DNA of 37,519 bases from NCBI GenBank assembly GCA_013824245.1, contig PNNN01000015.1, positions 1 to 37,519 on the forward strand, written 5' to 3'. The translations under genes were made by a program, and so were the position numbers. Position 1 is the stretch's first letter; each line of letters begins with the position of its first letter. Source of the stretch: Chlorobiaceae bacterium. GTDB lineage: Bacteria > Bacteroidota > Ignavibacteria > UBA10030 > SZUA-254. The notes below the pieces were generated by a model. It saw nothing but the letters and a program-made list of their open reading frames with translations. It was not told the DNA's origin and searched no databases. Below are positions 1 to 37,519 of the stretch, piece after piece.

Positions 1-31
1 AACTTTATCTTTAATTTTTCAGATGTCTCTA

Positions 32-2386
32 TTAAGGTAGTTCATCGTCGAGCCAAATACGGGGTTCGATAAAATGTTGTTCCGGTTCCTCATCGAATCC
101 GGTATGAATCTCAGATTCAACAACTCGGGATTGAAACTTAATTTCATCAGGAGAAAATCCGAATAGATCAGATTCGGAAAATATTTTTTGAAAATCTTCT
201 TCCTTAAAAAGTAATTCGAATCTTTTTGAAAACTCGTTCAATCTTTTCAAGTAATAATCAACATCCTCATCGGGTGAATTTGCATCCCACTCGTCAATTA
301 ACCTGAATTTCTCAATTTCTTTTTTTGTCTCTTCTACCCCGGCAACATAGTATGAAATTACATCTCCACTTTTCCAATTGAAGCCGGAAGAAAGTGCAAC
401 CTCGTATCCAGTTGCCCGGTTTCTTTTCCCCGATTTTATGAGATTATTATATTCGTCAACAGTTTCGCGCAATATTTCTGTTTTTACAAGTAATCGGATC
501 GGTATTTTATGGTTCAAGATGCGATTTTTAAATTCACAATAAATCGTGTGGAGTTTGCGGATATCATTTTGCAATATTGCCTCAACAGATTGCCTGATGA
601 AATGTCTGCCTAATGGTTCAATATTCCGCGAAGTGAGTGCTGATCCTTTTAATATTATCTTGCCATCGTACGAGATCAATGCGTAATTACGTTTTTTATA
701 ACAGAAGATTCGCTTAAATCGATTTTCAATATTTATGCAAATCTCACATCCCAATTCTTTGGAAAGCTCATCGACATATAATCTTTCTTCCTCTAAACTC
801 TGAACAGATTGGGGTGGGACAATATATGCTTTCTCAGAATCAATCATCAAAGGAATTCCTCCCCGTTTCTTTAAAATGCCGATAAAATTTTGGATAAACC
901 CGATGCTTTTGTTCGTTGTAAAATCGTGCGCCGTAAAATCGTTGAATAAAGCCCGTGGATTACCGGTGTATTCATAAAAAGTATTAATCAATGAAGAAAT
1001 TAGAGAATGATAATCATCGTTATATTTTGAATTATCATCTTCCACATCCTTCTTTATTTTTAAAAGGGTTTTCAATAGATTTTGAAATACATCTAAATTA
1101 TCATATTTGAGTTTCAGATTATCATTCAGCATGAGATTGGGATAGATCGACTCTATATCCAAACAAATAACAGGTTCAAATATTCCTTGATAAAATATTT
1201 CTTCATAATTCTTGACTAACGTGCTGCCGGATGATCCCTTTGGGACAGAATGTTTTTGTCGGATATATTCTCTTAAAAAGATCGATTCGATCTTTGTCGA
1301 TATATTTGTTCTTGCCACAGTGTCATAATTAAAAGGAACAACTTGTGTTAAGAAAAATACTTTTGGCGAAAGCAGGGTAGATATCTTCTCGACCTCTTCA
1401 ATATTGTTTTTACAATTATTGATTACTATATCGGGATCGTTTTCCCATACGATACCTATCTGTTTTGGGTTGATATAAGTTCTGCCTTCAGACGGCAAAT
1501 CGAGATGAGATGAAATTGATCTTAAGGAATAATCGGAGATAGATTTTCGCCAATCTGCATGATACTGAACCAGATGCAGAATATCTATAACATGTCGCCC
1601 ATGGATTTCAACCGTAAAGTATTCTGCAAACCGTTCGTGGGATGAAAATCGGTTCTCGAGAAATCGAGGTTTAGAACCGTCTCTCCCAACAGCAAATTCA
1701 ATATTATGCAATTCACACCGCGCAGAAATATATGGCAGTATATAATTAAATATATCGTATCCTTCTATAGCATCGGGATCAAGTTGGTTTATAATATTAG
1801 TAAATTCGATCAGTATATCTTTTTCAGATTTGCGGCGGCATGTTAAAAATTTTTCAAAACCGCGATTGTCTTTAAGCGCGATGACAAGAATCCGATCTTC
1901 GAGGCGCATTGGGTTGCCGGTTTTATTACCATGCTTAATATTGGTCTGAATATCAAGTTGAAGTCGATGCAAATCTGAAAATCGCATCCCTTTAAAAAGT
2001 GTTCTGCCAGTTTGTTTTAAAAATTGAGCAACAGGATCGGTACGGACATGTATTACCGGAAGTTCAAAATAATTACTTATCTTCGATGGAGCATTTTCGT
2101 TGTATCTATTTAGAACGAAGTGTATTCCATTCCACATTTCGGACCAGTTTGAAAAAGCCGCGATGTAACGGAAATAATTTTCTCCTTCCAACTCCTTTAT
2201 CCAATGCTTATGGGGAAAGTTTTTTAAATAGACAGAATTTGAAATAAAAAAGAAAGGATAGAAATTCACATCCTCCGAAACAATTCTATCACCAATGCGT
2301 TTATAAATTCGCATTGAACGATCGCTCGAAGGATGGACTGCAACTATGTTTTCTTCAGGGTTAGAACCGTAAAGAAGATGGTTCAT
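32..2386 (-). CDS. Family B DNA polymerase-like protein with degenerate active sites
   Basis: 784 residues with the layout of a family B DNA polymerase: N-terminal domain, 3'-5' exonuclease region (about 140-300), palm/fingers (about 400-620). Motif A is readable at 410-416 as DIESIYP, and a KKRNYAL segment matches the KKRY element of the palm. Several catalytic positions differ from the family. Exo I reads DIQT (145-148) instead of DIET. Exo II reads GYDIFNYILPYI (209-220), lacking the usual Asn and Asp. Motif B (about 464-475) has Ser where the catalytic Lys is expected and Glu in place of the Gly of the YG pair. Motif C reads IDSEKAY (515-521), so the second Asp is Glu. Family membership is fairly safe; loss of exonuclease activity is likely, and loss or weakening of polymerase activity is inferred. 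The gene lies 12 nt downstream of the slipin gene in an apparent operon. Bacterial PolB proteins usually act in repair or translesion synthesis; this one may be structural, as proposed for archaeal PolB2. Confidence 0.8.
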   Translation of the reverse strand: MNHLLYGSNPEENIVAVHPSSDRSMRIYKRIGDRIVSEDVNFYPFFFISNSVYLKNFPHKHWIKELEGENYFRYIAAFSNWSEMWNGIHFVLNRYNENAPSKISNYFELPVIHVRTDPVAQFLKQTGRTLFKGMRFSDLHRLQLDIQTNIKHGNKTGNPMRLEDRILVIALKDNRGFEKFLTCRRKSEKDILIEFTNIINQLDPDAIEGYDIFNYILPYISARCELHNIEFAVGRDGSKPRFLENRFSSHERFAEYFTVEIHGRHVIDILHLVQYHADWRKSISDYSLRSISSHLDLPSEGRTYINPKQIGIVWENDPDIVINNCKNNIEEVEKISTLLSPKVFFLTQVVPFNYDTVARTNISTKIESIFLREYIRQKHSVPKGSSGSTLVKNYEEIFYQGIFEPVICLDIESIYPNLMLNDNLKLKYDNLDVFQNLLKTLLKIKKDVEDDNSKYNDDYHSLISSLINTFYEYTGNPRALFNDFTAHDFTTNKSIGFIQNFIGILKKRGGIPLMIDSEKAYIVPPQSVQSLEEERLYVDELSKELGCEICINIENRFKRIFCYKKRNYALISYDGKIILKGSALTSRNIEPLGRHFIRQSVEAILQNDIRKLHTIYCEFKNRILNHKIPIRLLVKTEILRETVDEYNNLIKSGKRNRATGYEVALSSGFNWKSGDVISYYVAGVEETKKEIEKFRLIDEWDANSPDEDVDYYLKRLNEFSKRFELLFKEEDFQKIFSESDLFGFSPDEIKFQSRVVESEIHTGFDEEPEQHFIEPRIWLDDELP

Positions 2387-2398
2387 CGCATTGTAATA

Positions 2399-3160
2399 TC
2401 ACTTTTTTCTGGCACGCTCGAGGAACGGCTCAATGATATCCATTGGTAACGGGAATATAATCGTAGAATTCTTATCGGCACCGATCTCTGTGAGAGTCTG
2501 TAAATATCTTAACTGTAATGCGATCGGGGTTTCACTGATGATCCTTGCCGCGTCTGAAAGTTTCTGACTTGCTTGAAATTCCCCTTCAGCATGAACAACT
2601 TTTGCCCTGCGTTCGCGCTCGGCTTCTGCCTGCTTCGCCATTGCACGCTGCATTTCGATAGGAAGATCGATTTGTTTCACTTCAACGTTGGATACTTTGA
2701 TACCCCACGGTTCAGTGTGCTCATCTATAATTTGTTGAAGCATACGATTGATTTTGTCGCGCTGTGCAAGAAGTTCATCAAGCTCTGATTGTCCTAAAAT
2801 GCTCCTGAGAGTCGTTTGTGAAAGTTGCGAGGTGGCAAACAGAAAATTTTCCACTTCCACTATTGCTTTTTCCGGTTGCACAACACGGAAATACAAAACA
2901 GCATTGACCTTTATCGATACGTTATCTTTAGTGATAATGTCTTGTGGGGGGACATCTAAAACAACAGTTCGCAAACTTACCTTCACCATCCGATCGACAA
3001 GCGGTATTAAAAAAATTATGCCGGGACCTTTTGCGGCAATCAATCTGCCTAATCTGAATATTACGCCGCGTTCATATTCCCGTAATACGCGAATGGCATT
3101 TGATAAGATGATAATGCCGAATAAAACAACTACAACAAAAAATACTGAAACAGTTTCCAT
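2399..3160 (-). CDS. Slipin (stomatin-like SPFH/Band 7 membrane protein)
   Basis: 253 residues. One hydrophobic segment (about 5-23) anchors the protein. It is followed by an SPFH/Band 7 domain (about 28-190) with typical features: [13 protein letters not shown] after the anchor, the [12 protein letters not shown] turn, and the [13 protein letters not shown] segment. A charged helical region rich in Ala/Glu (about 165-205) corresponds to the coiled coil that drives oligomerisation. Slipins form membrane scaffolds and are commonly encoded next to NfeD. Here nfeD lies directly upstream with a 21-nt gap, which supports the assignment. In Pyrococcus horikoshii the partner NfeD-type protease cleaves the C terminus of the stomatin homologue; whether that happens here is inference. 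Confidence 0.93.
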
Positions 3161-3181
3161 GGTATACTCCGTTAAAATGTT

Positions 3182-4465
3182 CTAATCGATTCTTCTTACT
3201 CTAAGTTTTAAATTTTCAGTTTCTTCAACTTTGACTTTTGTGCCTTGATCTATGAATCCCTCGATACTGGTTGCTTTCCAGATTTCGCCATGAACTTTCA
3301 CCAATCCATCGGGACGTAAATCATTGAACACTTCACCAACCTCACCGATTATTCCTTCGATGCCGGTAGTGGTTTTTCGTTTTTGTGCCTTGATGCCCAT
3401 TCCGATTGCAAATAGAAAGAATGCAACTGTGAGCAGAATTGTTATAAAAATTACTTCCCAAGATACAAATATAACTTCTATAAACGAACTTGTTTGATAC
3501 AACATGATCGATCCTAACGATAAAGATACAACTCCACCGATGGTCAATAATCCATGGCTTATGATTTTAATCTCTAAAAGAAAGAGAACAATTGCAAATA
3601 TGATTAATGCCAATCCGGCGTAGTTGATCGGAAGAGTGTGCATTGAGTAAAAAGCTAATACAATGCAAATAAAACCGACAATACCGGGGAGGATCGATCC
3701 TGGGTTATAAAGTTCGAATAACAATCCGTAAAAACCAAGCATCATCAGGAGGTATGCGATATTCGGATCTGAAAGTATATCCAATATATTTTGTTGAAAT
3801 GATTTATCGAAGTTTTTTATGATCGCATCTTTTGTGGATAATATTTTTACGCCGCTACTCGTTTCAATAGACTTATGATCGATGATTTTAAGTAATTCAG
3901 AAATGCTTGTTGCGATGGTATCGATCACTCCTAAATTTATAGCTTCTTTCTCAGTGATAGAAATACTTTTCCGAACCGCATCTTCAGCCCATTTAATATT
4001 CCGGTGACGCTTTTCACTTATAGTTCGAATGAAAGCTGCAGCATCGTTTGTTGCTTTTTCAATCATCACCGAATCTTTTTGTTCACCGATAGTTACCGGA
4101 TGTGCCGCACCAATATTTGTTCCCGGTGACATAATCGCGATATGAGCCGCGAGGGTTACAAAAACACCGGCAGAAGCGGCTTGTGAACCAGCAGGTGATA
4201 CATAAACGATAATCGGGATGGGTGAAGTCAAGAAATCAGAAACTATGATTCGAGTAGATTTTAGTAATCCTCCGGGTGTGTTCAAATTGATTATTAAACA
4301 CTCGGCATCTTCTTCGTTTGCATTCTTAATTGCATTGCGAATATAATCGGCTGAAGCGGGATTTATTGCTCCATCTATCGTGATGGTATGCACTATGGTT
4401 TGCTGGGAGAAAGAGAATGTGAAGAGGAAGGATTGTAAAATAAAAACGAATCGTAATTTCATCAT
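3182..4465 (-). CDS. NfeD-family membrane serine protease (long form, 1510-N type)
   Basis: 427 residues. A signal peptide (about 1-20) precedes a ClpP/crotonase-fold serine protease domain (about 22-220), then a block of four to five membrane segments (about 235-355) and a C-terminal OB-fold NfeD domain (about 365-427). The likely nucleophile is Ser98 in the AASAG motif and the general base Lys137, close to the Ser97/Lys138 dyad of P. horikoshii PH1510. The conserved LNTPGG loop is at about 61-66. This is the long NfeD form that pairs with slipin, encoded immediately downstream. It is the first gene of the apparent nfeD-slipin-PolB operon. The dyad argues for an active protease working at the membrane on slipin or other membrane proteins. 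Confidence 0.92.
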   Translation of the reverse strand: MMKLRFVFILQSFLFTFSFSQQTIVHTITIDGAINPASADYIRNAIKNANEEDAECLIINLNTPGGLLKSTRIIVSDFLTSPIPIIVYVSPAGSQAASAGVFVTLAAHIAIMSPGTNIGAAHPVTIGEQKDSVMIEKATNDAAAFIRTISEKRHRNIKWAEDAVRKSISITEKEAINLGVIDTIATSISELLKIIDHKSIETSSGVKILSTKDAIIKNFDKSFQQNILDILSDPNIAYLLMMLGFYGLLFELYNPGSILPGIVGFICIVLAFYSMHTLPINYAGLALIIFAIVLFLLEIKIISHGLLTIGGVVSLSLGSIMLYQTSSFIEVIFVSWEVIFITILLTVAFFLFAIGMGIKAQKRKTTTGIEGIIGEVGEVFNDLRPDGLVKVHGEIWKATSIEGFIDQGTKVKVEETENLKLRVRRID

Positions 4466-4586
4466 AAAGATCGAAAAATTATCTGTAATAATGATTCTTT
4501 AGTATTTCGTTATATTCTTTCCGTTAAAACTTCGTTCTGTTCATTGCATGTAAAACGAATTTCTACTTCCGTGGAACGTAGTTTTG

Positions 4587-4674
4587 CGGAAAGGGTGGGA
4601 TTCGAACCCACGGACCGCTTTTGACGGTCACACACTTTCCAGGCGTGCCAATTCAACCGCTCTTGCACCTTTCC
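4587..4674 (-). tRNA. tRNA-Ser (anticodon GGA)
   Basis: An 88-nt class II tRNA on the minus strand. The acceptor stem GGAAAGG (4674-4668) pairs with CCTTTCC (4594-4588), with discriminator G at 4587. The anticodon stem CACGC/GTGTG encloses the loop CTGGAAA, placing anticodon GGA at 4640-4638. The long variable arm and the T arm with GGTTCGAATCC are present, as expected for serine. The 3' CCA is not encoded; the bases after the discriminator are CA then A. Confidence 0.96.
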
Positions 4675-4685
4675 GTTATGCGATT

Positions 4686-4714
4686 AATATAAGTGAAATT
4701 CATGTAAAAGCCAA
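4686..4714 (-). promoter_or_regulatory. Sigma70-type promoter of tRNA-Ser(GGA)
   Basis: On the minus strand TTGGCT (4714-4709) is followed after 17 nt by TATATT (4691-4686). The -10 box lies 12 nt before the tRNA 5' end, so the leader would be only a few nucleotides. Good match to the -35/-10 consensus; assignment is by eye. Confidence 0.65.
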
Positions 4715-4762
4715 AATATTCTTTCATGCCATTTGATGATTGCTATTTTTAAAAATCATATT

Positions 4763-4791
4763 TTGAGTTTTTGTGAAAAATATTATATATT
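4763..4791 (+). promoter_or_regulatory. Promoter of the six-gene envelope operon
   Basis: TTGAGT (4763-4768), a 17-nt spacer and TATATT (4786-4791) form a good sigma70-like promoter 44 nt before the ATG at 4835. Its position decides the start of the first gene: the in-frame ATG at 4733 lies upstream of this promoter and would not be on the transcript. Confidence 0.6.
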
Positions 4792-4834
4792 AAGCATCAT
4801 TAAACGACCATCTATTAAAGCGATCACTCAAATA

Positions 4835-7042
4835 ATGAGAATACTCACATTTTACCGCAATAGTTTTATTCCTATCCTCCTGTTAATTTCTTTTATTTCC
4901 GTTTACTCTCAGGAGGAAACAGTCCTAAGAAAACCAACCGTTGACATTGAAAAAAAATTCACAAGCGTTGGTAATATAGGATTAACGATCACGAATTTCG
5001 GGACGTTAGGAACCCGAAATAATTTCTGGCCCACACAACCTTCTTGCGAATATCCCCGTGGCTCACGGATAGAACATATCTATCAAGCCGGTATTTGGAT
5101 CGGCGCTCAGATGAAAACATTCGATCCATACGATCCAAAAAATGGACAAATTCTCGTATCTACCGCTGCCAGCGATCGCACCACGCGTTCTTCGCTTCAG
5201 CACTTGATTGACGGATATGAATTTAATTCCGCCATCACCGATTCGATAACAGAGCTTTCTACTATGACGGATGATCGTCCGATTTCTTCCCAATTTTCCG
5301 CAGGTGCGGTGAGCCATCAAGATTTTGTTTCGGATTATACCGATATGTTTACACGTGTTCCGGCAACCGGAGATACAATCACTAACCATATTCCATTGGG
5401 TATCAAGGTACATCACGAAAGTTATTCATGGAATTTTCCATTCGCCGATTTCTTTGTGATTCTTCGGTATGTTATTTCAAATGCAAGCATAGCAGATACT
5501 TTAGATTCGGTCTATGTTGGAATGTGGACAAATGCCCCGGTACGAAATACTAATTTAGTCAGACCCGGAACTCCGGGATATTTTCTTTATACTGCTCACG
5601 GATTTGATCCCGCCAATCGAATGGCTTATTCATTCGATTTCAGCGGGACTCCCGGAGGTCCGCCGGCTGATAGTTATTTAGGAATAAAACTTCTTGGCAC
5701 AACTCCATTTCCATTTGGAATCGATTCATTGGGACAGTTGCAGAATCAAACCTTTTACAATGCATGGGAGTATCGTTTAGAAAGTACCGATCCAACCTAT
5801 AACTCACCTCAGTACGATTATTCCGATGTTCCTTCGCTAAGCAGATACACACGCTTAAAAACAATGATGGATACTTCTGCAATAAGCGCATTGAAAACAC
5901 GTATTCCGGCAAAGTATGGATATAATTATCTTATCTCTGCCGGACCTTTCAACCGTCTTAATCCTGGCGATTCTGTTGAAGTGGTGTTCGCTGTTGTGTG
6001 CGCGAAAAAATTCGGGACATTGGCGGCAAGTAACGATCTGCTAATTCAAAGAAAAAATTTGTACACGAATGCCAATTGGGCACAAAAAGCATATAATGGT
6101 GAAGATGTAAATGGCACAGATAGCCTTGAAGCAGATGAGGACATTGCAACCCGCGATTCTCTCGGTCTTCGATATGAACCGGATAATAAAATCACTCGAT
6201 ATTTACTCCCGGCACCCCCGCGACGGCCTAGGGTACATGCGGAAGTTGACGATCAGAACGTAGTTTTATACTGGGATAAATCTTCAGAAACTTCGATAGA
6301 TCCCGTTACCGGTGAAAAAGATTTTGAAGGTTATAGAATATACCGATCGAACACTGGATCCGATTTTCTAAATCATGAAAATTTCATTTTAAATTTATCG
6401 ACTGTCGGTGAATTCGATATAAAAGATAGTATCGGTTACGATACCGGATTGAATCGGATCGCTCTTGAAACTCCTGTTACATTCCCCGGTGATTCGGTAA
6501 AATATTATTACCGCTTTCCACCTCTCGGGGCAGAGGTAAAACATTTAAACGGGTGGCAGTATCTTTATGGAATTTCAGCATTCGATCGCGGCGATACAGT
6601 TAACAATGTCCCAAGTTTAGAAAGCGCGAAATCGTGGAACAGGGTCATTCCGGGAACAAAACCGACTTCAGATAAATCTGTAAACATAGGTGTCTATCCA
6701 AATCCATATTACGTTAATGCGTATTGGGATGGTAGTCGTGAACGATTACGCAAAATTTATTTCTTCAATCTTCCCGCCCGATGTGAAATTCGTATTTATA
6801 CTCTCGCTGGAGATGTTGTTACAATTCTTGATCACGACGCAAACACTTATCAAGGCGACGGAATAGAATGGTTCAACCAATTCGGCGACCCAAATAACAA
6901 AGCGAACTTTGCGGGTGGCGAACACGCATGGGACTTAATTACTCGCTACGATCAAGCGGTAGCAACCGGTCTTTATCTTTTTACAGTGGAAGATAAGGAA
7001 ACGGGCGATGTCAAACGCGGCAAATTTATGATTATTAAATAA
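4835..7042 (+). CDS. Secreted protein with type IX secretion-like C-terminal sorting domain
   Basis: 735 residues from the ATG at 4835, which gives a clean signal peptide (MRILTFYRNSFIP... ending near SVYSQ). The frame is open upstream to 4733, but that extension lacks a leader and contains the promoter. The body is rich in Asp, Tyr, Thr and Pro with beta-rich character. A fibronectin III-like segment starts near residue 460 (RPRVHAEVDDQNVVLYW). From about residue 618 comes a domain with VYPNPYY, followed by strands ending ATGLYLFTVED and a terminal GKFMIIK, matching the T9SS C-terminal sorting domain pattern. It is the first of six tightly packed genes encoding envelope proteins, so it is probably exported to the cell surface or outside. 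The molecular function of the body is not recognised. Confidence 0.82.
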   Translation: MRILTFYRNSFIPILLLISFISVYSQEETVLRKPTVDIEKKFTSVGNIGLTITNFGTLGTRNNFWPTQPSCEYPRGSRIEHIYQAGIWIGAQMKTFDPYDPKNGQILVSTAASDRTTRSSLQHLIDGYEFNSAITDSITELSTMTDDRPISSQFSAGAVSHQDFVSDYTDMFTRVPATGDTITNHIPLGIKVHHESYSWNFPFADFFVILRYVISNASIADTLDSVYVGMWTNAPVRNTNLVRPGTPGYFLYTAHGFDPANRMAYSFDFSGTPGGPPADSYLGIKLLGTTPFPFGIDSLGQLQNQTFYNAWEYRLESTDPTYNSPQYDYSDVPSLSRYTRLKTMMDTSAISALKTRIPAKYGYNYLISAGPFNRLNPGDSVEVVFAVVCAKKFGTLAASNDLLIQRKNLYTNANWAQKAYNGEDVNGTDSLEADEDIATRDSLGLRYEPDNKITRYLLPAPPRRPRVHAEVDDQNVVLYWDKSSETSIDPVTGEKDFEGYRIYRSNTGSDFLNHENFILNLSTVGEFDIKDSIGYDTGLNRIALETPVTFPGDSVKYYYRFPPLGAEVKHLNGWQYLYGISAFDRGDTVNNVPSLESAKSWNRVIPGTKPTSDKSVNIGVYPNPYYVNAYWDGSRERLRKIYFFNLPARCEIRIYTLAGDVVTILDHDANTYQGDGIEWFNQFGDPNNKANFAGGEHAWDLITRYDQAVATGLYLFTVEDKETGDVKRGKFMIIK

Positions 7043-7044
7043 AT

Positions 7045-9744
7045 ATGTATATGAAATCATTTCTATTTACAATTCCGTTAATGGTACTGCTCTTAACCGG
7101 GTGTCCTAAAAATATCCCGGATAATCCGTTGGCAAATAAATCACCTAATACATTTCTGTGGCTTTTCCCGGATTCTACTCTTGCCGATGGTACAAGTAAA
7201 CAACATATAAAATGGTGGGCAGAGGACCCTGACGGAGTGATAAAAGGGTATTTATTCTCTTTTGATACAGTCAGTTATTACGATTCCACCGGTCTTGTAG
7301 ATTCGCTTCATCAGATAGGTTGGAGATGGAGAAGCGGGCAAGATACAATAATTGCATTCCCGTTGGAACGCAAGCGGCAAACTTTTTATGTAGCGGTAAA
7401 AGCGGTTGATAACAGCCTGACCACCTCCATTAACGATCATGCGCTGATAAGATTTGTAAGCGGGGAAGCTTATTGGGACAAGGATGAAAACGGCTCGTTC
7501 GACGGAAATGATATTAAAATAACATTTCCGGCCAATTCGATTGATCCGACTGCCGCGACACTCGATATGCCTACTTTAAATCAGCCACCGACTGTAGTTT
7601 TTTCTCCCAGCCCTGCAAATCAAGCGGTCGCGATGACACAGCCCGAAACAACCTATACAGCCGTTACGTTTGGATGGGTTGGCACTGACCCTGACGGTGA
7701 TAAAACGATAGTTGAATATCAAATAGCTCTAAATGATTTGAGCGACACAACCAGATGGGTAACTTTAACTGCAAACAGCGTCAGAGTCCCCGGCAGTGAT
7801 TTTAGATTGTCGGATGATTTCATTTCGCTCATTACTCTTTATGTTCCGCGCAGCAGAAGCGATGCGGCAAACGGCGAAGTTGATGCCGATATTTACAGCG
7901 GATCTTTTTTAAAGAGACAAAAAATAGGTACAATTCGCGGATTGAAACTTGATAGTTTAAATACTTTTTATTTGAGAGGAAAAGATATCGCAGGCGATTA
8001 CAGTCCGTTTATACGAACTCCCGACGCAACAAAGAGGTGGTTCGTCCGAAAACCACAAAGCAGATTATTGGGTGTTATCGATTATAACAACAGCGACAGT
8101 ACAGCCGCGAGAAATACTTATCGGAAAGCTTTTTCAAACATAATTCTTCCTTCAGGAATGGTTAGCAATTATGATGAACTAAACATTGGCAGGGGAGTTA
8201 CGCTTCAACAGAAGAAGGATGCGTCTGACGGCAGAGCAAATCCACAATACGGTGTTCTAGTGCCGCCGTTTATCGATCCGGCTTTTACATATACGATGTT
8301 TCTTTTTGATTATGTTTTCTGGTACACAGATGTGTATCCAAGTTTGCCGGTTGCCCAATTTTCATTATTCCATTATTATAACACTTTGTTCGATGGTCAT
8401 AAAGGAAGAGTGATATTCTCAACGTCATTCGAATACAGACCCGATCCATTGGATGTAATAAACGATTTTGCTCCTATAGACAGCATAAGCGCGGTTAATC
8501 TCGCAAGCTTTCCGCTGCAATTTCCGCGATATGGAGATTCCCGTGTTCTCGGAGGATCTATGTTGATCCCGGATTCATCGGAGAGTAACAATATTTATCC
8601 ATCATTAAAATTTAATCCGGATAAGTACAGTCATTTAGTTTACATTAGACCTATTTACCGCAGAGCAGACGCGCGATATATTTATCATTTACAAAACGAT
8701 ACGCAAATTCCACTGCGTTATGCTTACACTAAAACGCTGAATGAATTAAAATCTGCTGCGATCACAAGTGGCGCAATGACTGTCTGCGGAACATCAGGTC
8801 TGATTCTCAATTCAACTAACGGTGGTGACGCGTGGAGTTCACAGAGAAGCGGAACTCAATATACTTTGAACTCGATTCAACTCTTCGATAATTTGAATGG
8901 CACTATCGTTGGAGATTCAGGGACGATTCTTAGAACAAACAACGGTGGCATCAGTTGGGAAAGCCAATCTATTCTCACTTACGAAACTTTATCGGCTGTA
9001 GATTTTATTAATTCATCAATGGGATTAGTAGTTGGGACACATGGTCTTGTAATTCGGACTACCAATGGTGGTGTTAAGTGGGATTCGTATTCAAGCAGTA
9101 CAAGAAAAACATTACGTGGTATTGACTTCTTCGATGCTTCAAATGCGATTGCCGTTGGTGACAGCGCCATAATAAAATCAACTGATGGCGGTCTTACATG
9201 GCGCGCAACCGGACCCGCTAACCGTACATTGTATGGTGTGCGATATGTAAACGCTTCAACAATTTTAGCGATAGGCGCTAACGGTACATTATTTCGTTCC
9301 ACCGATGGCGGAGAACAATGGAATTCACAGGGCGGACTCACGGGTTCTTTACGTTCAATCTATTTCGTAGATCAAAATAACGGTTGGATATCAGGTAAGG
9401 ATGGTATTTTATTTACCACATCCGATGGCGGACTAACATGGAGTTCACAATCTGGTCTCGGAATCGGACTCACACAACATCTCAACGCGCTTCAATTTCT
9501 ATCACCGCAAACCGGTATTTGCGCCGGCTCGGGTGCCGTAATCATGCGAACTACAAACAGCGGTTTAAACTGGACCACACAACCTAGAGGCAATATTGAT
9601 ATCGCGGTAATAGATGGAACCAAAAATTTTGTCTTTGTGGCTCTTCCTTTGCACCTACTGAATGGAAATCCCACACCAAGCGAAGACGGCGGTTACTTAA
9701 AACCGTTCTTTGAACATATCCTCCTTAAGGAGTTTGCCCAATGA
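7045..9744 (+). CDS. Lipoprotein with YCF48/BNR-type beta-propeller repeats
   Basis: 899 residues (or 897 if translation begins at the second ATG, 7051). A lipoprotein signal peptide ends in the lipobox LLTGC at about residue 20, so the mature protein should be lipid-anchored. Residues 30-560 contain fibronectin-like Ig strands and an uncharacterised region. From about 570 to 850 there are at least six repeats with the T(T/S)(N/D)GG..W core (for example TTNGGVKWDS, STDGGLTWRA, TSDGGLTWSS), typical of YCF48/BNR propellers. The start lies 2 nt after the preceding stop, and the end overlaps the TonB-dependent receptor gene by 4 nt, indicating translational coupling. The role is unknown; surface lipoproteins beside TonB receptors often bind ligands or assist secretion. 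Confidence 0.85.
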   Translation: MYMKSFLFTIPLMVLLLTGCPKNIPDNPLANKSPNTFLWLFPDSTLADGTSKQHIKWWAEDPDGVIKGYLFSFDTVSYYDSTGLVDSLHQIGWRWRSGQDTIIAFPLERKRQTFYVAVKAVDNSLTTSINDHALIRFVSGEAYWDKDENGSFDGNDIKITFPANSIDPTAATLDMPTLNQPPTVVFSPSPANQAVAMTQPETTYTAVTFGWVGTDPDGDKTIVEYQIALNDLSDTTRWVTLTANSVRVPGSDFRLSDDFISLITLYVPRSRSDAANGEVDADIYSGSFLKRQKIGTIRGLKLDSLNTFYLRGKDIAGDYSPFIRTPDATKRWFVRKPQSRLLGVIDYNNSDSTAARNTYRKAFSNIILPSGMVSNYDELNIGRGVTLQQKKDASDGRANPQYGVLVPPFIDPAFTYTMFLFDYVFWYTDVYPSLPVAQFSLFHYYNTLFDGHKGRVIFSTSFEYRPDPLDVINDFAPIDSISAVNLASFPLQFPRYGDSRVLGGSMLIPDSSESNNIYPSLKFNPDKYSHLVYIRPIYRRADARYIYHLQNDTQIPLRYAYTKTLNELKSAAITSGAMTVCGTSGLILNSTNGGDAWSSQRSGTQYTLNSIQLFDNLNGTIVGDSGTILRTNNGGISWESQSILTYETLSAVDFINSSMGLVVGTHGLVIRTTNGGVKWDSYSSSTRKTLRGIDFFDASNAIAVGDSAIIKSTDGGLTWRATGPANRTLYGVRYVNASTILAIGANGTLFRSTDGGEQWNSQGGLTGSLRSIYFVDQNNGWISGKDGILFTTSDGGLTWSSQSGLGIGLTQHLNALQFLSPQTGICAGSGAVIMRTTNSGLNWTTQPRGNIDIAVIDGTKNFVFVALPLHLLNGNPTPSEDGGYLKPFFEHILLKEFAQ

Positions 9745-12644
9745 TCCTTTTTAAAAATAGATACCGAATATTTTTCCTCATTATGATGTTCATATATTTT
9801 ACGGCAATTTCATTTTCGCAAATGACCGGAAAAGGAACGATTAAGGGGACAATCAGCGATATAAAAGGTAAAGAAACATTACCGAGCGCTAACATTACAA
9901 TCAAAGGAACTTATTACGGAACGGTAAGCAGTTTCGACGGTACATATACAATCACCAACATTAATCCCGGAACATACATTGTTGAAGTTTCTTTGCTCGG
10001 TTATAAAACTATGCAATTTACCGGTTACAAAGTTGTATCAGGCGAAACTACCACACTTGATGTGAAGTTAGAAGAAACTGTTTTAAGTTTGGGACAGGAA
10101 GTTGTTATCATCGGCGAGAAACCATTATTCAATATTGAAGAAACACAAAGCACAAGATCAATTTCAAGTGAAGATATAAAAGTTGCTGCTGTTCAAACCG
10201 TAAAAGATGTTGTCTCGATGCAAGCGGGCGTTGTTCAATCGGATAACGAGATTCATATTCGAGGTGGACGCACATACGAGAATTCATATTTGTTGGATGG
10301 AATTTCTGTTCAGGATGCTTTGGGCGGAACCGGATTCGGTTTGCAATTAAGTCCATCAGCAATTCAAGAAGTTGAAGTTATCACAGGCGGATATAACGCG
10401 GAATACGGGCAGGCAACCTCGGGCGTTGTGAATATTACAACCAAAGAGGGCTCAACAAAATATTCCGGATCGGCAGGACACAGAAGAGATAATCTCGGAT
10501 TTAATAAGAACGATTTGTCAAATGCTAACACCAATATTTATGAGTTAAGCTTAAGCGGACCTGAGCCGATAACGTCGCAGATTTTACCGGCATTTGGATT
10601 AGATATCCCCGGGACAGTCAGTTTTTTTGGAACCTTTTACGCGAATTTCGCGGATGGTTATACGAGATGGGTAGAAAGAATTGAAAATGGCAAACCGGTT
10701 GGATACGAAAGCAAAGTACCAAATCAACTTTATACATCATTTTTCCCATGTGAAACATTTCTATCACCGCGGCGGAGTAATAATTGGTCGTGGCTTACGA
10801 AGCTTACATGGAAGCCGTCAGCGACACTGAAACTATCTTATGCGTATTCAAGTTCGATCGCAATCGACCAGAATTCGCAAACAGTTCAGGCAACATTAGA
10901 GCGTGTTGAGCCAAATCCCGGATATCAGTTTGATTTCCAAAATATTCCGGATAGCTCAAATACATTCGCTCAGCGAAACATCCAACATTCTCTTTCATTC
11001 ACCCATACGCTTAGTTCAAAAACATTTTACGAATTGAAGTTCAGCCGTTATACCGCTCATGTTCGCGGAGATGCAAACGGCAAATCGTATCAGTATTACA
11101 CTGAACCGAAAGATATCATCACACTGCCTATTGAATACTATAATTTAGATCGAGATACAATAGGGGTTATTCCGGGCGATGGTTTTTACGATCTTGGAAA
11201 TCCAACACGCTGGCGTGATCATTATTTGAGTGAATACACGTTCAAAGGAGATTTGACGAATCATTTCACGGAAAAGCATAAATTTAAAACAGGCGTTGAG
11301 ATGAGATTTCAGGATATGCAGATGATCGATCTCGTTGCGCCTTGGTACAAACCGCTCGGTTTAAATTACGACATCTACCAAGTCAACCCTGCTCAAGGGG
11401 CAGTATACGCACAGGACAATATCGTTTTAAAAGGAATGATACTTAATTTCGGTTTGCGGTTTGATTATTGGTTCCCCGGTAAACTTGTTGATTCAACATT
11501 GTCTCTTCCGTCTGATTCAATAAACGTGTCACCGCTAATTCAAAAAGCATATTTTGATGAAACTTATAACTTATTCGGCAGGAGATGGAAAGCAAGAATA
11601 AGTCCGCGCGTAGGAATATCGCATCCTGTTTCCGATAATCAAACATTGTTCTTTTCTTACGGTCATTTTTCCAAGTTACCAAGGCCTCAGTTTGTTTATT
11701 CTAAGTTAGCTCGAACAAGCGCTAAGTCAACATTCCAAACAATCGGAAATCCGAACTTGAATCCGGAAACAACAGTTTCGTATGAACTTGGTTTGCGCAA
11801 TCAATTAAGCGATAAGTATGTACTTACCGTTACCGCTTATTATAAAGATATCTTTGATTACATCACCGCACGTTCTGTTCGCGTGCAAGCTTCAAGATTC
11901 TCCAGCGGTTCATACACAACTTACATCAATCAAGATTATAGCCGTGTGCGCGGTCTTGAAGTTGAATTCAAAGGCAGATATAGCGAATGGTTACGCGGAA
12001 CTTTATCAGGTTCGTATTCTATCGCTACCGGAAAAAGCTCAGCCGCAGATGAAGCTGCCTACAATCTCCAATTAGGTCTTGAAGAAAATATAAAAGAAGT
12101 TCCGATGATTTTTGATAGACCTCTTCAACTAAGTTTAAATCTCAATATAAACTGCAAGAAGAATGCCCCGTTCTTCGGTTTCGGCAAAGGTATTCTCGAC
12201 GATTACAATATGTTTATTCGTTTCTTCTATCAATCGGGAAAAAGATATACACCACAAATATTGGTAGGGTATGACAAGAACAATCTCTCGGCATACTTTG
12301 CAGATTCAATTGGAAGACCGCTGTATGTTCCTGATTATAAGCATCCATACTCTGAGACTTCGGAGGATTGGTTTTACATCGATATGAATTTTGAAAAATA
12401 TATCGACTTGAGCATTGGTAAGTTATCTGTATCTATTGAAATACAAAATATACTGAATAGAAAGAATTCCCAGATTATTAATCCAATAACAGGAAAGGCG
12501 TATGAATATGGAGACCCGACTGTTCAATCGGCGAACGATCCTATTTATCCTGATCTGACTTATCCTGTTAGTCCTTATCCATATAATCCTGCGCGATATC
12601 TTACACCGCGTACCTATCGACTTGGTCTTGAGTTCCGGTTTTAA
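9741..12644 (+). CDS. TonB-dependent outer-membrane receptor with carboxypeptidase-regulatory-like domain
   Basis: 967 residues. A signal peptide (about 1-28, ending ISFSQ) is followed by a CarboxypepD_reg-like beta-sandwich (about 33-115, GTIKGTISD...SFDGTYTI), a plug domain (about 130-235, including EIHIRGGRTYENSYLLDGI and GGYNAEYGQATSGVVNITT) and a long beta-barrel ending in an aromatic C terminus (RLGLEFRF). An AAGGAG ribosome-binding site (9727-9732) lies inside the end of the previous gene, 8 nt before the ATG, and the genes overlap as ATGA. The protein resembles the Oar/SusC-like class that moves large or bulky substrates. The substrate cannot be read from the sequence. Together with the sorting-domain protein and the PorV-like protein it probably forms part of an export or uptake system. 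Confidence 0.93.
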   Translation: MILFKNRYRIFFLIMMFIYFTAISFSQMTGKGTIKGTISDIKGKETLPSANITIKGTYYGTVSSFDGTYTITNINPGTYIVEVSLLGYKTMQFTGYKVVSGETTTLDVKLEETVLSLGQEVVIIGEKPLFNIEETQSTRSISSEDIKVAAVQTVKDVVSMQAGVVQSDNEIHIRGGRTYENSYLLDGISVQDALGGTGFGLQLSPSAIQEVEVITGGYNAEYGQATSGVVNITTKEGSTKYSGSAGHRRDNLGFNKNDLSNANTNIYELSLSGPEPITSQILPAFGLDIPGTVSFFGTFYANFADGYTRWVERIENGKPVGYESKVPNQLYTSFFPCETFLSPRRSNNWSWLTKLTWKPSATLKLSYAYSSSIAIDQNSQTVQATLERVEPNPGYQFDFQNIPDSSNTFAQRNIQHSLSFTHTLSSKTFYELKFSRYTAHVRGDANGKSYQYYTEPKDIITLPIEYYNLDRDTIGVIPGDGFYDLGNPTRWRDHYLSEYTFKGDLTNHFTEKHKFKTGVEMRFQDMQMIDLVAPWYKPLGLNYDIYQVNPAQGAVYAQDNIVLKGMILNFGLRFDYWFPGKLVDSTLSLPSDSINVSPLIQKAYFDETYNLFGRRWKARISPRVGISHPVSDNQTLFFSYGHFSKLPRPQFVYSKLARTSAKSTFQTIGNPNLNPETTVSYELGLRNQLSDKYVLTVTAYYKDIFDYITARSVRVQASRFSSGSYTTYINQDYSRVRGLEVEFKGRYSEWLRGTLSGSYSIATGKSSAADEAAYNLQLGLEENIKEVPMIFDRPLQLSLNLNINCKKNAPFFGFGKGILDDYNMFIRFFYQSGKRYTPQILVGYDKNNLSAYFADSIGRPLYVPDYKHPYSETSEDWFYIDMNFEKYIDLSIGKLSVSIEIQNILNRKNSQIINPITGKAYEYGDPTVQSANDPIYPDLTYPVSPYPYNPARYLTPRTYRLGLEFRF

Positions 12645-12647
12645 TTT

Positions 12648-13673
12648 ATGAAAAGAATAATGTTAAATCGATTACTTGTTATAACGTTTCTAATTGGATT
12701 TGCAATTCAATTTTCTCAGAGTCAGTTAATTCCCAATTTAGGCGGTCAACGTGCCGGCATCTCGGCATTTCAATTTTTAAAAATCGGAGTTGGCGCACGC
12801 GCGGTTGGGGTTGGAGAAAGCTTTATTGCGATGGCGAACGACGTTTCTGCACTTTATTGGAATCCGGCAGGGTTAACGCAATTCCCGGAAGATCAAATAA
12901 CGTTTTCACATACGGAATATTTAGTGGATCTGAAACACGAATTCTTTGGCGGAGTTTATCATCTTACATCTTCAGATGCGATTGGTGTTTCGTTAACATC
13001 GCTTTATACCGATCCGATGGAAATTACAACAGAGACTTTACCTAAAGGAACCGGACGATATTTTAAGTTTGGCGATTTAGCAATCGGTTTGAGTTATGCA
13101 AGAAGAATGACAGATCAATTCAGCTTCGGAATTACAATCAAATATATTGAAGAAACACTCGATATACTGAAAATGCGCGGGACCATGGTTGACCTCGGCA
13201 CTTATTATTGGACGGGCTTGGGTTCTTCCCGATTTGCAATAGTGATAATAAACTTTGGAGCAGATGTTACTCCATCCGGCACTGCGACAACATTCGACGG
13301 CGGAAAGGTGAGTTCATTTCAATCGTTCTCACCGCCAACGCAATTCAAAATTGGATTCGCTATGGAACCGTACGAAACAGAAACTCATAAAATTACAACC
13401 TCAATAGAATTGAATCATCCGAATGATAATGCAGAGAATGTTCATCTTGGCGCAGAATATAAATGGGAAGATTGGTTGTTTGTTCGCGCAGGTTTTAAAA
13501 GAACCATTGGTGAAACCTTGCTCGGCAGAGATAACGCCGCTTCAAACGATATAAGTTTTGGTGTCGGTGTTCTTGTTCCCGTTCTTACATCGAAGGTCGG
13601 ATTCGATTATTCATTCTCAAATTACAATCTTCTTGGCACTGTTCATAGAATTTCAGTCAACCTGGCATATTAA
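12648..13673 (+). CDS. PorV/PorQ-family outer-membrane beta-barrel protein
   Basis: 341 residues. The signal peptide ends near QFSQSQ. The mature N terminus has the family signature: FLKIGVGARAVGVGESFIAM, then NDVSALYWNPAGL. The remainder is alternating amphipathic strands, ending with an aromatic residue (VNLAY). PorV (LptO) proteins are FadL-like barrels; in type IX secretion PorV carries substrates with a C-terminal sorting domain from the translocon to the attachment complex. That fits the sorting-domain protein at the head of this operon. The gene starts 3 nt after the receptor stop and ends 1 nt before the next start. Whether it acts in secretion or as a paralogue dedicated to this locus is inference. 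Confidence 0.88.
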   Translation: MKRIMLNRLLVITFLIGFAIQFSQSQLIPNLGGQRAGISAFQFLKIGVGARAVGVGESFIAMANDVSALYWNPAGLTQFPEDQITFSHTEYLVDLKHEFFGGVYHLTSSDAIGVSLTSLYTDPMEITTETLPKGTGRYFKFGDLAIGLSYARRMTDQFSFGITIKYIEETLDILKMRGTMVDLGTYYWTGLGSSRFAIVIINFGADVTPSGTATTFDGGKVSSFQSFSPPTQFKIGFAMEPYETETHKITTSIELNHPNDNAENVHLGAEYKWEDWLFVRAGFKRTIGETLLGRDNAASNDISFGVGVLVPVLTSKVGFDYSFSNYNLLGTVHRISVNLAY

Positions 13674-13674
13674 C

Positions 13675-14862
13675 ATGACAAAGTATTTATTTCTCCTCGT
13701 ACTTTCAATTACCATCTTGATGATTTGTCTGGGTGGTTGCGAACAAAAAATAATTTCACCAAAACCCCAATCCGATGGCATCAATCGGCTTGGAGATACG
13801 AGCTACGTTGAAATATCTCCGCCTTGGGGAGTTCCCGGAAGCCCAAGTGCGTTGCTCATCGGTAACGATCAGCTAATGTATGTCGCAGATTATGAGAATA
13901 ATCAAGTCCACATGATGGATGCCGGCGGCACTATTTTGATGAGCCGGAATATTCTTCACCCGATGGCGCTTGCGCAAAATTCAAAACTCGATCTTTATGT
14001 TTGTGCCGAGGTTATAAACCCAAAGACGCTCGATACAATGGGAGCGATTTACAGAATAAATCTTGTTCGATGGGACACTGTTTACATCGCAGGCATTAAA
14101 ATAGATACGCTCCTGCATGATACATCGTACGTCTATCGCGATACATCATATTTTTACAATCATAATATTGCGGATGCTCATATGCGGCTCATCTATTCAG
14201 AGCCAGCCAGACCGCAAAGACGTTTTACAGGAATTGGGATATTACCTAGGAATGGTTTCCTGGTTGCAAGAACCGGAACCGATAACTCCAGCTTTGTCGA
14301 TCCCGACACTCGTGTACTACGTTTCAAATCAAATGAAGAATACGAGACACCGGTTGGAGACTTGGTAACGCGCGCAAGCGGTGGAACCGCTATAACAGAT
14401 ATCAGAGATCTAACGGGATTAATGATATTCCCTTCGAGCAATGATTTTATTTTAACACAAAACAGCAGTCAGGATGCATTTGGTGCAATCTGGATGGTAT
14501 ATTATGAAACAAACGATTTTATAGGTTGGAAACCCAAATACGATCCTTCGATATCATCTCAAAGCGGTACCGACATCGTAAGACCGAGACGTTTTCTTAA
14601 TGCAACTGCGGCAGCTTACGATAAGCGAAGAAGAGAAATCTTTATCCTCGATTCCGGGCTTGACAGTGTTGTCAAATTTAGCATAACCGGACAGTTTAAG
14701 TCGGAATCTTTTGGTAAAGCAAATACCGCGAAGAATGGATTACCGGCACTAAGCCATCCATCAGGTATTGCATACTCGAATGATTGCACTCTCTATATCG
14801 CAGATACCGGCAATAAACTTATTCGTCGTTTCCGTCTCTCAACACAACTTCAATGTAATTGA
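13675..14862 (+). CDS. Lipoprotein with NHL-like beta-propeller
   Basis: 395 residues from the ATG at 13675. The frame is open further upstream (to 13558), but that part overlaps the PorV-like gene and has no leader. A lipoprotein signal peptide ends in LGGC (about residue 21). The rest has repeated propeller-like blades such as LMYVADYENNQVHMMD, IFILDSGLDSVVKF and LYIADTGNKLIRRF, typical of NHL/six-bladed propellers. It sits 1 nt after the previous stop and 4 nt before the next start, within the envelope operon. It is probably lipid-anchored in the outer membrane; binding partner unknown. Confidence 0.8.
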   Translation: MTKYLFLLVLSITILMICLGGCEQKIISPKPQSDGINRLGDTSYVEISPPWGVPGSPSALLIGNDQLMYVADYENNQVHMMDAGGTILMSRNILHPMALAQNSKLDLYVCAEVINPKTLDTMGAIYRINLVRWDTVYIAGIKIDTLLHDTSYVYRDTSYFYNHNIADAHMRLIYSEPARPQRRFTGIGILPRNGFLVARTGTDNSSFVDPDTRVLRFKSNEEYETPVGDLVTRASGGTAITDIRDLTGLMIFPSSNDFILTQNSSQDAFGAIWMVYYETNDFIGWKPKYDPSISSQSGTDIVRPRRFLNATAAAYDKRRREIFILDSGLDSVVKFSITGQFKSESFGKANTAKNGLPALSHPSGIAYSNDCTLYIADTGNKLIRRFRLSTQLQCN

Positions 14863-14866
14863 CGCC

Positions 14867-15979
14867 ATGATAAAATTCTTTTTTCTTCTTCTCCTATTCA
14901 CAGGGACGTTGAGCAGTTTAATAGCTCAACCTTCTAATGTTGTAGGCACTTATTCTATTGTTGGGTGGGATTCTGTCACAGGTGATTTAGGAATCGCGGT
15001 TCAATCGAAATTTCTCGCCGTTGGTGCTGTTGTTCCTTACGCAAAAGCCGGTGTTGGTGCAGTTGCAACTCAGGCATTTGCAAATACAACATTTGGTCCA
15101 AAAGGTTTATCGTTTTTAGAAACAGGATTGAGCGCGCAGGAAGTTATTTCACTTCTGTTAGCCGGCGATTCAGCGATATCGGAACGTCAAATCGGTATTG
15201 TTGATGCGCATGGTAATGCTTTTGCTCACACCGGATCAAAATGTATGAACTATGCAGGACAAATTACCGGGAAGGGATACACGGCGCAGGGGAATATTCT
15301 TGCCGGAAGAGAAGTTGTTGAAGGAATGGCGAGGGCATTTGAAAATACAAATGGAGATCTCGCTGAACGCCTGTTAAGCGCTCTCGAAGCAGGTGAACGT
15401 GCGGGCGGAGATAAACGCGGAAGACAATCGGCAGCATTATTAGTTGTGAGAGAAAAAGGCGGATACGCGGGAATGAACGATAGATTTATCGACATTCGTG
15501 TTGATGACGATTCTCTGCCATTAGTTCAATTACGCCGGCTGTATAATCTGTGGCAAGTTACATTTTTATTCGAAGCGAGATTCAGAACAATTGCCGAGTT
15601 TGAAAAACAAAAGAAATTTATTGCGGCAGATGTTGAGCGTAAAAGAGTAACAGAGCAGTTTAACGCTCAATTGCGCAGCAGACCCGACGATCCGCAATTG
15701 CTCAACCAGATAGCATGGTTTTTAGCAACTAATAATATCGATAAAGTTCAAGCTTTAGAAATTGCAAAGCGTGCCGCGCGACTTGCGCCAGCAGATCTCA
15801 ACATTCTGGATACCTTAGCTGAATGTCATTACCAGCTTCAACATTATGATGAAGCGATTGCAATAGGTTCCGAGTTGGTGATGAAAGATGCGTCAAACGA
15901 TACATACTGGAATCAATTGAAAAAATTCAGAGATGCAAAACAACAGAACGGAAATCCTCAGGGTTCAGGTAACCGTTAA
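14867..15979 (+). CDS. Secreted DUF1028 (Ntn-hydrolase-like) protein with C-terminal TPR
   Basis: 370 residues from the ATG at 14867, which gives a good signal peptide (FFFLLLLFTGTLSSLIAQ). Residues about 25-220 match DUF1028: GTYSIVGWDSVTGDLGIAV, then GVGAVATQAFANTTFGPKGL and a Gly-rich segment containing KRGRQSAALLVV. As I recall, DUF1028 belongs to the Ntn-hydrolase superfamily; no reaction is established. The C terminus (about 275-365) looks like tetratricopeptide repeats (DPQLLNQIAWFLA..., ALEIAKRAARLAP). It is the last gene of the operon. The in-frame upstream extension to 14768 overlaps the propeller gene and is not needed. Confidence 0.82.
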   Translation: MIKFFFLLLLFTGTLSSLIAQPSNVVGTYSIVGWDSVTGDLGIAVQSKFLAVGAVVPYAKAGVGAVATQAFANTTFGPKGLSFLETGLSAQEVISLLLAGDSAISERQIGIVDAHGNAFAHTGSKCMNYAGQITGKGYTAQGNILAGREVVEGMARAFENTNGDLAERLLSALEAGERAGGDKRGRQSAALLVVREKGGYAGMNDRFIDIRVDDDSLPLVQLRRLYNLWQVTFLFEARFRTIAEFEKQKKFIAADVERKRVTEQFNAQLRSRPDDPQLLNQIAWFLATNNIDKVQALEIAKRAARLAPADLNILDTLAECHYQLQHYDEAIAIGSELVMKDASNDTYWNQLKKFRDAKQQNGNPQGSGNR

Positions 15980-15981
15980 TC

Positions 15982-16060
15982 TTTTGCAACTCTACCGATA
16001 AATTAGTACATTTATACAATTAAATTTTCAAGTTACATCCACGGAGAGGTGGGTGAGTGG
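15982..16060 (+). repeat. 79-bp direct repeat, copy 1 (tRNA promoter plus first 18 nt of tRNA-Ser)
   Basis: Identical over 79 bp to 16587-16665. It contains a promoter (TTGCAA 15984-15989, 17 nt, TACATT 16007-16012) and the first 18 nt of tRNA-Ser(GCT), 16043-16060. It begins just after the stop of the DUF1028 gene. Confidence 0.95.
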
Positions 16061-16197
16061 TCGGTTCAAATCAAAGATTTGAACAAGATCTCGTCCCGCA
16101 AAAAGCGGGACGGACTGAAACCAGCGGTTTGTTCGTCTCGTCCACATCTGTGGACGGACGGAATCTCGCTCCGCTCAGAAGCGGAACGGACTAAACC
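16043..16197 (+). pseudogene. Broken 5' copy of tRNA-Ser(GCT) with two hairpin insertions
   Basis: tRNA nucleotides 1-18 (16043-16060) are followed by a 54-nt insertion (16061-16114). Nucleotides 19-35 then resume exactly (16115-16131), followed by a 59-nt insertion (16132-16190) and seven more matching bases (16191-16197), after which tRNA similarity stops. Insertion 1 holds two hairpins: GTTCAAATC/GATTTGAAC and GTCCCGC/GCGGGAC. Insertion 2 is built the same way: CGTCCACA/TGTGGACG and TCCGC/GCGGA. Both end in CGGA and both sit in front of CTRAA. The 3' half of the tRNA is absent here, so it cannot give a functional tRNA unless spliced. Confidence 0.85.
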
Positions 16198-16306
16198 CTT
16201 CGGGGTTGTTTGCTTACATAAAAGATTCATACTGTTGTGGTAACACTGCGCATGTAGCGGGAAAATGATTTACTTTCCAAATCGAAAAATAAGTTATTAA
16301 ATTGCC

Positions 16307-16582
16307 TTGAAATATTACGTTTATCTATTATTCTCAAAAGAGTTCAATCGAACTTATGTTGGACAAACCCAAAATTTGGAAAACCGTTTAGATTATCACA
16401 ATAGTGGCAAAGTAAGATCAACAAAACATCATCGACCATGGATTATTTTATATGATGAAGAATTTAGAAGTCGTTCAGAAGCAATGAAACGGGAAAAATG
16501 GTTTAAAAGCTCTGTCGGAAGAAAATTTATCAGAGAACTACTTTCAAAATTAAGTGTAGAGAGTTTGCAGGATGACAATTAA
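16307..16582 (+). CDS. Small GIY-YIG nuclease family protein
   Basis: 91 residues starting at a TTG (16307); no ATG is available before the conserved N terminus. The GIY element reads YVY (about 4-6) and the YIG element YVG (17-19). Arg27 and His31 follow in ENRLDYHN, and the conserved Glu region is SEAMKRE (57-63), so all core positions of the stand-alone GIY-YIG domain appear present. The length matches the UPF0213/YhbQ-like single-domain class. The gene lies between a broken and an intact copy of tRNA-Ser(GCT), with the second 79-bp direct repeat starting 4 nt after its stop, which suggests a mobile or homing role. The 109 nt before it (16198-16306) contain one short hairpin and nothing else I recognise. 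Confidence 0.85.
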   Translation: MKYYVYLLFSKEFNRTYVGQTQNLENRLDYHNSGKVRSTKHHRPWIILYDEEFRSRSEAMKREKWFKSSVGRKFIRELLSKLSVESLQDDN

Positions 16583-16586
16583 TAAA

Positions 16587-16665
16587 TTTTGCAACTCTAC
16601 CGATAAATTAGTACATTTATACAATTAAATTTTCAAGTTACATCCACGGAGAGGTGGGTGAGTGG
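16587..16665 (+). repeat. 79-bp direct repeat, copy 2 (functional tRNA promoter and 5' end)
   Basis: Exact copy of 15982-16060. Here the promoter TTGCAA (16589-16594), 17-nt spacer and TACATT (16612-16617) drives the intact tRNA-Ser(GCT) starting at 16648. The repeat unit-to-unit distance is 605 bp and encloses the GIY-YIG gene. Confidence 0.95.
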
Positions 16666-16740
16666 CTGAAACCAGCGGTTTGCTAAACCGCCGTACGGGG
16701 TCAACCTGTACCGAGAGTTCAAATCTCTCCCTCTCCGCCA
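16648..16740 (+). tRNA. tRNA-Ser (anticodon GCT), intact, CCA encoded
   Basis: A class II tRNA of 90 nt plus an encoded CCA. Acceptor GGAGAGG (16648-16654) pairs with CCTCTCC (16730-16736), discriminator G at 16737. Anticodon stem GCGGT/ACCGC encloses TTGCTAA, anticodon GCT at 16682-16684. A long variable arm (GTACGGG...CCTGTAC) and a T arm GAGAG/CTCTC are present. The encoded CCA contrasts with the tRNA-Ser(GGA) in this window, which has none. Confidence 0.96.
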
Positions 16741-16787
16741 AACTGCGTTTCGCTTTGCTCAACTTCGTTTGGCAGGGTTAAAAAATG

Positions 16788-16820
16788 AAACTCCGATTTT
16801 CGATGAGATCGGAGTTTTCA
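16788..16820 (+). terminator. Rho-independent terminator after tRNA-Ser(GCT)
   Basis: The stem AACTCCGAT/ATCGGAGTT is followed by TTTTC. It lies about 50 nt downstream of the encoded CCA. Between them is another inverted repeat, GCCAAAC (16737-16743) with GTTTGGC (16767-16773), whose left arm uses the tRNA 3' end. Confidence 0.75.
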
Positions 16821-16863
16821 ATTTATATATGGTTAGTGGCTTAATCCTACCGTGTGCCATCGT

Positions 16864-16918
16864 TAAACCGCCGTACGGGGTCAACCTGTACCGAGAGTTC
16901 AAATCTCTCCCTCTCCGC
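16864..16918 (+). pseudogene. 3' fragment of tRNA-Ser(GCT)
   Basis: 55 bp identical to 16684-16738 of the intact gene, from the third anticodon base to just past the discriminator; weaker similarity continues into the flank (AACTG.GT). The acceptor 5' strand is missing, so it cannot fold as a tRNA. A diverged D-arm-like stretch, GGTTAGTGGCTTAATCC, lies just upstream (about 16831-16847), so this may be a decayed full copy rather than a clean fragment. Confidence 0.85.
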
Positions 16919-16967
16919 ACAACTGTGTCACAATAAATCGTGATTGCGTTTTTCGGGCAATAAGATA

Positions 16968-17015
16968 ACATCCGACTTCTGATTTGTTTATAACCAGAAG
17001 AAGTCGGATGTTTTC
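16968..17015 (+). terminator. Strong hairpin terminator after the 3' tRNA fragment
   Basis: Arms ACATCCGACTTCTG and CAGAAGAAGTCGGATGT, loop of about 13 nt, followed by TTTTC. It closes the tRNA region before the barrel-protein gene. The AT-rich stretch 17016-17141 holds a TTGACA (17043-17048) but no convincing -10. Confidence 0.75.
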
Positions 17016-17141
17016 ATTTGATCGCAACGATATGGGAGGAGATTGACATTAATATCTCTATTAATTAACTTACCAATGATAAAACTGTCGTTTAGATAAA
17101 TTGTTAATTTTTGAATCTTATACAATAAAAACGGAGTATTT

Positions 17142-17729
17142 ATGAAACTCAAAATAGTTTTTACTTTGGCGGTAAGTTTATTTTTATGCCAAAATGCATT
17201 CACTCAAGTTCGCACGGAAGAAAAAAAGAAAACAGTTACAGAGCAAAAAGGCGATACAACAGTAACCAGTTCAGTCATAATCTCGGAAAGTGAAGATATC
17301 ACTCCGCGTCATCATATGATTGTAATTAACCCGCTTAAGTTTCTACTCTTTTACAATATTTCTTATTATCAAATGGTATCCGAAAATATTGGCATAGGAG
17401 CAGGTGTACAAGCTCCTACCATTGGTGGAATAGATGGGATCGGATTTAATGCAGAAGTTCGTTTTCATCCCTCCGGCAAAACTCTTAGAGGATTTTATTT
17501 AGCGCCAAATATTTCATACAATCGGTTATCAGGAGAAAATAACGATAATGGCATTTCAATATTTTCTATCGGTGGGTTGCTTGGTTGGCAATGGTTCCCC
17601 GGTGATGATTTTGCCATAGGTCTAGGGATCGGGATTGACTATTACATGGCTTCAAACGATGAAGGTGATTTTGGAGATTACAATGGAAAAGCTCCAGCTC
17701 TTCGTTTCGATATTGGATATGCATGGTAA
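17142..17729 (+). CDS. Outer-membrane beta-barrel protein of unknown function
   Basis: 195 residues. Signal peptide MKLKIVFTLAVSLFLCQNAFTQ; a GGAG ribosome-binding site lies about 6 nt before the ATG. After a short charged linker (RTEEKKKTVTEQKGDT) the protein alternates amphipathic and Gly-rich strands (INPLKFLLFYNISYYQMV, NIGIGAGVQ, LRGFYLAPNISYN, FAIGLGIGIDYYM) and ends in an aromatic residue (IGYAW), as expected for a small eight- to ten-stranded barrel. It recalls DUF3575-like or porin-type small barrels, but I cannot assign a family. It is a single gene with its own terminator. Confidence 0.75.
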   Translation: MKLKIVFTLAVSLFLCQNAFTQVRTEEKKKTVTEQKGDTTVTSSVIISESEDITPRHHMIVINPLKFLLFYNISYYQMVSENIGIGAGVQAPTIGGIDGIGFNAEVRFHPSGKTLRGFYLAPNISYNRLSGENNDNGISIFSIGGLLGWQWFPGDDFAIGLGIGIDYYMASNDEGDFGDYNGKAPALRFDIGYAW

Positions 17730-17775
17730 CATTCATTGTTTTACGAAGATGGTTTTGATGAAATTAAAATAAAAA

Positions 17776-17805
17776 TAAACCCCACTCGATAGATTGGGGA
17801 TTTTT
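17776..17805 (+). terminator. Rho-independent terminator
   Basis: Stem CCCCA/TGGGG (17780-17784 with 17795-17799), 10-nt loop, extended by flanking A/T pairs and followed by a T run (17801-17805). It ends the barrel-protein gene. Confidence 0.75.
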
Positions 17806-17842
17806 AGTGAGTTACAAAATTAGTTGCCACCATTTTAACCTC

Positions 17843-17871
17843 TTGATTTTCTTCAAATATAGTGCTATCTT
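17843..17871 (+). promoter_or_regulatory. Promoter of gltX-glnS
   Basis: TTGATT (17843-17848), a 17-nt spacer and TATCTT (17866-17871). Transcription would start near 17878, leaving a leader of about 60 nt before the ATG at 17937. Moderate match. Confidence 0.45.
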
Positions 17872-17936
17872 CATTATCCAATTGTAGTACTTCAATATAT
17901 TTACACTTCCCCCATGTTGGGGATAATTTTTATATC

Positions 17937-19394
17937 ATGAATCATTTAAATCAAATACGCGTTAGGTTCGCTCCAAGTCCTACGGGCTATCTTCATGTCG
18001 GTGGGCTGCGTACAGCGCTTTATAACTATCTTTTTGCTCGAAAGAACAATGGTGTATTTGTTCTCCGCATAGAAGATACAGACCGCGCAAGGTACGTTGA
18101 AGGCGCTGTGGAAAATTTGATTGATACTCTTAATTGGTGCGGTCTTGAATATGATGAGGGACCGAATAAAGAAGGTGAGTATGGTCCGTACATCCAATCG
18201 GAACGGCTGAAAATATATCATGAACATACGGAGAGATTGATACAGACCGGTAATGCTTATAACTGTTTTTGTACAGCCGAGCGTATAGAAAAATTACGCG
18301 AAGAACAACAGAAGCGAAACGAACAAACAAAATATGATAAACATTGCCTGAAACTTTCGAAGGAAGAAATTCAATCGAAGTTGAATGAAGGAATTCCTCA
18401 CGTAGTGCGCCTGAATGTAACCATCGACCAAAAAGTAATTGTTGATGATATCATACGCGGAAGAGTGGAGTTCGACAGCAATTTAATTGATGATCAGGTG
18501 TTGATTAAGAGTGATGGATTTCCAACTTATCATCTTGCGAATGTTGTAGACGATCATCTGATGAAGATCAGTCATGTAATCCGCGGCGAAGAATGGCTTC
18601 CATCCACACCAAAACATGTATTGCTTTACAAGGCATTTAGTTGGGACTTGCCTATATTTGCGCATCTGCCATTACTTTTTAATCCCGATAAATCTAAGCT
18701 TAGCAAAAGGCAGGGAGATGTTGCTGTTGAAGATTACAGAGCAAAAGGTTATTTAAAAGAATCACTCGTTAATTTTGTTGCATTGCTCGGATGGAACCCC
18801 GGAACAGAGCAAGAAATATTTTCACTCGAAGGTTTAGTAAATTCTTTTTCTTTGGAGTCTGTAAATAAATCGGGAGCGGTTTTCAATATCGAAAAATTGA
18901 ACGCGTTCAACTTTGAACATCTGCGTTTAAAAAACGATAAGGATGTTCTTGCAATATTGAAAGAGCTCCTTGGGAAATCGAAATATGCTAATCATACCTG
19001 GAGCGATGAATCGTTATTGTTGATCATCGAAGCAATGCGACCGAGAATTTCATTTGTTAAAGAGATAATCGAAAACAGTCCATACTTCTTCGAAGCGCCA
19101 TCAACATACGATGAAGAAGTTTTGAAAAAGCGATGGAAGGACGATTCATCTCAACAATTAGAAAAATTGATCGATGAGTTTTCTAAACTGACGAATCCTG
19201 TAAAAGAACAATACGAAGAAGCACTGCACAACGCTGCAAATGCGTTAGAGATTAGCAATGGAAAACTTATACACGGCGTTCGACTTGCGGTTTCGGGTGT
19301 TGGCGGCGGACCGGGTTTGTATGATATGCTCTTTATTTTAGGGAAAGATGAAACAATTAGAAGAATAAGAACTGCAATTGAAAGAATGAAATAA
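17937..19394 (+). CDS. gltX: Glutamyl-tRNA synthetase
   Basis: 485 residues from the ATG at 17937, which starts 10 residues before the conserved [18 protein letters not shown] segment. The frame is open upstream to 17862, but that extension precedes any family homology. Class I signatures: HIGH-type HVGG (20-23) and KMSKS-type KLSKR (254-258). RIEDTDRAR and the anticodon-binding helical C terminus complete a normal-length bacterial GluRS. It charges tRNA-Glu with glutamate in the cytoplasm. Its stop overlaps the glnS start by one base (TAATG), so the two are translationally coupled. Confidence 0.97.
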
Positions 19395-21094
19395 TGATCG
19401 ACAATGATCCAAAAGAGAAATCAGATTCTTCGTCGCCTAAGCCGACTAATTTCATTCGCGATATAATCGATGAAGATTTAAAGAAGAATAAATATGAGAG
19501 ACGAGTTCAAACACGCTTCCCTCCAGAGCCGAACGGTTATCTTCACATCGGTCACGCGAAATCCATTTGTTTGAATTTCGGTATAGCGCGCGACTACAAT
19601 GGCTTGTGTAATTTGCGCTTCGATGATACCAACCCATCGAAAGAAGAAGTTGAATATGTCGATTCAATCAAAGAAGATGTAAAATGGCTGGGATTCGATT
19701 GGGGTTATAGAGAATATTATGCTTCGGATTATTTTGATCAGTTGTACGAGTATGCGATTCAATTGATTAAAAAAGGTGTGGCGTATGTTTGCGATCTTAC
19801 CGGCGATCAGATACGCGAGCATCGGGGAACTCTTACTGCACCGGGCAAAGAAAGCCCGTATCGCAACAGGAGCATTGAAGAAAATCTTGATTTATTTGAG
19901 CGGATGAAAAACGGAGAATTCCCTGACGGTTCTAAAACGCTTCGTGCTAAAATCGACATGTCATCGCCAAATATAAACATGCGCGATCCAATAATGTACC
20001 GCATTCTTCACGAAGCACATGATAGAACGGGGGATAAGTGGTGTATTTATCCCATGTACGATTGGGCGCACGGGCAATCCGATTCAATTGAAAAAATAAC
20101 TCATTCAATCTGTACGCTTGAATTCGAAGATCACAGACCATTATATGATTGGTTCGTCGATCAGCTTGGCATATTTCATCCCCAACAAATTGAATTCGCG
20201 CGTTTGAATCTAAGTTATACCGTAATGAGCAAGCGGCGCTTGTTGCAATTAGTTGAAGAAGGAAATGTGAATGGTTGGGACGATCCTCGAATGCCGACAA
20301 TCTGCGGATTAAGAAGGCGTGGTTATACCCCCGAATCGATTCGTTATTTTGCTGAACGCATTGGAGTTGCAAAAAGAGAAAACATAATTGATGTTGCCCT
20401 ATTGGAAGATAGCTTGCGAGAAGATTTGAACAAACGCGTTTTAAGAACGATGGCAGTTCTAAAACCTTTGAAAGTGATCATAGATAATTATCCTGATGAA
20501 AAAGTTGAAATGCTCGATGCAATCAACAATCCTGAAGATGAAAAGATGGGAACAAGAAAAATACCATTCTCAAAAGTGCTGTACATCGAACAAGATGATT
20601 TTATGGAAGAGCCGCCGAAGAAGTTTTTCCGTCTCTCACCCGGTAATGAAGTTCGGCTTCGCTATGCTTACATCATAAAGTGTGTTGGCGTTGTAAAGAA
20701 TCCGGCTACCGGAGAGATTGAAGAACTCCATTGCACATACGATCCTGAAACTAAGAGCGGGTCAGGACAATCTCAGCGCAAAGTGAAAGGTACAATTCAT
20801 TGGGTATCGGCAGCACACACCGTGAATGCAGAAGTCCGTTTATACGACAGGTTGTTCAATGTTGAGAACCCGAGCGGAGATGATTGGAAGAATTTTATCA
20901 ATCCGGCTTCGCTTACGATTTTATCGAATTGTAAAATGGAGCAATCTTTAATAAACGCGAAAAAGCAAGATCGTTTTCAGTTCGAACGTCTCGGGTATTT
21001 TTGTGTAGATTATGATTCAATGCCCGCGAATCTTATCTTCAACAGAACTGTTACATTAAAAGACACATGGGCAAAGATTGCAAAATCTTCATAA
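19394..21094 (+). CDS. glnS: Glutaminyl-tRNA synthetase
   Basis: 566 residues. Class I motifs: [15 protein letters not shown] with HIGH at 51-54, and VMSKRRL with MSKR at 278-281. The LRFDDTNP segment (about 74-81) marks the GluRS/GlnRS family. The all-beta anticodon-binding domain occupies about 345-550. It attaches glutamine directly to tRNA-Gln, so the organism does not need to make all Gln-tRNA by transamidation. The gene starts inside the gltX stop codon, an arrangement that keeps GluRS and GlnRS production linked. Confidence 0.97.
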
Positions 21095-21137
21095 GTTGTA
21101 GAATGAATTACTTGAATCGAGTAAGATCACAAAAAGC

Positions 21138-21166
21138 TTGACTATCTGATAAGAAAATTATATATT
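21138..21166 (+). promoter_or_regulatory. Promoter of the folB operon
   Basis: TTGACT (21138-21143), 17-nt spacer, TATATT (21161-21166): a near-consensus promoter 20 nt before the folB ATG. The leader would be only about 14 nt with no Shine-Dalgarno. Confidence 0.7.
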
Positions 21167-21186
21167 TTCCAGTACAAATAATTACC

Positions 21187-21558
21187 ATGCCCCAGAAAGA
21201 TATAATCAGAATAAAAAATGCTTCGTTTTACGCCTATCATGGCGTCGCGAGTGACGAGCAAAATTTAGGCGGTAAGTTTGAAGTTGACGTCGAGATTCAC
21301 GGTGATTTATCCGCATCATTCGACAGTGATGAGTTGACGGAAACGGTGAATTACGAATTGGTTTATTCATTCATTAAGAATGCTGTTACAAGCCGGAAGC
21401 ATTACCTGTTAGAATCACTGGCTTCAGGGATAGCTCGCGGTTTATTAAAAGAATTTCAAATTATCGATTTGGTGAAAGTAACTGTTCGAAAACCGCATCC
21501 GCCTGTAAAAGGTGTTGTTGATTATGTTGAAGTTGAAATTGTGGAACCACGTTCATAA
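21187..21558 (+). CDS. folB: Dihydroneopterin aldolase
   Basis: 123 residues, the normal length. Family features: IRIKNASFYAYHGVASDEQNLG with the Tyr-His-Gly and the following Glu used in pterin binding, the ETVNYELV segment, LLESLA, and VTVRKPHPPVKG. The enzyme converts 7,8-dihydroneopterin to 6-hydroxymethyl-dihydropterin and glycolaldehyde in folate synthesis. folK, the next enzyme of the pathway, starts 3 nt downstream. No Shine-Dalgarno is visible; the start follows an AT-rich leader, common in this bacterial group. Confidence 0.95.
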   Translation: MPQKDIIRIKNASFYAYHGVASDEQNLGGKFEVDVEIHGDLSASFDSDELTETVNYELVYSFIKNAVTSRKHYLLESLASGIARGLLKEFQIIDLVKVTVRKPHPPVKGVVDYVEVEIVEPRS

Positions 21559-21561
21559 AAT

Positions 21562-22068
21562 ATGTATCAAGTATATTTAGGATTAGGAACTAACCTCGGC
21601 GACCGCATAGATAATTTATCTCGCGCGGTTGATGAGATAACCAAAATCGGACCGATTGATGCCATATCTTCGATCTATGAGACGGAACCTGTTGGAATGG
21701 ACGGTGCGGATAATTTTCTGAATCTCGTTCTATCCATAAAAACCACAGATGATCCGCCTTTACTTCTTGTGCGGTTAAAAAAAATCGAAAAGAAAATAGG
21801 TGGAAGACCCCATCATCACATGGAGTCGAGAATAATCGATATTGATGTCTTGCTTTACCGCGGGCTTGCATATCACGATCATACAATCCAAGTTCCTCAT
21901 CCACGTCTTCATTTGAGGCGTTTTGCCTTGGAACCATTGAATGAAATTGCCCCCACCGCTATTCACACTACACTGGAAAAAACTATTGCCACAATTCTCC
22001 GCCAATGCAGAGACCAGCACAAAGTAATTAAAAGCGAATACCAATTGGCTCAAATGATTCATCAATAA
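21562..22068 (+). CDS. folK: 2-amino-4-hydroxy-6-hydroxymethyldihydropteridine pyrophosphokinase
   Basis: 168 residues. HPPK signatures: YLGLGTNLGDR at the N terminus, SSIYETEPVGM, the NLVLSIKT strand, and SRIIDIDVLLY with the two metal-binding Asp residues, then VPHPRLHLRRFALEPL. It transfers pyrophosphate from ATP to 6-hydroxymethyl-dihydropterin, directly after FolB in the folate pathway. It is second in the folB operon and ends 11 nt before the deoxynucleoside kinase start. Confidence 0.96.
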   Translation: MYQVYLGLGTNLGDRIDNLSRAVDEITKIGPIDAISSIYETEPVGMDGADNFLNLVLSIKTTDDPPLLLVRLKKIEKKIGGRPHHHMESRIIDIDVLLYRGLAYHDHTIQVPHPRLHLRRFALEPLNEIAPTAIHTTLEKTIATILRQCRDQHKVIKSEYQLAQMIHQ

Positions 22069-22079
22069 CGGACACTAAA

Positions 22080-22757
22080 GTGCGACCTCCTATACAAACA
22101 CTAATTGAACAATCTGAACTTCGGCACATCGCTGTAGAAGGTGTCATCGGTGCCGGAAAAACAACTCTCACTAAAATGTTGGCTGAGCGGCTTTCGGGAA
22201 AAATTGTTCTCGAAAAGTTTGAAGAGAATCCATTCCTGGCAAAATTTTACGAAGATCAAGATCGATATGCTTTTCAAACTCAAATATTTTTCCTCCTGAA
22301 TAGATACAAGCAGCAGCAGGAATTAGTACAGGCAGATTTATTCCACCGTTTTCTGATCACCGATTATATTTTCGAGAAAGATAAGATTTTCGCCTATCTC
22401 AATCTGGAAGATGATGAACTCAAATTGTACGAAAGCGTTTTAACCGCAATCGAACATACAATACCAACGCCCGATCTGGTCGTTTATCTTCAATCAAGCG
22501 TTTCCCGATTAATGAATAATATACGCCAGCGCGGAAGAGATATTGAGCGTAATATGTCGGAACAATATATCCGCGATTTGAACGAAGCGTATAATTATTT
22601 CTTCTTCAGATATAAATCGGCACCGCTTCTGATCGTAAATTCATCGCAGATCGACTTTGTTCACAACGACGCTGAATTTGAAGATCTTCTGTACGAAATA
22701 TTCCGTCCGGGTAAAGCGCCCGTTGAGTATTATAACCCGGCAAGTTTACAACGATAA
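22080..22757 (+). CDS. Deoxynucleoside kinase (dNK/dGK family)
   Basis: 225 residues from a GTG start (22080); the next Met is inside the P-loop helix, so the GTG is needed. A Walker A motif lies at 20-29 (EGVIGAGKTT). The DY pair in RFLITDYIFEKDKIFA stands where the family has its DR(S/Y) motif, and the LID reads RQRGRDIE. The family phosphorylates deoxyadenosine, deoxyguanosine or other deoxynucleosides with ATP for salvage; substrate preference cannot be read by eye. Location after folB-folK and before a small membrane protein suggests one operon. Such an association of folK with a dNK is common in Bacteroidota-type genomes as I recall. Confidence 0.9.
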   Translation: MRPPIQTLIEQSELRHIAVEGVIGAGKTTLTKMLAERLSGKIVLEKFEENPFLAKFYEDQDRYAFQTQIFFLLNRYKQQQELVQADLFHRFLITDYIFEKDKIFAYLNLEDDELKLYESVLTAIEHTIPTPDLVVYLQSSVSRLMNNIRQRGRDIERNMSEQYIRDLNEAYNYFFFRYKSAPLLIVNSSQIDFVHNDAEFEDLLYEIFRPGKAPVEYYNPASLQR

Positions 22758-22769
22758 AGGGTATTCATT

Positions 22770-22988
22770 ATGCTCCGATATATTCTTTGGGTTTTACTTT
22801 TATATTTTGGATGGAAAATCGCTCAGGCATTTTTCAGAATGAATACAAGAACAACTCGCAAATCAGAGGATGATGTAAAATTTCAGCATCTCGAAGAAGC
22901 GCAGTTTGAAGATATTACTGATGAAGCTCATTCAGATGAAATCCCCAATAAAGAACCAAAGCCAACCGACGAGCAATCCCCTAAATAA
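22770..22988 (+). CDS. Small single-pass membrane protein
   Basis: 72 residues. One membrane helix (about 4-22, YILWVLLLYFGWKIAQAFF) is followed by a short basic stretch and then an acidic, probably disordered tail (about 33-72) rich in Glu, Asp and Pro. It is the last gene of the folB operon, 12 nt after the kinase. The pattern is like the DUF4834-type small proteins of Bacteroidota, but the match is only structural. Function unknown. Confidence 0.7.
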   Translation: MLRYILWVLLLYFGWKIAQAFFRMNTRTTRKSEDDVKFQHLEEAQFEDITDEAHSDEIPNKEPKPTDEQSPK

Positions 22989-23000
22989 ATTCCCTTCATT

Positions 23001-23029
23001 TTGACTCTTCAAATAACATTAGTTATCTT
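23001..23029 (+). promoter_or_regulatory. Promoter of nadA
   Basis: TTGACT (23001-23006), 17-nt spacer, TATCTT (23024-23029), 42 nt before the ATG at 23072. The start itself has no Shine-Dalgarno and sits in an AT-rich leader. Confidence 0.5.
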
Positions 23030-23071
23030 TTAACATTGAAGTTGCAAAAGATAAATAATAATTCTAATTAA

Positions 23072-24016
23072 ATGAATATTACCGGTTTGATCACTCTCGA
23101 TCTCGAATACGAAATCAAGACTCTCAAGAAAGAGTTAAATGCTGTTTTACTTGCCCATTATTATCAGGAATCCGAGATACAGGATATTGCAGATTTTGTC
23201 GGTGATAGCTTAGAGCTTTCACGAAAAGCTGCTTCCACTAATGCCGACGTTATTGTTTTTGCCGGTGTACATTTTATGGCTGAGACGGCTAAGATACTTA
23301 GTCCTAAAAAACAGATTCTTATCCCCGACATAAATGCCGGATGTTCACTGGCTGAAGGTTGCCCTGCTCCTTTGTTTAAACAATGGAGAGATGCTCATCC
23401 GGGATACGTTTCCATTACTTACATAAATTGTTCGGCAGAAGTTAAAGCGTTAAGCGATATTATTTGCACTTCGAGTAATGCTGAAAAAATAATCCGACAA
23501 ATTCCTGCTGATAAAAAAATCTTATTCGCACCCGATAAAAATTTGGGGAATTATTTAAAGAAGAAAACCGGCCGCGATATGGAAATATGGCAGGGGACAT
23601 GTGTTGTTCACGAAACATTCAGTTTGAAAAAACTGATTCACCTGAAATCGCTATATCCTGATGCGAAGATAATTGCTCACCCCGAGTGTGAAGAACCTGT
23701 GTTGGAACAATCATCATTCATCGGCTCAACAAGCGCGTTGCTCAAACATGTTCAGCAGTCTGCAGATAAAACTTTCATCGTAGCAACGGAGACCGGTATA
23801 ATTCATCAAATGGAGAAAGCTTGTCCCGATAAAACATTCATTCCCGCACCGCCGGAAGAGAGCTGCGCCTGCAATCAATGTCCGTATATGAAGCTGAACA
23901 CGATGGAAAAAGTTTATCTCTGTATGAAAAACAGAACACCTGAGATTATTTTATCTGATGAGTTGATTCGAAAAGCAATAATTCCGATTCAACGGATGAT
24001 GGAGATGAGTAGGTGA
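23072..24016 (+). CDS. nadA: Quinolinate synthase
   Basis: 314 residues. NadA features: [23 protein letters not shown], the [17 protein letters not shown] segment, and [14 protein letters not shown]. The likely [4Fe-4S] ligands are Cys91, Cys177 (WQGTC) and Cys270 (in CACNQCPYM). It condenses iminoaspartate with dihydroxyacetone phosphate to quinolinate in NAD synthesis. nadB and nadC are not in the window, so it stands alone with its own promoter. A short GTGAGTG-type simple repeat overlaps the stop codon and continues to about 24040. Confidence 0.96.
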
Positions 24017-24095
24017 GTGGTGAGCAGTGAGTTGTGAGTCTTTTTTTGGGTGGCTTGTCTCCCGACCAAAATTAGCTATCTAAAAATGTGAATAA

Positions 24096-24908
24096 ATGAA
24101 AAAAATAATTTATATATCGTTTGTTTCGTTACTGTGTATTAATATTTCGTTAAGCCAGCAAACCGATTCTTCCCAAATTGAATTCCTGCAAAAAGCGCCG
24201 CCACTTGTTAGAGAGTATTATCGTGTTTTTGATAGTCTTGCACATCCGACATGGAATATTCCGCTCCCCGAGAAATGGTCAAATGCTGAGCTTAAAAAAT
24301 ATGCAAGCATGATTTATGATGCGAATGAGTATGACCCTATCGCTAAAAGAAAGTTTGATGATAACCGCTATCGGGCTGCTAAAGATGCCCAAGCCAGTTA
24401 TGTTGTTCGCAATGTAGATGTTTTTCAAGAGATTGAAAAACGTCTTCCAAAAAAATATGAACGATTGATAAATCTATCATATTTCATGACAATAGTTGTA
24501 GACGATATAGAGACAATACAACTACCTAGTTGGGATCATCCTACGGAGATATTGACTAGAATAATAATACATGGGAGAGTGACAGAAGTCTGGAAAGGCA
24601 AAACGTACAACGCCAGCGATAACGTAACATGTTATTACGATGCTGATTGGAATTATCGTGGTTTCACTAAAGGAAACTCTTACATAATTGCATTGCATCC
24701 GGTATTTAGTAAACGTACGAATAGTTTTGTCCTTAGGCTAGGAGGATACAATACAGTGCAAGAAGTTGTTTTCCCGATACAGAACAATGATATTATTGAT
24801 GAAAGTAACCTGTTCGGATTAGGTAAGACAGTGACCCGTAAAACATTCATTGATTCGTTGACTTCAACAATAAATGAGATCAAGTCGTGGAGAAACTTAG
24901 CCCCTTAA
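24096..24908 (+). CDS. Secreted protein of unknown function
   Basis: 270 residues with a clear signal peptide (MKKIIYISFVSLLCINISLSQ). No family recognised. The first half is helical and charged (EKWSNAELKKYASMIYDANEYD...). The second half has a pattern, GRVTEVWKGKTY...VTCYYD...GFTKGNSYIIAL, that recalls bacterial TIMP-like/NTR domains, in which a VxxVWKG strand is followed by a Cys and a (F/Y)xxGxxYLV strand; this is a weak resemblance. It lies on its own between nadA and the large propeller protein, in the same direction. Confidence 0.6.
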   Translation: MKKIIYISFVSLLCINISLSQQTDSSQIEFLQKAPPLVREYYRVFDSLAHPTWNIPLPEKWSNAELKKYASMIYDANEYDPIAKRKFDDNRYRAAKDAQASYVVRNVDVFQEIEKRLPKKYERLINLSYFMTIVVDDIETIQLPSWDHPTEILTRIIIHGRVTEVWKGKTYNASDNVTCYYDADWNYRGFTKGNSYIIALHPVFSKRTNSFVLRLGGYNTVQEVVFPIQNNDIIDESNLFGLGKTVTRKTFIDSLTSTINEIKSWRNLAP

Positions 24909-25020
24909 ATTCTGTTGTCTAAATTTGTACCATCCCAATATTTTGCATTTCTCTTTTCATTCCTTTACATTCTAAAGTTCCAAATTTCATTAATCCCAAT
25001 CAATCGCATGGAGATATTTT

Positions 25021-28000
25021 ATGAAACGATTTCTATTAATTTTTGTCTCTCTATCGATCATACTAACAATTTCTTTATTTGCTGAATCAAAAAAAGATTC
25101 GAAGCAAGAAGATACATCAAAAACAAAAGACCCGATGCAATCGGGGACATTTTCAGGATTAAAGTTTCGCTCGATAGGTCCCGCTCTAATGTCAGGCAGA
25201 ATTTCGTCTATTGCTATCAACCCAACAGATAAATCGAATTGGTATATCGGAGTTGCCTCCGGTGGCGTTTGGAAGACAACAAACTCAGGTACCACGTGGA
25301 CTCCTATCTTTGATGACCAAGGTTCCTATTCCATTGGATGCGTAACTCTCGATCCGACTAATCCTTTGGTTGTTTGGGTTGGAACCGGTGAGAATAACAG
25401 TCAGCGAAGTGTTGGATACGGTGATGGCGTTTACCGCTCGGATGATGGTGGAAAATCTTGGAAGAATATGGGATTGAAAAAATCTGAGCATATTGCTCGC
25501 ATAATTGTTGATCCTAGAAATTCAGCAGTTGTTTATGTCGCTTCTCAAGGTCCGTTGTGGGGACCGGGCGGTGAACGCGGATTATTCAAAACAACTGATG
25601 CCGGAAAAACATGGAATAATATTTTGAGCATCAATGAAAACACGGGTGTAACTGATTTGGTTATGGATCCCAAAAATCATGATGTTATCTACGCCGCATC
25701 ATACCAAAGACGCAGGCATGTTTGGACTTTAATTGACGGCGGACCCGATGGCGGCATCCACAAATCAACAGATGCAGGTGCAACGTGGACGAAATTGAAA
25801 AACGGTTTACCTGCCGGTGATGTTGGACGAATTGGATTGGCAATTTCACCTGTTGATAATCGAGTAGTTTATGCCATCGTTGAAGCAACAAAAGGTAAAG
25901 GTGGATTTTTCCTCTCGGTCGATTGCGGCGCAAACTGGGAAAAACGTGGTGAATACGTTTCGGGAAGTCCGCAATATTATCAAACAATTTACTGCGATCC
26001 GAAAGATGTTGATAGAGTATATTCGATGGATGTATTTTTACAAGTGTCTGATGACGCGGGGAAAACATTTACTCGTCTTGGTGAGAAATCAAAGCATGTC
26101 GATAACCACGCGATGTGGATCGATGCCGATGACACACGTCATTACATTGTTGGAAGCGATGGCGGTTTGTACGAAAGCTTCGACCGCGGACAAACGTGGG
26201 ATTATTTCGCCAATCTTCCGATAACACAATTTTATGATGTTTGTGTAGATAGCTCCAAACCGTTTTATTATGTTTATGGCGGAACACAAGATAATTCAAC
26301 TCTTGGCGGACCTTCACGCACACGTAACGCATCAGGCATAACCAATCAGGATTGGTTCATCACAACAGGCGGTGATGGTTTCCAATCGCGAGTTGATCCG
26401 GAAGACCCGAATATCGTTTACAGCGAAAGTCAGTACGGTGGACTTGTTCGCTACGATAGACGAACAGGTGAAGAAATTGGTATTCAGCCGCAGCCCGGAA
26501 AAGGAGAAGAGGGATTGCGTTGGAATTGGGACTCACCGCTTATCATAAGTCCACATAGTCATACACGACTATATTTTGCAGCGAATAAATTATTTCGAAG
26601 CGATGATCGCGGCGATTCATGGAAACCTGTTAGCGGTGATCTCACACGACAGATTGATCGCAACCAGCTTGAAGTGATGGGTAAAATCTGGAGTGTTGAT
26701 GCAGTTGCAAAGAATGCTTCAACTTCGCTTTATGGAAATTGTACTGCTTTATCCGAATCTCCCAAAAAAGAAGGAATGATTTTTATCGGAACCGATGATG
26801 GACTCATCCACGTTACTGAAGACGGCGGCAGTTCATGGAAGAAATATGAAAAGTTTCCGGGTGTTCCTGAAAAAACATTTGTAAGCCGCATTTTAACTTC
26901 TCAGCATGATATCAATGTGGTCTATGCTTCATTCGATAATCATAAGATGGCAGATTTCAATCCGTACATTCTCAAAAGTATCGATGCTGGTAAAACGTGG
27001 ACTTCGATAAAAGGGAACCTTCCTGCCAACGGACCAGTGCTTGCAATAGCAGAAGATCACATCAATCCTAATTTATTATTTGTGGGAACAGAGTTCGGTG
27101 TTTTCTTCACAATCGACGGTGGACAGAAATGGATTCAACTGAAAAGCGGAGTTCCAACTATCGCGGTGCGTGACATAGCAATCCAAAAAAGAGAAAACGA
27201 TTTAGTGCTGGCGACATTCGGCAGGGGCTTTTATATTCTTGATGATTATTCACCGCTTCGTGCAATCAAAAAGGAAATGCTTGAAAAAGATGTTGTTACC
27301 TTTTCAATCGAAGACGCTATGATGTTTATGCAAGCATATCCACTCGGCGGCTCGAAGAAGGCAACACAGGGTGAATCATTTTACACGGCATCAAATCCAC
27401 CGTTTGGTGCATCATTCACGTACTATTTAAAAGATGCACTAAAAACAAAGAAAGAAATTCGACAGGAAGTTGAAAAGGAAGCTGAAAAGAAAAAGCAATC
27501 GGTTCGATATCCAACATTTGATGAATTAAGAGCGGAAGATGAAGAGGAAGCTCCGGCTATTATGCTGACTGTTACAGATGGCGATGGAAATGTTGTTAGA
27601 AAATTAACAGGATCGAATTCAAAAGGAATAAATAGAACTACATGGGATTTGCGTTATCCGCTACCATATCTGGCATCACCCCCGCCACCGGGGAGTGATG
27701 ATGAACCGGAAGGCGGTCCGATGGTAATGCCGGGGAAATACACGATCACGCTTTCTAAAAAAGTTAATGGTGTTGTAACTCCGCTTGGTGAGCCGCAATC
27801 GTTTACCGCATTTGTTCCCGGACAGGAAAATATGATTCCAGAAGATAGAAAAATGTTAGTAGAATTCCAGAAGAAAGCGGCAAAGTTGCAGAGAGCATTC
27901 AGTGGAGCTTCACAGATGGCGGGAGAGTTAAAAAATCGACTTGTTTCGATTAAACGCGCACTGAACGAAACTTCATCTCCTGTAGATAATTTGATGAAAG

Positions 28001-28320
28001 ACGCTCTCTCGATGGAAGTTCGACTTAATGAAATCATACGCAACTTTCGAGGTGATCAAACAAAGCGTTCACGAAATGAAAACTCACAACCATCTATTAA
28101 TGATCGTGTGAACAAGACAGTCTACGATATGAGTAGCTCGACTTCGCGTCCAACACAGACGGTTCAGGATGCATACGATATTGCAAACGCAGAATTTACG
28201 AGCGAGCTGCAAAAACTTCGTACACTTGTTGAAGTTGATCTGAAGAATCTTGAGCAAGCCGCTGAAGCTGCGGGTGCACCTTGGACACCAGGAAGAGTGC
28301 CGGAGTGGAAGGGAGAATAA
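25021..28320 (+). CDS. Secreted VPS10/sortilin-type BNR-propeller protein
   Basis: 1099 residues. A signal peptide (about 1-22) leads into a long propeller region (about 40-740) with many (D/N)xGxTW Asp-box repeats, for example TTNSGTTWTPI, SDDGGKSWKNM, TTDAGKTWNNI and SIDAGKTWTSI. The order and spacing match the sortilin/VPS10 class of bacterial propellers often annotated as glycosyl hydrolases. A FlgD-like Ig segment follows (about 845-935, LTVTDGDGNVVRKLTG), then a helical C terminus (about 945-1080). GGAG lies 9 nt before the ATG. Probably periplasmic or surface-exposed; no catalytic activity is shown for this class, so a hydrolase name is not justified. Confidence 0.85.
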   Translation: MKRFLLIFVSLSIILTISLFAESKKDSKQEDTSKTKDPMQSGTFSGLKFRSIGPALMSGRISSIAINPTDKSNWYIGVASGGVWKTTNSGTTWTPIFDDQGSYSIGCVTLDPTNPLVVWVGTGENNSQRSVGYGDGVYRSDDGGKSWKNMGLKKSEHIARIIVDPRNSAVVYVASQGPLWGPGGERGLFKTTDAGKTWNNILSINENTGVTDLVMDPKNHDVIYAASYQRRRHVWTLIDGGPDGGIHKSTDAGATWTKLKNGLPAGDVGRIGLAISPVDNRVVYAIVEATKGKGGFFLSVDCGANWEKRGEYVSGSPQYYQTIYCDPKDVDRVYSMDVFLQVSDDAGKTFTRLGEKSKHVDNHAMWIDADDTRHYIVGSDGGLYESFDRGQTWDYFANLPITQFYDVCVDSSKPFYYVYGGTQDNSTLGGPSRTRNASGITNQDWFITTGGDGFQSRVDPEDPNIVYSESQYGGLVRYDRRTGEEIGIQPQPGKGEEGLRWNWDSPLIISPHSHTRLYFAANKLFRSDDRGDSWKPVSGDLTRQIDRNQLEVMGKIWSVDAVAKNASTSLYGNCTALSESPKKEGMIFIGTDDGLIHVTEDGGSSWKKYEKFPGVPEKTFVSRILTSQHDINVVYASFDNHKMADFNPYILKSIDAGKTWTSIKGNLPANGPVLAIAEDHINPNLLFVGTEFGVFFTIDGGQKWIQLKSGVPTIAVRDIAIQKRENDLVLATFGRGFYILDDYSPLRAIKKEMLEKDVVTFSIEDAMMFMQAYPLGGSKKATQGESFYTASNPPFGASFTYYLKDALKTKKEIRQEVEKEAEKKKQSVRYPTFDELRAEDEEEAPAIMLTVTDGDGNVVRKLTGSNSKGINRTTWDLRYPLPYLASPPPPGSDDEPEGGPMVMPGKYTITLSKKVNGVVTPLGEPQSFTAFVPGQENMIPEDRKMLVEFQKKAAKLQRAFSGASQMAGELKNRLVSIKRALNETSSPVDNLMKDALSMEVRLNEIIRNFRGDQTKRSRNENSQPSINDRVNKTVYDMSSSTSRPTQTVQDAYDIANAEFTSELQKLRTLVEVDLKNLEQAAEAAGAPWTPGRVPEWKGE

Positions 28321-28652
28321 GCAGGATTGACTCCGATTTCACTCATCGATTGAACTCTGAAAGAAGTTGAAGTTCTATCCATGAATTATTCATGATATAT
28401 ATTTGAAAGGAATAAAAATATTTCTATTTGTTAAATCAAAATTAGATTACTAATATTAGATAGAAAATGTAGGGGTGACATCACGTTGCCCCAATATCCG
28501 TAAGGAAGTTCAATTCCTGCCCGCCAGAATGTACCTAATTTAGTAGACGGGGGACATACCTACATTGGGCATCCAATTATTGACCAAACCAGAATACATG
28601 AAAAAAATATTTGGGTGAGGTTGTTTCTCTTTATAATCGTTCGGCAGTAGTG
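28321..28652. other. 332-nt intergenic region, no gene seen
   Basis: Between the VPS10-type gene and hicA I find no convincing ORF. The inner part has an inverted repeat AATGTAGG (28466-28473) with CCTACATT (28559-28566), enclosing GC-richer sequence (CCTGCCCGCC, GACGGGGG) unlike the AT-rich surroundings. It may be a decayed palindromic element. Confidence 0.4.
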
Positions 28653-28898
28653 TCAATCAATAAAAAGGTGGGGTCGTAATTGGTCTTCGGGAATGTACCG
28701 ACTCGCCTGTCTGAAAATCGCTCGGATAGTTCCTGAGTCGAGTTCTTTATGGTTGGGAATCGTTAGTGTTTGTTTTTCTCCTGTGGTTGAAATGCGGCGA
28801 AGTTTAACATGTGAGCCGCGTTGTGTAAGAGTGGCAAAACCAAATGAAGTCAGAATTGAAATAATATCATCTCCAGAAAGTCGCCTTGGTTTAGGCAT
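28653..28898 (-). CDS. hicA: HicA-type mRNA interferase toxin
   Basis: 81 residues with the HicA double-stranded-RNA-binding-like fold: GDDIISILTSFGF, then TQRGSHVKLRR containing the catalytic His30, and IPNHKELDSGTIRAIFRQAS. Toxins of this family cleave mRNA. The gene overlaps the upstream hicB by 8 nt, consistent with coupled translation. The order hicB-hicA is the reverse of the E. coli hicAB order but common elsewhere. Confidence 0.9.
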   Translation of the reverse strand: MPKPRRLSGDDIISILTSFGFATLTQRGSHVKLRRISTTGEKQTLTIPNHKELDSGTIRAIFRQASRYIPEDQLRPHLFID

Positions 28899-29124
28899 GA
28901 ACAGTGTCCAGTTCCATCGTCAATAAAAGTTTTGGATTTTGTGTAAGACCATACTCTTCTGGGTCTTCGCCTTCGAGATGAAGCGTAACTGCCTCTTGAA
29001 GATTCGCAATAGTTTCATCGAGTGTTCTACCTTGTGTAACAACGTTGATTTCTAAACACTCAGCAACGTAAAATTCATCTCCTTTTCGGATGACAGCTTT
29101 TATTGTATGTTGGAGTGGTGCCAT
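28891..29124 (-). CDS. hicB: HicB-type antitoxin
   Basis: 77 residues containing the partial RNase H-like fold: HTIKAVIRKGDEFYVAECLEI, GRTLDETIANLQEAVTLHLE. The protein ends about 15 residues after this domain, so the usual C-terminal ribbon-helix-helix or HTH DNA-binding domain is missing; autoregulation by this protein is therefore uncertain. It neutralises HicA by direct binding. Confidence 0.85.
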   Translation of the reverse strand: MAPLQHTIKAVIRKGDEFYVAECLEINVVTQGRTLDETIANLQEAVTLHLEGEDPEEYGLTQNPKLLLTMELDTVHA

Positions 29125-29227
29125 ATTTTTATCTTTATGATTATATGAGGATATTTTTCTATTTTCATTTTATAAAAATAAGTGTTAATATCCAAATGTA
29201 TCTTTCTTATGCTATATTCGTAATACC

Positions 29228-29396
29228 TATTAGAGACTTCTAAAAAATCTCTCCAATTGTCACCCTGAACGCCCGCCTGCCAATGTCCGCCATAGCGGAT
29301 GGCGGGCAGGAAGTGAAGGGTCTCGAATACTTTAAAATCGAGATGTTTCGCTCCGCTCAACATGACAAAAAAGAATAATTCAGAAGTCTCTATTAA
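29228..29396. mobile_element. MITE-like palindromic element
   Basis: About 169 bp with imperfect terminal inverted repeats: TATTAGAGACTTCT on the left (29228-29241) and AGAAGTCTCTATTA on the right (29383-29396). Inside are nested inverted repeats: TTGTCA..CTGA / TCAACATGACAA, a strong hairpin TCCGC/GCGGA within CGCCCGCC...GGCGGGC (29270-29306), and TCTCGA/TCGAGA. No ORF of its own; the 87-codon frame through it is a product of the palindrome. A similar right-end motif (TTTCAGATGTCTCTATTAA) lies at 18-36 of the window. The rest of the 29125-29519 gap is AT-rich and holds no other gene. Confidence 0.65.
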
Positions 29397-29519
29397 TTAG
29401 TTACTATAGACACAAAACACCAAAATCTGCATTTGGTGGAAATCTATAATCTGAAATCAAAAATCTTTAATCTATGAATTCAAAAATATTTCAAGTTAAT
29501 CCACTATAGGGAAAAATAT

Positions 29520-31046
29520 ATGACAGAAATTAATCGTCGGGATTTCATCCGCAAGGGTGGAGTAGGATTAGTAGCCGGCATAACGTCGCCGCTATGGTTT
29601 GACTTGCTCGCTCACGGGAAAATCCCACCACCTTCTTCTGCATTCTTCGAAGAACGCTTTGGCGTTTCTCAAGAAGATATGAGAAAGATTTTAGAGATCG
29701 CCCTTACGAAGGGTGGTGAGTTCTCAGAACTGTTTTTCGAGTACCGCATCCTAAATTCTGTAAGGATGGAAGAAGACATCATCAAGGATTCATCAGAAAA
29801 TATTTCACTTGGTGTCGGTATTCGTGTTCTTAAAGGAGCGCAAACCGGTTACGGTTACACCGATGATCTTTCATTCGAGAAGATGAAACAGACCGCACTT
29901 ACTGCGGCTGCCATTGCTTCAGGAATGTCGAAATTGTCAGTTGCCAACCTTACACAAAAATCATCCAATCTTCAAGTTTACGATTTGAAATCTCCACTCA
30001 ACGAGTTGAAGCTTGCATCAAAAGTCGATCTTGTCAAAGAAGCTTACAACGCTGTTAAATCGTACGATGGACGAATTGTCAAAGCGCAAGTTTCCTTCAT
30101 GGATGAGATTCAATATGTTACGATAGCAAATAGCGAAGGATTGCTTATATCCGATGCGCGCCCACAGATAATGATGGCTGCATCTGCTACGGCTGAAGAG
30201 AATGGAATTAGAAATACCGGATTCAAAACAGCCGGCGGTCGTTATGGACTCGGATATTTTCAGAACATAATGCCGCCTAAAGAAGTTGGGAAGAAAGCTG
30301 CGCAAGATGCAATCACACTTCTTTCCGCTGTCGATCCGCCTGCAGGTGAACAACCTGTTGTGTTGAGTTCATATCAATCTGGTGTGATGATTCACGAAGC
30401 CGTTGGTCATCCGCTCGAAGCTGATGGTAACAGAAAGAAAACTTCAATCATGTGGGATAAGCTCGGTAAGCAGGTTGCGAATCCTATCGTAACTATTTAT
30501 GACGATCCGACAATTCCCAATTATCGCGGAAGTCTTAATGTCGATGACGAAGGAACAATTCCTAAAAAAACTATGCTTATAGAAAAGGGAACGCTTGTAG
30601 GTTACATTCAGGATCGTCAGTCTGCAAAATTAATGGGGATGGAAATGAATGGTCACGGACGCAGACAAACTTATCGAAATAATCCGATCCCCCGAATGGC
30701 AAATACAGTGTTGGCGCCAGGCGATGCAACTCCTGAAGATATTATCAAATCGGTGAAGAAGGGATTTTATGCCGAAACGTATCAGGGCGGCCAGGTTAGT
30801 GATACCGGAAAGTTTACATTCTCTGTTAATATGGGTTACCTGATTGAGGATGGAAAGTTGACCAAGCCCGTGAAGAATGCAACACTCATCGGAACGAATG
30901 TGCAGATACTGAATGAAGTTGAGATGATTGCAAACGACACTCAATTTTTCCTCGGCACATGCGGTAAGGATGGACAATCAGCACCGGTTACAGCAGGAAC
31001 CCCAACACTCAAACTACGTCAGATGACGGTAGGAGGTCGGCAATGA
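29520..31046 (+). CDS. tldD: TldD-family metalloprotease with twin-arginine leader
   Basis: 508 residues. The N terminus has a twin-arginine motif (NRRDFIRKG, 5-13) and a weakly hydrophobic stretch (about 13-31), a likely Tat signal; most TldD proteins are cytoplasmic. Metal ligands are His292 and His297 with Glu293 in the HEAVGH motif, and Cys481 in GTCGKDGQ. TldD forms a heterodimer with TldE/PmbA that degrades unfolded peptides and matures some peptides such as microcin B17. The tldE gene overlaps its stop by 4 nt. An AGGGA ribosome-binding site lies shortly before the ATG. Confidence 0.92.
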   Translation: MTEINRRDFIRKGGVGLVAGITSPLWFDLLAHGKIPPPSSAFFEERFGVSQEDMRKILEIALTKGGEFSELFFEYRILNSVRMEEDIIKDSSENISLGVGIRVLKGAQTGYGYTDDLSFEKMKQTALTAAAIASGMSKLSVANLTQKSSNLQVYDLKSPLNELKLASKVDLVKEAYNAVKSYDGRIVKAQVSFMDEIQYVTIANSEGLLISDARPQIMMAASATAEENGIRNTGFKTAGGRYGLGYFQNIMPPKEVGKKAAQDAITLLSAVDPPAGEQPVVLSSYQSGVMIHEAVGHPLEADGNRKKTSIMWDKLGKQVANPIVTIYDDPTIPNYRGSLNVDDEGTIPKKTMLIEKGTLVGYIQDRQSAKLMGMEMNGHGRRQTYRNNPIPRMANTVLAPGDATPEDIIKSVKKGFYAETYQGGQVSDTGKFTFSVNMGYLIEDGKLTKPVKNATLIGTNVQILNEVEMIANDTQFFLGTCGKDGQSAPVTAGTPTLKLRQMTVGGRQ

Positions 31047-32365
31047 AAAACGATAATCTTTTAAAATTGGCAGAAGACTTGGTTGCTTTTGGTCGTAAGA
31101 AAGGTGCAAGTCAGATCGAAGTATCAATTGGACAGGGGAGTGAGTTTTCTCTCGATGTTCGTGAAGGTGAAGTCGAGCGGTTGGTTGAAGCCGGTTCCAA
31201 AGGACTTTCACTTCGACTTTTTGTGGAAGGAAAGATGGCACGTGCAAGTTCTTCCGATCTCTCCAAAGAAACGTTGGAAAAACTTGTCGAGAATGCTATC
31301 GAGCGTGCGAAACTTTCAAGTGCCGATCCGCTGGCAGGTCTTCCTGAAAAGGAAGTCATATCTGTCGATATCGAAAAACTGAAAATGTGGGACCCTGCTA
31401 TTCTCGAACTTCAGCCGGAGAAAAAAATCGCTGTAGCCAAAGAGATTGAAAAAATCTGTTTGGCTGATAAACGTGTGAAGAAGAGTTATGGTTCGTCGTA
31501 TGGAACATACACTGGCGAGACATTCCTTGCCAACTCGAATGGTTTCAGCGGATCGTATAAACGTACTACTTGTTCGTCAGGAGTTTATCTGCAATCGGGA
31601 GATGAACAGAATCTCTTCGACGAGGGCTGGAACGATTCTTCCAGAATTCTGAGTGAGCTTGAAAGTCCCGAAGAAATTGCGAAGAAAGCGATTCACAGAG
31701 TAACACGACTCATTGGCGGCAAGAAAGTTGAAACGCAGAATGTTCCGGTTGTATTCGAGTCACCGATGACGGCAAGTCTGCTTAGTTTTTTATTTAATTG
31801 CATCAACGGCAACAGCATCTATCTCAAGCAATCGTTCCTTGCAGGAAAGATAGGCGAAAAAATCGGAAGCGATCTTGTAACGGTAACGGATGATGGACTT
31901 ATACCCGGTGCCGCAGGTACAAAACCGTTCGATGGTGAAGGTGTTCCCACGAGAAAAACCGTGGTTATTGAAAACGGTGTACTGAAGAGTTATCTGATGG
32001 ATACTTACGCAAGTAAGAAGCTGAATATGAAGTCAACAGGTAATAGTTCTGGCACAAATAATTTCTATCTCTCATCGGGCAAATCGACGCCGGAGGAAAT
32101 TATTAAATCGGTTGATAAGGGATTATTTCTCACCGGCACAATCGGGTTTGGTTTAGTGCCGACAACCGGCGATATTTCCCGCGGTGCATACGGTTTATGG
32201 ATCGAGAAAGGTGAGCTGACTTATCCGGTAGCAGAGATTACATTCTCCGGGAATCTCGGTCAGCTTCTCAAAGGCATCGAGATGGTTGGCAATGATGTTA
32301 AGTTTAAAGATTCCATCACCGGTCCGACTATCAAGGTTGCAGAGATGACTGTGGGTGGGAAGTAA
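31043..32365 (+). CDS. tldE: TldE/PmbA-family protein
   Basis: 440 residues, the normal length. N-terminal SQIEVSIGQGSEFSLDVREGEVERL matches the family, and the C-terminal GPTIKVAEMTVGGK parallels TldD. The HExxxH motif and the Cys are absent, as expected for the non-metal partner. No signal peptide is visible. The ATG overlaps the tldD stop (ATGA), giving coupled translation and a 1:1 supply for the heterodimer. Confidence 0.92.
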   Translation: MKNDNLLKLAEDLVAFGRKKGASQIEVSIGQGSEFSLDVREGEVERLVEAGSKGLSLRLFVEGKMARASSSDLSKETLEKLVENAIERAKLSSADPLAGLPEKEVISVDIEKLKMWDPAILELQPEKKIAVAKEIEKICLADKRVKKSYGSSYGTYTGETFLANSNGFSGSYKRTTCSSGVYLQSGDEQNLFDEGWNDSSRILSELESPEEIAKKAIHRVTRLIGGKKVETQNVPVVFESPMTASLLSFLFNCINGNSIYLKQSFLAGKIGEKIGSDLVTVTDDGLIPGAAGTKPFDGEGVPTRKTVVIENGVLKSYLMDTYASKKLNMKSTGNSSGTNNFYLSSGKSTPEEIIKSVDKGLFLTGTIGFGLVPTTGDISRGAYGLWIEKGELTYPVAEITFSGNLGQLLKGIEMVGNDVKFKDSITGPTIKVAEMTVGGK

Positions 32366-32400
32366 GAATCTTGAGATGAAGTAGGTTTTTGAAAAAATAG

Positions 32401-32500
32401 TCTTAGTGAATCTTAGTGTTCTTTGTGTCTAAGTGGTGAACGTTTTTACCACTCAGTTCACGAAGATCACTGAGGGACACTAAGAAATATTAGTGTTTAG
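32401..32500. repeat. Long inverted-repeat element R1 (CTTAGTG family)
   Basis: Left arm TCTTAGTGAATCTTAGTG... with TGTGTCTAAGTGGTGAA and right arm ACCACTCAGTTCACGAAG... with GACACTAAGAAA form an imperfect hairpin of about 40 bp per arm. Two further copies lie at 35091-35202 and 35653-35770. No ORF. It follows tldE and could act as a transcription terminator or RNA stabiliser. Confidence 0.8.
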
Positions 32501-32595
32501 TCAACCCTGCTTCATCTTACTAATTTTGACATTCCTAATTATTCTTCGTAAAATACCTCATAATAATTTTCATTTTTCAATCTCGAAAGCATCTT

Positions 32596-33837
32596 ATGTC
32601 ACCAGAAAATTTTACTAATCTCAACCACATAGCTGAATCATACGTCAAATTAGTTCTTTCCGTCGGTCAGCACGATGATAGTTATGTGGATGCTTACTAT
32701 GGTCCGGTAAATTATATTCAAGAAGTTAAATCTGAAAAGCGTACACTTCCTGAAATAAAATCAATCGGTGAAAAAGCAATCGCAGAATTGCTCCCACTTG
32801 ATCTCAGTCGAGAAGAAGAAATCATACAACTGCGATGGCAATATCTAAAAACGCAGCTACAGTCATTGATAGCGCGCGTTGAGATGTTAGAAGGTAGGAA
32901 GTTTTCATTTGACGAAGAAGCAAAAGCCCTTTATGATGCTGTTCCGCCGAAATATCCCGAATCACATTTCCAAAAAATTCTTTCCGAGATGGATGCAATA
33001 CTTCCCGGCACCGGAACTGTAAGTGCAAGGTACGATGAATTTAAAAAAGAGTTCATCATACCAAAAGATAAATTGGATTCAGTATTTCAGGAGGCGATAG
33101 TCGAGTGCCGCAAACGCACAAAGGAATACATTGAGCTTCCTGAACACGAGAGCTTTACTATCGAGTATGTAAACGACAAACCGTGGAGCGGATATAATTG
33201 GTACAAAGGTGACGGGTTTAGTTTGATTCAGATGAACACCGACCTGCCGATTTATATAGATCGTGCGGTTGACCTTGCTGCACACGAAGGTTATCCCGGA
33301 CATCATGTCTATAACTCTTTGCTTGAAAGTATTCTCTACAAAAAATATGGATGGGTGGAGGCATCGGTTTATGCTTTGTTCAGTCCACAGTCTTTGATTG
33401 CCGAGGGAACAGCAAACTTCGGTATCGGAGTAGTTCTGCCCGGAAATGATAGAATTGAATTTGAAAAAAGAATTTTATTTCCCATAGCAGGTATGGATAG
33501 CAATAAAGCCGAGAGATACTATCAAATTCATGAACTGTTTTTAAAGTTAGGATATGCCGGTAATGAAGCCGCACGCGGATATCTCAACGGTACAATGACT
33601 CGCGATGAAGCGGCGGCGTGGCTTGTGAAGTACGCGCTCATGTCACCCGACCGTGCCCAACAGCGCACACGTTTCTTCGATACGTATCGCAGTTATGTAA
33701 TTAACTATAATCTCGGACAGGATTTGGTCAAGCAGTATATCGAGAAGCGTGGCGGCACACCCGACAAACCGCAAAAGAGATGGGAAGAGTTTAAGAAATT
33801 GATCTCATCACCGAGGTTGCCATCGGGTCTTTTGTAG
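32596..33837 (+). CDS. DUF885-type putative zinc peptidase
   Basis: 413 residues, no signal peptide, so probably cytoplasmic. The metal motif HEGYPGHH is at 230-237, and a downstream Glu (270, in IAEGTANFG) is a plausible further ligand, as in gluzincin-like families. DUF885 proteins are otherwise longer and often secreted; this is a shorter intracellular form. Substrate unknown. The last codons (SPRLPSGLL) lie in a copy of a short intergenic repeat (33808-33828), so the true ancestral C terminus may have been different. Confidence 0.8.
   Translation: MSPENFTNLNHIAESYVKLVLSVGQHDDSYVDAYYGPVNYIQEVKSEKRTLPEIKSIGEKAIAELLPLDLSREEEIIQLRWQYLKTQLQSLIARVEMLEGRKFSFDEEAKALYDAVPPKYPESHFQKILSEMDAILPGTGTVSARYDEFKKEFIIPKDKLDSVFQEAIVECRKRTKEYIELPEHESFTIEYVNDKPWSGYNWYKGDGFSLIQMNTDLPIYIDRAVDLAAHEGYPGHHVYNSLLESILYKKYGWVEASVYALFSPQSLIAEGTANFGIGVVLPGNDRIEFEKRILFPIAGMDSNKAERYYQIHELFLKLGYAGNEAARGYLNGTMTRDEAAAWLVKYALMSPDRAQQRTRFFDTYRSYVINYNLGQDLVKQYIEKRGGTPDKPQKRWEEFKKLISSPRLPSGLL
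33808..33828 (+). repeat. CCGAGGTTGCC short repeat, copy A (in the DUF885 3' end)
   Basis: Core CACCGAGGTTGCCATCGGG. Related copies at 33874-33896 and 34192-34215. This one is read through as codons for SPRLPSGL. Confidence 0.75.
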
Positions 33838-33838
33838 A

Positions 33839-33870
33839 TGTCGCACACCTTTAAGGTGTACGACATTTTT
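33839..33870 (+). terminator. Rho-independent terminator after the DUF885 gene
   Basis: Stem TGTCG.ACACCTT / AAGGTGT.CGACA followed by TTTTT (33866-33870), starting 2 nt after the stop codon. Confidence 0.8.
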
Positions 33871-33873
33871 CAA

Positions 33874-33896
33874 TGCCGAGGTTGCTTTCGGGATTA
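33874..33896 (+). repeat. CCGAGGTTGCC short repeat, copy B
   Basis: TGCCGAGGTTGCTTTCGGG followed by ATTA, just before the DUF2442 gene; the terminator lies between copies A and B. Confidence 0.75.
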
Positions 33897-33937
33897 ATTT
33901 AATTTTGTTAGATAAAACTTTTTTGAAGAAGAATGTT

Positions 33938-34177
33938 ATGTGTGCTTTTGTACCGAAAATTTCTGAAGCGTTGGCATCCGATGTATGGTTTGATCCTGAT
34001 TTATTGCACATGCGATTGCTTGATGGAAGAGAGCTAAGTGTGCCTTTAGAATGGTTTCCCAAACTTCGAAACGCTACAGATAAACAACGTGATAAATGGA
34101 GATTTATAGGGAGGGGTATCGGTATTCATTGGGATGAGCTGGATGAAGATATATCAATTCCAGCTTTGTTAAAATAA
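33938..34177 (+). CDS. DUF2442 domain protein
   Basis: 79 residues from the ATG at 33938, which follows a GAAGAAG sequence 6-7 nt upstream; an in-frame TTG at 33905 would add 11 residues and is less likely. The pattern DVWFDPDLLHMRLLDGRELSVPLEWFPKL and a C-terminal GIHWDELDEDISIPALL is typical of DUF2442. Members are often encoded beside DUF4160 proteins in toxin-antitoxin-like pairs; no partner is present here, so this is a solitary copy. It sits between two copies of the CCGAGGTTGCC repeat, which suggests insertion as a small cassette. Confidence 0.8.
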   Translation: MCAFVPKISEALASDVWFDPDLLHMRLLDGRELSVPLEWFPKLRNATDKQRDKWRFIGRGIGIHWDELDEDISIPALLK

Positions 34178-34191
34178 AATTATTAATTTCA

Positions 34192-34215
34192 TCGCCGAGG
34201 TTGCCGTCGGGATTA
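34192..34215 (+). repeat. CCGAGGTTGCC short repeat, copy C
   Basis: TCGCCGAGGTTGCCGTCGGG followed by ATTA, 14 nt after the DUF2442 stop. Same orientation as copies A and B. Confidence 0.75.
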
Positions 34216-34248
34216 GTATAACATATCGGCCCTGCGGGATGCTGTTGT

Positions 34249-34887
34249 TTATTTTATGAATGTAATCTGAAACTCTCTTAAAGTAAATTTCTCAAAACTA
34301 TCTTTATCGATATCACTTTTATTATCAGGTAATGCCAATATTTTGTCATTGATAAAATCAAGTTTATTTTCAGTCGGAAATCGTGATAATACAAATTCTT
34401 TTCGATTCTTTTTCCAATCTATCAATAATTGCCCGGAGAATTGAGTTATCGGATATGGTAAATAGTAATAATAATCAATCCTATTTCTGCCAAAAACCTT
34501 CTTGATCAAATCGTCTGTTACTGGAATTTTAATACTACCTAATAATTTTAAATCTACATTCCCATCTTTAAATTTGAAATATACTCTTTCAATCGGATAT
34601 TCAGTTGAATCCTGATTTACCGATGAAATATATAAGATACCAATTCCATTAAGTTTATTGTATTCATTTAAATTACTAGCAAAAGCAAAATCAAACTGAG
34701 CTAATCTAGGTACTGGCGCGTATTCCTGATATTTTATAGCAGCCTCCTTAATTCTTGTTGTCATAGTGATTGCTGAGACAGAGCTATCAGCAATTCTAAA
34801 ATTTTCAGTCTCATGTGTTATCTGTTGAGAATTGGAACAAGTCAGAAAAATCTGGATACTAAAAAAGAAACTAAGAAATCTTTTCAT
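34249..34887 (-). CDS. Exported protein of unknown function, possible lipoprotein
   Basis: 212 residues. The N terminus (MKRFLSFFFSIQIFLTCSNSQ) is a signal peptide; FLTC could be a lipobox with Cys17, although the sequence is not ideal. The mature part is predicted mixed alpha/beta with no motif I recognise. No neighbours on the same strand within operon distance. Codon use and base composition are more AT-rich than the nearby metabolic genes. Confidence 0.6.
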   Translation of the reverse strand: MKRFLSFFFSIQIFLTCSNSQQITHETENFRIADSSVSAITMTTRIKEAAIKYQEYAPVPRLAQFDFAFASNLNEYNKLNGIGILYISSVNQDSTEYPIERVYFKFKDGNVDLKLLGSIKIPVTDDLIKKVFGRNRIDYYYYLPYPITQFSGQLLIDWKKNRKEFVLSRFPTENKLDFINDKILALPDNKSDIDKDSFEKFTLREFQITFIK

Positions 34888-35205
34888 AATCTGTTATTAT
34901 TTAGTTGAGATAAACTAGAAAATTTTGCCTAACTAGTGTATTAATGAACTATGGCGTTTTTCTCACTCCTGTCTGACATTTGATTTATTTTGAAATATCA
35001 AAAATATTCCCAATATCAATCTCCATAGCGTAATGAATATAAAACTTGATCGGGTGAAAGTCAAAAACACATTCGTTTATATTATATAAGACTTAGTGAA
35101 CCTTAGTGTTCTGAGTGTCTTTGTGGTGAATATTTAATCTTCGAGAATAAATCAAACCAAATTACAACTAAGTCACAAAGTTCACTAAGAAACACTTAGA
35201 AATAA
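34888..35205. other. 318-nt intergenic region
   Basis: No gene is seen. The right half (35091-35202) is a copy of the CTTAGTG inverted-repeat element. The left half is plain AT-rich DNA upstream of the divergent lipoprotein-like gene. Confidence 0.5.
35091..35202. repeat. Long inverted-repeat element R2 (CTTAGTG family)
   Basis: Arms begin ACTTAGTGAACCTTAGTG and end CACTAAGAAACACTTAG; GTGTCTTTGTGGTGAA on the left faces CAAAGTTCACTAAG on the right. It ends 3 nt short of the epimerase stop codon, so on the minus strand it is directly downstream of that gene. Confidence 0.8.
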
Positions 35206-35604
35206 TTATTCGCATAACTCAATCAACACTCCGCCCGTGGATTTTGGATGGAGGAAGGCGATGCTCATCTCCTCAGCACCTTTACGCGGTTGTTTGTCAA
35301 TTAATTGAACACCCTTGGATTCCATTCCCTTCAGCGATGCTTCAACATCATCTACCGCAAACGCAATATGGTGAATGCCTTCGCCTTTCTTCTCGATGAA
35401 CTTCGCGATAGGACCATCCGGCTCTGTTGACTCTAATAATTCAATCTTTGTTTGTCCGACTTTAAAGAATGCGGTTTTTACTTTCTGGTCTTTCACTTCC
35501 TCAACACCATAGCATTTCAATCCTAAAATATCCTCATAGAATTTAATAGATGCTTGCAGATCTTTCACTGCAATGCCTATATGTTCGATGTGTGTTGGTT
35601 TCAT
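35206..35604 (-). CDS. mce: Methylmalonyl-CoA epimerase
   Basis: 132 residues, a VOC-superfamily enzyme of usual length. Features: IEHIGIAVKDLQASIKFYEDILGL with the first metal His, the KVGQTKIELLE strand with the metal Glu, EGIHHIAFAVDD with the second His, and a terminal GVLIELCE with the last Glu. It interconverts (2S)- and (2R)-methylmalonyl-CoA, feeding the mutase encoded just upstream on the same strand. The two genes are separated by 215 nt containing a repeat, rather than directly abutting. Confidence 0.94.
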   Translation of the reverse strand: MKPTHIEHIGIAVKDLQASIKFYEDILGLKCYGVEEVKDQKVKTAFFKVGQTKIELLESTEPDGPIAKFIEKKGEGIHHIAFAVDDVEASLKGMESKGVQLIDKQPRKGAEEMSIAFLHPKSTGGVLIELCE

Positions 35605-35652
35605 AAGTTGTCCTTTCGCTGTATAACCCTTACCCCGTGTGGTTGACCAAAA

Positions 35653-35770
35653 GTCTTAGTGAACCTAAGTGGACTCAGTGTCTAAGTGTTAAAAGTCTTT
35701 TTTAACTCATAATCAGAACATAATTACCACTGAGGCACTAAGAGCACAAAATAACACTAAGCAATATTTA
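35653..35770. repeat. Long inverted-repeat element R3 (CTTAGTG family)
   Basis: AGTCTTAGTGAACCTAAGTG...GTGTCTAAGTG on the left and ACCACTGAGGCACTAAGAGC...AACACTAAG on the right. It lies between the mutase and the epimerase. A shorter hairpin follows nearer the mutase stop: TCCGACT/AGTCGGA within CCCCG...CGGGG (35782-35814). Confidence 0.8.
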
Positions 35771-35819
35771 TTTTTTAGTAAGCCCCGGGCTCCGACTTAG
35801 TCGGAATCGGGGTGAGGGT

Positions 35820-37484
35820 CTAAACTATACTCCGTTCTTTGTATTCACCGAAAACTTCACGTAATGTGTTACATATTTCTCCGATGCTCGCGTAACTCCG
35901 CACCGCATCGATGATTGGAGGCATCAGATTTTCATCACTCGAAGCTGCGGATTTTAATTTTGCGAGTTTTGTTTTCACTTCTTCATTGTTCCTGTCCGCT
36001 CGCACTTTGTTGAGAAACTTGATTTGCTCTTCCTGAACTTTCACATTAATCTGTAAAGTCTTAGGCGGCTTTTCTTCTTTAACCTGATATTTGTTTACTC
36101 CAACTACAATTCGTTTTCCAGATTCAATTTCCTGCTGATAGCGATAAGCCGATTTCTGTATTTCATTTTGCACATATCCCTTCTCGATTGCTTCAGTCAT
36201 CCCACCCATTGCATCAATTCGGTTTATATATTCTTCAGCTTCTTTCTCAATCTGATCAGTCATTGCTTCAATGTAATACGACCCGCCAAGCGGATCGATT
36301 GTGTTTGTAACTCCGCTTTCGTGAGCAACAATTTGCTGTGTGCGCAGTGCAATTTGCACTGAATCTTCTGTAGGAAGCGCCAGCGCCTCATCGCGCGAGT
36401 TTGTGTGCAGACTTTGAGTTCCACCTAAAACTGCCGCGAGTGTTTGTATTGTTACACGAACAATGTTGTTATCAATTTGCTGTGCGGTTAATGTTGAGCC
36501 GGCAGTTTGTGTGTGAAACCGAAGCATCATCGACTTTGGCTCTTTAGCATGAAAACGATCTTTCATAATTCTCGCCCACAGCCGACGGGAGGCACGGTAC
36601 TTTGCAACCTCTTCCAGCAAATCGTTGTGCGCGTTGAAGAAGAAAGAAAGCTGTCCGGCAAACGCATCAACGTTGAGTCCTGCTTTGATTGCAGCATCAA
36701 CATAAGCAATTCCATCTGCAAGTGTAAACCCAACTTCCTGCGCGGCGGTTGAGCCGGCTTCTCTGATATGATAGCCGGAAATTGAAATCGTGTTCCACTT
36801 CGGGATTTCCTTCGAGCAGTATTTGAAAATATCTGTCACCAATCTCATCGATGGTTTCGGAGGAAAGATGTATGTCCCGCGCGCAATATATTCTTTTAGA
36901 ATATCATTCTGGATTGTGCCGTTGATTTTATCTTTGCCCACTCCTTGCTTCTCTGCGACTGCAATATACATTGCAAGCAGTACGGAGGCAGGAGCGTTTA
37001 TAGTCATCGATGTAGAAACTTTATCAAGAGGAATTTTATCAAAAAGAATTTCCATATCGGCCAACGTATCAATCGCAACGCCAACCTTTCCTATCTCACC
37101 GTTAGCAATTGGGGCATCGCTATCATATCCGATTTGAGTTGGAAGATCAAAGGCAACAGACAATCCTGTCTGTCCTTGAGCTAACAAGTAGCGATAACGT
37201 TCATTTGATTCGCGTGCGCTTCCGAATCCGGCATACTGGCGCATCGTCCAAAACTTTCCGCGATACATTGTCGGCTGTATGCCGCGCGTGAAAGGATACT
37301 CGCCGGGGAAGCCGATATTGTCATTAAAAGTATCAACATCAAAATTTTCAGGGGTGTAAAGAGGTTTAATTTTATCTTCATTTATAGTTGTATCATCTTC
37401 CTGTTTTTTACCTTTATGTAATGCAGGAATATAAAAATTCTCTTCCCATTCTTTTAGTTTGTTAATTGATTTATTCTTTTTCAT
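35820..37484 (-). CDS. Methylmalonyl-CoA mutase, catalytic (large) subunit
   Basis: 554 residues from the ATG at 37484; an in-frame TTG at 37493 is possible but needs no use. The TIM-barrel substrate domain is complete: [64 protein letters not shown] and [10 protein letters not shown]. The substrate-selecting pair is Tyr84 (RQYAGF) and Arg214 (PSMR), as in methylmalonyl-CoA mutase rather than the Phe/Gln of isobutyryl-CoA mutase; His239 matches His244 of the Propionibacterium enzyme. The B12-binding domain is absent, so a separate small subunit must exist, not in this window. It makes succinyl-CoA from (R)-methylmalonyl-CoA with adenosylcobalamin. Confidence 0.93.
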
Positions 37485-37519
37485 AAATATCAAATAAATT
37501 TAATCGTATGGCTCGTTCT

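Follow-up and report, generated by a model that had tools for sequence, protein, structure and literature searches.

A 37,519-nucleotide stretch of DNA from a Chlorobiaceae bacterium (contig PNNN01000015.1, hereafter the window) carries what is probably one instance of a minimal, widespread mobile element of tRNA genes, of the GIY-YIG homing type. Such an element would live inside tRNA genes, its ORF coming to be flanked by the resident tRNA in duplicate, with one copy complete and functional and the other redundant and partial. An earlier note on this DNA had proposed a GIY-YIG module without an intron, associated with tRNA genes and accompanied by partial copies and a restored intact tRNA, and our analysis supports that core idea. 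The element seems to represent a class of minimal mobile elements not described before, one that occupies essential tRNA genes and leaves them unbroken; in the open-licence literature, we found no recognisable account of tRNA-gene-resident GIY-YIG elements in bacterial chromosomes. Few sites in genomes are as conserved as tRNA genes. Elements of one gene that inhabit them while leaving them intact, mostly stay with a single isotype in different phyla and differ in presence between sister species would rank with the smallest autonomous mobile elements of bacteria. They would also provide a source for partial tRNA copies in genomes and a natural set of candidate isotype-specific tRNA-gene cutters. 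With a protein of 91 residues and a target of 93 bp, each step is testable.

The locus and its conserved unit

All of the tRNA copies and the nuclease ORF noted earlier at this locus are real, and all lie on the plus strand. The small GIY-YIG ORF (16307-16582; 91 aa, TTG start; Pfam PF01541, 5.9e-17) does lie between a 5' relic (16043-16197) and an intact tRNA-Ser(GCT) (16648-16740, called by ARAGORN), which has no other full-length match in the assembly besides a 76% match at tRNA-Ser(CGA). The putative native promoter region ahead of the relic (15982-16042) is identical to that ahead of the intact tRNA (16587-16647), each being part of the 79-bp identical copies (15982-16060 and 16587-16665) that the earlier note had described. 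As that note also had it, the relic comprises tRNA nucleotides 1-35 plus seven more: nt 1-18 (16043-16060), nt 19-35 (16115-16131) and nt 36-42 (16191-16197), the last of these read by eye. Two clean inserts composed of hairpins separate these segments. A 54-nt double hairpin in the D loop (16061-16114; fold z = -6.9) lies between nt 18 and 19 with no loss, and a 59-nt double hairpin, seen directly, occupies the anticodon loop (16132-16190). The region that holds them (16040-16240) folds at z = -6.2, with none of 200 shuffles equally good, and the relic aligns, hairpins included, with that of a sister species (G001).

Downstream of the intact tRNA lie a terminator-like hairpin, seen directly (16790-16816), and a 3' copy (16864-16928; 65 nt, 95%) that contains the 55 identical nucleotides (tRNA nt 37-91) reported before. 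By genome search, this 3' relic is a degenerate copy of tRNA nt 10-91 (16831-16918, 85%), so the supposedly separate "D-arm-like stretch" in front of it belongs to the relic itself. We saw no hairpin insert in the 3' relic. G001 has no 3' relic; its 5' relic, ORF and intact tRNA are all present. Because the unit is complete there without it, the outer relics are not two halves of one interrupted tRNA, as had been suggested, and we reject a cassette bounded by both. The unit is a 5' tRNA copy with hairpin inserts, the GIY-YIG ORF, and a promoter with the intact tRNA-Ser(GCT); the 3' relic is an addition that stands apart from it. Nor is it evident that a cassette delivered a promoter: a related sequence lies upstream of the single tRNA-Ser(GCT) at an empty site in another genome (G006, L142), and the putative promoter of the intact copy is a local duplicate of the native one.

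Occupied and empty sites

The earlier note had foreseen empty sites in relatives carrying one uninterrupted tRNA-Ser(GCT), and we found them. Syntenic empty Ser(GCT) sites occur in five family members, where the upstream gene is just 24-39% identical to that of the window. Within one genus, presence and absence are reciprocal at Ser(CGA) and Ser(GGA) between the window's genome (G000) and G001. At Ser(GGA), G001 (L058) has the tRNA, the ORF and a relic with a hairpin doublet, whereas the window has the tRNA alone (4586-4674, minus strand), with flanks that align to the occupied orthologous tRNA. Occupied and empty alleles thus exist at the same site, as in homing endonuclease elements. The intact tRNA of G001 (occupied) is identical to that of G009 (empty), with different flanks, and in this comparison we see no protection of the element's own tRNA through sequence change.

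Association with tRNA genes

The 132 relatives' loci take in all matches listed outside the window's own genome. ARAGORN finds a tRNA at 110 of them: at 81 of 89 top loci (counting L080, whose match has a stop and no domain found, beside two tRNAs), 29 of 39 weaker ones and none of four others, also counted in the 132 (L172, L173, L175 and L176, of an inverted-repeat clade). One locus, L219, was scanned for tRNAs only. Wherever strand was checked, the nearest tRNA is on the strand of the ORF (96/96 domains, own genome included, and 29/29), and tRNA density falls from 3.9 per kb within 100 bp of the ORF to 0.01 per kb beyond 400 bp. The count of 110/132 and this density control reject a chance association. 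GIY-YIG genes far from any tRNA, which the earlier note had set against its own reading, do occur, as a minority: ARAGORN finds none at 22 loci, of which at least four show tRNA relics at the end of a contig and eight come from one clade with other boundaries.

In named genomes, all of them records of bacterial genomes, a tRNA lies within 200 bp on the same strand at 28 of 34 loci, spanning Ignavibacteriota, Bacteroidota, KSB1, Zixiibacteriota, Kryptoniota and Planctomycetota; this set overlaps the unnamed one (the proteins of L017/L108, L019/L111 and L024/L112 are identical). Of six small GIY-YIG genes in the window's own genome, four adjoin a tRNA and have part of that tRNA copied on their other side. 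One scan of viral_contigs gave no confirmed relative; its single query was the window protein, and its reach close relatives only.

Geometry and isotype loyalty of the partial copies

At most loci, a partial copy of the same tRNA lies across the ORF from the intact one, in arrangement A (tRNA-ORF-3' relic) or B (5' relic-ORF-tRNA); the window locus is B. Downstream relics keep the 3' part of the tRNA in 41 of 42 cases and upstream relics the 5' part in 35 of 38. Boundaries scatter and vary by tRNA type, with 20 of the 42 downstream relics starting at nt 13-28 and 22 of the 38 upstream relics ending at nt 31-49. Relic segments match the tRNA of their own genome at 109/109 diagnostic cells (21 locus pairs, five uninformative), a test biased by the finding of segments through similarity to their own tRNA and by the many pairs that share loci. 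As the segments match in this way, plain decaying pseudogenes are an unlikely description of the relics.

On the protein tree (78 columns, deep support weak, clustering inflated by tandem or duplicate rows), isotype requires 20 changes, against at least 69 in 200 shuffles, and arrangement 26, against a shuffled minimum of 31. Judged from this tree, protein lineages appear to track tRNA isotype across phyla and to be largely loyal to it; the exceptions are Val and Gly rows, which do not cluster, and Ser, Asn and Arg, with several changes each.

Hairpins in the partial copies

Clean hairpin inserts lie at equivalent positions in relics. We mapped 73 inserts, those from related or tandem loci not being independent: 39 break the tRNA in a loop, nine at the border of a loop or single strand, and the other 25 within stems, where several adjoin a loop. 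In two hand-picked sets of nine, 99.1% and 100% of stem cells are paired, and none of 500 shuffles reaches the covariation score. The first anticodon-loop hairpin of G001 differs in sequence and is still a palindrome, and at L006 one hairpin sits within the loop of another. Strict hairpin doublets number 0.67 per kb within element spans vs 0.09 outside. The window holds ten, of which nine, mostly AT-rich, lie outside the element; five random controls hold 0-4. The genome of L004 contains two other, weak matches to the array beside that locus, one of the two on the array's own contig. The hairpins might be a genome-wide repeat, a reading that is not supported.

A proposed mechanism and its rivals

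We infer cleavage, cut site, homing, the duplication route and the role and origin of the hairpins as follows. The nuclease would cut an uninterrupted gene for its cognate tRNA isotype, at some point from the D loop to the variable arm, and recombinational repair against an occupied allele would copy the ORF. The tRNA sequences on either side of the ORF would act as homology arms, so that a whole tRNA would always be left, together with a partial copy that would keep either the 3' part (A) or, along with the native promoter, the 5' part (B). The partial copy would then fill with hairpins at or near the arm tips, and these may block further cutting or recombination. A cut at the anticodon, as proposed earlier, is compatible with the scattered, tRNA-type-dependent relic boundaries.

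In a rival account, a tRNA gene was duplicated or triplicated in tandem and its outer copies decayed beside an accidental nuclease gene. The unbroken, degenerate 3' copy of the window, free of visible hairpins and found in G000 and not G001, fits this account, as do arrays of 5' copies with no intervening ORF at L110, L122, L129 and L118. Set against it are the tRNA association (110/132 relatives' loci, 28/34 named loci within 200 bp, and the ORF's strand), relics whose retained end is the one predicted by the side of the ORF on which they lie, and the isotype loyalty of the protein lineages. We consider it very improbable; triplication, the competing view of the earlier note, fails as a general explanation and may account for the 3' relic. 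Even harder to believe is that the copies are remnants of a tRNA-targeting integrase island or a self-splicing intron, which we find barely credible. Integrase islands leave 3' tRNA copies, and group I introns with GIY-YIG genes occur in anticodon loops. However, the GIY-YIG ORF is the only one of 80 aa or more between the window's tRNA copies, with no site-specific recombinase among ORFs of that size; 5' relics are nearly as frequent as 3' relics (38 vs 42 loci); and the tRNA is uninterrupted. An intron is rejected by Rfam searches of L001, L006 and L110 at E up to 0.1, which gave tRNA families and sub-threshold matches to two other families, neither of them an intron.

The structured tRNA-like copies that adjoin the ORF, at times in tandem, their covarying stems and the largely isotype-loyal nuclease would also suit a toxin-antitoxin-like or regulatory unit, in which the nuclease attacks the tRNA or its gene and a transcript of the partial, hairpin-bearing tRNA serves as decoy or inhibitor. 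This seems improbable to us, as family and structure searches with the nuclease matched GIY-YIG DNA nucleases only, presence and absence at orthologous tRNAs and the relic geometry better fit insertion, and the relic shares the strand of the gene and has the native promoter region attached. Distinctly improbable, too, is a nuclease that serves the host and is co-transcribed with tRNAs, for example in tRNA-gene repair or copy-number control. Purifying selection on the nuclease would agree with such a role, as would the function of Slx1, a relative by profile and fold, which helps to maintain rDNA copy number (PMC1564403). But the nuclease is distributed patchily: at E 1e-4, 11 of 60 searched genomes (the window's own among the 60) give no match, close relatives have empty syntenic sites, and related lineages are found in distant phyla.

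A broader extension of the homing reading, to which as a whole we give only a small chance, would make small Slx1-like GIY-YIG nucleases the drivers of a bacterial hairpin-mobility system, a counterpart of RAYT-REP. The enzyme would act on hairpin tips extruding at tRNA genes, so that new hairpins would land in the loops of the spare copy; a lineage nested among the tRNA-bound ones would have moved into protein genes, its ORF bounded by inverted repeats; and the hairpin-filled tRNA copy, or its transcript, would confer isotype specificity on the 90-residue enzyme.

Known systems and the nuclease

Fungal mitochondria have intron-less homing genes with duplicated 3' gene ends, as in rps3 and atp6: the nuclease sits in the host gene, the duplicated end restores that gene and the remnant is displaced. 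Those genes reside in organelle protein genes, whereas the type described here resides in bacterial tRNA genes, has 5' and 3' versions and has a hairpin-bearing remnant. Mitochondrial double-hairpin or repetitive hairpin elements are tandem paired hairpins with complementary stem changes and insertions in RNA genes (PMC2800124). All of these features recur in our relics, which differ in being bacterial and in having hairpins that cluster strongly in partial tRNA copies belonging to a nuclease element; the homing reading, if true, would offer a case in bacteria on which to test how hairpin elements spread, a question that mitochondrial genomes have left open. The phage protein SegB (T4/T6), a free-standing GIY-YIG homing endonuclease whose gene also adjoins tRNA genes, cuts inside tRNA genes and drives amplification of tRNA and segB by recombination, reportedly without apparent isotype preference (PMC13096335). 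SegB is phage-borne, and the sections consulted mention no partial, hairpin-filled tRNA copy, whereas the window-type genes reside in bacterial genomes, encode a single domain and keep largely to their isotype.

The element genes have about 80-95 codons and encode single-domain GIY-YIG proteins of the Slx1/UPF0213 type. The AF2 model of the 91-aa window protein (pLDDT 94.6) has UPF0213 (1zg2) and Slx1 as its top predicted fold matches, and with a profile match to UPF0213 (BH0048, 1zg2) at 6.4e-15, these two are the closest by profile and fold. The window type differs from both in its tRNA-gene habitat and in its one domain of about 90 residues, which leaves no room for the second domain of Slx1; no extra DNA-binding module is present that could explain isotype specificity. 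Across 69 proteins, Y17, R27 and H31 are invariant and Y6, G19 and E63 nearly so, residues that we take to be catalytic. With its active site thus kept, the nuclease is under purifying selection: dN/dS is 0.05-0.19 in six of seven pairs, the seventh being saturated.

Small GIY-YIG genes lie mostly beside tRNAs

ARAGORN places an intact tRNA-Ser(GCT) at 16648-16740, whose sole other full-length match in the 3.23 Mb assembly, by genome search, is tRNA-Ser(CGA) at 76%. An exact 79-bp repeat, composed of 61 bp of upstream region and tRNA nucleotides 1-18, stands at 15982-16060 and again at 16587-16665. The first copy opens a relic, a partial copy of the resident tRNA, which continues with nucleotides 19-35 at 16115-16131 and, as read by eye, nucleotides 36-42 at 16191-16197. 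Two inserts interrupt this 5' relic, one of 54 nt in the D loop and one of 59 nt in the anticodon loop; positions 16040-16240 fold with z = -6.2 against shuffles, and the centroid has five hairpins of at least 5 bp. Next come a 91-codon GIY-YIG ORF, the promoter region a second time and then the intact tRNA, and an extra, degenerate copy of the tRNA (nucleotides 10-91) lies at 16831-16918.

Of the seven GIY-YIG domains in the window's genome, six belong to small genes and one to a 637-aa frame (L007) that we take to be UvrC. Four of the six small genes adjoin an intact tRNA, namely Ser(GCT), Pro(CGG), Asn(GTT) or Ser(CGA), and each has an incomplete duplicate of its tRNA across the ORF. The other two, at loci L002 and L004, are without a tRNA and are flanked by other palindromic repeats: the CCCTGAGCTTGTCGAAGGG type at 1340-1440 of L002, and the GCCGAT...ATCGGC and GGATGACGG types at 480-860 and 1160-1345 of L004.

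Using the window protein as query, we searched 60 genomes (its own and 59 relatives) and found a match in 49. We examined 132 loci of relatives, every place among the matches listed: 89 in a first set, 39 weaker and 4 from another search. Among these, ARAGORN finds a tRNA in 81/89, 29/39 and 0/4 loci, respectively. Thus, GIY-YIG genes away from any tRNA, which the earlier note had said would count against its reading, do exist, but as a minority. The first set and the window's genome together contain 108 GIY-YIG domains in 94 of 95 loci. A tRNA is present in the locus for 96 domains, the nearest one always on the same strand (96/96), at a median gap of 31.5 bp and from 23 tRNA species; in the weaker set the nearest tRNA is likewise on the same strand (29/29). 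The fall of tRNA density with distance from the domain in the first set serves as an internal control: 3.87 per kb at up to 100 bp, against 2 tRNAs in the 198 kb that lie more than 400 bp away. The first-set misses are L019, L022, L054 and L064, with tRNA relics close to a contig end, and L089, L092, L093 and L097, members of a separate clade mostly bounded by inverted repeats. In one relative (G030), loci L195 and L199 have GIY-YIG domains within open frames longer than 1100 aa, with no tRNA in the stretch examined.

Relic geometry and the proposed mechanism

Two arrangements recur in a geometry set of 84 loci, own genome included. Small GIY-YIG genes between a tRNA and its partial copy are found in relatives; the earlier note had proposed to look there for such genes flanked by split tRNA-Ser copies. 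Where the tRNA precedes the ORF, a relic lies past the ORF in 42/43 loci, keeping the tRNA 3' end in 41/42 and the 5' end in 1/42. Where the tRNA follows, as in the window, the relic lies ahead of the ORF in 38/41 loci, keeping the 5' end in 35/38 and the 3' end in 3/38. With start codons chosen by a script rule, the ORF begins 0-8 nt past the tRNA in 19/51 entries of the former arrangement; in the latter, its stop codon falls within the intact tRNA in 18/45 entries, 16 of these in the first 24 nt. Both the relic ends and this abutment would be expected if the ORF had inserted into a tRNA gene and one full copy had been preserved. Downstream relics begin at nucleotides 13-28 in 20/42 cases and upstream relics end at nucleotides 31-49 in 22/38, so many bracket a junction between the D loop and the variable arm; the remaining boundaries are scattered, those of Ser(GGA) most. 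The break at the anticodon proposed in the earlier note is compatible with this range, which takes in the anticodon arm without pointing to it in particular.

In the best-supported reading, the element is a putative homing-type gene, and the tRNA copies on either side of its ORF would also serve as homology arms. Specificity would arise without a DNA-binding domain in the nuclease. Accidental tandem duplication of a tRNA followed by decay fits less well, as do an intron remnant, an integrase island remnant and a nuclease that serves its host; less probably, the relic might act as an RNA decoy or antitoxin. For tRNA-gene homing, the nearest precedent is phage SegB, which cleaves within tRNA genes and brings about a recombination-dependent amplification of segB together with the tRNA (PMC13096335). 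Searches of open-licence literature turned up SegB, hairpin elements of organelles and surveys of GIY-YIG nucleases (PMC1564403), and we recognised in them no account of a bacterial chromosomal tRNA-resident GIY-YIG element. Homing genes are a known kind; by that literature, the bacterial chromosomal tRNA-resident form is apparently new.

Empty sites and probable local origin of the relics

Five relatives (G005, G006, G007, G009 and G013) have an empty site where the window has its tRNA-Ser(GCT) element, bearing out the expectation that relatives would have a single uninterrupted tRNA there. The order is a gene resembling that for the window's upstream 403-aa protein (24-39% identity; ~750 bp away in G009), the tRNA and gltX (56-75%), with no GIY-YIG frame and no partial tRNA copy beyond 10-nt matches at these five sites. 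A GIY-YIG frame is present in 5/30 Ser(GCT) stretches, in one of which (L157; compare L191) it lies closer to a tRNA-Pro. The window's genome and its sister species G001 both have the Ser(GCT) element. They differ at Ser(CGA), which is occupied in the former and empty in the latter, and at Ser(GGA), which is empty in the window (4586-4674) and occupied in the sister.

In both sister genomes, the two promoter copies are similar to the sequence ahead of the tRNA at the empty site of G006, so the upstream copy is a local duplication. Each sister's relics track its own intact tRNA, including changes common to relic and gene, and the relic base equals that of its own genome's tRNA at 109/109 cells (21 pairs), an outcome that the detection method favours. 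With that bias, the match points to local origin or gene conversion.

Isotype loyalty and the nuclease

A tree of 136 domains was drawn from 78 columns and has weak deep support. On it, tRNA isotype requires 20 changes (120 labelled rows, 12 states) versus at least 69 in 200 shuffles, a clustering inflated by tandem and duplicate rows; isoacceptor requires 36 versus at least 86, and arrangement 26 versus at least 31. Lineages thus mostly keep their tRNA yet swap sides. Loyalty is imperfect: Ser, Asn and Arg are each scattered over several parts of the tree, and neither Val nor Gly forms a cluster. Nuclease lineages span phyla.

The structure model of the window protein is confident, with a pLDDT of 94.6. 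By profile and fold searches its closest matches are UPF0213 BH0048 and Slx1, a nuclease of branched DNA, with I-TevI ranking behind them. Three residues, Y17, R27 and H31, do not vary among 69 proteins, and Y6, G19 and E63 hardly vary; we take these six to be catalytic by analogy with I-TevI and its relatives. Six pairs give dN/dS values of 0.05-0.19, and synonymous sites are saturated between the window and G001.

Hairpins and inverted repeats

We mapped 73 inserts in relics, partly non-independent, with a median fold z of -3.8 and 85% below -2. By the ARAGORN structure, 39/73 break the D, anticodon or T loop (together 37% of tRNA positions), 9 lie at a loop/single-strand border and 25 in a stem, several of the last adjoining a loop. 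A doublet, in which two hairpins are paired and the ends are T...A, is frequent; strict doublets are ~7x denser within element spans than in flanks, and one insert (L006) has a hairpin nested in the loop of another. In two length classes of 9 doublets each, hand-picked from mapped inserts and printed loci, 99.1% and 100% of stem cells are paired, partly by choice because rows were chosen as hairpins. The covariation score is reached in 0/500 shuffles, and sliding destroys the signal; by two cruder measures one or both sets do not stand out, as 101/500 shuffles do as well for both-side pair changes (first set) and 59/500 and 63/500 for further pair types (two sets).

At eight places (L169-L176, including L089, L092, L093 and L097), the GIY-YIG ORF lies near ~10-15 bp inverted repeats (CCCCGTGAGAT...ATCTCACGGGG) with no tRNA site. 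The repeats flank both sides by strict pattern in 5/8 and with a variant on reading in 2/8, and one side in L176. Four members are weakly placed on the tree among tRNA-bound Leu, Arg and Cys lineages. Four copies, with both sides read, interrupt protein genes, presumably integrase-like in L172, L174 and L175 and YhcG-like in L171, judging from translations. This clade supports mobility of the wider nuclease family and a connection of its enzymes with palindromes.

Elements in named genomes

A scan of named-genome contigs gave 34 loci, three of them duplicates of loci in the relatives' set; 29 contain a tRNA, the nearest always on the ORF strand and within 200 bp in 28. Elements at Ser(GCT) come from Melioribacter, KSB1 and Bacteroidota records, those at Met(CAT) from Zixiibacteriota, Kryptoniota, Saprospiraceae and Ignavibacteriota, and those at Asn(GTT) from Planctomycetota, the matched frame starting 1-2 nt past the tRNA in 6/10 of the last. 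ARAGORN finds no tRNA in 5/34 loci (L111, L115, L119, L128 and L131); Ser relics are present in L111, and the other four, L115 being at a contig end, gave no match when compared with Asn, Ser and Arg tRNAs. A 'Ser(act)' call at 2737-2819 of L113 reads as a full-length tRNA-Arg(TCT) copy with a D-loop hairpin, a possible annotation trap. Tandem 5' tRNA copies, with no ORF between, lie upstream of the intact tRNA in L122 (2211-2382), L129 (2165-2351), L110 (2199-2378) and L118 (1-115), and hairpins are evident in the first three arrays.
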